Notes under the pieces: model-generated | The model's input: only the letters and a program-made list of their open reading frames with translations | Database searches by the model: none | What the model was told of the DNA's origin: nothing | Program-made: the position numbers and the translations under genes | Assembly (NCBI RefSeq): GCF_018986915.1 | Contig: NZ_CP076723.1 | Span: 2,203,501 to 2,267,500 of the forward strand | Length of the DNA: 64,000 nucleotides | Source of the DNA: Geomonas oryzisoli | Lineage (GTDB): Bacteria > Desulfobacterota > Desulfuromonadia > Geobacterales > Geobacteraceae | Direction: 5' to 3' | Shown here: positions 1-64,000 of the stretch, piece by piece | Position numbering within the stretch: position 1 is the first letter of the stretch | Layout of the letters: every line of letters begins with the position of its first letter

Positions 1-842
1 AAGACGTCACCTTGAAGACCTCCTTCAGCAACGAGAAGCTGTTGGTACTGGCCGACAGCGGCCAGTTGGAACAGGTGCTGATGAACCTCGCCACCAACGC
101 CAGGGATGCCATGCCCGCCGGCGGGGAACTGACCATCAAGACCGAGCTGGTCACCCTCGGCAAGGAATTCCATCGCCAGTACGGCTACGGCGTCCCCGGG
201 CGCTACGCTCTCATCACCGTCGCCGATACCGGCACCGGGATGGATGCCGAAACGCAGCAGAAGATCTTCGAGCCGTTCTTCACCACCAAACTCCCCGGGC
301 GCGGCACGGGGCTCGGCATGTCGATCGTGTACGGGATCATCAAGCAGCACGGGGGCTACATCACCGTCTTCAGCCAGGCCGGCTTCGGCACAGCCTTCAG
401 CATCTATCTGCCCCTGATCACCGAGAAGGCGCAGTCGAGTGAGAAACCGGCCACCTTCATCCCCGAAGGTGGGAGTGAGACCATCCTCGTCGTCGAGGAT
501 GACGCAGCCGTGGGGCGGCTGGTCGAGTCAGTTCTGAAGAGGTACGGCTACCAGGTCATACTCGCGAGCAGCGGCGACGAAGCGTTGCAGCTTTTCGCGT
601 CGAGGTGGCGCGAGATCAGCCTGGCGCTTCTGGACGTCATCATGCCCAAGATGAACGGCAAGCAACTCTGCGAGGAATTGCGCCGACTTGCACCGCAGTT
701 GAAAGTCCTTTTCCTGAGTGGCTACACGGCGGACGTCATCCAGGACAAGGGGATTTTCCTGGAAGAGGGGGTCGACATCATCAAGAAACCGGCCCGCCCC
801 ATCGAACTGGCCAAGAAGGTGCGGGAAATGCTCGACACCTGA
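1..842 (+). CDS. Hybrid sensor histidine kinase, C-terminal part (5' end outside window)
   Basis: The reading frame is open from the window edge, so only about the last 280 residues are present. They hold a histidine-kinase ATPase domain (N-box [16 protein letters not shown]1 box DTGTGM, G2 box GRGTGLGMS) followed by a linker and a receiver domain (acidic pair VVEDD, phospho-acceptor region LLDVIMP, lysine in KKPARP). A kinase fused to its own receiver suggests an internal phosphorelay. The sensor and dimerisation domains lie upstream and cannot be judged, so the signal is unknown. The domain call is firm; the full length is not known. Confidence 0.93.
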
Positions 843-928
843 TCCCCTTCCCCAGCCGCGAACAGGGTAGGGGAATGGCCCATTCGCGATTAAACTATTA
901 ATTTTCGGCTACTTACAGAGGTATTGTT

Positions 929-1648
929 ATGCTTATTGAGAACATCACCATGGATGAGTTTGCCCGTGGGCTGGAGGGGTGTAAAACCGTTTACATTCCT
1001 TTTGGATCGGTCGAAGAACACGGCAGCCATCTGCCGCTTTCCACCGACACCATAGAGGCTTACGAAGTCGGAAAACGTGCGGCCGAGCGGATTCCGCTGT
1101 TTGTGGCGCCGCCGGTGCATTATGGCTGCTGCCGCTCGACATCGCGCCATCCGGGCACCGTGTCCATCAGCACGGCGACCCTCAAGGCGTTGCTCAAGGA
1201 CATCGTACGTTCGCTGCACGCCCAGGGGCTGACCAATTTCATCGCGCTTACCGGGCACGCCGGCGGTTCGCACCGGATGGCGCTGCAGGATGCCGGCGAG
1301 GAATTGATCCAGGAACTGCCCGAGATCAACATGGCCGTGGTCACCGAGTACGAACTTGCCAAGGACAGCGGCGCCCATCTGATCGAGACCCGCGGCGACG
1401 CGCATGCCGGCGAGATCGAGACCTCGCGCATCATGCATTCGCATCCGCACCTGGTCAAAGGACTCGCTCCCGAAGAGTACCCGAATTTCCCGACCGGGAT
1501 CCTGGTCCGTGACAAGCGGAGCTTCTGGCCCGGCGGAGTCTGGGGGAATCCGGGCAAAGCGAGCGCGGAAAAGGGAAAGATCCTGGAATCACTGGTGGCC
1601 GACAAGGTGGTCGAGCTGGTCAAGGCCCTGGAGAGCCGCCGCTGGTAA
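929..1648 (+). CDS. Creatininase-family amidohydrolase
   Basis: A 239-residue protein of the creatininase superfamily, metal-dependent hydrolases of cyclic or linear amides (creatinine amidohydrolase, formamide hydrolases, MftE-type peptidases). Metal-ligand motifs are visible: EEHGSHLPLSTD (Glu30, His31/His34, Asp40), TGHAGGSH near residue 110, and DAHAGEIETS with Glu162. The ATG at 929 follows an AGAGGT-like ribosome site. It stands alone between a kinase and a gene-poor region and is followed by a good terminator, so it is probably monocistronic. The substrate cannot be deduced; creatinine itself is unlikely without catabolic neighbours. Confidence 0.88.
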   Translation: MLIENITMDEFARGLEGCKTVYIPFGSVEEHGSHLPLSTDTIEAYEVGKRAAERIPLFVAPPVHYGCCRSTSRHPGTVSISTATLKALLKDIVRSLHAQGLTNFIALTGHAGGSHRMALQDAGEELIQELPEINMAVVTEYELAKDSGAHLIETRGDAHAGEIETSRIMHSHPHLVKGLAPEEYPNFPTGILVRDKRSFWPGGVWGNPGKASAEKGKILESLVADKVVELVKALESRRW

Positions 1649-1696
1649 TCGCCCAAAAAAGCGGCTTCCAAATTTGCCCTGTAGAGGGACTTTTCG

Positions 1697-1729
1697 ATCG
1701 GGTGCAGGGGTAACCTTGCACCCGATTTT
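1697..1729 (+). terminator. Rho-independent terminator after the creatininase-family gene
   Basis: A perfect 10-bp stem (ATCGGGTGCA / TGCACCCGAT) with a loop of about ten bases is followed by TTTT. It lies about 50 bp after the stop codon. CCTGTAG and CTACAGG flank it as an outer inverted repeat. Confidence 0.8.
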
Positions 1730-1737
1730 GCTACAGG

Positions 1738-2862
1738 AGCGCCAGGAGGGCTTTTAGGCCGATCCGGTGGCGACGACCTGCGAAAAAGTTCGACGGATGA
1801 GTTGGGCACCGAGACGTGCCGGGGTGAATGAGAGAGTCGCTCGACCGGTCGCTGCATCGTCGACCCGCAGGCTAGGACGGTTGCCTCGAAGGCGCAGTGA
1901 TCGACCAAGGGTGGACCCGGGTAGCACTGATCCGGGAAGAAGGGACACGGTGACGGCGTACGCGGTCCCACGAGAATAAAAACAGTAAAGCAGCCGGCAG
2001 GTCAGCGGCAGATTGCGACAGCGAGGATCGACGATCGTAAAGGCCGGGGGCATTCCTATTTCATAAGCTGGTTGGCAGGTCGGCAGGGCCTCCAGAAGAT
2101 AGGGGGTGCCGCCGGGGGCCGTGCTGGACATATACAGACCTTCAACTTGACATAATATATCTTATGGGACAAACAGAAGCCCAATCCCCTCATTGCCGCC
2201 GCCCACCACTCGCGCGACTCTCGGTTTTGGGTATCTAGGTCATGAGCCGCCTTGGGTGCCTGCTGCAGACGTAGTATTCCTTCATCCCCAACAGCAATGA
2301 CATCTATCCCTTTCATGGTATGTGGAAATACGGGATGTGTATTGTCACGTTTGATCAGGGTCCTCGTTATTAGTCCCGCATATACAGCTGTGAAGCGGGG
2401 AAAGAGGTGCGCCATGAAACATCCCCGCTAGCCCTCCTCATCCCCTCACCTCGTGTGAATCGGCTTCGGATTCTAACCCCGTATCGGCGTCCAAAATCAA
2501 CCTACTCCACATGAAATATCTCATAGTTACAGTTTTGAAGCGGGTCCCATTGATACCTAAAAGTGGGTTAAATTAGGATTACGATTCACATAGGTATACA
2601 TTTTTCTGATTGACAGCGGACTAAAACGGGATAAAACCATAATCGTTTTGGCTTAACCAAAACTCGAATTAATCAACCTACTCAAACACCTCCCCACGCA
2701 AGCCACTAGAAACTTCTGCTATTAAACCGCTGCCGCCGCTATGAGTTGGAAAGGCGAAGCTGGTACACTTTCGCTCACGGCTGCCTCGGCTCTGATTGTT
2801 GTGCTACAACACTATGATGCTATATCGTTCCCGGGGCCAGGCACAGCCCCAGGAGAACGGAG
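1738..2862. other. Gene-poor stretch, no convincing gene
   Basis: About 1.1 kb without a recognisable gene. The first 400 bp is GC-rich and contains open frames on both strands (for example 1767-1979 plus, 1754-2131 minus), rich in Arg or Pro, without ribosome sites or familiar motifs. From about 2130 the base composition turns AT-richer than the surrounding genes. An open frame at 2056-2415 minus also shows no recognisable domain. This may be a decayed gene or mobile-element remnant, but nothing identifies it. The last 70 bp holds a candidate operator for the regulator at 2863. Confidence 0.5.
2797..2811. promoter_or_regulatory. Inverted repeat upstream of the AraC-type regulator (candidate operator)
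   Basis: TGTTG and CAACA arms separated by TGCTA form a short dyad about 50 bp before the start of the regulator gene. Its position fits autoregulation, but this rests on position and symmetry only. Confidence 0.3.
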
Positions 2863-3630
2863 GTGGGAACTGTGCAAAAGAACCCAGTATTGATCATTGC
2901 CGCCCTTGAACACCAAGGGTTATACCAGGCACTGCCGCTGTGGGACGAACAGGTTGAGTTCTACACTTTCGCAGCAGCGTCCCGACACATCAACCGCTTT
3001 AGAGCCGACCTGATCCTCCTTGACTGCGGCTTCGATGACGAGGACGGACTCATGATGCTCAAGGAGCTAAAGCTAAAAAACGAAGACATACCGGTGATGT
3101 TCATCACCAGCGCCGGTTCAGAAAGAACTGCTGTTGATGTGTTTCGGATCGGAGCCATCGACTACGTCAAACAGCCTGTAGACCTGATCGTCCTGAGAAA
3201 TACGGTAAAGAACCTCCTGGAGGTGCAAAGGAGTGATTCCTGGCCCCAGTGGTGCCGCAAAATCGCCAGCCAGGTCATAGCCACCAGCAACTGCACGGGT
3301 CACGATGTCCCGCCACACATTCTGCGCTGCATCACGTACATCAAGGAAAACTTATCGTCTCCCATCTCCCTGGACAATATGGCCAGGGAAGGCGGCCTCA
3401 GCAAATCGTATTTCTGCAGGGAATTCAAAAAAACGATGGGTATGACGCCGATGCATTTCCTGTCACGGCTGCGGATAAAACGTTCAAAGGATCTGCTCCG
3501 CAAGAATATCCCTATCTCCGCAATAGCAATGAATGTGGGATTTAACGATCTTAGCAGTTTTAACAGGCATTTCCGGGACATGGTGGGCCAAACCCCGACC
3601 GATTTCCGGAAGTCCCACTGTCCTGACTAA
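2863..3630 (+). CDS. Response regulator with receiver-like domain and AraC-type DNA-binding domain
   Basis: 255 residues. Residues about 8-125 resemble a receiver: phospho-acceptor region LILLDCGFDDEDG (Asp54), then FITSAGS and YVKQP. The usual acidic pair after the first strand is missing (VLIIAALEHQ). Residues about 150-250 are a double helix-turn-helix AraC domain (PISLDNMAREGGLSKSYFCR; ISAIAMNVGFNDLSSFNRHF). The start is ambiguous: GTG at 2863 behind AGGAG, or GTG at 2872 with GGAGG eight bases upstream. No kinase is adjacent. The secreted-protein gene downstream is a possible target. Confidence 0.85.
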   Translation: MGTVQKNPVLIIAALEHQGLYQALPLWDEQVEFYTFAAASRHINRFRADLILLDCGFDDEDGLMMLKELKLKNEDIPVMFITSAGSERTAVDVFRIGAIDYVKQPVDLIVLRNTVKNLLEVQRSDSWPQWCRKIASQVIATSNCTGHDVPPHILRCITYIKENLSSPISLDNMAREGGLSKSYFCREFKKTMGMTPMHFLSRLRIKRSKDLLRKNIPISAIAMNVGFNDLSSFNRHFRDMVGQTPTDFRKSHCPD

Positions 3631-3920
3631 ACGTTGGCATCTGCACAGTAACTCACAGGCGGCCTGCCCCCACCCCGAGCCCGTCTTCCAAAGTCAATAT
3701 CCGCCCTAACTAAAGCAACCTCAGCATAGTGTCATTTTTCTGGGATGCTATCCTTCTCCGTGCAAGCTCTCCTTGGTCCATTATTACACCTGCATCGCCG
3801 TGCTGACTCTCACTGGGGAAAGGGGGTGGAAATGGTACAGCAGTCATTCCGGCACCAGGAGCATACTAAGGAGCAGTGGGAGCTATGTCAAAAATTAAGA
3901 ATCATTTTAGGGAGGAGAGT

Positions 3921-4592
3921 ATGAATTTTTTTGCCATTCTCGCACTCGCACTTTTGACCGCAACGTCGGCTTTCGGAGCCTCTGCCAAGTTCACCGCAAA
4001 TGTTGGGACTGTAGCCGTCGTGCACTCCGCGCTGGCTAGCAACGATGCCGATGGCTGGTCCACCGTGCTGCAAGGAGAAATCCATACCGCAACGCCGAAA
4101 GACCTGCTGATCGGCGTCTCTCTGGAGACCACCCTGCTTACCGACACCGCGGTCAAGAGCAGTGGTGGCGTGAAGGACACTTCAACGGCCGAATCCGGCA
4201 TAGAGGTCAAGGTGCTTGTCGACGGGACCGAGGCTGCGCCTGGCGTGGTGGTTTTCGACAGGAGGAAGCAGCAACTTTCAGCGACCCTGGGGGGGTATTA
4301 CAGCGCGTGCTTGGACCAAAACGGCGACGGCATCACTGACCTGCTCACCGAATGCACCCTCATCCCGGAAGAGATCCAGCTTCTTTTGGACACGACGGCA
4401 GCCCACCACTTCAACTTTATCAAGGCCGACCTTGGCCAAGGTGTCCACACCGTGGTCGTCAAGGCAAAGATAAGCAACAGCGCCCAGTTCTCAAACGGGA
4501 CCGCATCGGCCTCCGCACTTCTTGGCAAAGGCTCACTTAGCGTCGAGGAAGTGCAAGCCATCAATGCCGCCGAGGGGATTGTCATGCAATAA
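3921..4592 (+). CDS. Secreted protein of unknown function
   Basis: A 223-residue product starting at ATG 3921, chosen because GGGAGGA lies directly upstream and the N-terminus then becomes a typical signal peptide (MNFFAILALALLTATSAFGA, cleavage after the last residues shown). An in-frame start at 3876 would bury the signal sequence. The mature part is rich in Ala, Thr, Val and Asp, with no cysteine cluster and no catalytic motif I recognise; it looks like a beta-rich envelope or extracellular protein. It follows an AraC-type regulator and precedes a long hairpin. Function unknown. Confidence 0.75.
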   Translation: MNFFAILALALLTATSAFGASAKFTANVGTVAVVHSALASNDADGWSTVLQGEIHTATPKDLLIGVSLETTLLTDTAVKSSGGVKDTSTAESGIEVKVLVDGTEAAPGVVVFDRRKQQLSATLGGYYSACLDQNGDGITDLLTECTLIPEEIQLLLDTTAAHHFNFIKADLGQGVHTVVVKAKISNSAQFSNGTASASALLGKGSLSVEEVQAINAAEGIVMQ

Positions 4593-4618
4593 CCCCTTTG
4601 CAGGTTAGAGCATGAGGC

Positions 4619-4662
4619 GATGGGGCAACGGAAGAGGATATTCTTCGTAACGTTGCCCCATC
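4619..4662 (+). terminator. Long perfect hairpin after the secreted-protein gene
   Basis: GATGGGGCAACG and CGTTGCCCCATC form a 12-bp perfect stem, with a second small hairpin (GAAGA / TCTTC) inside the loop. It starts 27 bp after the stop codon. There is no clear T-run, so it is either a weak terminator or an mRNA 3'-end stabiliser. Confidence 0.6.
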
Positions 4663-5039
4663 ACTTTCCCGGAAGGAAACAGCCAAATGGCATAGGCATC
4701 GCCTCCAGAAAAAGCACCCCCATCCCCCACGCGCTCTACACCACCACTCCCGCCATCCCCCCCTCCATCCGACCCTGGCTAAAGACGCGGCAAAGACTTC
4801 ATACGAGAGTTTGAGCAATGCTGCACCAGGTCTCCCCCCCCAAGGCATGATGCGAAACCGACTCTTTCAACATTGCCGGACAAAGACATGAAAAAAACGT
4901 TAAGTGTAGCTGCGTAAATGCCGAGTAGGAATTGTGATCGTGCCGACAATGCCTGCTTGTGTTGTTCCATTTAAGGCTTCGTGTATGGACTCTGTTTAGC
5001 GAATACTACGACACCAAATCTGCAACCGGGAGGATCCTT
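4663..5039. other. Intergenic region, nothing recognised
   Basis: About 380 bp between the hairpin after the secreted-protein gene and the PhnD-like gene. It includes a C-rich tract near 4720-4780. No gene, RNA element or clear promoter was identified. Confidence 0.4.
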
Positions 5040-5885
5040 ATGTCTTGTCTCAAGGTCAGACACCTCTGTCTCATCTTGGCTTTTCTCTACTTACTAGCCC
5101 TTCCCTTCCAAGCCTTTGCCACAGAAAAGGTCTACACGCTGGCCATAGTGCCTAATCTTCCCGCGGTTACACTGCATAAAAACTGGACCCCGCTGGTGGA
5201 GCACCTTTCCCGCCAGGCGGGCATCAAAATCGAGCTCAAACTCTACGACAAGATCACCGCCTTCCTCGAGGACACCAAGGGGGACCACGTCGACTTCATG
5301 TACGCGGCCCCCAACATGTTCTACCTCGCATACCAGAAGCAGAAATACATCCCGCTGGTACGGGGCTCGAACATGCTGCGCGGCCAGGTCTTCGTCCGCA
5401 AGGACTCGCCCTACCACCAGGTGAAGGACCTCAAGGGGAAAACGATTGCCATCGTCGGCCCCAAGAACGTATGCAGCGTCATCACCCGCCACGCGCTTAT
5501 TACCGGCCAGCAGATCGATTTCAACGTATCCTTCAGCGGTTCAACGATCAACGTCGCCAAGAGCGTCCTGGTCGGCAAGGCCGATGCGGGCGCAACGCTG
5601 GACAGCAGCATGATCGACGATTTTCCGGAGATGCAGAAGGAGTTCCGGATCATCATGAAAACCCCGGAGGTGGCCTCCCACCCTTTTGCAGCCCACCCCA
5701 GAGTCCCCAAAAAGATCAGGGACGCGGTTACCAAGACCCTGCTCGACCTGGACCATACCGAGCAGGGTCGCAAGATGCTGAAAGCGGTCAAACTCACGGC
5801 CCCCATCAAAGCAGACTACCAGCGTGATTATGCGTTCTTTGCGGACGTCAACTTCGACCTGCTGGACAAACAGCAGTCCCAATAA
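5040..5885 (+). CDS. PhnD/phosphate-type periplasmic substrate-binding protein
   Basis: 281 residues from ATG 5040, which has GGGAGGA five bases upstream and gives a signal peptide (LCLILAFLYLLALPFQAFA). The mature part matches the phosphate/phosphite/phosphonate ABC binding-protein family (PhnD-like): YTLAIVPNLPAVTLHKNWTP near the N-terminus, then VDFMYAAPNMFYLA, VKDLKGKTIAIVGP and SVLVGKADAGATLDS. No permease or ATPase gene is nearby. The next gene, 12 bp downstream, is a membrane hybrid kinase, so this protein more likely presents a ligand to the kinase, as TorT does for TorS, than feeds a transporter. The ligand is unknown. Confidence 0.85.
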   Translation: MSCLKVRHLCLILAFLYLLALPFQAFATEKVYTLAIVPNLPAVTLHKNWTPLVEHLSRQAGIKIELKLYDKITAFLEDTKGDHVDFMYAAPNMFYLAYQKQKYIPLVRGSNMLRGQVFVRKDSPYHQVKDLKGKTIAIVGPKNVCSVITRHALITGQQIDFNVSFSGSTINVAKSVLVGKADAGATLDSSMIDDFPEMQKEFRIIMKTPEVASHPFAAHPRVPKKIRDAVTKTLLDLDHTEQGRKMLKAVKLTAPIKADYQRDYAFFADVNFDLLDKQQSQ

Positions 5886-5897
5886 CACAATCCTGCG

Positions 5898-8162
5898 ATG
5901 TTAAAGCGCCTCGAAGTAAAGATCATCGTATCGTTGGCCCTGATCCTGACCGCCATGATCGCCGTTTACGGCTGGTGGACCGGAAGCCGGCAGCAGTCGA
6001 TCTACGTCCAGGCGCTCTCGGACAACCTGCGGGTCCTCGCCCATGGACTCGCGGACAGCGCCGCCGGTTTCATCGTCATCCAGGAATACGCCGGGCTCGA
6101 GGCGCACATGCTTAACGCGGCGCAGATGCCCGATGTCGTGTCAATACAGGTAATTGAGCCTAACGGCAACCTGTTGTGCAACATCGAGCGCCCCTCGCGC
6201 AGCACCCCTCCCCGACTCGTGTACGGAAACAAGGCAGTCACCGTCCTTACCAAGGCGGAATCCTTGCTCATGCGCCAGGGCGACCAACTGGTGTTCTGGG
6301 CGCCCATTTCCGCAGGGACCCACCTTGGATGGGTGCGGATGGCCTTCAGCCTGGAAACGGCCAACCAGCTGCAGCTGGCTACGTGGCACAGCAGTCTGCA
6401 GATCGGCGCGCTCTGGATCCTGGTCGGCACCCTTTTGATGGTCCTCGTGGTCAAACGACCGCTGCGTGCCATTGCCGAGCTCAGCCGTTTCGCCCAGGAG
6501 CTGCAGGATCGCAAGGGAGCCCAGGTCTCGGTGCAGCGGGGAGTCTACGAAATCGACCTCCTTGCCGATGCATTGAACCATTCCTCCACCCAACTGCGCG
6601 ACGCCGAACAGCGCCTGATCGCGGAACAGGAAAGACTTACCGTTACCCTGCAGTCCATCGGCGAGGGCGTCATCGCCACCGACACCAACGACCGCATCGT
6701 GCTGCTGAACCAGGTTGCCGAGACACTCACCGGCTGGACCGAGGCAGAAGCACGGCACCACCGGCTTGATCAGGTGCTGAAAGTAGCGGGAGAAAAAGAG
6801 CACTCAGAGGTGATGGCGGAACTGCACCACGTGATAGAGGCGAGACAGGCCCTTGAATTAGCCGGACAACACACCCTCGTTTCCCAAAGCGGCACCGAGC
6901 GCACCGTAACCGTCAACAGTGCGCCCATCATCGACAGTTCGGGAGAACTGGGGGGGATGGTCCTCGTAATCCGCGACATCACCGAAAAAGCCAAGATGGA
7001 GGCCGAAAAGCGCGGATTGACGCAACAGTTGGTGCAGTCCCAGAAGATGGAGGCGATCGGCCAGTTGGCGGGCGGAGTAGCCCATGACTTCAACAACATG
7101 CTGGGCGTGATCATGGGGCACGCCGAACTGGGCATACTGACCGCAGAGCCTGCCGGCCCGATGCACGAACGGCTCAAGGAGATTCTCGACGCGGCCAAGC
7201 GCTCGGCAGACATCACCAAGCAGTTGCTGGCCTTCTCGAGGCAGCAGCACGCCGAGCCCAAGGTACTCGATCTGAATGAGACCATTGCGCGGATGCTCAA
7301 AATGCTGCATCGCCTGATCGGCGAAGATATAGACCTGTCCTGGTCGCCAGGATTCGACCTCTGGAAAGTGAAACTGGACCCGTCACAACTGGACCAGGTC
7401 ATGGCCAATCTCTGCGTCAACGCGCGCGACGCCATTGCCGGGGTCGGCAGGATAGAGATATATACCCAGAACGTTGCCCTTAACCTGCATGACCAGGCAC
7501 GGATGGCCGACCTGGTGCCCGGCGACTACGTGATGCTGGAAGTTTCGGACAGCGGGCGCGGCATGTCCCGGGAGGTCATGGACCGGATCTTCGAGCCCTT
7601 TTACACCACGAAGGAGCTTGGGCGCGGTACCGGGCTCGGGCTCGCCACGGTGTTCGGCATCGTCAAGCAAAACAACGGCAACATCGAGGTGGCCAGTGAA
7701 CCCGGCCATGGTGCAACCTTCCGTATCTATCTGCCCGCGGTGCATGAGGTCGCCCACGAGGCGAAGCCGGAGAGGGAACGGCCGGTGGGAGGAACGGAGA
7801 GCATCCTGGTTGTCGAGGACGAACCGGCCATCATGGAGATAGGAACCACCATCCTGTCCCAGTTAGGCTACACCGTCTATGCGGCAGGCTCGCCCGAGCA
7901 GGCCATCGAAATCGCTGCCGACCCCGGCAAGCGGATCGATCTGCTTCTGACCGACATCATCATGCCCGGGATGAACGGTCGTGACCTGTCCGAGCGGTTG
8001 CTGAAAACCCGCCCCAGCCTCAAGTGCCTGTTCATGTCGGGGTACACTGCCGATGTCATCGCAGAGCGGGGCAAGGTGGACGAGGACATGTGCTTTCTAC
8101 AAAAGCCCTTCACCATGCAGTCACTGGCGCACAAGGTGAGGGAGGTCCTGACCGAGTCCTGA
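5898..8162 (+). CDS. Membrane hybrid sensor histidine kinase (PAS, HisKA, ATPase, receiver)
   Basis: 754 residues. Order: membrane helix about 8-27, periplasmic domain about 30-165, membrane helix about 170-188, HAMP, PAS about 250-360 (ITLQSIGEGVIATD-like), dimerisation helix with the phospho-His in GGVAHDFNN (about residue 396), ATPase domain (MANLCVNARDAI; DSGRGM; GRGTGLGLA), and a C-terminal receiver about 640-754 (VVEDE; LLTDIIMPGMNG; LQKPF). It lies 12 bp after the PhnD-like binding protein, and the pair probably forms one sensing unit. No separate output regulator or phosphotransfer protein is adjacent. The ribosome site is weak, consistent with translational coupling. Confidence 0.93.
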   Translation: MLKRLEVKIIVSLALILTAMIAVYGWWTGSRQQSIYVQALSDNLRVLAHGLADSAAGFIVIQEYAGLEAHMLNAAQMPDVVSIQVIEPNGNLLCNIERPSRSTPPRLVYGNKAVTVLTKAESLLMRQGDQLVFWAPISAGTHLGWVRMAFSLETANQLQLATWHSSLQIGALWILVGTLLMVLVVKRPLRAIAELSRFAQELQDRKGAQVSVQRGVYEIDLLADALNHSSTQLRDAEQRLIAEQERLTVTLQSIGEGVIATDTNDRIVLLNQVAETLTGWTEAEARHHRLDQVLKVAGEKEHSEVMAELHHVIEARQALELAGQHTLVSQSGTERTVTVNSAPIIDSSGELGGMVLVIRDITEKAKMEAEKRGLTQQLVQSQKMEAIGQLAGGVAHDFNNMLGVIMGHAELGILTAEPAGPMHERLKEILDAAKRSADITKQLLAFSRQQHAEPKVLDLNETIARMLKMLHRLIGEDIDLSWSPGFDLWKVKLDPSQLDQVMANLCVNARDAIAGVGRIEIYTQNVALNLHDQARMADLVPGDYVMLEVSDSGRGMSREVMDRIFEPFYTTKELGRGTGLGLATVFGIVKQNNGNIEVASEPGHGATFRIYLPAVHEVAHEAKPERERPVGGTESILVVEDEPAIMEIGTTILSQLGYTVYAAGSPEQAIEIAADPGKRIDLLLTDIIMPGMNGRDLSERLLKTRPSLKCLFMSGYTADVIAERGKVDEDMCFLQKPFTMQSLAHKVREVLTES

Positions 8163-8170
8163 AATGAGAA

Positions 8171-8206
8171 GCGGCATCCCCGGAGACAGCCACCCGGAGA
8201 TGCCGC
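8171..8206. terminator. Hairpin between convergent genes
   Basis: Arms GCGGCATC and GATGCCGC with inner CCGG/CCGG pairing, located between the stop of the hybrid kinase (plus) and the stop of the lipoprotein gene (minus). The position suits a bidirectional terminator, although T-runs are poor. Confidence 0.6.
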
Positions 8207-8217
8207 AGGTGCGAGGT

Positions 8218-9024
8218 CTACCTGCCCATCATCCCCCCGCCCCCCATCATGCCGCCGAAATAAGAGGACATGTTGTGGAACGGTTGGCCGATCGTGATGT
8301 TGTTGAGGTCCGAGGACATCAGGGTCATCAACTGGGTCATGTCCGCATCGGTCGTGGCGGCCCGCACCGACGACATGTTGCTGAACATCACCCCCATCAT
8401 GCCGCGGTAACGGTTGACATCCACGACGGTGTTGCTGCCCGACTGGTACACCTGCCCCATCTGCCCCCCCATCAAGGTGGCCATGTTCTGGGCGGTCTGG
8501 TGCAGCGCCGTGTTCTGCCCCGCCATGTAATCCCCCATCAGGTCGGCGTCCTGGGAAAGGTGCAGCTTGAGCCGCATCTGATCCATCGCCTGGGTCATGG
8601 TGTAGTTGCCGGTCTCCATCATCTCGCGCACCTGCGTGCTGATCGGGCTGATGAAGTTGCTGCTCACCGTCCCGGAGACGCTGTCCTTGGGGAGGCTCAA
8701 CAGGTAGCTGTGCGCGACCGGCAGACCGGTATCCTGGTCTATGGTCACGTCCTTGACCGCGAGGGCGACGATGGGGTATTTGCCGACATCGGCAGGGTCC
8801 ACAGTGAGGGTGTAAGCTCCGTTAGCGTCGGTTTGCGCAGTGGGCTCACCGGCATCGAGGCGATAATTGTTGTTCTTGTCCATAAACACCGTCGCCTGGT
8901 ACAGGTATCCGTCGGCCACCTTGCCGGCCACTTTGGCCGCAGTGGTGGAGGAAGAACCGCCGCCGCACCCTGCCAGCATACCCACCGCCAAAACTGCTGC
9001 CGCCGCAATGATCTCTCGTTTCAT
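8218..9024 (-). CDS. Lipoprotein with Met/Gly-rich C-terminus
   Basis: 268 residues from ATG 9024 (G-rich ribosome site upstream). A lipoprotein signal is clear: KREIIAAAAVLAVGMLAGC with lipobox LAGC. Residues about 40-95 look like a small beta-sandwich with an Asp-rich loop (DKNNNYRLDAGEPTAQTDANGAYTLTV), as in carboxypeptidase-regulatory or SdrD-like repeats. The rest is helical and Met-rich, ending in a GGMMGGGGMMGR tail. It is the last gene of a minus-strand operon with an outer-membrane protein and another Met/Gly-tailed protein. A metal-related envelope role is inferred from the tail and neighbourhood only. Confidence 0.7.
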   Translation of the reverse strand: MKREIIAAAAVLAVGMLAGCGGGSSSTTAAKVAGKVADGYLYQATVFMDKNNNYRLDAGEPTAQTDANGAYTLTVDPADVGKYPIVALAVKDVTIDQDTGLPVAHSYLLSLPKDSVSGTVSSNFISPISTQVREMMETGNYTMTQAMDQMRLKLHLSQDADLMGDYMAGQNTALHQTAQNMATLMGGQMGQVYQSGSNTVVDVNRYRGMMGVMFSNMSSVRAATTDADMTQLMTLMSSDLNNITIGQPFHNMSSYFGGMMGGGGMMGR

Positions 9025-9062
9025 GGTAATGCCCCCTCTTCTATCCGTGTAAGTTGGTGATT

Positions 9063-9929
9063 TCAAAAGTCGTAAGAAACCGCGATGCCGCTACCGTAAT
9101 CGGCGCTGCTGCGGGTCCACCCCTTGGCAAGATACCCTTCGATGCTGGTGTGACCGGTGGCCAGGTACTTGAGCTTGAGGCGCGTTTCCACCAGGGCGCT
9201 TGCCCCCTCGATGGGAGCGGTTGAGCTCTTCACCACCAGCATGGGCAACAGCGAATCCGTTACCTCGTAGCCAGTTCCCGCGTTGAAGCTAAAGTAATCC
9301 TTCAGGGGCAGCAGCGAGGAATGCCCCTGTACGGTGTAACCGGTTTCCACGAAGGAATACCACCGGTCCACCTGTTTGAAGAATTCGACCGCGCCCCCCT
9401 CGTCGAAGGCCCCGGTGCCCAGGGCCTTGTTCTCGTCTCCGGTGGGAAACTTCACGAAAAGGTAGGGACGGATCCGCGGCATGAGCTCCCCCTCCGGCAC
9501 CAGGACGTAACCGGCCTTGGCTGTGATGTCGCCGACACCGCTCGAGGAGCGGCCGTAGCTGTCGGGCTTGGCGGAGGACATGGAGCCGCTGCCGCCGTGC
9601 TGACCGTTCATGGCCGCGACTTCTTTTTGCATCCCGGCCATCTGCCCGCCGGAGCCGAGCAGCACGCCGGTGTTGACGGCGGAATTGCTCTGGTAGACAT
9701 ACGGTACTTCCAGTGAAAAACCGAGCCGGTCGGTGGCTGCGAGCGCTACGGTCAAGGGAAGATAGACGGACCGCGTCGTGACGCCGGTGCCGTAATCGCC
9801 CGTAGCGAACTCGAAGCCGAGGGTGGCGGAGAGCGCCGGCCCTTCCGCCCTCACCGCCGCCGGGACCAGCAACGATCCCACCACCAACAAACCGCCAACG
9901 ACCTTGCCGCAGATACCCGTCCTGATCAT
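9063..9929 (-). CDS. Outer-membrane beta-barrel protein (MetA-pathway/transporter-like family)
   Basis: 288 residues from ATG 9929, preferred over GTG 9935 because GAGG lies at correct spacing to the ATG. It has a signal peptide (VVGGLLVVGSLLVPAAVRAE), then repeated amphipathic strands (ATLGFEFATGDYG, GFSLEVPYVYQ, RPYLFVKFPTGDE) and a terminal phenylalanine (AVSYDF), typical of outer-membrane barrels. The style fits the Phenol_MetA_deg-like family of putative outer-membrane transporters. A Gly/Ser/Met-rich loop lies near residues 95-125. It is cotranscribed with two Met/Gly-tailed envelope proteins beside a metal two-component system. Substrate unknown. Confidence 0.7.
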   Translation of the reverse strand: MIRTGICGKVVGGLLVVGSLLVPAAVRAEGPALSATLGFEFATGDYGTGVTTRSVYLPLTVALAATDRLGFSLEVPYVYQSNSAVNTGVLLGSGGQMAGMQKEVAAMNGQHGGSGSMSSAKPDSYGRSSSGVGDITAKAGYVLVPEGELMPRIRPYLFVKFPTGDENKALGTGAFDEGGAVEFFKQVDRWYSFVETGYTVQGHSSLLPLKDYFSFNAGTGYEVTDSLLPMLVVKSSTAPIEGASALVETRLKLKYLATGHTSIEGYLAKGWTRSSADYGSGIAVSYDF

Positions 9930-9962
9930 CGTCACCTCACCGGCCCAACCTGATTGGCGGCG

Positions 9963-10523
9963 CTAGCGCCGCATGCCGCCGCCCATCATACCGCCCCCAC
10001 GCATGAAGCCGCCGCCGAAGCCGCTGCCGCCGCCGGCGCCAAACCTGTTATCCTGCGCGCGGGCACCTGATCCGGCTCCTTTCACCGACCAGGCCGGTTC
10101 GCCGCTCTCGCTGCGCAGTTCGACAGCGGCTCCCGTGGTCCTGTTCACCAGTTTCTGGGTCAACAGGTAATCTTTGCCGTCCCGCCCCTGCGCCCGGGCT
10201 CCCTTGGCGCTGATCTCGTCGTTGATCCGGACGGCGATTCCTCTTTTCTGCCAGTAGGCGCCCGGTCCCACACTCAGGCTCACGGCGCCGGAGGCGGTCT
10301 GCACCTCCACGATGTACTGCTCGTTTTCTACCTGGTGCGGTGCGGCAGTGACACGCCCGGATACGCTCCCCACCGTGTTGAGGTCGTAGCCCCGGTTGAA
10401 GTCAAGACCGCTTTTCCCCTTGTCGTCGGAGCCGAAGCCGAGAAAGCCCGCGGAAGCTTCCCCGACCCACACCCCGTTCAGGAGCAAAGCCATGATCATC
10501 ACAATTAAACGCCCACCTGCCAT
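9963..10523 (-). CDS. Periplasmic protein with OB-like core and Gly/Met/Arg tail
   Basis: 186 residues with a signal peptide (IVMIMALLLNGVWVGEASAG). The centre (TVGSVSGRVTAAP, YIVEVQTASGAVSLSVGPGAYW, INDEISAKGARAQGRDGKDYLLTQKL) resembles small OB-fold-like periplasmic proteins. The last 35 residues are extremely Gly-rich and end GGGMMGGGMRR, resembling the tail of the lipoprotein at 8218. It is encoded 33 bp upstream of the outer-membrane protein in the same operon. No enzyme motif is visible. Metal binding by the Met tail is an inference. Confidence 0.65.
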   Translation of the reverse strand: MAGGRLIVMIMALLLNGVWVGEASAGFLGFGSDDKGKSGLDFNRGYDLNTVGSVSGRVTAAPHQVENEQYIVEVQTASGAVSLSVGPGAYWQKRGIAVRINDEISAKGARAQGRDGKDYLLTQKLVNRTTGAAVELRSESGEPAWSVKGAGSGARAQDNRFGAGGGSGFGGGFMRGGGMMGGGMRR

Positions 10524-10548
10524 AACAATGCACCGTCCTTCCGATTGG

Positions 10549-10629
10549 TCACCACATCGGATGCAACATGCAGCATCCGGTCAGCAGCGCAAATGCCGCC
10601 ATTACCACAACCACCGCTATCGTCTTCAT
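10549..10629 (-). CDS. Tiny lipoprotein, 26 residues
   Basis: A short frame beginning ATG 10629 behind GGGGGAGTG encodes a charged start, a hydrophobic stretch (IAVVVVMAAFALLTGCC) with lipobox LTGC, and a short tail ending HPMW. An in-frame TTG at 10683 behind AAGGAGG would add 18 residues. It is the first gene of the Met/Gly operon, 25 bp before the OB-like protein gene. Comparable tiny lipoproteins (entericidin-like size) exist elsewhere, but I know no homologue of this one. Support is a ribosome site, a lipobox and operon position. Confidence 0.45.
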   Translation of the reverse strand: MKTIAVVVVMAAFALLTGCCMLHPMW

Positions 10630-10726
10630 CACTCCCCCGTTGTTCCGGTTACCGGCATCACTGATCAGCACGCTACCTCCCAAGACCTCAACCTCCTTTT
10701 GCGAAATGTCGACGATCAAGGGGTAA

Positions 10727-10742
10727 TCACGGTCCGTGCCAG
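10727..10742 (-). promoter_or_regulatory. Sigma-54-like -24/-12 element before the Met/Gly-tail operon
   Basis: On the minus strand TGGCACG is followed after four bases by GTGA, so GG is ten bases from GA (consensus GC). The -24 half is perfect and the -12 half has one mismatch. A second candidate (CGGCACA, then CTGC) lies at 10786-10803. Both are downstream of the TGGTGCA boxes. Confidence 0.45.
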
Positions 10743-10814
10743 GTTACGGCAGCATCGCAACCAACCGATTCAGCGAGGTTTGCGGCGGCAGGGCATGTGC
10801 CGGGGAAGCGTCTT

Positions 10815-10855
10815 TGGTGCAAAGAACTGCACCATCGCGCAGCGGTCTTGCACCA
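10815..10855. promoter_or_regulatory. TGGTGCA palindrome plus third box (enhancer-like sites)
   Basis: TGGTGCA (10815-10821) and TGCACCA (10828-10834) form a perfect 7-bp dyad with a 6-bp centre; a further TGCACCA at 10849-10855 is exactly 21 bp from the second arm. The boxes resemble NtrC-type half-sites and lie about 75-125 bp upstream of the -24/-12 element at 10727-10742, immediately after the stop codon of the NtrC-family regulator. Confidence 0.5.
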
Positions 10856-10856
10856 C

Positions 10857-12206
10857 TCATCCCTCATCCAGGAAGCCATACTCCTTCAGTTTGTACTGCA
10901 ACGAGCGCCGGGAGATGCCGAGCTCCCCTGCTGCGAGGCGGCGGTTGCCGCCATGTTTCGCGATCGCCTGCGCGATCAGGTCGCGCTCCGCTCCTTTCAG
11001 GCGCTCCCGGCTGTCCAGTTGCCCCACCTGGGCGGAGGTCATGATCTCGTCCGGAAGCGTTCGTGCCCGGACCAGGTCCTTGGCGAGGATCACCGCCCTT
11101 TCCATCACGTTTTGCAGCTCGCGGACGTTGCCTGGCCAATGATAACGACGCAGAGCGGACAGCGCCTCGTGCTCGATCCCCTTCAGCGTCTTGCCCAGCT
11201 GCGAGCTGAAGCGATGCATGAAGTATTCAGCCAAACTAGCGATGGCATCAGTCCTTTCCCGAAGCGGTGGCAGTTGCAGCGGGAAGACGTTAAGCCGGTA
11301 GTAGAGATCTTCGCGGAAGCGCCGCTCGGCGACTTCATCGCGCAGGTTGCGGTTGGTCGCGGCGACGATGCGGACATCGGCCTTTATCTCCCGGGTCCCC
11401 CCCACCCTCTCGAAGGACCGCTCCTGGATGACGCGCAGCAGTTTGGCCTGGAGGGAAAGCGGCATCTCGCCTATTTCGTCCAGGAAGATGGTGCCCCCCT
11501 TGGCCAGCTCGAACTTGCCCTGGCGCGCCTGTACGGCACCGGTAAAGGCCCCCTTCTCGTGGCCGAACAGCTCGCTTTCCAAGAGGTTTTCCGGAATGGC
11601 GGCGCAGTTTATGGCGATAAAGGCAGCCTTGCTTCTCGGGCTCATCAGGTGGATGGTCCGTGCCACCAGTTCCTTGCCGGTGCCGCTTTCGCCAAAGATC
11701 AGCACGTTGGCCATAGTGACCGCCACATCGTGAACCAGTTGCCGCACCACGCGCATGGCGTCGCCGGCGAACAGCAGTTCCTCCGGCGGCAGTCCGGCGA
11801 TCTCGGACTCCTTCAGGGAGAGGTAGTCACGGGCGCGCCCCTGCGTCTCGATGGTCCGTTGCACCAGGGTGAGCAGCGCCTGGGGATCCTGAAGCGGTTT
11901 GGTCAGGAAGTCCACCGCCCCCTCCTTGATGGCGCAGACGGCTTCATCAACGGTGCCGAAGGCGGTGAGGAAGATGAAGGGGGGCGCACCGGGATCGGGC
12001 CGCGTCTCCCGGAACAGGTCAAGCCCGCTCTTTCCGGGTAGCTTCAGGTCGGACACCACCACGTCGAAGCCGGTCTGGCGCAACAGGCGCAACGCCTTGG
12101 CGCCGTCGGCTGCGCATTCCACCTGGTACCCTTCGTCCTGCAAAATGGTCTGCACGAAGGCTCGAAAGGTCTCGTCATCCTCAACAACCAGCACTGATCC
12201 CTTCAT
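10857..12206 (-). CDS. Sigma-54-dependent response regulator, NtrC/ZraR family
   Basis: 449 residues: receiver about 4-120 (VVEDDE; VVVSDLKLPGKSG; FLTKP), AAA+ domain about 140-380 with Walker A GESGTGKE, the sigma-54 contact loop GAFTGA, and Walker B GGTIFLDEIG, then a Fis-type helix-turn-helix (GGNRRLAAGELGISRRSLQYKLKEYG). It would activate sigma-54 RNA polymerase from enhancer sites after phosphorylation. ATG 12206 follows AGGAG. The gene lies 18 bp after its probable partner kinase, inside a metal-resistance cluster, which suggests a ZraR/CusR-like role. Several sigma-54-like promoters in the cluster are candidate targets. Confidence 0.93.
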   Translation of the reverse strand: MKGSVLVVEDDETFRAFVQTILQDEGYQVECAADGAKALRLLRQTGFDVVVSDLKLPGKSGLDLFRETRPDPGAPPFIFLTAFGTVDEAVCAIKEGAVDFLTKPLQDPQALLTLVQRTIETQGRARDYLSLKESEIAGLPPEELLFAGDAMRVVRQLVHDVAVTMANVLIFGESGTGKELVARTIHLMSPRSKAAFIAINCAAIPENLLESELFGHEKGAFTGAVQARQGKFELAKGGTIFLDEIGEMPLSLQAKLLRVIQERSFERVGGTREIKADVRIVAATNRNLRDEVAERRFREDLYYRLNVFPLQLPPLRERTDAIASLAEYFMHRFSSQLGKTLKGIEHEALSALRRYHWPGNVRELQNVMERAVILAKDLVRARTLPDEIMTSAQVGQLDSRERLKGAERDLIAQAIAKHGGNRRLAAGELGISRRSLQYKLKEYGFLDEG

Positions 12207-12224
12207 CTCGGCTCCTCTACCTGG

Positions 12225-13442
12225 TCAGCGGGCGCAGGGGAGAGTCAGCGTGACCACGGTCCCCTCCCCTTCCCTGCTTTGCAGCGTGATGCGGCCACGG
12301 TTTGCTTCAACTATCTTCCTGCACAGGGCAAGCCCCAACCCGGTCCCGCGGCTTTTGGTGGTGAAAAACGGCTCGAAGACGAGCTGGCGGTGCTCCTCGG
12401 CAATGCCGCTGCCGTTGTCCCGGATGCTGATGACGGCATCCTTGCCTGACCGCTCTGCCAGGAACTGCAGCTCCCCCCCATCGGGCATGGCCTGAACCGC
12501 GTTATGCCCGAGGTTCAGAAGGGCCTGCTCGATCCGGTCGCGGTTGCCGCGAACCAGCAGATCGCCGGGACAGCGCCAGGAGATGCCGACGCCGTGCGTA
12601 CCAGCATCGGGCTTGAGTAGAGAGACGGTGTGGTCGAAAAGGTTCGCCAGGGCGAAATCAGCCACGGCTTCGGGCTCATTGGCGGCATAGGCCAAAAGAT
12701 CGTTCACCAGGCTCTCCAGGCGCACCGCCTCGGTCACGATGCTATGCGCGAAGGAGGCATTGCGGGACTCCTGGGGCCTGGCGGCGATCACCTGGGCGAA
12801 CCCCTTGATGCCGGCCAGCGGGTTGCGGATCTCGTGGGCCAGTACGGCACCCATTTCGCCGAGCTTCGCCAGCGTCTCCCTGCGCGCCAACTCCTCCTGG
12901 TGACGTTCCTCGCGTCGCGCATACCGCGCGAGGCCCACGCTCAGGAGCCATCCCGCCACGACAAGCGCAAGCACGATGGTCATATTGAGGCGCGCGCGGC
13001 GTATCACCGCATCGGCGCGGTAGGTGTGCAGGGTAAGCACCAGGGCAAGCGGCTCCCCGCGTACCGTCACGGGCGAGCTGAACTGGTAGGCACGCTCCCC
13101 GGTTCCGAGCACGATACGGGTCTCGGACCTGGTCAGCAGCGGGATCATTTGTGAAGGGGCTTCGACGGCGGTGCCGACGAGATCGCGGTTGGAGTGGAAG
13201 CGGTAGACGCCGCGGCCATCGACCAGGGCGAAAAATGCGACATCGGTTGGATGGAAGGAGTGCAGAGTCTCCAGCGAGGGATCGTTGGCGGCCAGTTTCT
13301 CTATGGCGGTGGTGAGCGACAGCGCAAGCCCGCGCAGGTTTTCCCTGGCTATGGGCCCGGCCTCGCGGTAGTCGTAGACGGCGAACCAGAGCAGACAGCA
13401 GGTAACGGTGATGCCCAGCAGCAATATGGCTTTTTTGAACAT
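12225..13442 (-). CDS. Membrane sensor histidine kinase (ZraS/AtoS-like)
   Basis: 405 residues: membrane helix about 4-22, periplasmic sensor about 25-155, second helix about 158-180 (MTIVLALVVAGWLLSVGLA), dimerisation domain with phospho-His in LAHEIRNPLAGIKG, and ATPase domain (LLNLGHNAVQAM; DNGSGI; SRGTGLGLALC). The layout is that of ZraS/AtoS-type partners of NtrC-family regulators. It is encoded just before the regulator and was probably born with it. A periplasmic metal signal is inferred from the surrounding copper genes. The sensor domain lacks an obvious Cys/His/Met cluster, so the ligand stays open. Confidence 0.9.
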   Translation of the reverse strand: MFKKAILLLGITVTCCLLWFAVYDYREAGPIARENLRGLALSLTTAIEKLAANDPSLETLHSFHPTDVAFFALVDGRGVYRFHSNRDLVGTAVEAPSQMIPLLTRSETRIVLGTGERAYQFSSPVTVRGEPLALVLTLHTYRADAVIRRARLNMTIVLALVVAGWLLSVGLARYARREERHQEELARRETLAKLGEMGAVLAHEIRNPLAGIKGFAQVIAARPQESRNASFAHSIVTEAVRLESLVNDLLAYAANEPEAVADFALANLFDHTVSLLKPDAGTHGVGISWRCPGDLLVRGNRDRIEQALLNLGHNAVQAMPDGGELQFLAERSGKDAVISIRDNGSGIAEEHRQLVFEPFFTTKSRGTGLGLALCRKIVEANRGRITLQSREGEGTVVTLTLPCAR

Positions 13443-13482
13443 GTGCTTCCCAGGCCCCGTCCCTGACCGTGCATCACTCCCG

Positions 13483-14373
13483 TCAGTGTTCCTTTATCTC
13501 CAGCGCGACCTCGCCGTCACCCGATGCGCTCCGTCCAAGCTTGTCGGTGATCTTCCAGTGCACCTTGACCGGCGCACCCGGTTGCAATGCCAGGGGAGTC
13601 TTGGTCTTCAGAACGCCGGCCATGTCGAAGACGGACTGGAAGATATCCCCCTCTATCTTCTTACCATCGGCACCGGAGAGGGTGAGCTCCTTGATGTCGA
13701 CCGGCCGGTCGAAGAATGCGTCGATTTCCTCGACGTTGGCGGAGCCCTTCTCCTTCATGCCGACGACACCCAGAAGCCGGGGCGCGGCAAGAGGAAGCAC
13801 AGCACTCTCATCGGCCTTGGCGACCAGTTGCTCCAGGGGCGTCTCGGCACCTTCGACCTTGATGACGACCCCGGTCACGCCGGTGAACTGGCGCAGGGTC
13901 AACGTCACCGCATTGACCACCGCCTGCCGCACTTGGGGGTCGGGCTTCATCGAATTGACTTCCTTGCTGAAGTTGACGGTCACCGTGCCGGCGGCTTGGG
14001 AGACATCGAGGACGCGGCTGCCGACCGGGAACGGCTGGGCCAACTCCCCCTGGTAGGTCTTCTGGTCCCCCATACCGGTTATCAGCTTGCCCAGCGCCAC
14101 CTTTTTCAGGCTCGCCTCGTCGAAACTGAAGAACGGGAAAGGCAGCACCTTGCCGGGGTCCTTGGCGGACGGGAAGTAGATGACGAACCCGTAACAGGTG
14201 CCCTTGTCTACCGGCGGAACGGGCCCGAAGTACTTCACGAAAGCGCCGGTGGCGTTGACCCTGCCCTTGGCTTCAGGAGGCGTCTCCTGACGGGAGGTGC
14301 ACCCTGCGAATACAGCGAGAAGAAGAAGCAGGAATACGCCCCGTACAGTACGGGCGAGGTTCGTTTTAGTCAT
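13483..14373 (-). CDS. GerMN-domain lipoprotein
   Basis: 296 residues with a lipoprotein signal (LLLLLAVFAGC, lipobox FAGC). Residues about 110-190 carry the GerMN hallmark (PFPVGSRVLDVSQAAGTVTVNFSKE, then an alpha-helical stretch and TGVTGVVIKVEG), a domain found in sporulation protein GerM and in many non-sporulating envelope lipoproteins. The C-terminal 90 residues look like a beta-sandwich. It is encoded 40 bp before the kinase gene on the same strand, so it may belong to that operon. Role unknown; envelope-anchored and possibly peptidoglycan-linked. Confidence 0.75.
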   Translation of the reverse strand: MTKTNLARTVRGVFLLLLLAVFAGCTSRQETPPEAKGRVNATGAFVKYFGPVPPVDKGTCYGFVIYFPSAKDPGKVLPFPFFSFDEASLKKVALGKLITGMGDQKTYQGELAQPFPVGSRVLDVSQAAGTVTVNFSKEVNSMKPDPQVRQAVVNAVTLTLRQFTGVTGVVIKVEGAETPLEQLVAKADESAVLPLAAPRLLGVVGMKEKGSANVEEIDAFFDRPVDIKELTLSGADGKKIEGDIFQSVFDMAGVLKTKTPLALQPGAPVKVHWKITDKLGRSASGDGEVALEIKEH

Positions 14374-14382
14374 GTAAGTATC

Positions 14383-14400
14383 CTCTAAGATATTTTAGAG
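14383..14400 (-). promoter_or_regulatory. Hairpin at the ribosome site of the GerMN lipoprotein gene
   Basis: CTCTAA and TTAGAG form a 6-bp stem around GATATT immediately before the start codon. One arm contains the AGAG of the ribosome-binding site (AGAGGA), so the stem could limit translation. The evidence is sequence symmetry only. Confidence 0.3.
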
Positions 14401-14514
14401 AAAAACGCCAGGTGAAATTTCTTATAGCTCAATCAGTTGCGCTTAAAGACAACAAGAAGTGCCAGCGACATCGGAAGAGGACGGAAGCAACCGGGAGGGA
14501 AAGGATGAAGCGAA

Positions 14515-14540
14515 GGGCGGCTCCGGTTCCGGAGCCGCCC
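14515..14540 (-). terminator. Strong GC hairpin after the YtkA-like gene
   Basis: GGGCGGCTCCGG and CCGGAGCCGCCC form a perfect 12-bp stem with a two-base loop nine bp after the stop codon. No T-run follows, so termination may be inefficient, but the position suits a 3'-end hairpin. Confidence 0.65.
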
Positions 14541-14548
14541 CGACTGTA

Positions 14549-15028
14549 CTACTTCACGGTGTACCAGAACTTGGAGCTGCGCACCTGGCCGTCTTTCAGC
14601 TTGAACTTGCACATGACACCGTACTTGCCCTTCTTGGAAAGGTCGAAGTCCGCGCCGAAGTGCCCCTGCATGCCCATCAGGTCCTTGGTCTGCTCGGCCT
14701 TGTCCGGGCCCTGGACCTTCGCCTTCACCTCACCCTCGGTGAGCGCCTTGCCGGTCTTGGCATCCTTGAATTCGACGGCGATATGGTGAGTCTCTTTCAT
14801 GCCTTTGGGCAGTTCCATCTTCATGGCAGCCATGTGCTCTTTCATGCTCATGACCTTGAAGGTGGCCTTCACGCCATTGACAACCTCTTCGTGAGCGACG
14901 CCGCCCATATCGTGATCCATCTTCATGTTGCCATGACCCATGTCCATGGAACCGTGATCCATGGCATAGGAAGCGATCGGAGCGGAGAGAGCGAGTGCGG
15001 CGGCAGCAAGAACGACGAGTTTTTTCAT
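14549..15028 (-). CDS. YtkA-like periplasmic protein, Met/His-rich N-terminus
   Basis: 159 residues from ATG 15028, chosen because AGGAGA lies ten bases upstream and a signal peptide follows (LVVLAAAALALSAPIASYAM). The mature N-terminus is His/Met-rich (MDHGSMDMGHGNMKMDHDMG), a pattern typical of copper or silver binding. The rest resembles YtkA-like domains (IAVEFKDAKTGKAL, KVQGPDKAEQTKDLMGMQGHFGADFDLSKKGKYGV). It is encoded downstream of cusA but has its own enhancer and sigma-54-like promoter. A role as periplasmic metal chaperone for the Cus pump is a reasonable inference. Confidence 0.8.
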   Translation of the reverse strand: MKKLVVLAAAALALSAPIASYAMDHGSMDMGHGNMKMDHDMGGVAHEEVVNGVKATFKVMSMKEHMAAMKMELPKGMKETHHIAVEFKDAKTGKALTEGEVKAKVQGPDKAEQTKDLMGMQGHFGADFDLSKKGKYGVMCKFKLKDGQVRSSKFWYTVK

Positions 15029-15070
15029 GGTGATTCTCCTTTTGCGTGAAAAATAACTGTTATTGACTAA

Positions 15071-15086
15071 GCACGCGGTGTGCCAA
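15071..15086 (-). promoter_or_regulatory. Sigma-54-like promoter of the YtkA-like gene
   Basis: On the minus strand TTGGCACA is followed by CCGC and GTGC, giving GG and GC exactly ten bases apart, the -24/-12 hallmark. It lies about 43 bp upstream of the ATG at 15028, and the twin GAATATTC boxes at 15143-15171 are about 60-90 bp further upstream. It is the best of the sigma-54-like elements in this window. Confidence 0.65.
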
Positions 15087-15142
15087 GAGCTAAAGTGCCG
15101 ATTCAGAGCCATCTCGTCACAGTGTGGCACTGCAACGACGAA

Positions 15143-15171
15143 GAATATTCTACTACCGCAGTAGCATATTC
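15143..15171. promoter_or_regulatory. Twin GAATATTC boxes, 21-bp spacing (enhancer of the YtkA-like gene)
   Basis: GAATATTC at 15143-15150 and GCATATTC at 15164-15171, start to start 21 bp, in the short gap after cusA. The same two-box layout appears upstream of cusC and of the ABC exporter. Confidence 0.55.
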
Positions 15172-15173
15172 GT

Positions 15174-18100
15174 CTAATGCTTCATGCCGGAGTACTTGAG
15201 CTTCCCTTTCTTCAGGTCGTGCTTCTTCATCAGCACGAAGATGACCGGGGTCATGATCAGAACGTGCACCGCGGACGAGATCATCCCGCCGATCATCGGT
15301 GCCGCGATCGGTTTCATCACGTCGGCGCCGGTACCGGAAGACCACATGATGGGCACCAGGCCAAGCAGGGCGACCGCGACGGTCATCAGCTTGGGACGCA
15401 GCCTGAGGACCGCCCCTTCGAAGGTGGCGTCGTAGATGTCCTGCTCGGTCACCGCCCCCTTGAGCAGTTTGCGGTCCAGCGCCTCGTGCAGGTAGATGAC
15501 CATGACCACACCGGTCTCGACCGCGATGCCGTAGAGGGCGATGAAGCCGACCCAGACGGCTACGGACATGTTGTAGCCGAGAAGCTTCACCAGGTACACC
15601 CCGCCGACCAGCGCGAAGGGGACCGACAACATGACCATGCTCGCCTCCAGCGCGGAGTGGAAGGTGAAATAGAGCAGGATGAAGATGATCAGGATGCCGG
15701 CGGGAACGAGCATCTGCAGCCGCGCCTTGGCGCGCACCTGGTTCTCCCACTGACCGGACCAGGCGACGTAGTAACCCGGCGGAAGCTTCATCTGCTTCTC
15801 CAGCACCGTTTTCGCCTCGTTGACGAAGCCACCCATGTCACGCCCGCGGACGTTGAGGAAAACGATGGAGCGCAAGAGACCGCCTTCGCTGTTGATCTCC
15901 GGCGCACCGGTGGAGACCTTCAGCTTGGTCACCAGCGAGAGCGGCACCTGCGCCCCCTCCATCCCCGAAACGAGGATGCGCTGGATGGACGGGATGTCGC
16001 TGCGCATCTCGCGCATGTAACGCAGGCGGATCGGGAAACGGTTGCGCCCTTCAACGGAGGTGGAGAGCATCTCGCCGCCAAGCGCGGTGGAAATCACCTC
16101 CTGGATGTCCCCCACCGACACACCGTAACGCGCCGCTGCTTCGCGGTCGATGTCGATGTCGATGTAGTTGCCGCCGGTGACGCGCTCGGCGACGACGTCC
16201 GCAGCGCCTGGCACTGTCTTCAGGATCCCTTCGGCCTGCACCGCGAGGTCCTTGAGCACGTTCAAGTCGGAGCCGAAGATCTTGACGCCCAAGTCGGTAC
16301 GCACGCCGGTGGAGAGCATGTTGATGCGGTTGATGATGGGCTGGGTCCAGCCGTTTCTGACGCCGATCTGCTGCAGCTTGCCGTCCAGCTCCGCGACGAT
16401 GTCGGCCTTGGTGACACCGGGGCGCCACTTCTCCTTGGGCTTCAGGATGATGATGCTCTCGAACATGGAGACCGGCGCCGGGTCGGTCGAGGTCTCGGCG
16501 CGCCCGACCTTGCCGAGTACGTGCTCCACCTCCGGCACGCTCTTGATCACGGTGTCCTGCACCTGGATCAGGCGCTTCGCCTCGTTGATGGAGATATTGG
16601 GGAGCGTAACCGGCATGTACAGCAGCGAGCCCTCGTCCAAGGGCGGCATGAACTCGCTGCCTATGCTCATGAACATCGGGATGGCGATGGCGAGCGCCAC
16701 CACGTTCAGCGCGATGGTGGTCTTCTTCCATTTCAGCACCCACCGAATCACCGGCGAATAGAGCTTGATGAAGAAGCTGGAGACCGGGTTCGAGCTCTCC
16801 GGCGGCATCTTGCCGCGCATCAGGAAATACATCAAAACGGGCACCAACGTGATGGCGATGAAGGCCGACCCCATCATCGAGAAGGTCTTGGTGAAGGCGA
16901 GCGGGTGGAACATCTTCCCTTCCTGCCCTTCGAGCAGGAACACCGGCACGAAGGAGAGGATGATGATGGCCAGCGAGAAGAAGATGGCGCGCCCCACCTG
17001 CTTCGCGGAGGTGATGATGACGTCCAGGCGTTTTTCCTTCCGCTCCTCGGGCGGCATCTCGGAGAGGTGGCGGTAGCAGTTCTCCACCATGATGACGCCG
17101 GCGTCGACCAGTACGCCGATGGCGATGGCGATCCCGCCCAGCGACATGATGTTCGAGGTGACCCCCATGAGCTTCATGGTAATGAAGGAGATCAGCACCG
17201 CGATGGGGAGCGTCAGCACGATGACCAGGGCGCTCTGGAAGTGCAGCAGGAACACGAGGATGACCAGCGACACCACCACCGATTCCTCGATCAGCGAGTG
17301 CTTCAGGGTGTGGATGGCGCGCTCGATCAGGTCGCTGCGGTCATAGGAAACCATGATCTTGACGCCCGGGGGGAGACCCTTTTCCAGGGAGACGATCTTC
17401 TCCTTGACCCGGTCGATGACGTCCTTCGCGTTCTCGCCGTAGCGCATGACCACGATGCCGCCCACGGCCTCGCCCTGCCCGTTCATGTCCAGCATGCCGC
17501 GCCGGATGGCGCCGCCGAGCTGCACGGTGCCCAGGTTCTTAACGTAGATGGGCGTGCCGCGCATGTCGGCGCCCACCACGATATTCTCAAGGTCAGCGGT
17601 GGATTTGACGTAGCCGCGCCCGCGGATCAGGTACTCGGCGTCGGCCTGCTCCAGGAGCCTGCCCCCAACGTCGTTGTTGGACTTCTTGATGGCATCGGCC
17701 ACCTGCCCGACCTTGATGTTGTAGGCGAAGAGGCGGTTGGGGTCGAGGTCGACCTGGTACTCGCGCACGAAGCCGCCGATGGAGGCGACCTCGGCCACGC
17801 CGGGGACCGTGTTGAGCTGGTAGCGCACGAACCAGTCCTGCAGCGTCCGCAGTTGCTCCAGGTCGTACCCCTTTCCTTCCAGGGTGTACCAGAACACGTG
17901 GCCGACGCCGGTGCCATCCGGGCCCAGGGTCGGCACGACGCCCTGCGGCAACAGGCTCGCGGCGTAGTTCAGCCGCTCGAGGACGCGGGTCCTAGCCCAG
18001 TAGATGTCGGCCTTGTCCTCGAAGATCACGTAGATCATGGAGAAACCGAAGGCGGAAGAAGCGCGCACGGCGCGCACCTGCGGCAGCCCTTGCAGGTTCA

Positions 18101-18311
18101 CCGCGAGCGGATACGTTACCTGGTCCTCGACCACCTGCGGCGAACGGCCCGGGTAATCGGTGAAGACGATGACCTGGTTGTCGGAGAGATCCGGTATCGC
18201 GTCCACCGGCGTCTTGTACACGGCCCAGACGCCCCAGGCGATCAGCAGGGCGAACAGCATCAGCACTATCACCCGGTTGCGGGCGGAATATTCGATGATC
18301 TTTTCAATCAT
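15174..18311 (-). CDS. cusA: CusA/CzcA-family heavy-metal RND efflux pump
   Basis: 1045 residues, the usual length for this family. Features include the N-terminal helix (RNRVIVLMLFALLIAWGVWAVYKTPVDAIPDLSDNQVIVFTDYPGRSPQ pattern, residues about 10-60), the membrane segment IAIAIGVLVDAGVIMVENCYRHL and a second inner-membrane half ending near 1025. Methionines in LLYMPVTLP and INMLSTGVRTDLG agree with a monovalent-metal (Cu/Ag) CusA rather than a divalent CzcA, though I cannot align them here. It is proton-driven and expels metal through CusB and CusC, whose genes lie directly upstream. ATG 18311 follows the cusB stop by 33 bp. Confidence 0.93.
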   Translation of the reverse strand: MIEKIIEYSARNRVIVLMLFALLIAWGVWAVYKTPVDAIPDLSDNQVIVFTDYPGRSPQVVEDQVTYPLAVNLQGLPQVRAVRASSAFGFSMIYVIFEDKADIYWARTRVLERLNYAASLLPQGVVPTLGPDGTGVGHVFWYTLEGKGYDLEQLRTLQDWFVRYQLNTVPGVAEVASIGGFVREYQVDLDPNRLFAYNIKVGQVADAIKKSNNDVGGRLLEQADAEYLIRGRGYVKSTADLENIVVGADMRGTPIYVKNLGTVQLGGAIRRGMLDMNGQGEAVGGIVVMRYGENAKDVIDRVKEKIVSLEKGLPPGVKIMVSYDRSDLIERAIHTLKHSLIEESVVVSLVILVFLLHFQSALVIVLTLPIAVLISFITMKLMGVTSNIMSLGGIAIAIGVLVDAGVIMVENCYRHLSEMPPEERKEKRLDVIITSAKQVGRAIFFSLAIIILSFVPVFLLEGQEGKMFHPLAFTKTFSMMGSAFIAITLVPVLMYFLMRGKMPPESSNPVSSFFIKLYSPVIRWVLKWKKTTIALNVVALAIAIPMFMSIGSEFMPPLDEGSLLYMPVTLPNISINEAKRLIQVQDTVIKSVPEVEHVLGKVGRAETSTDPAPVSMFESIIILKPKEKWRPGVTKADIVAELDGKLQQIGVRNGWTQPIINRINMLSTGVRTDLGVKIFGSDLNVLKDLAVQAEGILKTVPGAADVVAERVTGGNYIDIDIDREAAARYGVSVGDIQEVISTALGGEMLSTSVEGRNRFPIRLRYMREMRSDIPSIQRILVSGMEGAQVPLSLVTKLKVSTGAPEINSEGGLLRSIVFLNVRGRDMGGFVNEAKTVLEKQMKLPPGYYVAWSGQWENQVRAKARLQMLVPAGILIIFILLYFTFHSALEASMVMLSVPFALVGGVYLVKLLGYNMSVAVWVGFIALYGIAVETGVVMVIYLHEALDRKLLKGAVTEQDIYDATFEGAVLRLRPKLMTVAVALLGLVPIMWSSGTGADVMKPIAAPMIGGMISSAVHVLIMTPVIFVLMKKHDLKKGKLKYSGMKH

Positions 18312-18344
18312 GTAAAACCTCAGTGCTCATAGTAATTCCAACAA

Positions 18345-19757
18345 CTACATCTTCATGTCGCCCATATCCATGCCGCCGCCCTTTTTCGGCGCGGCGGGTG
18401 CAGCCGGAGCGCCGTGGCCCTGGTGCTCGCCTGCTGCACCGGGAGCCGCAGGGGCCGCGGCGCCGGGAGCGGTAGCACCGCCGGCGTGCCCCTCGTGGCC
18501 ACCGCCGCCGCTGCCGCCGGCAAGCTGCGATTCGGAATCGATCAGGTAACCGCCCGAAGCCGCCACCTTGTCGCCCTGCTTCAGGCCGGACAGGATCTGC
18601 ACCTTGTCCCCGACGCGCGCACCCACCTGCACGTCGTGAGGCTCGAACATGCCGGGCTGGGACTCGACCCACACCACCTGGCGCTTGCCGGTGTCCATGA
18701 GCGCCGTGGTCGGCACCACCAGCGCGCTCCCCAGCGGCGCCTTGATGGAGGCGTTGACGAACATGTCCGGCTTCAGCTTGAGGCCGGGGTTCGCCAGTTC
18801 CACCCTCACCTTCACGGTGCGGGTCTTGGGATCGAGGAAGGGGTAGATGAAGGAGACGCGCCCGGCGAAGGTCTTGCCCGGGTACGACTGGGAGACGATC
18901 TCCACCCGCTGTCCCATCTTCACGAAGCTGAACTCGTTCTCGTACACCTCGACATCGACCCAGACGGTGGAGAGGTCGGCGATGTTGAAGAGCGGGTCCC
19001 CCATGTTGACGTACTGCCCTTCCTGGACCACCTTTTCGATCACCACGCCCGAAAGCGGCGTGTAGATGGGGAGCTTGATGTTCGGGTGCCCCGCCTTCTC
19101 CAGTCCCGCGATCTGCTCGTCCTTCACCCCCAGGAGTTTGAGCCTCTGGCGTGCCGAGGCAACCAGTCCCTCACCCCCCTGCGAGATGGCGTCGATGGTC
19201 GATTTCTTGAACTGCTCGCGGCTTCTCAGCGCCAGCAGGTATTCCTGCTGGGCGGCGACCAGGTCGGGCGAATAGATCTCCGCCACCGGCCTCCCCTTGG
19301 AAACGAAAGCGCCTACGGTGCTCACGTTGAGCTTGTCGATACGACCCGCCACCCAGGCGGTCACCTTGGCCTGCCTGGACTGGTCGTACTGCACGATACC
19401 GACCGCGTTGATCTCCTTGGACAGCGGTGCGTATTCGGCCGGCACCGTCGCCACGTTGGCCATGACCGATTGGGTCGGCGACAGCGAGACGTGCCCGAGC
19501 ATCTTCTGCTCCTCGGCGCTTGCCTGGGTCCCCTCCACCTTCTTGATCAGCTGCATGCCGCAGATCGGGCAGACCCCGGGCTTATCCTTGATGATGAAGG
19601 GGTGCATGGCGCAGGTGTAGAGCACCTGCGCCTGGGCGGCCTTTTCCTTGCCGGCCGGGGCCTGGAGCTTTTGCTGCCACAGGTAGTATCCTCCGCCGGC
19701 TGCCGCCGCTACCAGGATCAGGACGATGGGGATTGCGACCTTCACGCTTTTGTTCAT
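18345..19757 (-). CDS. cusB: CusB-type periplasmic adaptor with metal-binding N-domain and His/Met tail
   Basis: 470 residues from ATG 19757 (GAGG upstream; an earlier in-frame ATG would precede the membrane anchor). It has an N-terminal anchor helix (VAIPIVLILVAAAAGGGYYL), then a heavy-metal-binding domain near residues 45-75 (YTCAMHPFI... CPICGMQLI), then the hairpin and beta-barrel parts of membrane-fusion proteins (VTAWVAGRIDKLNV; GVVIEKVVQEGQYVNMGDPLF). The C-terminal 50 residues are Gly/Ala/Pro-rich with HEGHAGG, HQGHGAP and MDMGDMKM. It links CusA to CusC and probably hands metal to the pump. Confidence 0.92.
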   Translation of the reverse strand: MNKSVKVAIPIVLILVAAAAGGGYYLWQQKLQAPAGKEKAAQAQVLYTCAMHPFIIKDKPGVCPICGMQLIKKVEGTQASAEEQKMLGHVSLSPTQSVMANVATVPAEYAPLSKEINAVGIVQYDQSRQAKVTAWVAGRIDKLNVSTVGAFVSKGRPVAEIYSPDLVAAQQEYLLALRSREQFKKSTIDAISQGGEGLVASARQRLKLLGVKDEQIAGLEKAGHPNIKLPIYTPLSGVVIEKVVQEGQYVNMGDPLFNIADLSTVWVDVEVYENEFSFVKMGQRVEIVSQSYPGKTFAGRVSFIYPFLDPKTRTVKVRVELANPGLKLKPDMFVNASIKAPLGSALVVPTTALMDTGKRQVVWVESQPGMFEPHDVQVGARVGDKVQILSGLKQGDKVAASGGYLIDSESQLAGGSGGGGHEGHAGGATAPGAAAPAAPGAAGEHQGHGAPAAPAAPKKGGGMDMGDMKM

Positions 19758-19848
19758 GAGTAAATACCTCGCGGGGTAGAAATTAAATAAATTGCAGCGG
19801 TCAACGCGAAGAAACATGCTGCTTTTACAACATAATGTGCTGTCGCGT

Positions 19849-19935
19849 CCCCTCCCCCGGAGGGGGAGGGACAGAGAGGGGGATCGTTACCTTGGGGGCT
19901 CCCCCCTCCCAACCTCCCCCCTCCGGGGGGAGGAG
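19849..19935. repeat. GC-rich nested hairpin repeat, copy 1 (between cusC and cusB)
   Basis: Two G/C-run hairpins (CCCTCCCCC...GGAGGGGGAGGG and CCTCCCCCC...GGGGGGAGG) flank about 40 bp. Related blocks occur at 41579-41669 and 46710-46802. This copy lies inside the cusCBA transcription unit. Confidence 0.75.
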
Positions 19936-19941
19936 CTATAG

Positions 19942-21219
19942 CTACTGCAGATCCTTGCCGACCAGCGCTTCGAGCTGGGCCAGCTTCATCTGGTAATCCG
20001 CCATCGAGTCGTAGTATTCGCGCTCGTAATTGAAGAGGGTGACCCGGTTGTCCAAAAGGGTAAGGAAGTCGACCTTATTGACCCGGTAGCCGATCACCGC
20101 CGACTCAAGTGACTGCTCCGCCTGGGGGATGATGCCGGTGGTGTAGAGATCGATCAGCTTCCTGCGCCGCTCCATCTGAGCCAGGAGATCGTTGATCCCA
20201 GAGGAGATTGTGTTCCGCGTGCCGTTCAGCTCTTCGCTCGCCATGTTCACTTCCGAGCTCGACTCGGCCCTCATGGCGGCGCGGCGCTCCTTCTGGATGG
20301 GGAGGTTGAAGGTGACGCCCAGCGAGTACATGTCGGAACCGTCGCTCCCCATGGCCCTCTGACGCTGCATGTATTCGAAGGAGACGTTGAAGTCCGGGTA
20401 GGACTCCTTCTGCGCCAGCAGGTGCCCCACCCTTCCCTTCTCGATCTGTGCCTTCACCGACTTCAGTTGCGGCCGGTTCTCCTCGGCAATGTCGACCAAC
20501 TGTTCCGGCGTGTAGCTGAAGGGGGCCGGCTTGAAATCGGGAACGGCGCCGACCTTGGTGCTCTGGGGGCGGTTCAGCAGCGAGTTGAGACTAACCTCGA
20601 GGCTCCTGCGCTGCTGCTCCAGCGAGATCTTCATGTCCAGCATCTTCGAGCGTTCCAGGAGCGCCTTGTAGATATCCTGCTGCGCACCCTGCCCGACCGA
20701 GTACTTGGTCTGCGCCAGGGTGATGAAGTCGTCCAGGATCTTGATGTTCTTCTCGATGATGTCCAGCGATTTGTCGGTGAAATAGACCTGGTAGTAGGCT
20801 TCCCGCACCATGCGCGTCAGTTCGAGCTTGCGCTCCTCGACGCTCCAGCGGTAGCTTTCGGCCTCCGCGGCGGCGATGTCTTCTTTGAGCTTTCTCTTGC
20901 CGGCAAAGGGGATCTGCTGGCTGATGCCGACCACCTTCTGGGTCATGGAGTCCTTGTTGAAGCTCAGCGGATCGGTAACGATCATGTTCTGCAACTTGAA
21001 CATGATCATGGGATCCTCGAGGGCGCCCGCCTGCTTGATGCGGCTCTTGTACATCTCCCAGCGCGCCGAGGAGGACTTCAACTCCGGGTTGCTGGAAAGA
21101 GCGGTCTGCACGAGCTGATCGAGGTTTTCGGTGGCTGGTTTTGCGTCTTCTGCGAGAACCGCAGGGGCGGTCATCAGGATGGACAACAACAGGTACAGCG
21201 GAAAAAGCCGGTATTTCAT
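19942..21219 (-). CDS. cusC: TolC-family outer-membrane channel of the Cus system
   Basis: 425 residues from ATG 21219 (GGAG upstream), giving a signal peptide (LFPLYLLLSILMTAPAVLAE). Two OEP repeats are visible: helices from about 35 to 230 (LDQLVQTALSSNPELKSS; QISQQIPFAGKRKLKEDIAAAE) and from about 240 to 425 (LVDIAEENRPQLKSVKAQIEKG; ESAVIGYRVNKVDFLTLLDNRVTLF). It forms the outer-membrane exit duct of the efflux complex. It is the first gene of cusCBA; twin boxes and a sigma-54-like element lie upstream. Confidence 0.92.
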   Translation of the reverse strand: MKYRLFPLYLLLSILMTAPAVLAEDAKPATENLDQLVQTALSSNPELKSSSARWEMYKSRIKQAGALEDPMIMFKLQNMIVTDPLSFNKDSMTQKVVGISQQIPFAGKRKLKEDIAAAEAESYRWSVEERKLELTRMVREAYYQVYFTDKSLDIIEKNIKILDDFITLAQTKYSVGQGAQQDIYKALLERSKMLDMKISLEQQRRSLEVSLNSLLNRPQSTKVGAVPDFKPAPFSYTPEQLVDIAEENRPQLKSVKAQIEKGRVGHLLAQKESYPDFNVSFEYMQRQRAMGSDGSDMYSLGVTFNLPIQKERRAAMRAESSSEVNMASEELNGTRNTISSGINDLLAQMERRRKLIDLYTTGIIPQAEQSLESAVIGYRVNKVDFLTLLDNRVTLFNYEREYYDSMADYQMKLAQLEALVGKDLQ

Positions 21220-21260
21220 GGTGACTCCAGAAAACATGGCGATAGCTTTCACAACGTTTT

Positions 21261-21275
21261 ACACGATTCGTGCCG
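21261..21275 (-). promoter_or_regulatory. Sigma-54-like element upstream of cusC
   Basis: Minus strand CGGCACG, four bases, then GTGT: GG and GT ten bases apart, one mismatch from the -12 GC. It lies about 42 bp before the cusC ATG. A sigma-70 -10-like TATAAT (minus strand, 21358-21363) overlaps the enhancer box and is an alternative. Confidence 0.45.
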
Positions 21276-21332
21276 AGCCGTAAGTCACTGTTTTATCGAA
21301 CCTCACACATCGCACTGGTGAAGAAACGCGAA

Positions 21333-21361
21333 GGATATTCGGCACTAACAGTGGAATATTA
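21333..21361. promoter_or_regulatory. Twin GAATATTC-like boxes, 21-bp spacing (cusC)
   Basis: GGATATTC at 21333-21340 and GAATATTA at 21354-21361, each one mismatch from GAATATTC and 21 bp apart. The arrangement matches the boxes at 15143-15171 and 23620-23648. Confidence 0.5.
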
Positions 21362-21412
21362 TACACAGTTCGGCAGACTTTACTTTAGACTTGAGAAAAA
21401 CGGCACAAAAAG

Positions 21413-21463
21413 AAAAATCTGAAGAACACTTCGATAGAAGAAGTATGTGTTCCCCAGATTTTT
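21413..21463 (-). terminator. Terminator of the ABC exporter operon
   Basis: AAAAATCTG and CAGATTTTT form the base of a long hairpin with GAACAC / GTGTTC pairing further in. The A- and T-runs make it usable in both directions. It lies 26 bp after the stop of the ATPase gene and separates it from the cusC promoter. Confidence 0.8.
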
Positions 21464-21488
21464 CTATTATAGAGGATGTTAGGTCGCC

Positions 21489-22157
21489 CTAAGCGCTGAT
21501 CAAGCCATCCCTCAAGTGAATGGTTCTATCCGAATAAGCACCGTTCTCAGGGTTATGAGTAACCATCACCACGGTCTGGCCTGCCTCATTCAGTTGCCTG
21601 AACAGTGCCATGACCTCCTCGCTGGTCTTCGAATCGAGGTTCCCCGTTGGCTCGTCCGCAAGCAGGATGTGCGGGTTGTTGACGATGGCGCGCGCGATGG
21701 CGACACGTTCCTGCTCGCCGCCGGACAGCTGGTTGGGAAGCCGGTCCGTCTTGGCACCGAGGCCGACCCGCTCCAGCGCCTGGCGCGCGGCCTCCCGCTT
21801 GTCGGCGGTGCTCATCTTGACGATGGCCAACGGCAGCATCACGTTCTCAAGGGCGGTCAGGTACTGGATCAGGTGGAAGGACTGGAACACGAAGCCGAGG
21901 TTCTGGGCGCGGAAGTCAGCCAACTCCTCGCTCTTCAACTGGTACAGCTTCACCCCGGCCATCTCGACCTCGCCGCTGGTGGGGTGGTTCATCCCGCCCA
22001 GGACCGAAAGCAGGGTGCTCTTGCCAGAGCCGGACTGCCCCATGATGGTGATGAATTCGCCCGCCTCGATGGTGATGTCCACGCCGCGCAGCGCCTCTAC
22101 CAGGTCCGAGCCGGTCTGGTACTGCTTCTTCACGCTCTTCATTTCTATGATTGCCAT
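21489..22157 (-). CDS. ABC exporter ATP-binding protein, LolD/MacB type
   Basis: 222 residues with Walker A GQSGSGKST, signature LSGGEQ, Walker B ILLADEP and H-loop VMVTHN, plus the LolD/FtsE-like stretch FVFQSFHLIQYLTALENVMLPL. It supplies ATPase activity to the membrane protein encoded 11 bp upstream. MacB/LolD-type exporters act by mechanotransmission on periplasmic or membrane-bound substrates rather than by a transmembrane channel. Its place between copA and cusC suggests a role in copper stress, for example handling a periplasmic or lipoprotein substrate. The substrate is unknown. Confidence 0.9.
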   Translation of the reverse strand: MAIIEMKSVKKQYQTGSDLVEALRGVDITIEAGEFITIMGQSGSGKSTLLSVLGGMNHPTSGEVEMAGVKLYQLKSEELADFRAQNLGFVFQSFHLIQYLTALENVMLPLAIVKMSTADKREAARQALERVGLGAKTDRLPNQLSGGEQERVAIARAIVNNPHILLADEPTGNLDSKTSEEVMALFRQLNEAGQTVVMVTHNPENGAYSDRTIHLRDGLISA

Positions 22158-22168
22158 ATCGTCCTCTT

Positions 22169-23329
22169 TTAAAGCGCCCGCAGGGCTTCGGTCGGGTCCA
22201 TTTTGCTGGCGTGCAGCGCGGGATACAGACTGGCCAGGATGCCTAAAAGCAGCGCCAGGGCTATCGAGCCGAAGGCGACGGTCGTGTCCCAGACCAGGTG
22301 GGCGTTCTTGGTTTCCGCCATGAACGGGAGCGCCAGCTTGGCCCCACCCATCCCGGCCGCGTAGCCGAGGACGCCGGCCAGAAGGCTCACCAGCGCGGCC
22401 TCCAGGAGGATGATCCGCATGATGTGGCTCTTTCTGAAGCCGATGGCGCGGAAGACGCCGATCTCGGTGGTGCGCTCGTTCACGCTCCCCATCATGGTCA
22501 CGAAGACGATGAGGGAGCCGATGAAGACGACGACGCTGGCCATGGCGTAGGAGAAGCGCTTGAACTGGTCCAGTGCCTTCAGGCGGCCCGCGACGACCTG
22601 CTGGATCGCGGAGACCTTGCTGTCAGGCAGCAACTCGGCAATCTGGTTCACCATGTCGCTGATGGGGCAACCGGAGCAAAGCGCCGCCACCTCGGCCATG
22701 GTGATTTTCCCTTCCTTGCCGAGAACCTTCTGCGCCTTGGGGAGCGCCATGAAGACGAGGGCATCGTCCTGCGACCCGGTCTGGTTCAGGACACCGGCCA
22801 CCTTGAACTGCTCACCCTTGATCTCGATGTTGTCGCCGGAGGTCACGTTGAGGGTGTTGGACGCGTCGCTGCCCAGCAGCACCTCGTTGTCAGCCTTGGG
22901 CTCGCTGCCGAAGATCTGCCACCACTGTTTCATCTTGAGCTCGGCGGCGAAATCGACGCCGACCAGCAGCACGTCGTGGCTGCCGACTTTCACCCCGCCC
23001 AGCACCTTGGGTGAGATGGAGGAGATGTTCTTGTTGTTCTTGATCTTGCGGACCTTGTCCAGGTCTTCCTCTTTGATTTCGCGCTGATCGAAGGTGACGC
23101 CGCCCAGGTTGATGCCGCCGTAGTTCATTGACAGGCCGTTACTCTGCGGCGTGATCAGGATGTTGGCGCCGAACTCGTCCATCTTCCTTTCGATGTCGGT
23201 GGACATGGAGCGGGTCAGGGTGACCAGGGTGACGATGGTGGCGATGCCTACCATGAGGCCGATGGTCAGAAAGGCCATCTTGGCCTTGCGACGCTTCAGG
23301 TTGTTGATCGAGATGGTGTGCAGTTTCAT
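22169..23329 (-). CDS. ABC exporter permease, MacB/FtsX fold, with periplasmic Cys pair
   Basis: 386 residues: N-terminal helix about 15-38 (AFLTIGLMVGIATIVTL), a large periplasmic domain about 45-265, then three C-terminal helices (VVFIGSLIVFVTMMGSV; LEAALVSLLAGVLGYAAG; AFGSIALALLLGILASLYPA), as in MacB. The periplasmic domain holds a CSGCP motif near residue 217, unusual for the family and possibly metal- or redox-active. It is the first gene of a two-gene operon with the ATPase, preceded by a 340-bp regulatory region with twin boxes. No adaptor or TolC gene accompanies it. Confidence 0.88.
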   Translation of the reverse strand: MKLHTISINNLKRRKAKMAFLTIGLMVGIATIVTLVTLTRSMSTDIERKMDEFGANILITPQSNGLSMNYGGINLGGVTFDQREIKEEDLDKVRKIKNNKNISSISPKVLGGVKVGSHDVLLVGVDFAAELKMKQWWQIFGSEPKADNEVLLGSDASNTLNVTSGDNIEIKGEQFKVAGVLNQTGSQDDALVFMALPKAQKVLGKEGKITMAEVAALCSGCPISDMVNQIAELLPDSKVSAIQQVVAGRLKALDQFKRFSYAMASVVVFIGSLIVFVTMMGSVNERTTEIGVFRAIGFRKSHIMRIILLEAALVSLLAGVLGYAAGMGGAKLALPFMAETKNAHLVWDTTVAFGSIALALLLGILASLYPALHASKMDPTEALRAL

Positions 23330-23364
23330 CGTGTCTCCGTGCTGCGGTGTCGATCGGTGCTATT

Positions 23365-23394
23365 GGGGGGGGCGAATGATTATTCGCCCATGTT
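23365..23394. repeat. GGGCGAAT palindrome, copy 1
   Basis: GGGCGAAT, four bases, ATTCGCCC at 23370-23389, in the leader of the ABC exporter operon. The same palindrome recurs at 26922, 38614 and 53504. Confidence 0.75.
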
Positions 23395-23469
23395 CGTATC
23401 CATTTCCCTGACGAGCCGCCCCTCCCCTCGCTAGGGAGGTCCATGACCGGGCAAGGGCGCTGCCGCGGG

Positions 23470-23510
23470 ACCGAGGAGGAGGAGCCCCGCGGCAGCTTAT
23501 GCAACGACTA
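23470..23510 (-). promoter_or_regulatory. Leader hairpin upstream of the ABC exporter operon
   Basis: GCTGCCGCGGG and CCCGCGGCAGC pair perfectly within the presumed 5' leader. There is no T-run, so it may be a structural or attenuator-like element rather than a terminator. No known riboswitch class was recognised. Confidence 0.35.
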
Positions 23511-23525
23511 CCGGCTACCTTTTAA

Positions 23526-23541
23526 TCAAGTGTCATGCCAA
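23526..23541 (-). promoter_or_regulatory. Sigma-54-like element before the ABC exporter operon
   Basis: Minus strand TTTGGCATG, then ACAC, then TTGA: GG and GA ten bases apart, one mismatch from the -12 GC. It lies about 80-110 bp downstream of the twin boxes at 23620-23648 and about 195 bp before the start codon, implying a long leader. Confidence 0.45.
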
Positions 23542-23619
23542 AGGTCGAGCGAAGGGGTAAGCCCCTGTAATCCCGTTGGAGCCCGGTGCCGGCGGCACGA
23601 CACGGTAACGTCCGCGGGG

Positions 23620-23651
23620 GAATATTCCACGTTCCCCGCAGAATATTCCAC
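23620..23651. promoter_or_regulatory. Twin GAATATTCCAC boxes, 21-bp spacing (ABC exporter)
   Basis: Identical GAATATTCCAC copies at 23620-23630 and 23641-23651, exactly 21 bp apart, so on the same face of the helix. They are the most perfect pair of this motif in the window. Confidence 0.6.
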
Positions 23652-23668
23652 ACACGGCCGCGACGCGG

Positions 23669-23884
23669 CTAGTTGCCTACCTCGTCGCTTCTGACCAGCT
23701 TCATGCCGCAGATCGAGCAATCGGCGGTCGGATCGTCGCTGGTGATCCAGGGGTGCATCGGGCAGGCATAGAGAGCGCCCTTGGCGGCAGGCTTGATGGT
23801 AGCCTTTTTGCCGAAAAAGAACCAGAGGTTGCCCGCTATCAGGGCGACTCCGCCGACGGTGACCAGTATTTGGGAAGTGTCCAT
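23669..23884 (-). CDS. Small membrane-anchored heavy-metal-binding protein
   Basis: 71 residues: a membrane helix (ILVTVGGVALIAGNLWFFFG) followed by a heavy-metal-binding domain, YACPMHPWITSD...CSICGMKLV, with Cys41, His44, Cys56 and Cys59 as likely ligands. The same domain occurs at the CusB N-terminus. The ATG lies 2 bp after the copA stop, so it belongs to the csoR-copA operon. It may pass Cu(I) to or from CopA at the membrane. The family is recognised; the exact role is inferred. Confidence 0.85.
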   Translation of the reverse strand: MDTSQILVTVGGVALIAGNLWFFFGKKATIKPAAKGALYACPMHPWITSDDPTADCSICGMKLVRSDEVGN

Positions 23885-23886
23885 GA

Positions 23887-26397
23887 TTATCCCCTCTCCA
23901 CGGTAAACCCGCGCAGCCGCAGGGCGTTGGTAACCACGCTCACCGACGAAAGCGCCATCGTCAGCGACGCGATGATCGGGCTCAACAGCCAGCCGGTGAA
24001 CGGGTACAGGATGCCTGCAGCAATCGGGATACCGAGTGTGTTGTAGAAGAAGGCGAAGAACAGGTTCTGCTTGATGTTGGCGATGGTGGCACGGGAGAGC
24101 GCGATGCTGGAGATGACGCCGTTCAGGTCGCCGCGCACCAGCGTGATGTCAGCGGCCTCGATGGCCACGTCGGTGCCGCTCCCCATGGCGATGCCGACGT
24201 CGGCCTGGGCGAGCGCCGGAGCGTCGTTGATGCCGTCCCCTACCATGGCGACCACCTTGCCCTGTGCCTGCAGTTTCCTGACCTCCTCCCCCTTCCCGTC
24301 CGGCAGCACCTCGGCGACCACGCGGTCGACGCCGACCTGCCGGGCGATGGCATCCGCCGTGCGCCGGTTGTCGCCGGTCAACATGATCACCTCGAGCCCC
24401 AGTTCGTGCAGCCGCTTGACGGCCCCGGCGGAGCCCTCCTTGACCGGGTCGGCGACGGCTATGACGCCGGCAAAGGCGCCGTCCAGGGCGACCAGCACCG
24501 GGGTTTTCCCTTGGTCAGCGAGATGGTGGGCCTTGGACGTGTCGGCGGCAACGCCATGGTTACTGAGCAGCAGTTCCGTACCGATCAGGATCTTTTTGCC
24601 GTCGACCTCCGCCTCGATGCCATGGCCGGGGATGGCGTTGAAGCCGGTCACCGGAAGCCTGTCCAGCCCCTGCTCCTCCGCCGAGCGCACGATAGCCTCC
24701 CCCAGCGGATGCTCGCTGCCCGCCTCGGCCGAAGCGGCCATGCGCAGCAGGGTCTGAGGATCGAACTTATCGCTCTCGATATCGGTGACCGCGGGTACGC
24801 CGCGGGTGATGGTGCCGGTCTTGTCCAGCACGATGGTAGTCAGCTTGTGTGCCGTTTCCAGCGCCTCACCCCCCTTGATGAGGATGCCGCTCTGGGCGCC
24901 GCGCCCGGTGCCGACCATGATGGCGGTCGGCGTGGCCAGGCCGAGGGCGCAGGGGCAGGCGATGATCAGCACCGAGACGAAGGTGAGCACCGCCATGTTC
25001 AGGCGCGTGTCGGGCGGCGAGACATCGAACCAGACCACGAAGGTTGCGATGGCCACGCTGATGACCACCGGGACGAAGTAGCTGGCGATCAGGTCGGCCA
25101 GGCGCTGGATAGGAGCCTTGCTCCCCTGGGCCTGCTGCACCAGGCGCACGATCTGCTGCAGCACCGTGTCCTTGCCGACCCTGGTGGCGCGCATGCGGAA
25201 GGAGCCGGTCTTGTTCAGCGTGGCGCCGATCACGGTATCGCCGTTTTTCTTGTGCACCGGCAGCGGCTCGCCGGTCAGCATGCTCTCGTCGACCGACGAC
25301 GCCCCTTCGATCACCTCGCCGTCCACGGGAACCTTCTCGCCGGGACGCACCACGATGACCTCGCCCAGTTGCACCTCGGCGATGGGGATGTCTGTCTCCT
25401 TGTCGTCACGCACCACGCGGGCCAGCTTGGGCTGCAGACCGATCAGGGCGTGGATGGCGCCGCTGGTCTTGCTGCGGGCCCGCGCTTCCAGCAGGCGCCC
25501 CATCAGGATCAAGGTAACGATGATGGCGGCCACCTCGTAGTAGACGCCGACCGGCGCGCCCATGGTATGGCCGTGACCCGCGGCTGCGCCCGCCATCAGC
25601 CACTCGGGGGCGATGGTGGCGACCAGGCTGAAGACGTAGGCCGACAGTGTGCCGAGGGCGACGAGCGTGTTCATGTCGGCGACGCGGTGCTTCGCGGCGG
25701 TCCAGGCGCCGGTAAAGAACTCGCGCCCGGCCCAGAACAGCACCGGCGTGGTGAGGGCGAGCTCGACCCAGGCGCGGCCGGGAAAGTTGAAGGCCTCCTC
25801 CAGGGCAGGCACCACGTGTCCGCCCATGGCCAGCACGGCGACCGGCAGAGTCAGGGCCAGGGCCAGGAAGAACTTGGCCCTGTTCTTCCGGTACTGTGCC
25901 TCGTGCACCTGCGTCTGCGCTTCCAGCATGCCGGCTTCGTCCGCTTCCGCCCCGTCCCCCGCCTCCAGGACGTCATAGCCCATGTCGCGCACCACCTGCT
26001 TCAGGTCGTCAGGGCTGGTCCCCTTCGGATCGTACTTGATGGTGGCGCGGGTGGTGGCGAAGTTCACCGCCGCAGTCACCACGCCCGGCGTCGCATTCAG
26101 GGTCTTCTCGATCCGCCCGGCGCACCCGGCGCAGTTCATGCCCAAAAGCGGGAACTCGCACTGCTCGGCCTGCCCAGCATGCCCAGCCTGATGCGACTGT
26201 TCCGGCACCGGTTTTGTAGCCGCGACGGCAGCTCCCTCGTCGTTGGCGAGATAGGTAGCCGGCGAGGCCATGAACTTCTCCAGGCAGCTCGCGGAGCAGA
26301 AATTGTAGGTGGTTCCGTCATGTGCGGCGGAAAGAGGAGCCGGTGCAGGGACCTCCATGCCGCAGACAGGATCGCGTGACACAACTTTTCCAGACAT
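23887..26397 (-). CDS. copA: Cu(I)-exporting P1B-type ATPase with N-terminal YHS and HMA domains
   Basis: 836 residues. N-terminal YHS domain about 1-52 ([18 protein letters not shown]), then an HMA domain with GMNCAGC (Cys89, Cys92), eight membrane helices, phosphatase loop LTGEPLP, transport motif ACPCALG, phosphorylation site DKTGT, the HP motif SEHPLGEA and hinge [10 protein letters not shown]. It pumps Cu(I) from cytoplasm to periplasm, where the Cus system takes over. The HMA motif reads GMNC rather than the common GMTC. The gene lies 18 bp after csoR and 2 bp before the small metal-binding gene, all under CsoR control by inference. Confidence 0.96.
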
Positions 26398-26415
26398 AGT
26401 TTCCTCCCTCGACAG

Positions 26416-26703
26416 CTACTTCAGAAAGCGCGACAGCGCCGTCTTGACCTCGTCCAGCAGTTGCTGCTGGCTCATCGGCTTGGCCTGGTCGTGCTGCTTA
26501 TCCCCCTGCCCCAGCACGCAGTTCTCGAGGTGCCGGGTCAGCAGTTCCACTCCCAGCGCGTCCAGCGCCGACCGAACCGCAGAGATCTGGTTCAGGATGT
26601 CGACGCAGTAACGTTTCTCCTCCAGCATCCGCTCGATGCCGGCCACCTGCCCGGCGATCCTTTTGACACGGGTATTCAGCTTGTTTGTTGGCGAGTCGCT
26701 CAT
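26416..26703 (-). CDS. csoR: CsoR-family copper-sensing repressor
   Basis: 95 residues from ATG 26703, chosen because GGAGG lies directly upstream and the operators then fall just upstream of it. All-helical CsoR/RcnR fold with the Cu(I) ligand set Cys33, His58, Cys62 (RYC... RHLENC). Copper binding releases the repressor from DNA. It is the first gene of csoR-copA and probably autoregulated through the two operators at 26723-26739 and 26756-26772. Confidence 0.95.
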   Translation of the reverse strand: MSDSPTNKLNTRVKRIAGQVAGIERMLEEKRYCVDILNQISAVRSALDALGVELLTRHLENCVLGQGDKQHDQAKPMSQQQLLDEVKTALSRFLK

Positions 26704-26715
26704 GGCTCCCTCCGG

Positions 26716-26779
26716 ACCTTTGATACCCCATGGGGGTATATTGACTAAAGCAACAATACCCCTAGGGGGTATCAAAGGT
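26716..26779. promoter_or_regulatory. Double CsoR operator in a 64-bp near-palindrome
   Basis: Two 17-bp dyads, ATACCCCATGGGGGTAT (26723-26739) and ATACCCCTAGGGGGTAT (26756-26772), match the G-run/C-run operator type of CsoR proteins. Their outer flanks ACCTTTGATACCCC and GGGGTATCAAAGGT are perfect inverted copies, making the whole segment nearly symmetrical. Dyad centres are 33 bp apart. Confidence 0.85.
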
Positions 26780-26913
26780 CAAGAGCATTATGCAGGGAGG
26801 ACAAGAGCCATCGTCGGCGCCGCGTCGTATGTAGGTCGCCCGCCTTTGCCGTTCGATGACGCCGTAAGCAGCATGACGGAAACCGAGGCGCGACTCTTGC
26901 CGCTGGTGGGGGC

Positions 26914-26943
26914 AAAAAAAAGGGGCGAATGATTATTCGCCCC
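26914..26943 (-). terminator. acnA terminator built from the GGGCGAAT palindrome (copy 2)
   Basis: GGGGCGAAT and ATTCGCCCC form a perfect 9-bp stem with a 4-base loop, followed on the minus strand by eight T. It lies 31 bp after the aconitase stop and is a textbook terminator, but its stem is also one of four copies of a dispersed palindrome. Confidence 0.85.
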
Positions 26944-26974
26944 TACAGGTTGGAACGGTTGCCGCTGACTGCTT

Positions 26975-29782
<2,808 letters not shown>

Positions 29783-29792
29783 GCTGGTCTCC

Positions 29793-31127
29793 TCAGACTT
29801 TTTTTACCGCTACGTTGGCCGCGACGAGGATCGGGTCCCAAACCGGCGCGTAAGGCGGTGAATAGCTCAGGTCGAGCTCCGCGATCTCGAATACGGTCAT
29901 GTTCTTGTAGATGGCGGTCGCCAGGACGTCGAGGCGCTTGGCCACCACGTCTTCCCCCACCATCTGGCACCCGAGCAGCAGGCCGCTCCCCTTCTCGCAC
30001 AGGAGCACGATGCGGATGGTGCCGCCGCCGGGAAACTCGCCCCGGGTCGGCCCGTCGACCACCACCTTCACCACATCCTTGTTGAGCGTTTGCAACTGCC
30101 GCTCGCTCAAGCCCGTGGTGGCGATGGTATAGTCGAAAAACTTGAAGACTGCGGTCTGGTCGATGCCCCAGAATTGCATCATCCTGCCGGGATTGCAGAT
30201 GTTATTTCCGATGACCCGACCCTGCTTGTTGGCTGTCGGTCCCAGCGGGAAGTAGGAGTTGAGCCCCAACTGCCGGACGTAGTGCTCAGCGCAGTCACCG
30301 CCGGAGAAGACGCCGTCCAGGTTGGTGCGCAGGTAGCGGTCCACCTTGACGGCCCCGGCAACGCCGAGCTCGCCACCTGCCGCGGCAAAGAGCGCCGTGT
30401 TGGGCCTGGCGCCCGCGGCGACCACCACCATGTCGGCCTCGAAGGTCCCCGCCGATGTCTTCACCTGGCGCCCCACCTTCTCCTCGACATCCACGCCGGT
30501 GAGAAGCTCGATCCCCTTCGCGCGGGCCTTTTCCATCACCTTGTTGCGCACCTCCTCGCAGAAGGCAGGGAGGATGACCGGCGCCTTCTCGATGATCACC
30601 GGGGTGAGTTTCATGTTGGTGAGTACGTCGGCGACTTCCAGGTTGGTGTAGCCGGCTCCGATCAGGAGCACCTTGGCGGGGGGATTGCGGTAGAGGAACT
30701 CCTTGGCGCGCCGCGTGTCCTCGAGGGTGCGGAAGTAGAACACATCGCTGCCGTCGAACCCCGGATAGTCGAGGCGAATCGCAGTGTTTCCGGTGGCATA
30801 GACCAGGAAGTCGTAAGGTTCACTGTAGATTTTGCCGCTCTTCAGGTCGGTGACATCGACCCGCTTACCGTCAGCGTCGATCCGGGTCACTTCCTGGTAG
30901 AGCCGGTAATCCACCCCGCGCTCGGAGCGGATGGTATCCAGCGGGATCGCGTACAGCTTCTCGACCGGCTTCTCCTTGAAGAAGAGGTTGTACGGCATCC
31001 CGCAGGCCGCGTAGGAGACATCGCCGCTCTTTTCGAGGACGATCACCTCGGCCTCGGGGGATTGCCGCTTGATCTGGCTGGCGGCGGAAAGTCCGGCGGC
31101 TATGCCGCCGATGATGACGCACTTCAT
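29793..31127 (-). CDS. FAD-dependent CoA-disulfide reductase / rubredoxin reductase-like enzyme
   Basis: 444 residues from ATG 31127. FAD-binding Rossmann motif at the start (CVIIGGIAAGLSAA), a single redox cysteine Cys42 (SYAACGMPYN) as in CoA-disulfide reductases and NADH oxidases rather than a CxxxxC pair, an NAD(P)H-binding loop (VLLIGAGYTNLEVADVL), and a C-terminal dimerisation domain. Candidate reactions are reduction of CoA disulfide or persulfide, or electron transfer from NADH to the rubredoxin encoded 23 bp upstream. The operon order favours a rubredoxin-linked role, but sequence alone does not decide. Confidence 0.85.
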   Translation of the reverse strand: MKCVIIGGIAAGLSAASQIKRQSPEAEVIVLEKSGDVSYAACGMPYNLFFKEKPVEKLYAIPLDTIRSERGVDYRLYQEVTRIDADGKRVDVTDLKSGKIYSEPYDFLVYATGNTAIRLDYPGFDGSDVFYFRTLEDTRRAKEFLYRNPPAKVLLIGAGYTNLEVADVLTNMKLTPVIIEKAPVILPAFCEEVRNKVMEKARAKGIELLTGVDVEEKVGRQVKTSAGTFEADMVVVAAGARPNTALFAAAGGELGVAGAVKVDRYLRTNLDGVFSGGDCAEHYVRQLGLNSYFPLGPTANKQGRVIGNNICNPGRMMQFWGIDQTAVFKFFDYTIATTGLSERQLQTLNKDVVKVVVDGPTRGEFPGGGTIRIVLLCEKGSGLLLGCQMVGEDVVAKRLDVLATAIYKNMTVFEIAELDLSYSPPYAPVWDPILVAANVAVKKV

Positions 31128-31150
31128 GAGATGATCTCCCCAGAAGAAGC

Positions 31151-31309
31151 TTATGCCGGTTCGAACATGCTCTTGTCGACACCGCACACGGGGCAGACCC
31201 AATCCTCCGGGATATCCTCAAAGGCAGTCCCCGGTGCCACACCGCTGTCGATGTCCCCCACCTCCGGATCGTAGATGTAACCGCAAACCGTGCAGCGATA
31301 CTTTTGCAT
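31151..31309 (-). CDS. Rubredoxin
   Basis: 52 residues from ATG 31309 with AAGGAGG upstream. Four iron ligands Cys6, Cys9 (CTVCGY) and Cys39, Cys42 (CPVCGV), plus the usual YDPEVGD and DIPEDWVCP sequences. A small one-electron carrier, here first in an operon with a FAD disulfide reductase and aconitase A. In anaerobes rubredoxin commonly feeds peroxide or superoxide scavenging. Confidence 0.97.
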
Positions 31310-31390
31310 GACTTCCTCCTTGGGGTTGATACAGCCCCGCACCCCGCCAGATTCAGTCTGACGCAGGACCTGAGCTGAAAAACATCATAA

Positions 31391-31418
31391 AAAGTAGCTG
31401 CCGTCCCATTAATGTCAA
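31391..31418 (-). promoter_or_regulatory. Candidate sigma-70 promoter of the rubredoxin-acnA operon
   Basis: Minus strand TTGACA (31413-31418), 16-bp spacer, TACTTT (31391-31396), about 80 bp before the rubredoxin ATG. Perfect -35, weaker -10. Confidence 0.5.
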
Positions 31419-31536
31419 GCCGCCGCCTGATCATTAGAGAGAGCGGTATATACATTCGGGCGCCAACGGTGCTAAAAGTAGCGCTCTGCGCCGTGGCAGT
31501 CGGCGCGGGCTTAGCCTCGACGAACTGGAGATTTCA

Positions 31537-32739
31537 ATGAAAGGTGTGCTGGGAAAATTCGACGCAGGGCTTTTAAGCTCGGAGCAGCGTCCCATGCTGC
31601 GCTTCCTGGTGGTGCTGACCGCCGCCTCGACCATCGGCCTGCAGGGCTATACCATCCTCTTCAACAACTTCGCCGCCGAAATGGTGCACCTGAACGGCAG
31701 CCAGGTAGGCGTGACGCAGTCGGTGCGCGAGATCCCCGGGCTGTTGTCGCTGCTGGTCGTGTTCGTACTGCTGCTGGTGCGGGAGCACAAGCTGGCCGCG
31801 CTTTCCATCGTCCTTCTCGGCCTCGGCACCGGAATCACCGCGTTGATCCCCTCCTACGGCTGGGTCATCTTCACGACGGTGGTCATGAGTTTCGGCTTCC
31901 ACTACTACGAGAGCACGAACCAGTCGCTGACACTGCAATATTTCTCGACGGCCGTGTCACCACTTATTTTCGGTCGTCTGCGGGCGCTCGCGGCGGTGTC
32001 CAGCGTCGTCGCCGGCATCATCGTGTACTGCCTGAGCGGCATCGCACAGTACCGTGAGATGTACCTGACCATCGGCGGTCTCGTGCTGGCCGCAGGGATC
32101 TGGGGATTGTTCCAGAACCCGACCCACGCCGGCATCGTGCCGCAGCGCAAGAAGATGATCCTGCGCCGCAGGTATTCGCTCTTTTACCTGCTGACGCTCC
32201 TCTCCGGCGCGAGGCGCCAGATCTTCGTGGTCTTTTCGATCCTGCTCCTGGTCCAGGTGTTCCATTTCACGGTGCGGGAGATGACCATCCTCTTCATCGT
32301 GAACAACGTGGTCGCCTACATCCTCAACTCGCTGATCGGCAAGGCCATCAACCACTTCGGCGAGCGGACCATATCGTCCATCGAGTACTCCGGCGTCATC
32401 GTCATCTTCCTGGTCTACGCCTTCACCACTTCGAAAAATCTGGTCATGCTGATGTACATACTGGACAACATCCTCTACAATTTCGAGGTTGCTATCAGGA
32501 CCTACTTCCAGAAGGTGGCTGATCCGGCCGACATCGCCTCGTCCATGTCAGTAGGGTTCACCATCAATCACATCGCGGCCGTTTTCCTGCCGGCTCTGGG
32601 TGGATACTTCTGGATGATGGATTACCGGATACCTTTCATAGCCGGCACCGTGCTTGGTGTGGTGTCGCTGGTTGCGGCACAGTGGATGCGGGTCCCTGAG
32701 AAAGGCCAGGGGGCAGTACTCATAGCCGAAGCAAAATAA
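31537..32739 (+). CDS. MFS transporter, about 12 helices
   Basis: 400 residues with hydrophobic helices across the whole length and short charged loops, in the style of major facilitator proteins (for example VSPLIFGRLRALAAVSSVVAGIIVYCLSG; IFVVFSILLLVQVFHFTVREM). Residues around 45-60 (GSQVGVTQSVREIPGLL) match the first MFS half. ATG 31537 follows GGAG. Substrate unknown. It is divergent from the rubredoxin operon and 78 bp upstream of an FMN-binding protein gene. Confidence 0.85.
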   Translation: MKGVLGKFDAGLLSSEQRPMLRFLVVLTAASTIGLQGYTILFNNFAAEMVHLNGSQVGVTQSVREIPGLLSLLVVFVLLLVREHKLAALSIVLLGLGTGITALIPSYGWVIFTTVVMSFGFHYYESTNQSLTLQYFSTAVSPLIFGRLRALAAVSSVVAGIIVYCLSGIAQYREMYLTIGGLVLAAGIWGLFQNPTHAGIVPQRKKMILRRRYSLFYLLTLLSGARRQIFVVFSILLLVQVFHFTVREMTILFIVNNVVAYILNSLIGKAINHFGERTISSIEYSGVIVIFLVYAFTTSKNLVMLMYILDNILYNFEVAIRTYFQKVADPADIASSMSVGFTINHIAAVFLPALGGYFWMMDYRIPFIAGTVLGVVSLVAAQWMRVPEKGQGAVLIAEAK

Positions 32740-32817
32740 ACAACTACACAAGTAAAGCAGTAAGTACATACACAAATACGCCACCAAACCAGCGACAACT
32801 GCCAAGGAGGTTACGAC

Positions 32818-33198
32818 ATGATGATTGCGATTCCGGAGAAGATGAAAGAAGTGATGGCGCATGAGGGCGTGGTGGCCATAGTGACGCAGGGCATTGAAGG
32901 CCCGCACATGGTGAACACCTGGAACAGCTACCTGAGGATCAGCCCGGAGGGGAAACTGCTGGTGCCGGTCGGCTACATGCATGTCACCGAGAACAACCTG
33001 GCGCAAAACCCGAGGGTCCTGATGACGCTGGGTGCGCGGGAAGTGGAAGGAAGTCACGGTCCCGGCACCGGGTTCTTCCTGGAGGGGACGGGCACGATGG
33101 TCGATTCCGGTCCCACCTTCGACTCGACCAAGGGTGAATTCCCCTGGGCCCGTGCCGTGCTGGAGATCAAGCTCTCCGCCGCCAAGCAAACCCTGTAG
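32818..33198 (+). CDS. Pyridoxamine 5'-phosphate oxidase-like FMN-binding protein
   Basis: 126 residues from ATG 32818 (or the adjacent ATG at 32821) behind AAGGAGG. Split-barrel fold features are visible: VVAIVTQGIEGPHMVNTWNSYLRI, KLLVPVGYMHVTENNLAQNPRVLMTLG and GFFLEGTGTMVDSG. Such small proteins bind FMN or F420 and are often redox sensors or reductases. The protein lacks the longer C-terminus of true PdxH. Cotranscription with the MFS gene is plausible. A 13-bp direct duplication, CTGTAGATCACCT, covers its stop codon and recurs 20 bp downstream. Confidence 0.8.
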   Translation: MMIAIPEKMKEVMAHEGVVAIVTQGIEGPHMVNTWNSYLRISPEGKLLVPVGYMHVTENNLAQNPRVLMTLGAREVEGSHGPGTGFFLEGTGTMVDSGPTFDSTKGEFPWARAVLEIKLSAAKQTL

Positions 33199-33254
33199 AT
33201 CACCTCACCACGCTGTAGATCACCTTACCCTCACACTGAACGTTGCCGGTAAGT

Positions 33255-33281
33255 TCCCCCCTTGTTTGTAAAAAGGGGGGG
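33255..33281. terminator. Hairpin between convergent genes
   Basis: CCCCCCTT and AAGGGGGG arms around GTTTGTAAA, between the FMN-binding gene and the NrfD-like gene, which end towards each other. It belongs to the common C-run/G-run hairpin type seen elsewhere in this window. Confidence 0.5.
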
Positions 33282-33283
33282 GA

Positions 33284-34309
33284 CTACCCCTTCATCCTCG
33301 TCCGCTGCAGGTTGAACGTCGCCTGCGGCTCGCGTGCCGCACTTTTTCCCGATTCCAGTAGTGCAAAGCGCAGACAGTTGGCCCCTATGGTGGTCAGGGC
33401 CCCGCTCACCTTCCTTTTAACCGGAGAGCGCACCGGCAACAACTCGACCAGGATGCCCGTGACGAGAGCGGCCTTCGCCGCCGTCCACAACACGCCACCC
33501 TTCCCTCCCCTGGCGGCCGCGGCCACTTCGGGCACCGTCCCCTCGCTTCTCTGCATGGCAACCATGCAGGCGGCTTCCCCCGCCTTGCCGACCATGCCGA
33601 AACGCTGCACCACCTTTTCCTCGCGCTTGTCCAGCGGCATCAACTGCAACACCCCCGCCGTGCTTGCCGCGGCCGACGAGGTGAACAATAACGGCAGCAA
33701 AAGGCGCCGCTCCCGCCAGAGCGGGTTCGCCGTATTACCGAGCAGCACGCCCGTGTAGCCAGCCACCATGAGCCCGCCGAGTGCCGTGCCGTAGCGGGTC
33801 ACCGCGCCGGAACGATCCCCCTGCAACAGGGAAAGGGTCGCCAGCATACCGGTCCCCGCCAGGGACCAGGACCCGAGGCTCATGGGGGAACTGGGACGCA
33901 GCACCCGCAGCATGTTCAGGAAACGGCTCATCTTGCCCAGGTCGTAGGTAAGGAGGGCCGGCCCAACCGTCGTACCGAGAAACGCGAGCAGACGACACCA
34001 GGCTGCCAGCCGCCGCAGACGCGTCTTCCCGTGCAGGGCAGCCGCCAGAACCGCCCCCCCGCCGGCCACGCCCCCCACATAGAAGTAAGCAGGCACCGAC
34101 CAGATCCACACCGGCTCCTTGAGGAGCGCCAGCCGGTAATAGTCCTGCGCCGGTCTCGGTTGCGAGGGCACTTCCCGCCACAGCGGCACGATCCCCCCCG
34201 CGTCGGGCTCGGCATGTTTCACCCGCTGTGCCGCGCCCTCGCCGGTCTGCAGCGCCAGGGTCGGACTCATCTCTCTTCCTACCTGTGATCGTCTCTGTGC
34301 CAGGCTCAT
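33284..34309 (-). CDS. NrfD/PsrC-type membrane subunit of formate dehydrogenase
   Basis: 341 residues from ATG 34309, which overlaps the stop of the iron-sulfur subunit as ATGA. The open frame continues upstream to 35047, but that part is a shadow of the iron-sulfur gene. Hydrophobic helices from about 65 on (IWSVPAYFYVGGVAGGGAVLAAAL; FLGTTVGPALLTYDLGK) match NrfD-like quinone-reactive anchors: the WSVPAYFYVGG and TYDLGK segments are typical. It replaces the cytochrome b (FdnI) used in E. coli and would pass electrons between the Fe-S subunit and menaquinone. Confidence 0.85.
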   Translation of the reverse strand: MSLAQRRSQVGREMSPTLALQTGEGAAQRVKHAEPDAGGIVPLWREVPSQPRPAQDYYRLALLKEPVWIWSVPAYFYVGGVAGGGAVLAAALHGKTRLRRLAAWCRLLAFLGTTVGPALLTYDLGKMSRFLNMLRVLRPSSPMSLGSWSLAGTGMLATLSLLQGDRSGAVTRYGTALGGLMVAGYTGVLLGNTANPLWRERRLLLPLLFTSSAAASTAGVLQLMPLDKREEKVVQRFGMVGKAGEAACMVAMQRSEGTVPEVAAAARGGKGGVLWTAAKAALVTGILVELLPVRSPVKRKVSGALTTIGANCLRFALLESGKSAAREPQATFNLQRTRMKG

Positions 34310-35106
34310 TTCCGCTCCCCTCCCCTGCTGTGCGCCGCCACCACGGCCGCTGCCGCCATCCCCGCCGCCGCAAGTGCCATGACGCCCCACGATCCACCCA
34401 CCCCCTTGGTCGGCACGGACGGATCGGGCGGCAGGTTGTACGCCTCGGGGCGGTCCAACAGCAGGAAGAAGGCGTGCAAACCCTCCGTTCCGGGCTGGTC
34501 GCGCTCGCTCATCCCGTAGAGCCAGGCCTCGGTCACGCCGCGCCGGTGCAGCTCCTGCAACCGAGCCCGGGCCATCTCCTTCAGGTCGTCCAGCTTTCCG
34601 AAGGTGATCGAGTCGGTCGGGCACGCCTTGGCGCAGGCGGGCTCCATCCCGGCCTTCTGCCTGTCGTAGCAGAGCGTGCACTTCCAGGCGCGGCCGTCGT
34701 CCTCGCGCCGATTGATGACACCGAAAGGACAGCAGACCACGCAATAGCCGCAGCCGTTGCAGACGTCGGGCTGGACGTAGACGGTGTCGAACTCCGTGCG
34801 CACGATGGCGCCGGTGGGACAGGCCTCCAGGCAGCCGGCGCGCTCGCAGTGCTTGCAGACGTCGGACATGAGGAGCCAGGAGAACGGTCGTGACGTGGCC
34901 TGCCCGGAAAGGCGGGCCTGACGCTCGATGAACGCGACGTGCCGCCAGGTGGTCGCTTCGAGGTGGATGGTGTTGTCGTAGGAACGGCCGCTGAAGAAGT
35001 CGCCGTCGGCGGGAAGCTGGTTCCACTGCTTGCAGGCGACCTCGCACGCCTTGCAGCCGATGCAGACGCTGGTGTCGGTAAAGAAACCGGTAGCTGGCGT
35101 GGTCAT
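34306..35106 (-). CDS. Formate dehydrogenase iron-sulfur subunit (four 4Fe-4S clusters)
   Basis: 266 residues with sixteen cluster cysteines in four groups: CIGCKACEVACK, CKHCERAGCLEACP, CNGCGYCVVCCPFG and CTLCYDRQKAGMEPACAKACP. A single helix near the C-terminus (VMALAAAGMAAAAVVAA) could anchor it in the membrane. It carries electrons from the molybdenum subunit to the NrfD-like protein. Start and stop overlap both neighbours by 4 bp, so the three subunits are translationally coupled. Confidence 0.93.
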   Translation of the reverse strand: MTTPATGFFTDTSVCIGCKACEVACKQWNQLPADGDFFSGRSYDNTIHLEATTWRHVAFIERQARLSGQATSRPFSWLLMSDVCKHCERAGCLEACPTGAIVRTEFDTVYVQPDVCNGCGYCVVCCPFGVINRREDDGRAWKCTLCYDRQKAGMEPACAKACPTDSITFGKLDDLKEMARARLQELHRRGVTEAWLYGMSERDQPGTEGLHAFFLLLDRPEAYNLPPDPSVPTKGVGGSWGVMALAAAGMAAAAVVAAHSRGGERK

Positions 35107-38100
35107 GATTCCTCCGTCATTTCCGTCTTGCCTGCGTGAAGTCCGTGTTTGCCCCCGGGCTTCTCATGCACCGGCGGGAGGTCCCGCTCAGGCCCTGCCA
35201 CCTCCCGCTCGGCGAGCGGTCCCTGGGCGGCGGCGCGCCGTTTCTTCGACCTTCTTCCCGCGACGAGCTGGACCGAGAAGGCCTTCGACTCCTCGATGCT
35301 CACGTTGGGGTCGGCCACGAACGCGGTGAGCTCGTTGGCCGCATCGCCGGTGGAGCGTCCGATCCAGCTCCAGTGATAGGGAATCCCCACGGTGTGCAGG
35401 GTCTGCCCCTGCTGCACGAAAGGCTGCATCCTGCCGGTCACCAGCACCCGCGCCTCGATCTCGCCCCGGATGGTGCTGACCGTGGCCCAGCCGCCATTCT
35501 CCAGCCCGCGCAGCTCAGCCAACTCCGGCGACACCTCGACGAACATCTCCGGTTGCAGCTCGCACAGCCAGGGGACCCAGCGGCTCATCCCTCCGGCGGT
35601 GTGATGCTCGGTAAGGCGGTAGGTCGTGGCGATGAACGGATAGTCCGGATCCCCCCAGGCCTTGTGGTAGGGGTTATCCTTGCGAATCCACTCCATGCGG
35701 GCCGGGTTGCACTGTTGCCCGTAGAGCGGGTTCTTCAGCACCGACTCCTCCGGCTCGTAGTGCGTGGGGAGCGGGCCGTCCAGAAGCCCGTTGGGGTCAT
35801 AGAGCCACGCCTTCCCTTCCGCCTGCATGATGAACGGATCGATACCGGAGAGGGTGTCGATCCCCTTGGCGTCGGGGGGCGGCCGGTACTCGGGGGGACG
35901 GTCCACGATGAAATCGGGATTGTCGTAGCCGGTCCACTTGCGCTGCTCGGTATCCCACCATACGTATTTCTTCCGCTCGGACCACGGTTTGCCATCCGGG
36001 TCGGCCGAGGCCCTGTTGTAGAGCAGTCGACGGTTGGCCGGCCACGCCCAGCCCCATTCCGGCGCCACCCAGGTCTGCTCCGACGCAGGCTTCCTTCTGG
36101 CGGGCTGATTGACGCCGTCCTTGTAGCAGCCGCAGTAGATCCAGCAGCCGCACACCGTGCTGCCGTCATCCTTCAGCTCCTTGTAACCCGACAGGTACCT
36201 ATGCCCCCCCAAGGTGTAGCCGCTTATCTCGGCAAGCACCTCCTCTGCATCAGGCTCCTCTATATCGCCGATGCTGCGGTAGTCCCAGGTCAGGTCGCGC
36301 AGGGCAAGATCCTTCTGCTCCGTCGAGGTCCTATACAGTTCCTTCAGCCTCCTGCCGAGATGCCAGATGAAGTGCAGTTCGGAGCGGCAGTCGCCGGGCG
36401 GTTCCACCGCCTTGTGGTGCCACTGCAAAAGGCGCTGCGTATTGGTGAAGGAGCCATCCTTCTCGGTGTGGGCGGCGCAGGGGAAGAAGAAGACCTCGGT
36501 GCCGATATCCGCCGGTTTGACGTCGCCGGCAACGATCTCGGGCGCATTACGCCAGAACTCCGCCGTTTCGGTTGGGGCGAAATCACGCACCACGAGCCAC
36601 TTCAGGTTGCGCAGCCCCTTGCGCTGCAGGGCGCAGTTCATCGACCCCACCGCCGGGTTTTCTCCCATGACGAAATACCCCTGCACCAGGGAATCGGCCA
36701 TCGCGGCCACCGTCACCATGTGGGAGTGGTCGCCGGAGATGTGAGGCAGGTAGTGGTAGCACCAGTCGTTTTGCAACGTGGCGGCCGCACCGTACCATGC
36801 CTTCAGCAGCGACACCGTGTACTTGGGAAACTCGCTCCACCAGCCTGAGGCCGATTCGTTGTACTCCAGGTACTTCTTGAGGTCGGTATCATAGGAAGCC
36901 TTGGGCATGGGGAGGTAACCGGGGAGCATGTTGTAGAGGGTCGGGATATCAGTGGAGCCCTGGATGGACGAGTGCCCGCGCAGCGCCATGATGCCGCCGC
37001 CGGGGCGCCCGATGTTGCCCAGCAGCATCTGCACGATGGCCGCCGTGCGGATGTACTGCACCCCTATGGAGTGCTGGGTCCAGCCGACGGCGTAGCAGAA
37101 GGCGCTGGTCCGGTCACGGCCGGAGTTGTCGCACAAAGCGCGCGCCACCTTCTCGAACAGCTCGGGAGGAACGCCGCAGGCCTCCTGCACCACCTCGGGC
37201 GTGTAGCGGGAGAAGTGCCTTTTCACGATCTGGAAGACGCACAGCGGATCGGTGAGCGTGAAGTCGTGTTGTTCCGCGGAAACGATAGCGCCGCGCTCTG
37301 CACGCGGTTCCCCCGAGAACATCTCACGGTGCCCGGCGGCGGGTGTTACCTCGAGACCCCGGTACTGCCAGGAGGATGGATCGTACTGTCCCTTCTCGGC
37401 ATCCCAGCCGCTGAAGAGGCCATCCAGGTCCTCGGTATCCTGGTAGTCCTCCGAGACCAGCGCGGCGGCATTGGTGTAGTTGATCACGTAATCCCTGAAC
37501 CAGCGGTCGTTGGTGATGATGTAGTTGACCAGGCCTCCCAGGAAGGCGATGTCGCTGCCGGGACGGATCGGGACGTGGATATCGGCTACGGCGCTGGTGC
37601 GGGTGAAGCGGGGATCGACGTGGATGATGGTGGCGCCGCGGCGTTTGGCCTCCATGACCCAGCGGAAGCCGACCGGGTGACATTCGGCCATGTTGGAGCC
37701 CTGGATGACGATGCAGTCGGAATGTTGCAGGTCCTGCTGGAAGGTGGTCGCCCCGCCCCTGCCGAACGAGATCCCCAGACCGGGGACCGTGGAGGAGTGT
37801 CAGATCCGCGCCTGGTTCTCAATCTGGACGATGCCAAGCGAAGTGAAGAGCTTCTTGATCAGGTAGTTCTCCTCGTTGTCGAGGGTCGCTCCGCCGAGAT
37901 GGGCGATGCCGAGCGTCCGTCGCAGGGGGTGCCCCTTTTCGTGCTGATCCTCCCAGGTTTCATCGCGGCTCTGTTTGACCCGGTCGGCCACCATCTCCAT
38001 CGCCTGCTGCAGCGGGATCTTCTCCCATCTGATGCCGTACGGGCGCCGGTACAGGACGTTCATGGCCCGGTGAGTACCGGTGACGAGTTGCATGGTGGCC

Positions 38101-38369
38101 GATCCCTTGGGGCAGAGGCACCCCTCGGAGATGGGGGAGTCGTAATCCCCCTCTATATCCATGATCTTGCCGTCTTTGACGTAGACCTTCTGGCCGCATC
38201 CGACGCCGCAGAAAGGGCAGATCGACTCTACCACCTTGTCCGCGTCGGCGGTCCTGGGACTGAGGGAGCGTGTTCTCTCTGTCATGGCGGATTCACGCAG
38301 TCCGCCCGGGTCGCGATTGGCCACCTGGCGCAGGGCCGGCCACGTTAGGAACCAGTTTTTCTTTGCCAT
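35103..38369 (-). CDS. fdnG: Formate dehydrogenase catalytic subunit, selenoprotein (UGA read as Sec)
   Basis: 1088 residues read through an in-frame TGA (complement 37800-37802) as selenocysteine 190, in the context ENQARI-Sec-HSSTVPGLG, which is the family's active site. N-terminal 4Fe-4S ligands are Cys51, Cys54, Cys58 and Cys86. Later segments bind bis-MGD (NMAECHPVGF; FCYAVGWTQHS; RPGGGIMALRGHSS; MGENPAVGS). A SECIS hairpin follows the UGA. The N-terminus (MAKKNWFLTWPALRQVANRD) has no twin-arginine signal, so export is not evident. ATG 38369 has AAGGAG upstream. It oxidises formate to CO2 (or the reverse). Confidence 0.95.
37771..37788 (-). promoter_or_regulatory. SECIS element for selenocysteine insertion
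   Basis: In the mRNA, GUCCCC and GGGGAU pair around the loop GGUCU. The loop begins 18 bases after the UGA, which agrees with what I recall of the E. coli fdhF SECIS (same loop sequence and distance). SelB binding to the GGU loop is established for that family. Confidence 0.85.
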
Positions 38370-38546
38370 CGCCTGCTCCTTGATAAACCGGGTTAAAAAA
38401 CATTAGATGGGTTTAACATTGATGATAACAAAGTCAAACTTTAAATAGGGGACCAGCAGAAGCTTGGGGTAAAGGGTATAGTCTGTTTTCGGATCGTAGG
38501 AGTGCCGGCAAAGACAAATCCCCCCTGCCCCCCCTTTGACAAGGGG

Positions 38547-38564
38547 GAACGTGATGTCACGTTC
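38547..38564. promoter_or_regulatory. Perfect dyad GAACGTGA / TCACGTTC
   Basis: Eight-base arms with a two-base centre. It could be an operator for fdnG, whose start is about 180 bp away, or part of a repeat. No known regulator site was matched with confidence. Confidence 0.3.
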
Positions 38565-38613
38565 AGCACTTCGTTTATTATTTGCACATAGAGCCAGACA
38601 CGTGGTCCCTGTA

Positions 38614-38635
38614 GGGGCGAATAATCATTCGCCCC
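38614..38635. repeat. GGGCGAAT palindrome, copy 3
   Basis: GGGGCGAAT, AATC, ATTCGCCCC, the same 22-bp palindrome as the acnA terminator stem but without a T-run. Confidence 0.8.
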
Positions 38636-38690
38636 CCTGCCCGTTCACTCGCAATTTGCTGTAGGGACTCCCGCACTCAACATTGAATGA

Positions 38691-38729
38691 AAAAAGCACC
38701 TGCCGGCGCGAGGCCGACAGGTGCTTTTT
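38691..38729. terminator. Terminator of the cytochrome c gene
   Basis: GCACCTG and CAGGTGC with inner GGC/GCC pairing, flanked by AAAAA on one side and TTTTT on the other, usable in both directions. It lies about 130 bp after the cytochrome stop, beyond one GGGGACTGGCTCC repeat pair. Confidence 0.75.
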
Positions 38730-38736
38730 ACTATTA

Positions 38737-38842
38737 GGGGACTGGCTCCGCCAGGTGCCTGTCCCCTTAGTGCTTTGGGAAGGCGGCTGAGCTGAAAGGA
38801 GCGTTCCGCTAGGGGGACAGGCACCTAACGGAGCCTGACCCC
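38737..38842. repeat. GGGGACTGGCTCC REP-like repeat, inverted pair
   Basis: One copy at 38737-38766 (GGGGACTGGCTCC...AGGTGCCTGTCCCC) and an inverted copy at 38813-38842. Each forms a hairpin GGGGAC/GTCCCC with T-T mismatches and inner GGC/GCC and CC/GG pairs. Further pairs lie at 51101-51170 and 54618-54697. Confidence 0.8.
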
Positions 38843-38856
38843 TTCCGGCAAGGGGA

Positions 38857-39189
38857 TTACTTGAAGGTAGCCAGGATGTACTTAGCGATGGCATTCGCCT
38901 CGGCATCGGGCACGGCCTTGGCGTCGAACTTGGTCATCCCCGGACCCGGATTGCGCATCTTGGCGACGATGTCCTTCTCGGTCTTCACGCCGTTGGCGGC
39001 GAGGTCCTTCTTGCCGAGCCCCTTCTTCGGGTTGATGATGTTGCCACCTTTCGGATGACAGGCGACACAGTGCTGATCGAACTTGGCCTTGGCATCGATC
39101 TTCTCGCCCTTCTTGGCTTCGGCGAAGGCGGGAACCGCGATTACCGACATAGACAGCACAGCAGCAGTAGCAATGACAACTTTTTTCAT
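38857..39189 (-). CDS. Periplasmic monohaem cytochrome c
   Basis: 110 residues with a signal peptide (VVIATAAVLSMSVIAVPAFA), one haem motif CVACH (Cys41, Cys44, His45) and a likely distal ligand Met85 in PGPGMTKF, so a class I c-type cytochrome of the c553/c6 style. It is a soluble periplasmic electron carrier. ATG 39189 follows AAGGAGG. It is isolated between fdnG and paaK on the same strand; a role as electron acceptor for a periplasmic enzyme is possible but not shown. Confidence 0.92.
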   Translation of the reverse strand: MKKVVIATAAVLSMSVIAVPAFAEAKKGEKIDAKAKFDQHCVACHPKGGNIINPKKGLGKKDLAANGVKTEKDIVAKMRNPGPGMTKFDAKAVPDAEANAIAKYILATFK

Positions 39190-39291
39190 GTTGATTCCTC
39201 CTTGGTAGTATCGGGGGGGCGTGCCCCAGTTGAGTATCGCTTGCAGCCTAATAGCACCCGGCTGGAAAGGAAAAGCGGAATCAATGCTAGT

Positions 39292-40593
39292 CTAGATTTT
39301 CCTGTTGTCAATGACACGACATGCTTTGCCTTCCGCCCTCGGGATGCTGTTCGGCTCAACCAGCTTCACAACGGCACCGACGCCGAGTACGGAATCGATC
39401 TTCTTCTCGACCTTGTCCAGGAAAGCCTTTTGCATCTTCATCTCGTCGAAGAAGATGTTCTCGGTGACCTCGATCCGGATCTCGAGGGTATCGAGCGCCC
39501 CCTTCCGGTCCACGACCAGCTGGTAGTGCGGCTGGCACCCCTCGATGGCGAAGAGCACGTCCTCGATCTGGGACGGGTAGACGTTCACCCCCTTGATGAT
39601 GAGCATGTCGTCGGAACGCCCCATGGTCTTCTTCATGCGCACCATGGTCCTGCCGCAGTCGCACTTTTCGTAGTCGAGCGAGGTGATGTCACGGGTCCGG
39701 TAGCGCACCATCGGGAAGGCTTCCTTGGTGAGGGAGGTGAGAACCAGTTCGCCCACGCTCCCCGGGGGCAACACCGCGCCGGTGTCGGGGTCGATGATCT
39801 CGGCTATGAAATGGTCCTCGGAGATGTGCATGCCGCACTTGCACAGGCACTCGCCGGCTACCCCCGGGCCGATGACCTCGGAGAGCCCGTAGTTGTCGGT
39901 AGCGGTGATGCCGAGACGCTCCTCGATCTCGCGGCGCATCGATTCGGACCAGGGCTCGCCGCCGAAGAGACCGACCTTCAGGGTCAGGCTCTTGGGATCG
40001 ATGCCCATCTTCTCCATCCGCTCCGCGATGGTGACCGCGTAGCTCGGGGTGGAAACCAGCGCGGTGGTGCGGTAGTCCTGCATGATCATGATCTGTTTTT
40101 CGGTGTTCCCCGCTCCCATCGGGATGACGGAGGCGCCGATCATCTCGGAGCCGTAGTGCAGGCCGAAGGCGCCGGTAAAGAGGCCGTAGCCGAAGGCGAT
40201 CTGAACCACGTCATCGCTGTTGACGCCGGCCGCGGTCATGAAGCGGGCCACCAGGCCGGACCACACCTTGAGGTCGTGCTTGGTATAGCCGACGACCGTC
40301 GGCTTGCCGGTGGTGCCGGAGGAGGAGTGGATGCGAACCACCTCGCGCAGCGGCACCGCGAACATGCCGTAGGGGTAGTTGAGGCGCAGGTCCTCCTTGG
40401 TGGTGAACGGGAGCTTGGACAGGTCGGCGAGGGACTGCACATCCTCGGGGACGATCCCCATCTCCTTGAACCTGGTGCGGTAGCAGGTGACGTTCTTGTA
40501 AACGCGGTTCAGAGTAGCCTGGAGCCGCTCCAGTTGGAGTTGCTCGATCTCTTCCCGCGGCATGCACTCGTAATCGGGATCCCAAATCTGCAT
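39292..40593 (-). CDS. paaK: Phenylacetate-CoA ligase family protein, copy 1
   Basis: 433 residues. Adenylate-forming signature [15 protein letters not shown], the family helix [52 protein letters not shown] with a CxC pair, and the C-terminal [17 protein letters not shown]. It forms an aryl-acetyl-CoA thioester with ATP; phenylacetate is the usual substrate. ATG 40593 follows GAGG. It ends the IorAB/Liv gene block and is one of two related ligases here (the other at 47272). Confidence 0.9.
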
Positions 40594-40606
40594 AAAAACC
40601 TCGCTT

Positions 40607-40756
40607 CAATTGACAATTGACAATTGACAATGGACAACTAAAACCCGCTGCAATTGACAATTGACAATGGACAGCCCCCCCGCTTGCTGGCCTCGACACA
40701 GGCCGTCAGCAAATAGCGGGTTCATAATTGTCAATTGTCCATTGTCAATTGTGCAT
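40607..40756. repeat. Large inverted repeat of CAATTGACAATTG units
   Basis: Two tandem blocks of CAATTGACAATTGACAATGG (about 40607 and 40651) face an inverted block at about 40727-40753; AACCCGCT (40642) and AGCGGGTT (40715) pair inside. It fills the whole gap between livF and paaK and could fold into a cruciform or a long RNA hairpin within the operon. Confidence 0.8.
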
Positions 40757-40762
40757 TGATTA

Positions 40763-41506
40763 TCATCTCTCCCAAATTTCTTTCTTGTCGCGCCCGAGAT
40801 AGGCGCGCTGCACGTCCTTGTTTTCCAGCAACTCGGACGCCTTTCCTTCAAGTATCACTTTACCGGTCTCAAGGACATAGCCGCGGTCGGCGACCTTCAG
40901 GGCGGCGCGGGCATTCTGCTCTACCAAGAGGATGGTGGTCCCTTCCTCGCCCCTCAGACGCTCGATCACCTTGAAGATGTCCTGCACGACCAGCGGGGCG
41001 AGCCCCATGGACGGTTCGTCCAGAAGCAGCAGTTTCGGGCGGGCCATGAGCGCACGGCCGATGGCAAGCATCTGCTGCTCCCCGCCGGAGAGCGTGCCGG
41101 CCGCCTGGCGACGGCGCTCCTTGAGCCTCGGGAACATCAGGAACATCCGCTCCAGGTCGGTGCCGATCTCGACCCTCTGTCCGCCGGCGCGGTAGCGCAG
41201 GTAGGCGCCCAGTTCCAGGTTCTCCTCGACGGTGAGCGGGTTGAATACCTGGCGCCCCTCGGGCACCTGCGACAGCCCGAGGGAAACCACGCGGTCCGCC
41301 GCCTGCCCGACAATGTTCTTACCCTCCAGCAGGATCTCTCCGCTCGCCGTGGGGATGATGCCGGACAGGGTGTTGAGGAGCGTGGTCTTGCCGGCACCGT
41401 TGGCACCGATCAGGGTCACTATTTCGCCGGCCTTCAAATGCAGCGACACGTTCTTGAGCGCGTGCACCTTGCCGTAATAGGCGTTGATGTTCTTGATCTT
41501 TAGCAT
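40763..41506 (-). CDS. livF: Branched-chain amino acid ABC transporter ATPase LivF
   Basis: 247 residues from ATG 41506 (AAAGGA upstream). Walker A GANGAGKTT, signature LSGGEQ, Walker B LLLLDEPSMGL, and the LivF-style start IKNINAYYGKVHALKNVSLH. It energises import of branched-chain or related amino acids together with LivG. It is separated from livG by a GC-rich repeat of about 90 bp, but lies on the same strand and in the usual order. Confidence 0.93.
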   Translation of the reverse strand: MLKIKNINAYYGKVHALKNVSLHLKAGEIVTLIGANGAGKTTLLNTLSGIIPTASGEILLEGKNIVGQAADRVVSLGLSQVPEGRQVFNPLTVEENLELGAYLRYRAGGQRVEIGTDLERMFLMFPRLKERRRQAAGTLSGGEQQMLAIGRALMARPKLLLLDEPSMGLAPLVVQDIFKVIERLRGEEGTTILLVEQNARAALKVADRGYVLETGKVILEGKASELLENKDVQRAYLGRDKKEIWER

Positions 41507-41578
41507 TTGTGTCCTTTGAAGCTCTCTGCCCCGCATACTCCCGTGGAGGCAGATTTGGTTCTTGGGAGTGAGCCTGCA

Positions 41579-41669
41579 CTCTCCTCCCCCCGGAGGGGGG
41601 AGGTTGGGAGGGGGGAATGATAAGCCGCTGTGCTCCCCCTCCCTGCCCCTCCCCCTTCGGGGGAGGGAA
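41579..41669. repeat. GC-rich nested hairpin repeat, copy 2 (between livG and livF)
   Basis: CCTCCCCCC/GGGGGGAGG and CCCTCCCCC/GGGGGAGGG hairpins flank a 40-bp centre; the arms are closely similar to copies at 19849 and 46710. Confidence 0.8.
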
Positions 41670-41678
41670 CCAGACTTG

Positions 41679-42431
41679 CTACTCTTCGCCCAGGTATGCA
41701 GTGATTACGGCCGGATTGTCCTGGATCTGCCGCGGCGTCCCTTCGGCAAGCATGGTGCCGAGGTTCAACACCACCAGCTGATCGCAGATATCCATGACCA
41801 GGTCCATGTCGTGCTCGACCAGGGCCACGGTGACGCCCAGATCCCGGATCCTCTTGATCAACTCGGCCAGATCAGCGGTCTCACTGCTGTTCAGCCCCGC
41901 CGCCGGTTCATCCATCAACAGTATCTTCGGCTCCAGCGCCATAGCCCGGGCGATCTCGAGGAGCCTTCCCTTGCCGAAGGACAGGGTCCCGGCCTGTACC
42001 TCAGCCAGCTCCGGGATCCCGACGAAGTCGAGGAGCTCCATGGCCCGCTCGCGGATGCGGCGCTCCTCGCTCATCTGCCAGGGCATCCGGAAGGAGCAGG
42101 CGAACAGCCCGGAACTGCTCTGGGTATGCAGCCCGACCATGACGTTCTCCAGCACGGTCATCTTGCCGAAGAGCTCGATGTTCTGGAAGGTCCGCACGAG
42201 CCCCAGCCGCGCGCGCCCTTCCGGCGGCAGCTTGGAGATGTCCTTCCCCTCCAGGAGCACCGCCCCGCTGGAGGGGGGATAGATCCCGGTGGCGACGTTG
42301 AAGAGGGTGGTCTTGCCCGCGCCGTTGGGGCCGATGATGCCGGTGATGGACCCCTTGCCGACGTTGAAGCTGATCCCTTCCAGGGCGGTCAGTCCGCCGA
42401 ACCTCTTGCCGATTCCGTTCAGGCTAAGCAT
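41679..42431 (-). CDS. livG: Branched-chain amino acid ABC transporter ATPase LivG
   Basis: 250 residues: Walker A GPNGAGKTT, LivG-specific insert around 85-125 (RTFQNIELFGKMTVLENVMVGLH), signature LSFGKGRLLEIARA, Walker B ILLMDEPAAGLN and H-loop ALVEHDMDLV. The signature reads LSFGKG instead of LSGGQ, a variant common in LivG proteins. Its start overlaps the livM stop by 8 bp. Confidence 0.93.
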   Translation of the reverse strand: MLSLNGIGKRFGGLTALEGISFNVGKGSITGIIGPNGAGKTTLFNVATGIYPPSSGAVLLEGKDISKLPPEGRARLGLVRTFQNIELFGKMTVLENVMVGLHTQSSSGLFACSFRMPWQMSEERRIRERAMELLDFVGIPELAEVQAGTLSFGKGRLLEIARAMALEPKILLMDEPAAGLNSSETADLAELIKRIRDLGVTVALVEHDMDLVMDICDQLVVLNLGTMLAEGTPRQIQDNPAVITAYLGEE

Positions 42432-43389
42432 CGCTCCCCTCCGCTACCTTCCTCGCCGGCACCAGGCGCCGAAACAGCGCCGGTATCCCCTCCACCAGCC
42501 CTCCGGGGAGGTAGATGGTCATGGTGATCAGCAAAAGGCCATAGACGATGATGTCGAAGTCCTGGAAGGAGCGCAGCATCTCGGGAAGCAGGGTCAGAAG
42601 CAGCGCCCCCAGGATGGAGCCGTACACGCTTCCCAGGCCGCCGATGACGATCATGGTGAGGAGCTCCACCGAGAAATGGAAGCCGAAGGAGTTGGGCGAG
42701 ATGAAGGTCATCACGTGGCAGTAGAGGCTCCCCATGATGGCGGACATGAAGGCCGACAGGGTGAACACCTGCACCTTCATGAGCCTCGCGTTGACACCCA
42801 TGACGCGCGCGGCGACTTCCGAATCGTGAATGGCCCGGAGACCGCGGCCGAAGCGGGAGTTCACCAGGTTCAGCGACAAAAGGATCATCCCCAGCGCGAA
42901 GACCCAGACCAGGTAATAGTTTTTGAGGTCCGAGTCGAAGGTGAGGCCGCCGATCTGCAGGTTGGGAATGCCGGAGAGCCCGGACGGCCCGCCGGTCAGG
43001 TCCACGGTCTCGTTGAAGGCGATGTTGACGATGATGCCGACGCCCAGGGTGGCCATGGCGAGGTAGTGCCCCTTCAGGCGCAGCACCGGGAACCCGATGG
43101 CGAACGCGAAGGCCGCAACGCAGAGCGCGACCACGACCATGGCGAGCCAGGGGTTGAGGCCGTAAGCGGTGGTGAGTACGCCGGAGCCGTAGGCGCCAAG
43201 GCCGAAGAAGGCGGCCTGCCCGAGCGAGATCTGGCCGGCGTAGCCCAGGAGGAGGTTCAACCCCAGGGCGAGCACGCTGTTGATCCCGACGAAGATGAGA
43301 ACGTTGGTGAGATACCCCCCGGAAAGCGGCAGCGGGATGAGCAGGACCACGAGGGCAAAAACGAGAAATTTAATTCTGTCCGATTTCAA
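42424..43389 (-). CDS. livM: Branched-chain amino acid ABC transporter permease LivM
   Basis: 321 residues, about nine or ten membrane helices, with the LivM hallmarks GYAGQISLGQAAFFGLGAYGSGVL and the cytoplasmic coupling loop FGRGLRAIHDSEVAARVMGVN. It forms the membrane channel with LivH. Starts 10 bp after livH and overlaps livG. Confidence 0.93.
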   Translation of the reverse strand: MKSDRIKFLVFALVVLLIPLPLSGGYLTNVLIFVGINSVLALGLNLLLGYAGQISLGQAAFFGLGAYGSGVLTTAYGLNPWLAMVVVALCVAAFAFAIGFPVLRLKGHYLAMATLGVGIIVNIAFNETVDLTGGPSGLSGIPNLQIGGLTFDSDLKNYYLVWVFALGMILLSLNLVNSRFGRGLRAIHDSEVAARVMGVNARLMKVQVFTLSAFMSAIMGSLYCHVMTFISPNSFGFHFSVELLTMIVIGGLGSVYGSILGALLLTLLPEMLRSFQDFDIIVYGLLLITMTIYLPGGLVEGIPALFRRLVPARKVAEGSDA

Positions 43390-43399
43390 AGTAAAACCT

Positions 43400-44284
43400 T
43401 TAAACCCTTTCAGTTTCGCCCTTCTTGAATAGTCCCTGCGGCCTGATGAAGAGGATCAGGAGCAGGATGAAAAACGCGATGGCGTCCTTGTAGCCTGAAG
43501 AGATGAGCCCGGCCCCAAGCGACTCCAGGGTGCCCAGGATCAAGCCCCCCAGCACGGTGCCCAGGCCGCTCCCCATCCCCCCCATGATGGCGGCGCAGAA
43601 CCCCTTCAGCCCAAGCATGACGCCGACGTCGTAGGCGGTCATGGTGAGCGGCGCGATGATGACGCCGGCCAGCGAGCCGACGGCGGCGCTGATCACGAAG
43701 GAGAAGAGCACCATGCGCCCGACGCTGATGCCGACCAGGTTGGCGGCGCGGCGGTTGAAGGAGCAGGCGCGCATGGCCTTGCCGCTGATGGTGTGGTTGA
43801 AGAAGAGCCTGCACCCCACGATGACCAGCACGGTGACCCCGAAGATCCAGAGGTGCTGCGGCAAAAGCGTCGCCCCGGCGATGCTGATCGGGTCGGTACC
43901 GGAGAAGGCCGGCAGCGCCTGGGTATCCTTCCCCCAAAGGAGCATCACCAGCCCCCGGATCAGAATGCTGGCGCCGATGGTGATGATGATGAGCATGAGC
44001 GGGGTGGCGTTTTTGAGCGGCCGGATGGCCAGCCGCTCGAAAACAAGGCCGATGATGGTGGTCACCGCGACCGCAACGGCGATGGCCACCACCAACGGCA
44101 GATGCAGCACGTTCAGCGAAAAGATGGCCAACACCCCGCCCAGCATGACGAATTCACCCTGGGCGAAGTTGATGATCCCGGTGGAATTGAAGATGATGGC
44201 GAAGCTTAAGCCGATCAGGGCGTAGATGGAACCTGTGGCGAGCCCCGATATGACGAACTGCGTTACCTGGTTTAAAAGCTCCAT
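43400..44284 (-). CDS. livH: Branched-chain amino acid ABC transporter permease LivH
   Basis: 294 residues, about eight helices, with SIYALIGLSFAIIFNSTGIINFAQGEFVMLGG at the N-terminus and the coupling loop AMRACSFNRRAANLVGISV. It lies 12 bp after the binding-protein gene in the standard liv order. Confidence 0.93.
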   Translation of the reverse strand: MELLNQVTQFVISGLATGSIYALIGLSFAIIFNSTGIINFAQGEFVMLGGVLAIFSLNVLHLPLVVAIAVAVAVTTIIGLVFERLAIRPLKNATPLMLIIITIGASILIRGLVMLLWGKDTQALPAFSGTDPISIAGATLLPQHLWIFGVTVLVIVGCRLFFNHTISGKAMRACSFNRRAANLVGISVGRMVLFSFVISAAVGSLAGVIIAPLTMTAYDVGVMLGLKGFCAAIMGGMGSGLGTVLGGLILGTLESLGAGLISSGYKDAIAFFILLLILFIRPQGLFKKGETERV

Positions 44285-44296
44285 GAATCCTCTTAC

Positions 44297-45436
44297 CTAC
44301 TTGACCAGTACCCAGTCTTTTTTGCGCACTTCGACCAGGGTGAAGGCGTCCTTGGTCAGACCGGCGTGGTCCTTGGCGGAGTAGCTGAACACGCCGCCGA
44401 TGCCCGGGAAGTTGCGGGTGGCTTCCAGCGCGTTGCGGATGCCGGCCGGGGTGTCCCCGCCCTTCTCGATGGCGCCTTTGAGCAGCATGACCGCATCCCA
44501 GGCGTGGCCGCCGAAGTGGTCGCCCTCGGCCTTGTAGTGGTTCTGGTAGTCCTTGATGAAGGCGAGCAGGGAGTTTCTCTGCTTGTCGGATTTCGGGAGC
44601 AGGTCGGCGACCAGAACCTTCCCGGACGGGAGTTTGATCCCTTCGGCGGCGTCACCGGCCAGTTCGATGAACTTCTTGGAGGAGACGCCATGGCTCATGT
44701 ACACCGGGATGGCGAGGCCGAGCTGCTTCGCGTTTCTCGCGATGACGGCCGGCCCGGGGTTGGTGCCCCAGCAGATGAGGGCCTGGGCCTGGGAGCCGCG
44801 GATCTTGGCGAGCTGCGCGGTCATGTCGGTGTCCTTCGGACCATAGGTGTCGTCGGAAAGGATCTGGATGCCGTAGCGTGCAGCATGGGCCTTCAGCTGC
44901 TCCCGGCCGGAGGCGCCAAAACCATCGGAAACGGTAAGGAGCGCCACCTTGGTCTTCTTCTCCTTCTTCAGTTGTTCAAAGATCCTGGCGACGGCCAACC
45001 CGTCGTTCTGGGCGGTCTTGAAGACCCACTTCCTCACCGGTTCAGTGATCTTGCTCCCGGCCGCGCAGGAGATCAGCGGGATCTGGGCCCTCTCTACCAC
45101 CGGAATGATGGCCATGCTGTCACCGGTGGTACTGGGGCCGATGATGGCGACCACCTGGTCGTTCTTCACCAGCTTGTTGGCGAGTTGTACCGCCTTGGTG
45201 GCGTCCCCGGTAGTATCGTAGGTGATCAGCTCCAGTTTGCGCCCTTTGACACCGCCGGCCTTGTTGATCTCGTCGACCACCATCTGCGCCGTGTTGCGCT
45301 CGGGCTCGCCGAGGAACGACGCGGGGCCGGTCACGGCGAAGAGCGCGCCGATCTTGATCGGCGGAGCTGCCAGCGCGGCGGTGGACAGACAGAACAAAGC
45401 AATCGAAGCAAAAGCAGTCGAGACGATTTTTTTCAC
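44297..45436 (-). CDS. Liv-type periplasmic amino-acid-binding protein, copy 1
   Basis: 379 residues from GTG 45436, preferred because GAGGAGGG lies just upstream and the signal peptide follows directly (KKIVSTAFASIALFCLSTAALA). Type I periplasmic-binding fold: IKIGALFAVTGPASFLGEPERNTAQMVVDEINKAGG, then GPSTTGDSMAIIPVVE and CWGTNPGPAVIARNAKQLG. Closely related to the next gene upstream (45478). It captures branched-chain or aromatic amino acids or related acids for LivHMGF. Confidence 0.92.
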   Translation of the reverse strand: MKKIVSTAFASIALFCLSTAALAAPPIKIGALFAVTGPASFLGEPERNTAQMVVDEINKAGGVKGRKLELITYDTTGDATKAVQLANKLVKNDQVVAIIGPSTTGDSMAIIPVVERAQIPLISCAAGSKITEPVRKWVFKTAQNDGLAVARIFEQLKKEKKTKVALLTVSDGFGASGREQLKAHAARYGIQILSDDTYGPKDTDMTAQLAKIRGSQAQALICWGTNPGPAVIARNAKQLGLAIPVYMSHGVSSKKFIELAGDAAEGIKLPSGKVLVADLLPKSDKQRNSLLAFIKDYQNHYKAEGDHFGGHAWDAVMLLKGAIEKGGDTPAGIRNALEATRNFPGIGGVFSYSAKDHAGLTKDAFTLVEVRKKDWVLVK

Positions 45437-45477
45437 GAATTCCCTCCTCTTTTGAGCGGCACTTGCGCCGCCGATCA

Positions 45478-46620
45478 TTATTTCACGATGACCCAGTCGC
45501 CCTTGACGATGCGGACCATCTCGAAGGCGCCCAGGTCGAGGCCGTTGTGGTCGGTCGGGGACATCTTGAAGATGCCGGACACACCCACCATGCGGCCGTT
45601 TTTCTCGATGCCGTCGCGGATCTGCGCCGGGGTTACGGCGCCCTTCTTGATGGCCGCTGCGATAAGCTGGAACCCGTCGTAGGCGTAGCCGCCAAAGGTG
45701 GAAGCCTCGACGCCGTAGTTCTTCTTGTAGTCGGTGTTGTAGTCCTTCAAGAGCTTCGCCTGCGGGTCGGTCGGCTTGAGCAGATCGAAGACGGCCAGTT
45801 TGCCGGCCGGCAGCACGATTCCCTCTGCGGCCTGAGCGGTGGCGAGCTCGATGTACTTCTTGGAGGCGACCCCGTGGCTCTGATAGACCGGGGTCTTGAT
45901 GCCGAGTTGCTGGATGTTGCGGGTGATGATGGCGGGGCCGGGGTTGGTGCCCCAGCAGATGATCGCGTCCGGCTTGGCCGCCTTGATCTTGGTGAGCTGC
46001 GCGGTCATGTCGGTATCTTTCGGGGAATATACCTCGTCAGCGACGACCCTGAAGCCGCGCTTGGTCGCCATCTGCTTCAGCTGCTCGCGACCGGAGGATC
46101 CGAAAGAGTCGGAAACGGTGATAAGGGCGATGTTTTTCTGCTTCAGCTTCTCCGCCTGGATCAGGATCTTTTCCGCGGCGACGTGGTCGTTGGCCGGGGT
46201 CTTGAAGACCCATTTCCTTACGGGATCGGTGATCTTGATGCCGGCGGCGCAGGAGACCAGCGGGATCTGCTCTTTCTCCGCGATGGAGATGACGGCCATC
46301 GATTCGCCGGTGGTGCTGGGACCGACGATGGCGGCGACCTTGTCGTTCTTGATCAGCTTGTTAGCGAGCTGCACCGCCTTGGTGGCGTCGCCGCCGGTGT
46401 CGTAGATGAAGAGTTCGATCTTGGAGCCGTTGATGCCCCCCTTGGCGTTGATTTCTTTGACCAGGAGTTCCAGCGTGTTCTTTTCAGGTTCGCCAAGGAA
46501 GGAAGCAGGACCGGTGACGGCGAAGAGTCCTCCGATCTTGATCGGAGCCGCGGCGAAGGCCGCAGTGGCACTGCACAGAAGCAGCATGGTGATACCGATT
46601 ACAGCGAACATCTTTCTCAT
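45478..46620 (-). CDS. Liv-type periplasmic amino-acid-binding protein, copy 2
   Basis: 380 residues, signal peptide MFAVIGITMLLLCSATAAFA, and the same fold as the copy at 44297: IKIGGLFAVTGPASFLGEPEKNT, GPSTTGESMAVISIAE, CWGTNPGPAIITRNIQQLG. The two share long identical stretches and look like a tandem duplication. They probably widen the ligand range of one transporter. RBS: G-rich sequence ten bases before ATG 46620. Confidence 0.92.
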   Translation of the reverse strand: MRKMFAVIGITMLLLCSATAAFAAAPIKIGGLFAVTGPASFLGEPEKNTLELLVKEINAKGGINGSKIELFIYDTGGDATKAVQLANKLIKNDKVAAIVGPSTTGESMAVISIAEKEQIPLVSCAAGIKITDPVRKWVFKTPANDHVAAEKILIQAEKLKQKNIALITVSDSFGSSGREQLKQMATKRGFRVVADEVYSPKDTDMTAQLTKIKAAKPDAIICWGTNPGPAIITRNIQQLGIKTPVYQSHGVASKKYIELATAQAAEGIVLPAGKLAVFDLLKPTDPQAKLLKDYNTDYKKNYGVEASTFGGYAYDGFQLIAAAIKKGAVTPAQIRDGIEKNGRMVGVSGIFKMSPTDHNGLDLGAFEMVRIVKGDWVIVK

Positions 46621-46709
46621 CTGTTGCCCCCTCTTTGGTGAAACACATTGATTATTAACAGGTTGTACGACAGCCGTTGAAGAAACGGTTCATGCTGGGC
46701 GGTTCAACG

Positions 46710-46802
46710 CTCCTCCCCCCGGAGGGGGGAGGCTGGGAGGGGGGAGCAGTTACAGAGGGGAAGTTTCCCCCTCCCCAACCCTCCCCCTCCGGGGGAGGGA
46801 GC
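46710..46802. repeat. GC-rich nested hairpin repeat, copy 3
   Basis: The same two-hairpin block as at 41579-41669, here between the ACT gene and the second binding-protein gene, again inside a same-strand gene series. Confidence 0.8.
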
Positions 46803-46827
46803 GCCCCCCTTCGCAGCGCCCTGCGGA

Positions 46828-47259
46828 TTACATGCTGTACAGCCTCTCCCCCGGCAGGATGTTGAAATTCTTGCCGGTAAGCGTAGTGATCGCCTTCTGG
46901 GTCTCGTCGAAGCGGAAGATCATCACCGCGTTCTCGCCGCAGCGCTCCACGAAGGCGTACATGTACTCGACGTTGATCCCGTCGGCGTCCAGCACCTGCA
47001 GGATGTCGGCGAGCCCGCCGGGACGGTCCGGGATCTCGACGGCGACCACCTCGGTCTTGCTCACCGTGAAGCCCCGCTCCTTGAGTACGCCCCTCGCCTT
47101 TTCCGTGTCGTTCACGATGAGGCGCAGGATTCCGAAATCGGAGGTGTCCGCCAGGGAAAGGGTGCGGATGTTGACCCCGGCATCGCCCAGAATGCGGGTC
47201 ACTTCGGCCAGACGTCCGAACTTGTTTTCGATGAATATGGAGATCTGTTCTACGTGCAT
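46828..47259 (-). CDS. Tandem ACT-domain protein
   Basis: 143 residues made of two ACT domains: [37 protein letters not shown] and [39 protein letters not shown] domains bind amino acids and regulate enzymes or transport. Proteins of this type are often encoded beside paaK and iorAB in anaerobes. The ATG lies 12 bp after the paaK stop, so coupling is likely. It probably senses an amino acid (phenylalanine or a branched-chain type), by inference. Confidence 0.9.
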
Positions 47260-47271
47260 GACGGTCCCTCC

Positions 47272-48576
47272 TTAGGCCTTGTTCCTGTTGTCGATGACGC
47301 GCTTTGCCTTCCCTTCGCTGCGGGTGATGCTCTTGGGCTCGACCAGCCTCACGCGGCAGGTAACGCCCAGCATCTCCTTGATCTGCTTTTCGATCTTGGC
47401 CGACAGCGCCTGGAGGTGCTTGATCTCGTCGGAGAAGATGTTTTCGCCCACCTCGACCTGGACCTCGAGCGTGTCGAGGTTGTCCTTTCTTTCCACGATG
47501 AGCACGTAATGCGGCTCGACCCCCTCGACGCCCATGAGTATGGCCTCGATCTGGGACGGGAAGACATTGACGCCACGGATGATGAGCATGTCGTCGCTTC
47601 TGCCGCTCATGCGGGCGATGCGGGCATGGGTCCTGCCGCAGGCGCACGGTTCGTAGGTGATGGAGGTGATGTCGCGGGTACGGTAGCGGATAAGCGGAAT
47701 CCCTTCCTTCGTGATGGTCGTGATCACCAGTTCGCCCATCTGCCCCTCGGGAAGCACCTCGCAGGTCTCGGGATTGATGATCTCCGGGATGAAGTGGTCC
47801 TCCCAGACGTGGAGCCCCTTCTTCGCCTCGCAGCATTCGATGGCCACGCCCGGTCCCATGATTTCGGAGAGACCGTAGATGTCGACTGCGGAGAGGTTCA
47901 GCTTGGTCTCGATGTCGCGGCGCATCTCCTCGGACCAGGGCTCGGCGCCGAAGATGCCGACCCTCAGCTTCAGGTCGCGGAAGTCGATCCCCTCCTCCTT
48001 GGCGGCCTCGGCCATGAACAGCGAGTAGGACGGCGTGCAGGTGAGCACGGTGGAGCCGAAGTCCTGCATGATCATGATCTGTTTCTTCGTGTTGCCGCCG
48101 GACATCGGGATGACCGAAGCTCCCAGCCGCTCCGCGCCGTAGTGCGCGCCCAGGCCGCCGGTGAAGAGGCCGTAGCCGTAGGAGTTGTGGATGATGTCGC
48201 CCTTATGCACCCCGGCCGCCACGAACGAGCGCGCCATCAGCTCGCTCCAGGTCTCGATGTCCTTTTTGGTGTAGCCGACCACAGTCGGTTTGCCGGTGGT
48301 GCCGGAGGAGGCGTGGATGCGGACGATGTCCTCCATGGGGACCGCGAACAGGTTGTAGGGGTAGGAGTCCCGCATGTCCTGCTTGTAGGTGAACGGGAGC
48401 CGCTGCAGGTCAGCGAGCGACTTGATGGAATCGGAAGCGACCCCGGCCTTGGCGAGCGCCTCCTTGTAGAAGGGGACGCTTTTTTCCACTCGCGCCACCA
48501 TCGACTTCAGCCTCTTGAGTTGCAGCGCCTCCAGCGCCTCCCTCGGCAGTGTCTCGAATTCCTCGTTGAAAAACAT
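47272..48576 (-). CDS. paaK: Phenylacetate-CoA ligase family protein, copy 2
   Basis: 434 residues from ATG 48576 (AAGGAG upstream). [91 protein letters not shown]. It converts an aryl-acetate to its CoA ester with ATP. Placed directly after iorAB, it could activate acids related to the aryl-pyruvates handled by IorAB. It differs throughout from the ligase at 39292, so the two probably have distinct substrates. Confidence 0.9.
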
Positions 48577-48610
48577 GACTGACTCCTTAAAAACCAACGT
48601 CAAAAGCAAA

Positions 48611-48730
48611 TTCTTTAACGCAAAGTCGCAAAGCCGCAGAGACGCAAAGTAGAGACCGAAAACTGGTTTAAAAACAAGAAATTTTTGCCTTTATCCTTTG
48701 CGGCTTCGCGCCTTTGCGCCTTTGCGTTAA
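48611..48730. repeat. Inverted repeat of AACGCAAAG-type units
   Basis: TTAACGCAAAGTCGCAAAG-like sequence at 48615-48649 is mirrored by a CTTTGCGCCTTTGCGTTAA-like sequence at 48696-48730. It is a common bacterial intergenic repeat, here between iorB and paaK inside the gene series. Confidence 0.75.
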
Positions 48731-48748
48731 GGCTTGCAGGTCTTGCCT

Positions 48749-49330
48749 TTACTTAAGCCCGCGCCCCATCTGGAACGCCTTGAGGTTCACTTCCAGTGCC
48801 TTTTTGGGCACCATCTTCTCGATCGCCTCGACCCAGTATTTCTCCTCGATATCCAGACGCTTGGAAACCGCACCCAAGAGCACGGTGTTCGCCGCGCGGG
48901 CGTTGCCGGCCTCTATGGCGAGGTTCTGGCCGTCCACCAGCAGGCAGTCCGGGCAGAGCTCCTGGATCTTCAGCGCCATGTCGGCAGGATACGTCTCCTG
49001 TCCGACCAGCACGGACGGCGGCGCAATGCAGAGGTCGTTGACCACGACGGTGCCGCCGGGCTTCAACAGGGACAGATAGCGATAGCTCTCCATCAACTCA
49101 AAGCCGAACAGGATGTCCCCCTCCCCTTCGGGAACCATCGGGGAGAAGACTTCTTTGCCGTAACGGACGTGCGAGACGACGGAACCGCCGCGCTGGGACA
49201 TGCCGTGGATCTCGCTCTTCTTGACGTCGAAACCGGCCAGCATGAAGGTCTCGGAAAGGATCTCGGCGGCGAGCAGAATGCCCTGGCCACCCACGCCTAC
49301 CAGGACGATGTTGGTTACCTTGTCGCTCAT
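48749..49330 (-). CDS. iorB: Indolepyruvate ferredoxin oxidoreductase, beta subunit
   Basis: 193 residues from ATG 49330 (AGGAGG upstream), overlapping the iorA stop as ATGA. The gamma-type domain of 2-oxoacid ferredoxin oxidoreductases is visible: NIVLVGVGGQGILLAAEILSE, then SEIHGMSQRGGSVVSHVRYG and NTVLLGAVSK. With IorA it oxidises aryl-pyruvates from aromatic amino acids to aryl-acetyl-CoA, reducing ferredoxin. Confidence 0.94.
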   Translation of the reverse strand: MSDKVTNIVLVGVGGQGILLAAEILSETFMLAGFDVKKSEIHGMSQRGGSVVSHVRYGKEVFSPMVPEGEGDILFGFELMESYRYLSLLKPGGTVVVNDLCIAPPSVLVGQETYPADMALKIQELCPDCLLVDGQNLAIEAGNARAANTVLLGAVSKRLDIEEKYWVEAIEKMVPKKALEVNLKAFQMGRGLK

Positions 49331-51081
49331 TTTGCCTCCTGAATCGCAGAGAACTTGCACAACTGGCTGCAGACGTCGCAACCGTTGCATAAAAGCGGAT
49401 CAATGTGCGCCTTGCCCTTCTTGCCGCTGGCCGGGATCCACTCGATCGCCGGGCAGCCGATCTTCAGACAGGCACGGCAACCGGTGCAGGATTCCTCAAC
49501 GACCTGCAGCGGTGCGCCGGCCTTGAAGATCCCTTCCCTCTTGATGAGGACGCAGGGCTTGTCGGTGATGATGACCGAAGTCTCGGGACGCTCCATCTCC
49601 TCGGAGATCACCGTGCGGCACTCGTCCAGGTCGAGCGGGTTGATGGTGCGCACGTTCTTGACGCCGATTGCCTTGCACAACAGCTCGAAGTCCACGGCGT
49701 TGGCAGGATCGTCCATCAAGGTGTGCCCGGAGCCCGGGTTTTCCTGGCGGCCGGTCATGGCGGTGATCCTGTTGTCCAGGATGATGACGGTGGCGGCACC
49801 CTTGTTGTAGACCATGTCCATCAGGCCGTTGATGCCGGTGTGCAGGAAGGTGGAGTCGCCGATGACCGCGACCACCTTCTTCCTCTCTTCCGGGGAGAGC
49901 ACCTTGACCGCGCCGGTGGCCATGCCGATGGAGGCGCCCATGCAGACGCAGGTATCCATGGCGGAAAGCGGCGGCATGAAGCCCAGGGTGTAGCAGCCGA
50001 TGTCGCCGGATACGTAGGCCTTCAGCTGGTTCAGGGTGTAGAACACGCCGCGGTGCGGACAGCCCGGGCACATGTTGGGGGGACGACCCGGGAGTTTTTC
50101 CACAGTGGTCTGGGCATTTTCGGGGAGACCGAACGCCTTCCTCACGCGGCCCGGGGTGAGCTCACCGCAGATCGAGATGATCTCCTTGCCGACGACCGGA
50201 ATACCGATCGCTTTCACCTGCTCCTCGATGAACGGGTCCAGTTCCTCCACCACGTAGAGCTTTTCCACCTTGGCGGCGAAGTCACGGATGAGGTCGAAGG
50301 GAAGCGGGTGCACCATGCCCAGCTTCAGCACTGAAGCCTCCGGCAGCGCCTCGCGCACATGCTGGTAGCTGATGCCGGCGGTGATCACGCCGATCTTGGT
50401 ATCGCGCATCTCGACGCGGTTGATCGGCATGCAGCAGCCGTCCTTGGAGAGCTGGACGGTGCGATCCTCGACCACGACGTGGCGCACGCGTGCGTTGCCG
50501 GGCAGCATGACGAACTTGGCGGCGTTCTTTTCGATCTTCGCCTCGCGGACCTGATCGGTGCGCTCGCCGAGGTTCACCACCGACTTGCTGTGCGAGATGC
50601 GGGTCGTGGTGCGCAAAAGGACCGGGGTGTCGTACTTCTCGGAAATCTCGTAGGCCAGCTTGGTGAACTCCAGGCACTCCTGGGAGTCGCCCGGCTCGAG
50701 CATCGGCACCTTGGCGAACTTGGCGTAGTTGCGGCTGTCCTGCTCGTTCTGGGAAGAGTGCAGTTCGGGGTCGTCGGCGCAGACCAGCACCAGGCCACCG
50801 TTGACACCGGTGTAGGAAAGGGTGAACAGCGGGTCGGCAGCGACGTTGACGCCGACGTGCTTCATGGTGACCAGGGACCGGGCGCCGACGAACGAAGCGC
50901 CGATGCCGACCTCGAGAGCGACCTTTTCGTTGGTGGCCCAGGAAGAGTCGATTTCCCGATAGCGGACGGTGTTTTCCAGGATCTCAGTGGAAGGGGTGCC
51001 GGGGTAGGCACAGGCAACCTTCACCCCTGCCTCGTAAGCGCCTCTGGCAATGGCTTCGTTGCCGGAAAGTATTTCCTTCAT
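49327..51081 (-). CDS. iorA: Indolepyruvate ferredoxin oxidoreductase, alpha subunit
   Basis: 584 residues from ATG 51081; a GTG three codons upstream (51090) is a weaker choice. N-terminal pyrimidine-binding domain (GNEAIARGAYEAGVKVACAYPGTPSTEI), central and TPP-binding domains (CPGCPHRGVFYTLNQLK; GDIGCYTLGFMPPL; VIGDSTFLHTGINGLMDMVYN), and two C-terminal 4Fe-4S motifs (CTGCRACLKIGCP; CNGCDVCSQLCK). First gene of the series, with a sigma-70-like promoter at 51198-51227. Confidence 0.95.
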   Translation of the reverse strand: MKEILSGNEAIARGAYEAGVKVACAYPGTPSTEILENTVRYREIDSSWATNEKVALEVGIGASFVGARSLVTMKHVGVNVAADPLFTLSYTGVNGGLVLVCADDPELHSSQNEQDSRNYAKFAKVPMLEPGDSQECLEFTKLAYEISEKYDTPVLLRTTTRISHSKSVVNLGERTDQVREAKIEKNAAKFVMLPGNARVRHVVVEDRTVQLSKDGCCMPINRVEMRDTKIGVITAGISYQHVREALPEASVLKLGMVHPLPFDLIRDFAAKVEKLYVVEELDPFIEEQVKAIGIPVVGKEIISICGELTPGRVRKAFGLPENAQTTVEKLPGRPPNMCPGCPHRGVFYTLNQLKAYVSGDIGCYTLGFMPPLSAMDTCVCMGASIGMATGAVKVLSPEERKKVVAVIGDSTFLHTGINGLMDMVYNKGAATVIILDNRITAMTGRQENPGSGHTLMDDPANAVDFELLCKAIGVKNVRTINPLDLDECRTVISEEMERPETSVIITDKPCVLIKREGIFKAGAPLQVVEESCTGCRACLKIGCPAIEWIPASGKKGKAHIDPLLCNGCDVCSQLCKFSAIQEAK

Positions 51082-51100
51082 GGGTTGCACATCCTCTTCA

Positions 51101-51170
51101 GGGGACTGGCTCCGTCAGGGGCCTGTCCCCTTTTAGTTCAGGAGACTGGCTCCAGTAGGTGCCTGTCGCC
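51101..51170. repeat. GGGGACTGGCTCC REP-like repeat, direct pair
   Basis: Copies at 51101-51130 and 51141-51170, same orientation, 40 bp apart, between the iorA start and its promoter, so inside the 5' leader. The second copy is slightly diverged. Confidence 0.8.
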
Positions 51171-51197
51171 CTAGTTGTTTAATGTGAGAGTCGGCGA

Positions 51198-51227
51198 AAT
51201 ATACCCGAGTATTGCCCGCGCTGTCAA
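51198..51227 (-). promoter_or_regulatory. Sigma-70-type promoter of iorA
   Basis: Minus strand TTGACA (51222-51227), 18-bp spacer, TATATT (51198-51203). Both hexamers are close to consensus. The leader to the iorA ATG would be about 110 bases and would contain the repeat pair. Confidence 0.65.
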
Positions 51228-51431
51228 CTGGTTTATAGGAACGAGTTAATCGCTATAATCAGTATTTATGCGGGTTTAGACGGCCGCCCTCTGACTCGGA
51301 CGGGAGGTTGTTACTGTTTTCACAACCACCGCCACCGCGATGTTTACTGTCAGGTTGAACATCGTTTTGACGACGCGAAACAACGACTGAAAATGAGCCT
51401 TGCGATGTACCTGGTGCGGGTGCAAGTAGAG

Positions 51432-51460
51432 CTTTGTGACGGGACAGAATCGGGTATAAT
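51432..51460 (+). promoter_or_regulatory. Candidate promoter of the small membrane-protein gene
   Basis: TATAAT at 51455-51460 is a perfect -10 hexamer, 38 bp before the GTG start. The -35 region (CTTTGT at 17-bp spacing, or TTGTGA at 15) is weak. The rest of 51228-51431 shows nothing recognisable. Confidence 0.5.
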
Positions 51461-51497
51461 GGGCGGGTCGTTGCAGATGGCTTAAAAGGAGGTTCAA

Positions 51498-51830
51498 GTG
51501 GGATTCATAGTGAAGTGGCTGGTACACGCCGTGGCGATTGTCATCACGGCCTATCTACTGCCGGGGGTGCGCCTGTCCGGATTCGGTGCGGCACTGATCG
51601 CGGCCCTGGTGCTCGGCCTCATCAACACATTCATCAAGCCGGTCTTGATGCTTCTCACCCTGCCGCTCAACATTCTGACCCTGGGTCTGCTCACCTTCGT
51701 GATCAACGCGCTGCTCATCATGTTGACCAGCGCCCTGGTGAGCGGTTTCTCCGTGGGCGGCTTCCTGTGGGCGCTCCTGTTCAGCCTGGTGCTGTCGGTG
51801 GTCAACTTCCTGTTGAACGCGATTTTCTAA
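51498..51830 (+). CDS. Phage-holin-4-superfamily membrane protein
   Basis: 110 residues from GTG 51498 with AAGGAGG upstream. Four predicted helices: IVKWLVHAVAIVITAYLLPGV, FGAALIAALVLGLINTFIKP, LTLPLNILTLGLLTFVINAL, and GGFLWALLFSLVLSVVNFLL. The NTFIKPVLMLLTLPLNILTLGL stretch is characteristic of the widespread family IV holin-like proteins, which despite the name are mostly chromosomal and of unknown function. No phage genes are nearby. Its stop overlaps that of the convergent methyltransferase gene. Confidence 0.85.
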   Translation: MGFIVKWLVHAVAIVITAYLLPGVRLSGFGAALIAALVLGLINTFIKPVLMLLTLPLNILTLGLLTFVINALLIMLTSALVSGFSVGGFLWALLFSLVLSVVNFLLNAIF

Positions 51831-52483
51831 AGCGGTTCGCCCATCAGCAGGCGGTTCTTGGGCGTGATGTCGAGCGGGATGGTCTGGGTGTAGACCCGGT
51901 ACCCGCACGAGCGCAGCCAGGCGGCCCGGGTCGCATCGACGGCGAGGGGCCCGTCCAGCCATCCAGAAAGTCCGCCATCGTCACAACTGCGCAGGTCATG
52001 GCAGCAGGGAAGCACGGCAACCCGGCAACGAGCGGCGGTCGCCTTTTCCAGGACCAGGTCGGTAAGGGAACCGCAGGCATGGGCGGACACGACGATGTCG
52101 CCGGGACCTAACTCGACCAGGTTCAGGTCCTGTTCAAGGAGCGTGAACCGATCGGCAGCGCCGGGCCACTCGGCGCCGATCTCGGAGGCGAGCCGGGCGG
52201 CGCTTTGCGGGATGCGCAGATCGACGCCGACCCCTTCACGGAGTCCGCGGTCCAGGATGAGCAGCACCTGCGCCAGCAGACCATGACCGGCGGCCAGGTC
52301 CACCACCCTTCCGCCACGGAAGCGCCGGTGTACCCGCCGCGCCACCTCCCACGCCTCGTAGAGTTCTTTCCTGGGAAGACACCCGGCCCGGCAAACGGCT
52401 CGGGCGATGCGGTCAAAAAGGGTGTCGCCGGGAAAATGCGGCAGCATGTAAGGCGTCAGTCGGTTTTTGGAAGCTCGGTCCAT
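51827..52483 (-). CDS. SAM-dependent methyltransferase-like protein
   Basis: 218 residues. The Rossmann SAM motif is present (GGRVVDLAAGHGLLAQVLLILD), followed by GVGVDLRIPQSA, an acidic DIVVSAHACGSLTDLVLEKA segment and VLPCCHD, resembling the methyltransferase group with an HACG(S/A)LTD motif that includes tRNA or protein modifiers. Substrate unknown. It is convergent with the holin-like gene and divergent from the DUF72 gene. Confidence 0.78.
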   Translation of the reverse strand: MDRASKNRLTPYMLPHFPGDTLFDRIARAVCRAGCLPRKELYEAWEVARRVHRRFRGGRVVDLAAGHGLLAQVLLILDRGLREGVGVDLRIPQSAARLASEIGAEWPGAADRFTLLEQDLNLVELGPGDIVVSAHACGSLTDLVLEKATAARCRVAVLPCCHDLRSCDDGGLSGWLDGPLAVDATRAAWLRSCGYRVYTQTIPLDITPKNRLLMGEPL

Positions 52484-52497
52484 TTCGTCCTTTCATC

Positions 52498-52545
52498 TAC
52501 TCCCCCTCCCCTTTCGGGAGGGGATTAGGGGGTGGGGGAAGGTGC
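52498..52545. repeat. C-run/G-run hairpin upstream of the DUF72 gene
   Basis: CCCCTCCCCTTTCGGGAGGGG and following GGGGG runs resemble one half of the GC-rich nested repeats at 41579 and 46710. It lies in the gap between divergent genes. Confidence 0.5.
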
Positions 52546-52586
52546 CCCAGGGCAACGCCCCGCAACTGCAGTCCCTCGGAGGTCTC

Positions 52587-53513
52587 ATGGCGCCAGGCAA
52601 GATCCGCATCGGCACCTGCTCCTGGACCGAAAGCAGCCTCATCGAGAGCGGCGCCTTTTATCCGCGCGGTGCCGGCACACCCAAGGCACGCCTCAAGTTC
52701 TACGCCAGCCGGTTCGATACCGTCGAAATCGAAAGTTCCTACTACCAGATTCCCACCGTGGCAATGGCGCAGGCCTGGGTCGATCGCACGCCGGCCGGAT
52801 TCCTGTTTCACGTCAAGGCCTTCGGCGCCCTCACCGGTCACAACATCGATCCGCGCCGGCTTCCTGACGACCTGCGCGGGATGCTGGCACCCGGCGACCT
52901 GGAGCGCGAAGAGCTGCACGTGGCCGAGCCAGCGTTATTGAAGGCAATGGCGCAGGCACTGCTGGACGCCCTGGAACCGCTCAGGCAGGCGCACAGGATG
53001 GGATTCGTGATCTTCCAGTTCCCGCCCTGGTTCGGTTACAAGAAGGCGAACCTGGATTACCTGCGCTACTGCAAAGAGCTCATGTCAGGGATCCCGATTG
53101 CGGTGGAGTTCCGCCACGGCAGTTGGTTCACCGCCCATCACCGCGACGAGGTCTTTGCCTATCTGAAGGAGCACAAGATCACCTACATCACCTGCGATGA
53201 GCCGCAGTACGGCAACCTCTCCACCGCCCCCTTCCACCCCGACGCAACCACCGGAATAGCCTACCTCAGGCTGCACGGCAGAAACGGCGACAGCTGGCAC
53301 AGCGACGTCCCCGGCGACGAATACCTGTACCCCGAGTCCGAGCTGCAGGAGATCTCACGGCATGCCTTACGGTTAAGCGAGACGGCGCGGACCACGTTTG
53401 TCATGTTCAACAACTGCCGCTGCGGTTATGCGATGCAGAACGCGTTGGACATGCGCCGCCATTGCCGGAGGTTTGGTGAAGAGCAGCCGCCGGGCGAAAA
53501 ACCGGGCGAATGA
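52587..53513 (+). CDS. DUF72 domain protein (YecE-like TIM barrel)
   Basis: 308 residues from ATG 52587, chosen for the GGAGG five bases upstream; the frame is open further back through a GC repeat. Signatures: IRIGTCSWTESSLIESGAFYPRG, RFDTVEIESSYYQIP, FLFHVKAFGALTGH, VIFQFPPWFGY, AVEFRHGSWF, YLRLHGRN. Family function is unsettled; it is often found near Fe-S or DNA-repair genes. The stop codon lies inside a GGGCGAAT palindrome (53504-53522), so the last residues were probably rewritten by that repeat. Confidence 0.88.
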   Translation: MAPGKIRIGTCSWTESSLIESGAFYPRGAGTPKARLKFYASRFDTVEIESSYYQIPTVAMAQAWVDRTPAGFLFHVKAFGALTGHNIDPRRLPDDLRGMLAPGDLEREELHVAEPALLKAMAQALLDALEPLRQAHRMGFVIFQFPPWFGYKKANLDYLRYCKELMSGIPIAVEFRHGSWFTAHHRDEVFAYLKEHKITYITCDEPQYGNLSTAPFHPDATTGIAYLRLHGRNGDSWHSDVPGDEYLYPESELQEISRHALRLSETARTTFVMFNNCRCGYAMQNALDMRRHCRRFGEEQPPGEKPGE

Positions 53514-53522
53514 TTATTCGCC
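53504..53522. repeat. GGGCGAAT palindrome, copy 4 (overlaps a stop codon)
   Basis: GGGCGAAT, GATT, ATTCGCC. The TGA of the DUF72 gene is formed within it (GGC GAA TGA). Confidence 0.8.
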
Positions 53523-53576
53523 GCTACAAGACCCAAAAACAAAACCTGATTGGCGACGATCTTCCGCTACCTCCTA

Positions 53577-53664
53577 CTCCCCCTTTGCGAAGGGGGGGCG
53601 GGGGGGATTTGCCTTTCCAAAACCAAAAGCAAATCCCCCTAAATCCCCCTTCGCAAAGGGGGAC
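53577..53664. repeat. C-run/G-run inverted repeat block
   Basis: CTTTGCGAAGGGGG, GGGGGATTTGC, then GCAAATCCCCC and CCCCCTTCGCAAAGGGGG: nested inverted repeats filling the gap between convergent genes. A related shorter hairpin lies at 38520-38547. Confidence 0.75.
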
Positions 53665-53703
53665 TCTTACCAGCGGAAGATCGCTACTAATCCGGAAAAT
53701 AAA

Positions 53704-53730
53704 ATGCCCGAAGCAGCGGACCTCGGGCAT
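53704..53730 (-). terminator. Terminator of tcdA
   Basis: ATGCCCGA and TCGGGCAT arms with inner GC/GG pairing, followed on the minus strand by TTTTATTTT. It lies 31 bp after the tcdA stop codon. Confidence 0.8.
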
Positions 53731-53760
53731 CTTCTTCGATCGTGAAAGGGCCGGCCTCCC

Positions 53761-54537
53761 CTACCCTGGCTGCTGGGCCAGCAGGTCGTTCACCACGACC
53801 CCGGCCATGGTCAGCCCGAAGATGGACGGGATGAAGGAAACGCTCCCCAGGATGACGCGGCGGTGCTCGCAGGAGAATTTCTGGTCGTCCTTGTTCGGGC
53901 AGATGCAGTTCCCCTTGCAGCCGCCGTCTTTGACCTCCTGCTCGCGATACTCCTCGGTGGAGAACACCACCTTCACCCCCTGCTCGATCCCCTGCTTCTT
54001 CAGGAGCTTGCGCACCGAGCGCGCCATGCGGCACTTGTGGGTCTGCGAGATGTCGGCCACGCCGATCTTGGTCGGGTCGAGCTTGGCTGCGGCCCCCATG
54101 CTGGAGATGATGGGGATGTTCTTCTCCCGGCAGGTGCGGATCAGGTGCAGCTTGCTGGTGATATGGTCGATGGCGTCGACCACGTAGTCGTAGTGATCGT
54201 GCAGCAGGAAGTCGCTGTTCTCGGCGGAATAGAAATCGTGGTAGGGAACGATCTCCGCCTGAGGATTGATCTGGCGCATGCGCTCCGCCATGACCAGTGC
54301 CTTGGCCTTACCCACGGTGCCGTCCATGGCGTGCAGCTGCCGGTTCACGTTGGTGAGGCAGATGTCGTCGAAATCGACGATGACCAGTCGCCCGACGCCG
54401 GCGCGCACCAGGGCTTCAGCGGCATAGCTCCCTACGCCGCCCAGGCCGAAGATGGCAACGGTGGAATTTTTCAGTTTGTCGAGTCCGGCAGGTCCAATGA
54501 GGAGTTCAGTACGGGAAAAACGGTGCAGATGTGACAT
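53761..54537 (-). CDS. tcdA: tRNA threonylcarbamoyladenosine dehydratase TcdA
   Basis: 258 residues from ATG 54537, the start of the conserved region (RFSRTELLIGPAGLDKLKNSTVAIFGLGGVGSY). E1-like ATP-binding fold: GLGGVGSYAAEALVRAGVG, VDFDDICLTNVNRQLHA, VDAIDHITSKLHLI, SSMGAAAKLDPTKI. It cyclises t6A37 to ct6A37 in ANN-decoding tRNAs. A C-terminal Cys pair (GCKGNCICPN) is present. Two REP-like repeats and an 85-residue protein gene lie upstream. Confidence 0.92.
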   Translation of the reverse strand: MSHLHRFSRTELLIGPAGLDKLKNSTVAIFGLGGVGSYAAEALVRAGVGRLVIVDFDDICLTNVNRQLHAMDGTVGKAKALVMAERMRQINPQAEIVPYHDFYSAENSDFLLHDHYDYVVDAIDHITSKLHLIRTCREKNIPIISSMGAAAKLDPTKIGVADISQTHKCRMARSVRKLLKKQGIEQGVKVVFSTEEYREQEVKDGGCKGNCICPNKDDQKFSCEHRRVILGSVSFIPSIFGLTMAGVVVNDLLAQQPG

Positions 54538-54617
54538 GTTTCCTTTGCCTTTGACGCTTGTGCAGAGATAGTGACGTCGAAGTATCTCATACATGTGGCG
54601 TATCTTGGAAGCAAAAA

Positions 54618-54697
54618 GGGGACTGGCTCCGCAGGTGCCTGTCCCCTTCTCATGTGTTGGTGCCGAAAGGGGACTGGCTCCGAAGGTGCCTGTCCCC
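54618..54697. repeat. GGGGACTGGCTCC REP-like repeat, direct pair
   Basis: Copies at 54618-54646 and 54669-54697, same orientation, 51 bp apart, between tcdA and the gene for an 85-residue protein. Confidence 0.8.
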
Positions 54698-54742
54698 CTT
54701 TTAACGCTGGTGCCCCCAGCAGGCCCCGCAGCTTATCAACCA

Positions 54743-55000
54743 TCAGCGCCGAGGCAGCGGATTCCCCGACTCGGTCCGCATCCGTTCGAACCCCTCCTGC
54801 CGGGCGACGTCCTCATCATAAGTATAAAAAATGGCGTAGTTGCTCCCTACGCCATGTGGATCCAGCTGTATTCCCTTTTCTTCCCAGCGCCTGAAGAGCT
54901 CGAGGCTCTCCTCGAAGTTGCTGATCAGATCGGCAATTGTCCTGGCGCCGACTGCGGTGAACTTGATCTGATGAACATGCTCGTAGCGCACCCTTTGCAT
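54743..55000 (-). CDS. Small conserved-looking protein, function unknown
   Basis: 85 residues from ATG 55000, chosen because GGGAGG lies five bases upstream. Sequence: a short beta strand (HQIKFTAVGARTIADLISNFEE), an amphipathic helix (SLELFRRWEEKGIQLD), then SNYAIFYTYDEDVARQEGFERM. No cysteine, no signal, so cytosolic. The pattern resembles short accessory proteins without a named family. It follows the exporter operon by 84 bp on the same strand. I do not recognise it. Confidence 0.65.
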   Translation of the reverse strand: MQRVRYEHVHQIKFTAVGARTIADLISNFEESLELFRRWEEKGIQLDPHGVGSNYAIFYTYDEDVARQEGFERMRTESGNPLPRR

Positions 55001-55084
55001 AGCCACCTCCCAATGCCGCATTAACACCCGCCAATTGTAGCGTGGATCGTGCGGCTGGCAAACTCGCCATGGGGGCGGTTATGG

Positions 55085-56566
55085 CTACTTCATCTTTTCG
55101 TAGAGGTGATCGGCCGCACGGTCGGAAACGCTGATCCCCTCCTGTTCCAGGATCTCCCCGGTCGCCCGCCACAGCTGGGTGATGGAGTTGTTGTAGTCGA
55201 CCACGGCCTGGATCTGGTTCCCCTTGGCGGTCACCAGGTCGTTCTCCACGTCGAAAACGTCCTTGGTGGTGGCAAGCCCCACATCGTGCCGCTTCTGGAA
55301 GGCACGCAGCCGGTCCTCCGCGTAGGCGGTGCCGCGCGCGGTGACGTCGAGTTGCCGGTAGCTCGATGCCACCAGTCGCAGCGCCGCCTTTACGTCCCGC
55401 ACTACGCCTGATTCCAGGTTTTGCAGCTGGGTCTGGGCCTGTTCAAGGGACAGCTTCTTTCTGATGTAGTCGTTTTCCGCGGCGCGGTTGCCCAGCGGGT
55501 AGCTGAACTGCAGCCCTACCCCCCAGCTCGGTTCATCTATGGTCGCGGTTTTCTCCCACCCGCGCAGGAAGCGGCGGTCGAAACCACCGGTACCGACGCT
55601 GGCGTTGAGGGTCAGATTCGGCAGGGTCTGATTCTGGGCCACCCGCTGCTGCAGGTCATTGATCTTGATCACGTCGCGCTGCGTGGCCAGTTCGGGGCGG
55701 TTGTCGAGCGCATCGTTCAGGGCCTGTTGTTCGGACAGGTTGAAGCTGCCTCGGTAGGGCTGATCGGCAAGGGCGATCTCCGCCGTGGCCGGGAGCTGCA
55801 GGTCGACGCGCAAGACGTCCATCTGGTCCCGGACCGCCCGCTCCGCATCGATGACCTGCTTCTCGCGGGTGGCGACCTGGAACTCGGAGTTCAGAAGTTC
55901 GTACGCGGGGAGGACGCCGGCCTTTACCCGCCCCTGGTCATCCTGCAAGATGCGCTTGGCCAGCGCAAGCGACGTGCGGCGCACATCGAGCACCTCGAGC
56001 AGGTTGTAGAGCTGGAAATAGTCGTTGCGCACCTTGGCGACGGTGTCGCTCAGCCGGGTCCGGAAAACGTTCAGGGTCTCCCCCTTGGTGAAACGGGAGA
56101 CGTTGATAGCAAGCTCCGTGGTTTCCTGACCGAATCCCTTGAGCAGCGGCTGCTGGACGGTGAGATCGATCGCGTTGGAGTAATACTTTGCCGAGTTGCT
56201 GACCCAGCCGCTCTGGGCGGTGACGCCTACGACGGTGCCGGTGGGGAGGAGCTGGCTCACCCCGGCGTTGGCAGTGACCTGGTCGATCGGCTGGGGGCGG
56301 AAGGTCAGGAAGTTGCTGCTGTTGCTCCGCTCGTAGTTCAGCCCCAGGGCAAGCAGCGGATCGTAGATCCCAAGGGTGCGCCGGATGTCGGCCTCGGCCA
56401 TGGCGGGGTTGTAGAGCTCCACCTTCAGGTCGAGGTTCTTCTCGAAGGCCATCCTGATGGCGTCCTTCAGCGTCAGGTTGACGGTGGGCTGCGCCAAAGC
56501 CGACGTGGCGGCGCCGAGCACCAGGCCAAGGGAAAGGGCCAGCACTTTGTTACTGTTTCTCTTCAT
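55085..56566 (-). CDS. TolC-family outer-membrane efflux protein
   Basis: 493 residues, signal peptide (VLALSLGLVLGAATSALAQ). Two OEP repeats: LTLKDAIRMAFEKNLDLKVELYNPAMAEADIRR and LSEQQALNDALDNRPELATQRDVIK, plus the C-terminal helix pair near 430-460 (FQKRHDVGLATTKDVFDVENDLVTAKGNQIQ). It is the exit channel of the exporter whose other three subunits are encoded directly upstream (31-bp gap). Confidence 0.93.
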   Translation of the reverse strand: MKRNSNKVLALSLGLVLGAATSALAQPTVNLTLKDAIRMAFEKNLDLKVELYNPAMAEADIRRTLGIYDPLLALGLNYERSNSSNFLTFRPQPIDQVTANAGVSQLLPTGTVVGVTAQSGWVSNSAKYYSNAIDLTVQQPLLKGFGQETTELAINVSRFTKGETLNVFRTRLSDTVAKVRNDYFQLYNLLEVLDVRRTSLALAKRILQDDQGRVKAGVLPAYELLNSEFQVATREKQVIDAERAVRDQMDVLRVDLQLPATAEIALADQPYRGSFNLSEQQALNDALDNRPELATQRDVIKINDLQQRVAQNQTLPNLTLNASVGTGGFDRRFLRGWEKTATIDEPSWGVGLQFSYPLGNRAAENDYIRKKLSLEQAQTQLQNLESGVVRDVKAALRLVASSYRQLDVTARGTAYAEDRLRAFQKRHDVGLATTKDVFDVENDLVTAKGNQIQAVVDYNNSITQLWRATGEILEQEGISVSDRAADHLYEKMK

Positions 56567-56597
56567 GGGCGATCCTTTCGACCAGCTTGTTAAACGG

Positions 56598-57827
56598 TTA
56601 CTCGTATCTCAGGGCGTCGATGGGGTTGAGCGACGCAGCCTTCCGGGCGGGGTAGAAGCCGAAAAAGACCCCGACCCCGGCCGAGAAGCCGAAGGCGATG
56701 ATGATGGTGTTGACCGAAATCAGGGTGGGCCAGCCGATGAAGCTCGCCACGAGCTTCGCTCCCGCTACTCCGAGCAGCATACCGATCACGCCGCCGCAGG
56801 TGGTGAGGAGCACCGCCTCGGTCAGAAACTGCAGCATTATGTCGCGCTTCTTGGCGCCGATGGCGATGCGGATGCCGATCTCGCGGGTCCTTTCGGTGAC
56901 GGAGACCAGCATGATGTTCATGATGCCGATGCCGCCCACGACCAGGGAAATGGAGGCGACCGCGCCGAGCAGGATGGACATCACCTTCGAGGACTGCTCG
57001 GTGACGGCCAGGAGCTCGGAGAGGTTCCTGATGGTGTAGTCGACCTCCCGGTTGGGGCCGATCCTGTGGCGCTGGTTCAAGAGCTCGGTCACTTCCTCCT
57101 CGGCCTTGTCCAGCACCTCGGCGTCTTTGGCCTGTACCATGATAGAGCCGACCACATTGGGGAACTGGCTCCCCAGAAGTTTCCTCTGGGCGGTGCGCAG
57201 CGGCACGTAGATGACGTCATCCTGGTCCTGCCCCTGCGGCGACTGCCCCTTCCGGCCCAAGATCCCCACCACGGTGAAGGGAATCTTCTTGATCCTGATG
57301 ATCTTCCCGACCGGGTCGGTGCCGCCGAAGAGGTTATCAGCGACGGTCTGGCCGATCAAGCAGTTCTTGGTGGCGCCGTCGACATCTGACTGGGTGATGT
57401 TGCGGCCGGCGACGATGGTCCAGTCGCGCACGTCGACTATCTCCGGAGTGACCCCGTAGACGACGGTGGACCAGTTCTGGTTGCCGTACACCACCTGGCC
57501 GGAGCCGCGCACGTTGGGCGCCACCGCGGCTACCGACGGGCACTCGGCCTTGATGGCGCGGGCGTCGTCGTAGGTGAGCGTCTGGGTGCCGCCGGAACCG
57601 GAGCGCATGCCGCCGGAGGTGACCGAGCCGGGAAGGACCAGGAGCAGGTTCGACCCGATGCTGGAGATCTGGTCCGAGATCATCTTGCTGGCACCGGAGC
57701 CGATGGCCACCATGGCGATCACGGCGGCGATGCCGATGATGATGCCCAGCATGGTGAGCAGCGCTCGCATCTTGTTGACGCGCAGGGCGCGCAGGGCTAT
57801 GAGCAGGCTTTGCCAGAGTGTCGTCAT
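56598..57827 (-). CDS. MacB-type ABC exporter permease
   Basis: 409 residues: N-terminal helix (LLTMLGIIIGIAAVIAMVAIGSGA), periplasmic domain about 45-280, three C-terminal helices (VASISLVVGGIGIMNIMLVSVTERTREIGIRIAIGA onwards). It forms the membrane half of a MacAB-type exporter; here the ATPase is a separate gene, overlapping as ATGA (57824-57827). Confidence 0.92.
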   Translation of the reverse strand: MTTLWQSLLIALRALRVNKMRALLTMLGIIIGIAAVIAMVAIGSGASKMISDQISSIGSNLLLVLPGSVTSGGMRSGSGGTQTLTYDDARAIKAECPSVAAVAPNVRGSGQVVYGNQNWSTVVYGVTPEIVDVRDWTIVAGRNITQSDVDGATKNCLIGQTVADNLFGGTDPVGKIIRIKKIPFTVVGILGRKGQSPQGQDQDDVIYVPLRTAQRKLLGSQFPNVVGSIMVQAKDAEVLDKAEEEVTELLNQRHRIGPNREVDYTIRNLSELLAVTEQSSKVMSILLGAVASISLVVGGIGIMNIMLVSVTERTREIGIRIAIGAKKRDIMLQFLTEAVLLTTCGGVIGMLLGVAGAKLVASFIGWPTLISVNTIIIAFGFSAGVGVFFGFYPARKAASLNPIDALRYE

Positions 57828-58549
57828 TGGTGCTGTACCTCGGCAGGCAAAACCGCGCTCTTCGCCTGGTACGGCGCGTCGGAGATGACCTCACCGTCAC
57901 GGAAGATGATGTGCCGGTTGGTGAATTCGGCGACGTCGGGCTCGTGGGTGACCATGATGATGGTGATCCCTTGCCGGTTCAGTTCCTGGAAGATGGACAT
58001 GATCTCGATGGTGGTCCTGGAGTCGAGGTTGCCCGTCGGCTCGTCGGCCAGGATGATGGAGGGGCGGTTGACCAGGGCGCGGGCGATGGCGACGCGCTGC
58101 TGCTGCCCGCCCGAGAGCTGGTTCGAGTAGTGCCCTTCCCTGCCCGCGAGCCCCACCCGCTCGAGCGCTTCCAGGGCGCGCGCCCGGCGCTCGGCGGCGG
58201 GAATCTGGGCGTAGACCAGCGGCAGCTCGACGTTCTGTCGCGCGGTGGTCCGCGCCAGCAGGTTGAAACCCTGGAACACGAAGCCCAGCTTCTTATTGCG
58301 CACCTCGGCCAGGGCGTCGGCGGAAAGCCTGCCGACATCCACTCCGTCCAGGAAGTAGCTCCCCCGGGTGGGGACGTCCAGGCATCCCAGGATATTCATG
58401 CAGGTGGACTTGCCGCTGCCGGAGGCGCCCATGATGGAGACGAACTCGCCGCGGTTCACGGTGAAGGAGACCCCCTTCATCGCCTCGACGCGCTCCTCTC
58501 CCATGGTGTATACCTTGACGACGTCTGTGAGACGGACCACTTCGTCCAT
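57824..58549 (-). CDS. MacB-type ABC exporter ATPase
   Basis: 241 residues: Walker A GASGSGKST, signature LSGGQQQRVAIARAL, Walker B IILADEPTGNLDS, H-loop TIIMVTHEPDVA. LolD/MacB class. The start codon directly follows the adaptor's stop (58550), and the stop overlaps the permease start. Confidence 0.94.
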   Translation of the reverse strand: MDEVVRLTDVVKVYTMGEERVEAMKGVSFTVNRGEFVSIMGASGSGKSTCMNILGCLDVPTRGSYFLDGVDVGRLSADALAEVRNKKLGFVFQGFNLLARTTARQNVELPLVYAQIPAAERRARALEALERVGLAGREGHYSNQLSGGQQQRVAIARALVNRPSIILADEPTGNLDSRTTIEIMSIFQELNRQGITIIMVTHEPDVAEFTNRHIIFRDGEVISDAPYQAKSAVLPAEVQHQ

Positions 58550-59809
58550 TTAGAACCTCGGCCCCATGGGCGATCCCATGCCGCCTTTCTTCTTGTCCTG
58601 GCTCACCTGCTCCACGATGACGTCGTCGCCTTCCTTGAGATTGCCGGTCAGCACCTCGACGAAGCCGCCGTCGCTGATCCCGGTGGTGATGGAAACCGGC
58701 ACGGGCTTTCCTTCCGCATTGAGGGTGTAGACCTTCTGCCCGCCGTCCTTGCCGCCGTCCTTGCCGCCGGGTTTCCCTTTGGGGCCCGTGCCCGCGCCGT
58801 GCCCGCCGCCGGTACCGGTCATGCTGCCGGAGCCGTTTTTCGCTGCGCCTGCCTTTTCCTTATCGGAACGAGGCTTGAAGCGAAGTGCCGCGGCCGGCAC
58901 CTTGAGGAGGTTGTCCTTTCTCTGGGTCTCCACGGTGACGTTGGCGGTCATGCCCGGCTTGAGTTTCAGCTCCTTGTTGTCCACCGCGATGACGGTCACG
59001 TAGGTGACCACGTTCTGGGTCACCACAGGCGCGTTCCTGATCTGCACCACGGTCCCCTCGAACTGACGGTCGGAATACGCATCGACGGTGAAGGTCGCCT
59101 TCTGCCCCACCTTCAATTTGCTGATGTCGGACTCGTCCACGCTGGTGTCGATCTGCATCTTGGTGAGATCCTGGGCGATGGTGAACAGGGTCGGCGTCTG
59201 GAAGGAGGCGGCGACGGTCTGTCCGACATCGACGTTGCGGGAGACGACGGTGCCGTCTACCGGGGACCTGATGGTGGAGTAGTTAAGATTGGTTTCGGCC
59301 TGTTTCAGGGCACCGCGGGTCTGCAGGACCGATGCCTCGGCCGCCTTCACGCCGGCCAGGGCAGAGTCGTAGGCCGTCTGCGCCGCATCGAGGTCGCTTT
59401 GGGCGATGATCCCTTCCTTCAGAAGTTCCCGGTTGCGCCCCAGCGTTCTCTTGGCGTCGACCTGCGTCACCTTGGCCTTGGCAAGGGCCGCCTCGGCGTT
59501 GAGGGCGTTGCCGCGCGCCTGCTGCACCGCGGAGTTGAACAGCGCCGGATCGATCTGGGCTATCGGCTGCCCCTTCTTCACCGACGAGTTGAAGTCGACG
59601 TAGAGCTTGGCAATGGTTCCGGAAACCTGGGTACCGACCTGGACGGTGACCACCGCGTTCAGGGTGCCGGTGGCGGAAACCGTCGAGGTAATGGCGCCGC
59701 GCTCGACCTTCAGCGTCTTGTACTGCACCTTGGGGGGCTGTTTGAAGTAGAAATAGCCGGCCGCTCCCAGAACGGTCAGTAGTATGACGGCGCCTACGAT
59801 TCTTTTCAC
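58550..59809 (-). CDS. macA: MacA-type periplasmic adaptor
   Basis: 419 residues from GTG 59809, chosen because GAGGTGG lies just upstream and an N-terminal anchor follows (RIVGAVILLTVLGAAGYFYF). Membrane-fusion features: ATGTLNAVVTVQVGTQVSGTIAKLYVDFNSSVKKGQPIAQIDP, hairpin coiled coil about 100-190, then YSTIRSPVDGTVVSRNVDVGQTV. A Gly/Lys-rich insert of about 45 residues near 330-365 (GSGSMTGTGGGHGAGTGPKG) is unusual. First gene of a macA - macB ATPase - permease - tolC operon exporting an unknown substrate. Confidence 0.92.
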   Translation of the reverse strand: MKRIVGAVILLTVLGAAGYFYFKQPPKVQYKTLKVERGAITSTVSATGTLNAVVTVQVGTQVSGTIAKLYVDFNSSVKKGQPIAQIDPALFNSAVQQARGNALNAEAALAKAKVTQVDAKRTLGRNRELLKEGIIAQSDLDAAQTAYDSALAGVKAAEASVLQTRGALKQAETNLNYSTIRSPVDGTVVSRNVDVGQTVAASFQTPTLFTIAQDLTKMQIDTSVDESDISKLKVGQKATFTVDAYSDRQFEGTVVQIRNAPVVTQNVVTYVTVIAVDNKELKLKPGMTANVTVETQRKDNLLKVPAAALRFKPRSDKEKAGAAKNGSGSMTGTGGGHGAGTGPKGKPGGKDGGKDGGQKVYTLNAEGKPVPVSITTGISDGGFVEVLTGNLKEGDDVIVEQVSQDKKKGGMGSPMGPRF

Positions 59810-60008
59810 AAGTCCACCTCGTAAATCATTCTTGAGACTGCCGTTGCATGCCCGTGGCAGCACCAGTCCTGCGACAGGGTAAGTGCCAAATGTGCAAGAA
59901 AGATGAAACGGGAAGAATTTCTGCAATCCGCAGTCAAGCCGTCACTTTAATCATGGACGAACATGGGGTCAATGAAAATATTTTATGCCTTGGACGGGCA
60001 ACCGACAT

Positions 60009-60036
60009 TTGACACTGTTAATCACCCCGCTACAAT
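60009..60036 (+). promoter_or_regulatory. Sigma-70-type promoter of the SOD gene
   Basis: TTGACA (60009-60014), 16-bp spacer, TACAAT (60031-60036), 58 bp before the ATG. One of the clearest sigma-70 promoters in the window. Confidence 0.7.
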
Positions 60037-60093
60037 TGGGCAGTGTTTTTGCGGAACCGCTGCAAATGTCAAATTCAACCAAAGGAGAGAGAT

Positions 60094-60678
60094 ATGACGG
60101 CGTTCACGGCAAAAGACTACTCCCAACTGATCGGGATGCCCGGGTTCAGCGAGGCGCTTCTCAACAACCATTTCACCCTGTACCAGGGGTACGTGAAGAA
60201 CAGCAACACCCTGGACGAGCAGCTCATGCAGCTGCGCAAGGACGGCAAGGGGTCCGATCCCATCTTTGCCGAGCTGAAGAGGCGTTTCGGGTGGGAATTC
60301 AACGGCATGAGGCTGCACGAACTCTACTTCGAAAACCTCGGCGGCAACCAGCCGATCAACCAGGACGGCAGGCTGGCGGCCCGGCTGCACCAGGACTTCG
60401 GGAGTTATGATGAGTGGGTTCAGGACTTCAAGTCCGTGGGGGCCATGCGCGGGATCGGCTGGGCCATTCTGTACCAGGATGCGCACAGCGGCAAGCTGAT
60501 GAACTGCTGGATCAACGAGCACGACGTCGGTCATCCCGCCTGCTGCGTCCCGATCCTGGTAATGGACGTGTTCGAGCACGCCTTCATGACCGACTATGGC
60601 CTCAAGCGCGCCGACTACATCAACTCCTTCTTCCAAAACATCGAGTGGATCAAGGCCGAAGAAAGGATGCAGATGTAG
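60094..60678 (+). CDS. sodA: Fe/Mn superoxide dismutase
   Basis: 194 residues from ATG 60094 (AAAGGAGAG upstream). Metal ligands by family pattern: His26 (NNHFTLYQGY), His75 (MRLHELYFENLGG), Asp158 and His162 (MDVFEHAFMTDYG). The Asp-x-Phe-Glu-His motif replaces the usual Asp-x-Trp-Glu-His, as in related Geobacter enzymes. Cytosolic, no signal peptide; it dismutates superoxide. It has its own promoter and terminator, so it is monocistronic. Confidence 0.93.
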   Translation: MTAFTAKDYSQLIGMPGFSEALLNNHFTLYQGYVKNSNTLDEQLMQLRKDGKGSDPIFAELKRRFGWEFNGMRLHELYFENLGGNQPINQDGRLAARLHQDFGSYDEWVQDFKSVGAMRGIGWAILYQDAHSGKLMNCWINEHDVGHPACCVPILVMDVFEHAFMTDYGLKRADYINSFFQNIEWIKAEERMQM

Positions 60679-60709
60679 TAGCGCCTGCGACAGAAGGTTT
60701 GAAGGAAAA

Positions 60710-60737
60710 GGGCCCCCCTCCGGGAGGGGGCCCTTTT
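60710..60737 (+). terminator. Terminator of the SOD gene
   Basis: GGGCCCCC and GGGGGCCC arms with a short TCCGGGA-type loop, followed by TTTTTGTTTTT, 31 bp after the stop codon. Confidence 0.9.
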
Positions 60738-60814
60738 TGTTTTTCAAATAAGTGCTGATGCTGTCAATTACGCGACACCCTTGCCTTGTGAAACGATCAC
60801 AACAGAGCGCTGTG

Positions 60815-61655
60815 AGGTAGTATGCCATTTCGCTTGATCGGCGTACCGGTTCAAGTGAAGTGGTATACCGGTTTGTTTGAGTGGTAAACCAGTTGGGAGT
60901 AAGTGGTAGACCATTTGGCTTGAATGGTAAACCAGTTGGGAGTAAGTGGTTGTCCATTTGGCTTGAATGGTAAACCAGTTAGGAGTAAGTGGTTTACCAT
61001 TTGGCTTGAATGGTAAACCAGTTGGGAGTAAGTGGTTGTTCATTTGGCTTGAATGGTAAACCAGTTGGGAGTAAGTGGTTGTCCATTTGGCTTGAATGGT
61101 AAACCAGTTGGGAGTAAGTGGTTGTCCATTTGGCTTGAATGGTAAACCAGTTAGGAGTAAGTGGTTGTCCATTTGGCTTGAATGGTAAACCAATTAGGAG
61201 TAAATGGTTGTCCATTTGGCTTGAATGGTAAACCAGTTGGGAGTAAGTGGTTGTCCATTTGGCTTGAATGGTAAACCAGTTAGGAGTAAGTGGTTGTCCA
61301 TTTGGCTTGAATGGTAAACCAATTAGGAGTAAATGGTTGTCCATTTGGCTTGAATGGTAAACCAGTTGGGAGTAAGTGGTTGTCCATTTGGCTTGAATGG
61401 TAAACCAGTTAGGAGTAAGTGGTTGTCCATTTGGCTTGAATGGTAAACCAGTTAGGAGTAAATGGTTGTCCATTTGGCTTGAATGGTAAACCAGTTGGGA
61501 GTAAGTGGTATACCGTTTGGCCAGAATTGTGAACCACCTAGAATTAAGTGGTTGACCATTAGACCTTGAGGGCATACCGATCATGGTTGAGTGGCATGCC
61601 GTCAGGCCCAAACGGCATATCTGCTAAGGTCAAGCGGCACGCTGGCAGGTTTCGC
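60815..61655. repeat. 43-bp tandem-repeat array of phased TGG-N4-CCA sites
   Basis: About 20 units of 43 bp (14 well conserved, 60911 to 61512; the outer ones diverged). Each unit has a 21-bp half (CCATTTGGCTTGAATGGTAAA) and a 22-bp half starting CCAGTTGGGAGTAAG; both end in TGGT. Alternating sites are TGGTAAACCA and TGGTTGTCCA, and edge copies read TGGTATACCG or TGGCATGCCG. About 38 sites recur every 21-22 bp. Variants ordered GTTGGG, GTTAGG, ATTAGG give a 129-bp higher-order repeat from about 61100 to 61490. It lies between convergent SOD and zinc-ribbon genes. Confidence 0.95.
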
Positions 61656-61803
61656 AGAAGCTGACATCCGTGCTTGCAAGCCGGCAACCGCAGGAAGCGC
61701 AGGCATTGTCCCATTCCGGGTGCCCCGCGTCCATCGCCCTCTTCTTCGCCTCAAGCCTCCTCACCTCCGCCTCCATCTCTTCGTTGTACTGCGTCTCGAA
61801 CAT
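61630..61803 (-). CDS. Zinc-ribbon miniprotein
   Basis: 57 residues from ATG 61803 (AAGGAGA eight bases upstream). An N-terminal charged helix (NEEMEAEVRRLEAKKRAMD) precedes a CxxC pair (Cys35, Cys38, with Cys40) and a second CxxC (Cys50, Cys53): a small treble-clef or zinc-ribbon shape. Its last codons run into the diverged edge of the tandem array, so the end may have been shaped by the repeats. Such miniproteins are often nucleic-acid- or protein-binding; no specific family is recognised. Confidence 0.7.
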   Translation of the reverse strand: MFETQYNEEMEAEVRRLEAKKRAMDAGHPEWDNACASCGCRLASTDVSFCETCQRAA

Positions 61804-61917
61804 CGTGTGCTCTCCTTTTACATGCGTAACTATCCGACTCAGTTTTTTGGAATCAGTTGCCAAAGCGTCCCCTCCCCCGGGGGGAGTCCCGTAACTGAGG
61901 CAAGGAACCGAAACCGC

Positions 61918-63174
61918 TTAGACCTTCCTATTCTCCTTAACGAAGAACGAAAGCACCATGCCGGTGGCGAGGAAACAGATGGCGGCGGCAAAACTGTAGA
62001 AAGAGGCAAGTCCGGGGTTACCGGGAAAGCGGTCTTTCATCGCCGCCACAAGCTGCGGCCCGGCGATCCCGGCAGCCGACCAGGCAGTGAGGATGGCACC
62101 GTAGACCGCCGGCATGAGCCGCGCCCCGAACATGTCCAGGACGAACGAAGGCATGGTCCCGAAACCACCGCCGTAACAGAGAAGGATGTAACAGACCAGA
62201 GCCGCGAACAGCCAAGGGTGTGAGGTCTGCATCAAGACGGCGAAGGCCGCGATCTGCGAAGCGAGGATCAGCCTGAAAGCCAGTAGTCGCCCGAGACGGT
62301 CGGATAGAGCTCCCCACAAGAAACGCCCGATACCATTGAACACCGAACTTGCGGCGATGAGGGTCCCGCCGTAGCCCGCGAGTGCTTCCACCCCGAGTGC
62401 CGGGTCATGCTTTGCGCAGACATCCTGGAACAATGGGGATTGGAAACCGATGAGTGCGATCCCGGCCGTTATGTTGCAGAAGAAGATCAGCCACATCAGG
62501 ACGAACGGCCTCGACGCGATGCAACTTCCGGCAGTCACCGCGTCACCATCCGAGACGGTACCGGCTGTAGCACTGGCAAGCGACGAAGCGGGAGGGTTGC
62601 AGATAAAGACCGCGGAAAGAAGCGACAGAGCGAGGAAGATTACGCCCATCACCGTGAAGGCGAGCACCATGTCTCCGCCGACGCTACGCAGCAAAAAAGG
62701 GGCGATCACCTTCGACATGAGCAGCGCGCCGAAACCGAACCCCATCACCACCGTCCCGGTCGCCAGCCCCTTCCGGTCGGGGAACCAGCGTGACACGGTG
62801 GCGACGGGAGTTACGTAGCCGAGGCCGAGTCCGATGCCGCCGACGACACCGTACCCGAGATAAAGAAGCGGCAGCGAGTGCATCCGGAGTGCGAGCGCCG
62901 CAAGGAGGTAACCCGAACCAAAGAAGACAGCGCCGGCAAGAGCAAGCGGACGCGGCCCGCTTTTGGGGAGAATGAGACCGCCGGCAGCGGCGGAAAGACC
63001 GAGAAAGCAGATGGCGAGGCTGAACGTCCAGACGACTTGGCTATTGGACCAGCCATAGGTTTCGCACAGCGGTTTCTGGAAGAAGCTCCACGCGTACACA
63101 GTCCCCAGGTTCAGCATGAGAAGCGTGCAGGCAGCGGCGATGACTACTCTGCGAGTTCCGATTTCAGATGGCAA
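61918..63174 (-). CDS. OFA-family (oxalate/formate antiporter-like) MFS transporter
   Basis: 418 residues from TTG 63174 with GGAG five bases upstream. Twelve helices; the N-terminal segment LGTVYAWSFFQKPLCETYGWSNSQVVWTFSLAICFLGLSA and VSRWFPDRKGLATGTVVMGFGFGALLMS are characteristic of OFA carriers such as OxlT and YhjX. These exchange small carboxylates. A substrate cannot be assigned; formate, oxalate or pyruvate are family options. Monocistronic by spacing. Confidence 0.87.
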   Translation of the reverse strand: MPSEIGTRRVVIAAACTLLMLNLGTVYAWSFFQKPLCETYGWSNSQVVWTFSLAICFLGLSAAAGGLILPKSGPRPLALAGAVFFGSGYLLAALALRMHSLPLLYLGYGVVGGIGLGLGYVTPVATVSRWFPDRKGLATGTVVMGFGFGALLMSKVIAPFLLRSVGGDMVLAFTVMGVIFLALSLLSAVFICNPPASSLASATAGTVSDGDAVTAGSCIASRPFVLMWLIFFCNITAGIALIGFQSPLFQDVCAKHDPALGVEALAGYGGTLIAASSVFNGIGRFLWGALSDRLGRLLAFRLILASQIAAFAVLMQTSHPWLFAALVCYILLCYGGGFGTMPSFVLDMFGARLMPAVYGAILTAWSAAGIAGPQLVAAMKDRFPGNPGLASFYSFAAAICFLATGMVLSFFVKENRKV

Positions 63175-63279
63175 TGTGGCTCCTGTGTTCGTTTAAGGAA
63201 GACCTGTGGCAAGGCATTTCAATTTCTTCGAGCACCCTCTACCGGTGCACTTCAAGGCCCTGTGAGAGTACCGGCAAAC

Positions 63280-63999
63280 TTACTCGGCGACAGCTTCTGT
63301 GTGGCGGAAGGATATCAAGACCCCCCAGATGATGGCTGCTGTCATGATGACGCCGCCGGTTACAAAGAAGAAGCTGCCGATGGAATGATCCCAGGAAAGC
63401 AGTCCAAGCTTCCCGAGCATCACCTCCCAGTCGTGGTAATCCTCCACCTCGCTTCCCGTCACCCCGCCCAGGAGCGGTAGCTCTCCTGCGCGGGCGTCAT
63501 CCGCGTAGGGCGCCACGTCCGCCATGCTCTCCCCTACCCACCAGATACCGACCGCCGCAGCGTAACGGTCCCGGCGCAAGTAGAAGGATATTGCCACCAC
63601 CGCCGGGACGAGCAGTTGCATGATGGTCCCCCCGGCGACCTGGAGGAATCGGCCCAAAGGGGAAAACAGGATGTGTCCTGCCTCGTGAAAGGGGAGATTG
63701 ACCAGGTGCAGAAACGTTTCCCCGACGTAATTGGAGGCAATGGAATGGGTCAGGATACGAAAACTATAGAATGCGAGGAGTGCGAGGAATACCAAACGGG
63801 CCGCGACAATGCCCCAGGCACCCGGCTTGCCAGCAACATGCGCAGACGAAGAGATGCCGAGTACCTGCTCCGCTGGCGTTTGGTCAGGACGCTGCCGCAC
63901 CTTGGCGAAGATGACCCCGCACTGAGGACAAGTGTCACAGTTCGGTGGACGAGGTGCTGAACACTTAGGGCAAACCTCCAGTGGCTGTTTTAGCTCCAT
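63280..63999 (-). CDS. Membrane protein with N-terminal zinc ribbon and HExxH motif
   Basis: 239 residues if the ATG at 63999 is the true start; the window ends one base beyond it, so an upstream start is possible. Residues 10-27 form a zinc-ribbon (CPKC...CDTCPQCGVIF). Then about five membrane helices with HEAGH at 105-109 (NLPFHEAGHILFSPLG), like site-2-protease/M50-type membrane metalloproteases, although a second M50 motif (LDG or NxxPxxxLDG) is not evident. It may be an inactive relative or a distinct family. Substrate unknown. Confidence 0.7.
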   Translation of the reverse strand: MELKQPLEVCPKCSAPRPPNCDTCPQCGVIFAKVRQRPDQTPAEQVLGISSSAHVAGKPGAWGIVAARLVFLALLAFYSFRILTHSIASNYVGETFLHLVNLPFHEAGHILFSPLGRFLQVAGGTIMQLLVPAVVAISFYLRRDRYAAAVGIWWVGESMADVAPYADDARAGELPLLGGVTGSEVEDYHDWEVMLGKLGLLSWDHSIGSFFFVTGGVIMTAAIIWGVLISFRHTEAVAE

Positions 64000-64000
64000 C

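Follow-up and report, generated by a model that had tools for sequence, protein, structure and literature searches.

A phased array of two-fold-symmetrical sites beside sodB in Geomonas oryzisoli belongs to a class of arrays tied to small helical proteins

We analyzed a 64-kb stretch of the Geomonas oryzisoli chromosome (the window, G000:C1:2,203,501-2,267,500 of a 4.85-Mb genome) and found that the tandem array lying there between sodB and a convergent gene is a member of a class of phased site arrays tied to small helical proteins, a class wider than was first noted. The array keeps a helical phase, a common core and a dyad symmetry, recurs in a near group of genomes, and has its site class in common with a second array of the same chromosome, which adjoins the gene of a small protein, named here SP; genes of the SP family are in turn linked to such arrays. 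SP is a candidate binder of the sites, and the array at sodB may serve it as a remote target.

Structure of the array and conservation of its sites

The array contains 39 in-register sites with a spacing alternating between 21 and 22 bp (Table 1), in agreement with the first-pass annotation, which had counted about 38 phased sites in half-units of these lengths. The sequence TGG-N4-CCA is exact in 29 of the sites and GG-N4-CC in 34, the other five keeping three of the four core bases. The chain score is 104.5, compared with a best score of 6.0 in 10 Markov-resampled copies of the locus. TRF reported a single array there, with 93% matches between units. The edge sites TGGTATACCG and TGGCATGCCG are more palindromic than the inner copies, as had been noticed from the letters, and the left edge has near-identical counterparts in G002 (TGGTATGCCA, CAGCGTACCG, TGGTATACCG). 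The final two sites (61613 and 61635) reach and enter the 3' end of the convergent gene, whose 57-aa product is called zinc-ribbon-like for its two Cys pairs and has no Pfam family above cut-off. Hairpin patterns of terminator type number four in the region (1.8 expected), one of them lying before the array. A coding repeat was considered, as the minus strand is open for 205 aa, and dropped because another frame has stops in several units and the 43-bp unit shifts the frame. Elsewhere in the window TRF listed short repeats with units of 7 and 14 bp at 40607-40637 and 40727-40758 (CAATTGA; ATTGTCAATTGTCC).

Table 1. Features of the array and its flanks (positions in the window)
Feature	Position	Strand	Basis
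sodB, Fe superoxide dismutase, left flank, points into array	60094..60678	+	Pfam Sod_Fe_C E 4.5e-25; ORF also listed in longer form
Intrinsic-terminator-like hairpin of sodB	60705..60738	+	hairpin pattern
Phased array, 39 dyad sites NGG-N4-CCN, 21/22 bp alternately	60818..61644	.	site chaining
Homogenised array core, 43-bp unit x 15.9	60877..61560	.	TRF
Array left edge, diverged sites TAGTATGCCA, CGGCGTACCG, TGGTATACCG	60818..60870	.	site listing
Array right edge, diverged sites TGGTATACCG ... GGGCATACCG, TGGCATGCCG, CGGCATATCT, CGGCACGCTG	61506..61644	.	site listing
57-aa zinc-ribbon-like protein, convergent right flank, 3' end overlapped by last site	61630..61803	-	translation

The sodB gene is present in all 19 genomes of the genus. 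A search of these for the same half-unit period, as had been proposed, recovered arrays of NGG-N4-CCN sites in 21/22-bp steps near sodB in G002, G006 and G013 besides G000 (35-39 chained sites each in one chaining and 29-39 in another), and a three-site remnant in G012. Unrelated sequence, or none, at this locus of related genomes had been named as evidence against a functional array, and the relatives are divided: a GG-N4-CC array or remnant occurs in 5 of the 19 genomes, and 14 are without one. Two of the latter have another repeat there: in G010, whose locus is at a contig end, parts of ~21 bp that contain GGATCC or GGCTCC make up a unit of 83 bp, and in G004 a weak 22-bp repeat is present in three copies. 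The remaining 12 have no array of this kind at the sodB loci examined, that of G009 stopping at a contig end after 323 bp of downstream sequence. An unrelated 20-bp repeat (TAAGCTTATTCCAGCGGACT x 4.9) lies ~1.4 kb downstream of sodB in G003 (L055 3467-3579), running off the end of the sequence.

From one species to another, GG....CC and the step stay constant, and the spacers of 11 and 12 bp differ, as do the four bases at the centre; in one centre comparison the rows had been chosen on GG....CC, so the invariance of these bases there holds by construction. The centres, some of them from SP-linked arrays, include TATG, CATA, TAAA, TTGT, AGTA, AGCT, TACG and CGCT, and vary both within and between arrays. 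The fixed centre TGGTATACCA, as expected of an array of GntR operators, is thus only one form of the site. In G000 the sodB array lies 2.26 Mb into a record of 4.85 Mb, in G006 1.20 Mb into one of 4.99 Mb; because of this difference, a terminus or origin site, which would call for a fixed chromosomal place, was set aside, although the start points of the two records may differ.

The site is approximately wwAAnYGGnnnnCCRnTTww, a two-fold-symmetrical sequence and a candidate target of a dimeric DNA-binding protein. In 11 arrays, dyad symmetry measured at positions unused in site finding gave correlations of 0.43-0.89, with p <= 0.027 in ten and p 0.05 in the eleventh; for the G000 sodB array, the profile correlates with its own reverse complement at 0.63 (p 0.0165). 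Three of the 11 arrays are poorly homogenised, namely those of G005 (42 sites, exact GG-N4-CC in 26), G014 (35 and 21) and G008 (41 and 19), those of G005 and G014 having related stretches and therefore not being independent. Their profiles correlate with their own reverse complements at 0.81, 0.73 and 0.75, respectively (permutation p 0.001-0.0015), and have shoulders rich in T/A, with Y preceding GG and R following CC. Pairwise identity within these three arrays is 0.69-0.80 in the core, whose bases, unlike the symmetry positions, served to find the sites, and 0.33-0.39 in the centre and flanks. Such profiles are to be expected from an 18-bp two-fold-symmetrical site that recurs at every second helix turn with hardly a gap between copies. 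The array of G005 (Citrifermentans bremense, L117 7421-8296), mostly in exact 21-bp steps and with little unit identity, is the clearest case of phase without homogenisation.

The extension of the symmetry beyond the core, even in poorly homogenised arrays, means that dimer sites on double-stranded DNA fit the data better than a passive minisatellite does. A passive minisatellite is expected to have no constrained position, and neither the identity within arrays nor the dyad symmetry has that pattern. The first-pass view of the array as a protein-binding platform rather than a passive minisatellite is borne out to this extent, as phase and core survive between species and the symmetry is found in 10 of the 11 arrays. 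A strong palindrome in every unit of the whole protein family described below is a separate proposition, which we rejected: the single-unit test was weak, with p < 0.01 in 2 of 29 units and a combined p of 0.017 over 23 units.

Linkage of phased arrays to the SP and FN3-type genes

A second array of the same class, with 29 sites, was identified in G000 at 1,677,881-1,678,495, 0.59 Mb from the window array. A three-site model was searched against the 19 genomes, scoring 150 of about 1000 first-look candidates per genome (1038 in G000), and all G000 matches listed fall in one of these two arrays. A two-site pattern gave 18 matches in G000, of which 16 are in the window array and 2 elsewhere, with 3 matches for the control. 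The second array is flanked by the 3' ends of two genes, a helicase gene (UvrD and HelD-like matches) and the SP gene (G000:C1:1,678,646-1,679,011), and is directly downstream of the latter. A linkage of the arrays to the HelD/UvrD-like gene was the first to be seen and was dropped because the arrays of G004 and G005 are with SP and not with the helicase: SP is ~24 kb from the helicase in G004 and has another neighbour in G005, and in both genomes the array adjoins SP. The sodB and SP arrays have a unit in common in G013 and a 22-bp block in common in G002, and units have therefore been copied or homogenised between loci.

The SP product of about 122-123 aa has no Pfam or NCBIfam family above cut-off, no PHROGs family and no convincing sequence relative in the PDB (best E 0.09). 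Its AlphaFold model, built with 13 sequences, is a helical bundle between two short strands (mean pLDDT 85.6) with a basic, low-confidence tail, and a fold search of the PDB gave no match to it at E <= 0.001. Of 58 relatives, 23 have SP-like genes; the SP profile had no match in the other 394 genomes of a 395-genome sample of the phylum, whose listed rows include no further genome of the genus. Neither the SP profile nor the FN3-type profile introduced below matches anything within the 64-kb window. In several genomes a gene with a 228-bp repeat lies near SP (L158 1092-2485; L123, L124, L125), and presumably encodes HYR-like domains.

An array in the ~21-bp phase is present no more than 800 bp downstream in 25 of 28 SP-family loci at a TRF score of at least 50, and in 20 of them at a score of at least 100, the other 5 scoring below 100; upstream arrays were found at 2 of the 28. 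As controls, the ends of ORFs with 250 codons or more were taken from eighteen 20-kb stretches of G000; a phase array is present at 8 of these 338 ends, and at 1 of 338 with a score of at least 100. An array was called when its period was 20-23 bp or 2, 3 or 4 times that; the period windows and score cut-off were chosen after the first arrays had been seen, and the controls were run at the same settings. The 28 loci, many of them orthologs and hence not independent, come from 48 listed matches, of which 30 had loci: those of G057 and G036 were left out as weak matches, the latter in a Lon-protease-like frame, and the 18 other listed rows are outside the count. The three loci without a TRF array are those of G009, G015 and G023. 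Among other SP-type genes of G000, the paralog at 1.5655 Mb (outside the 28) has a downstream array of 21 bp x 20, and a third, distant one (L199) has no array in the downstream DNA examined.

Even unrelated units keep a period close to 20-22 bp or a multiple of it. The units themselves are wholly different between paralogs and between some orthologs, for example CATGGCACATCGCGCAATAGGT x 26, CAAAGTGTCGGTACCCATCGC x 21, GTAGCTGCATTCGCCACGGTG x 19 and TCGAAACAATGTTGATGACCA x 17. At the SP genes of G001 and G011 the unit is unrelated to GG-N4-CC, and a turnover of sites must therefore be explained. On the SP tree, the GG-N4-CC class does not form one clade: it needs 2 changes, and a single change suffices in 0% of 200 bootstrap trees. 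Clustering of the site classes on this tree is seen in the labelled groups, which together need 2 changes, a number as small arising in 2 of 200 shuffles. The three genomes with the label CACATCG make up a clade (100/99), the label of G009 having been taken from words seen there, where TRF found no array.

A larger family, bearing fibronectin type III sequence, is referred to as FN3-type, a Pfam fn3 match being present in 3 of 7 members; its genes also tend to have phase arrays nearby, on one side or the other. The SP profile matches an FN3-type protein of G000 encoded at 1.8135 Mb (E 4e-4), and one of its four matches in that genome is the FN3-type gene of L191. The FN3-type profile matches 29 of 141 genomes of the order, with 19 matches in G000, 9-20 per genome in the genus and 22 in G024. 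For 12 FN3-type genes of G000, a phase array lies downstream of eight, upstream of two others and on neither side of two. For the best match in each of 21 genomes, the array is downstream in seven, upstream in seven others and absent in seven, one of these arrayless loci consisting of 208 bp only; at a TRF score of at least 100, six of the 21 have it downstream and two upstream. These seven upstream arrays, together with the G005 array, located at the promoter side of the gene that follows, weaken the earlier suggestion that the window array insulates convergent transcription.

In the 18 control stretches and the window taken together, five phase arrays score at least 100. Family genes in this DNA number three (E < 0.001, with an A5 profile that contains the L183 protein), and each has one of the five arrays directly downstream; the other two are the window array and a three-copy repeat in L170 without a family gene.

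An orphan array separate from a home array is also seen for an FN3-type gene. The motif ATGTAACNNTTACAT (<= 1 mismatch) has 9 distinct sites in the 4.85 Mb, in two places only and with 0 control matches: four sites at 3,384,386-3,384,652, upstream of its FN3-type gene, and five at G000:C1:3,763,631-3,763,896 (L180 3631-3896), in 21-bp steps within both clusters. The orphan cluster lies on the 5' side of what appears by eye to be a winged-helix regulator gene. Two further FN3-type motifs have no orphan cluster, single sites with 1 or 2 mismatches elsewhere being near control level, and an orphan cluster for every family member was accordingly rejected (one of three patterned motifs). Upstream of the FN3-type gene at 3.384 Mb are two clusters of 15-bp palindromes (L190 823-878 and 1053-1094); a distance of 231 bp (11 x 21) separates their first sites and preserves the phase from one cluster to the other.

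Possible role of the array and alternative explanations

On balance, we favor the reading that the window array is a remote ('orphan') copy of the SP-linked array, that SP is its most likely binder, and that it acts as a platform, in tethering or in titration. SP, in its model a small helical bundle with a basic tail, may bind the array sites as a putative dimer. Dimers bound on one helix face every two turns might assemble into a cooperative nucleoprotein platform; the home array and the sodB array could then tether the two loci, or the level of free SP might be set by titration. Binding by SP, its cooperativity, and the tethering or titration are inferred steps.

A broader proposal, which we put forward tentatively, is that ~20 paralogous helical-bundle proteins per genome, many with an array of their own, constitute private protein-DNA addresses, the window array being one remote address. 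Each protein would cluster on its home array and tether or sense the remote one, and protein and site would drift jointly, at a rate that sets sister species apart. The paralogs would comprise the SP type and the FN3-bearing type, some pairs having a second array far away.

The window repeat, minisatellite-like at first sight, shares its class with arrays that are linked to a multi-copy protein family. The helical part of the scanned members of this family has no Pfam, NCBIfam, PHROGs or PADLOC match (PADLOC models matched none of five SP/FN3-type proteins). If SP binds, the family would be a new one of sequence-specific chromosomal proteins with many protein-site pairs per genome, and a system in which protein-satellite coevolution could be watched in bacteria.

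A less probable explanation is that the sites are those of another regulator, such as a repressor of GntR type or a nucleoid protein, and that SP is linked to the array in some other way. Any dimeric binder would account for the symmetry and phasing, the edge sites are similar to TGGTATACCA, named in the first-pass annotation for UxuR/ExuR, and the site class does not exactly follow the SP tree, given the two changes of GG-N4-CC. However, the four centre bases vary between and within species, no such regulator was recognized by eye among the ORFs read beside the arrays, which adjoin 25 of 28 SP loci, and site classes cluster on the SP tree (the CACATCG clade and the shuffles above). The link to GntR/UxuR regulators, or a sink for them, as first proposed, found no support here. 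The operators of the FadR/UxuR branch resemble one site form only, TGGTATACC(A/G), and differ from the window array in that the centre is not conserved here and the sites form an array of ~39.

We consider it unlikely, and somewhat more so than a different regulator, that the arrays and their genes are a selfish or mobile cassette, an SP-family gene and array spread and homogenised by recombination without a host function. The many paralogs per genome (19 FN3-type and 4 SP-profile matches in G000), the units common to different loci in G013 and G002 and the patchy occurrence at sodB would suit such a cassette. It is opposed by the lack of any transposase, nuclease or defence domain above cut-off in the scanned members, of relatives in viral contigs (pattern-seeded scans) or in plasmids (one FN3-type query), and by a phase held over 35-42 sites in poorly homogenised arrays.

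Growth of a passive minisatellite by slippage is very improbable. It would account for the homogeneous units of the core (93% matches) and the fast spacer turnover, and direct repeats of 6 to 42 nt do occur throughout the intergenic regions of G. bemidjiensis, according to the part of that report available to us (PMC2996986). Nevertheless, core and phase outlast spacer identity, the sites have dyad symmetry, the arrays are strongly linked to one protein family, and unrelated units have a period near 20-22 bp or multiples of it.

Least probable of all is a structured RNA transcribed from the array with hairpins between neighbouring palindromes: although 129-nt pieces of the window array fold on the plus strand (z -6.0 and -4.9; mean z -5.9 over five pieces), as do the other sodB-locus arrays and the SP arrays of G000 and G001 (mean z -3.8 to -7.7), both strands of homogenised arrays fold (window array minus strand about -3) because complementary dyads must, poorly homogenised arrays fold little (sense/antisense mean z -0.5/-1.8 in G014, -1.3/-1.0 in G008 and -2.6/-0.6 in G005), the array of the G001 paralog gives -2.3/+3.2, and no Rfam family lies on the array, L036, which contains it, giving tRNA only.

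Comparison with known systems

Among the closest parallels are the plasmid iterons and incA-type titration arrays, in which head-to-tail phased sites of ~19-22 bp stand beside the gene of a small binding protein and extra remote copies could titrate that protein. The helical phase of the window array is alike, in 21/22-bp steps over 39 sites. The arrays described here differ in being chromosomal, in a linked protein without an initiator domain, in extending to about 42 sites and in a unit sequence that changes between close species; no replication initiator or origin was recognized beside the window array, its flanks being sodB and the zinc-ribbon-like gene.

Partition centromeres of the parS/parC type also consist of phased sites for a small protein able to spread or bridge. 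Phased sites are common to both, whereas many different protein-array pairs per genome are found here, and no ParA-type partner was recognized by eye in the ORFs listed flanking the arrays. REP/BIME elements, which are associated with RAYT transposases, are extragenic palindromic units, some of them between convergent genes. The palindromic extragenic units are a common trait, but the present ones recur in tandem every two helix turns and, in the searches made, occupy one or two loci, and no transposase domain was found in the linked proteins. The window array differs from CRISPR in that its spacers repeat with the unit, and no cas gene was seen by eye among the flanking ORFs.

In the literature as far as it was accessible (PMC2996986, PMC2700814, each in part; subscription papers thinly covered, preprints outside), no link between phased arrays and a protein family was found. 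Multicopy intergenic direct repeats of 6-42 nt were described in 2010 in G. bemidjiensis with their implications left to be elucidated; like the present arrays they are direct, intergenic and from the same bacterial group, and the portion of the article seen states no protein-family link, helical phase or site symmetry (PMC2996986). The arrays described here might give such repeats a role. Other multicopy families have been described in G. metallireducens, in the part of that article available (PMC2700814). The accessible text on G. bemidjiensis also describes fibronectin type III genes under GEMM riboswitches, possibly encoding surface proteins (PMC2996986). In our set, c-di-GMP-I riboswitches (Rfam) occur near two family genes (L192 356-431 and L198 3012-3088).
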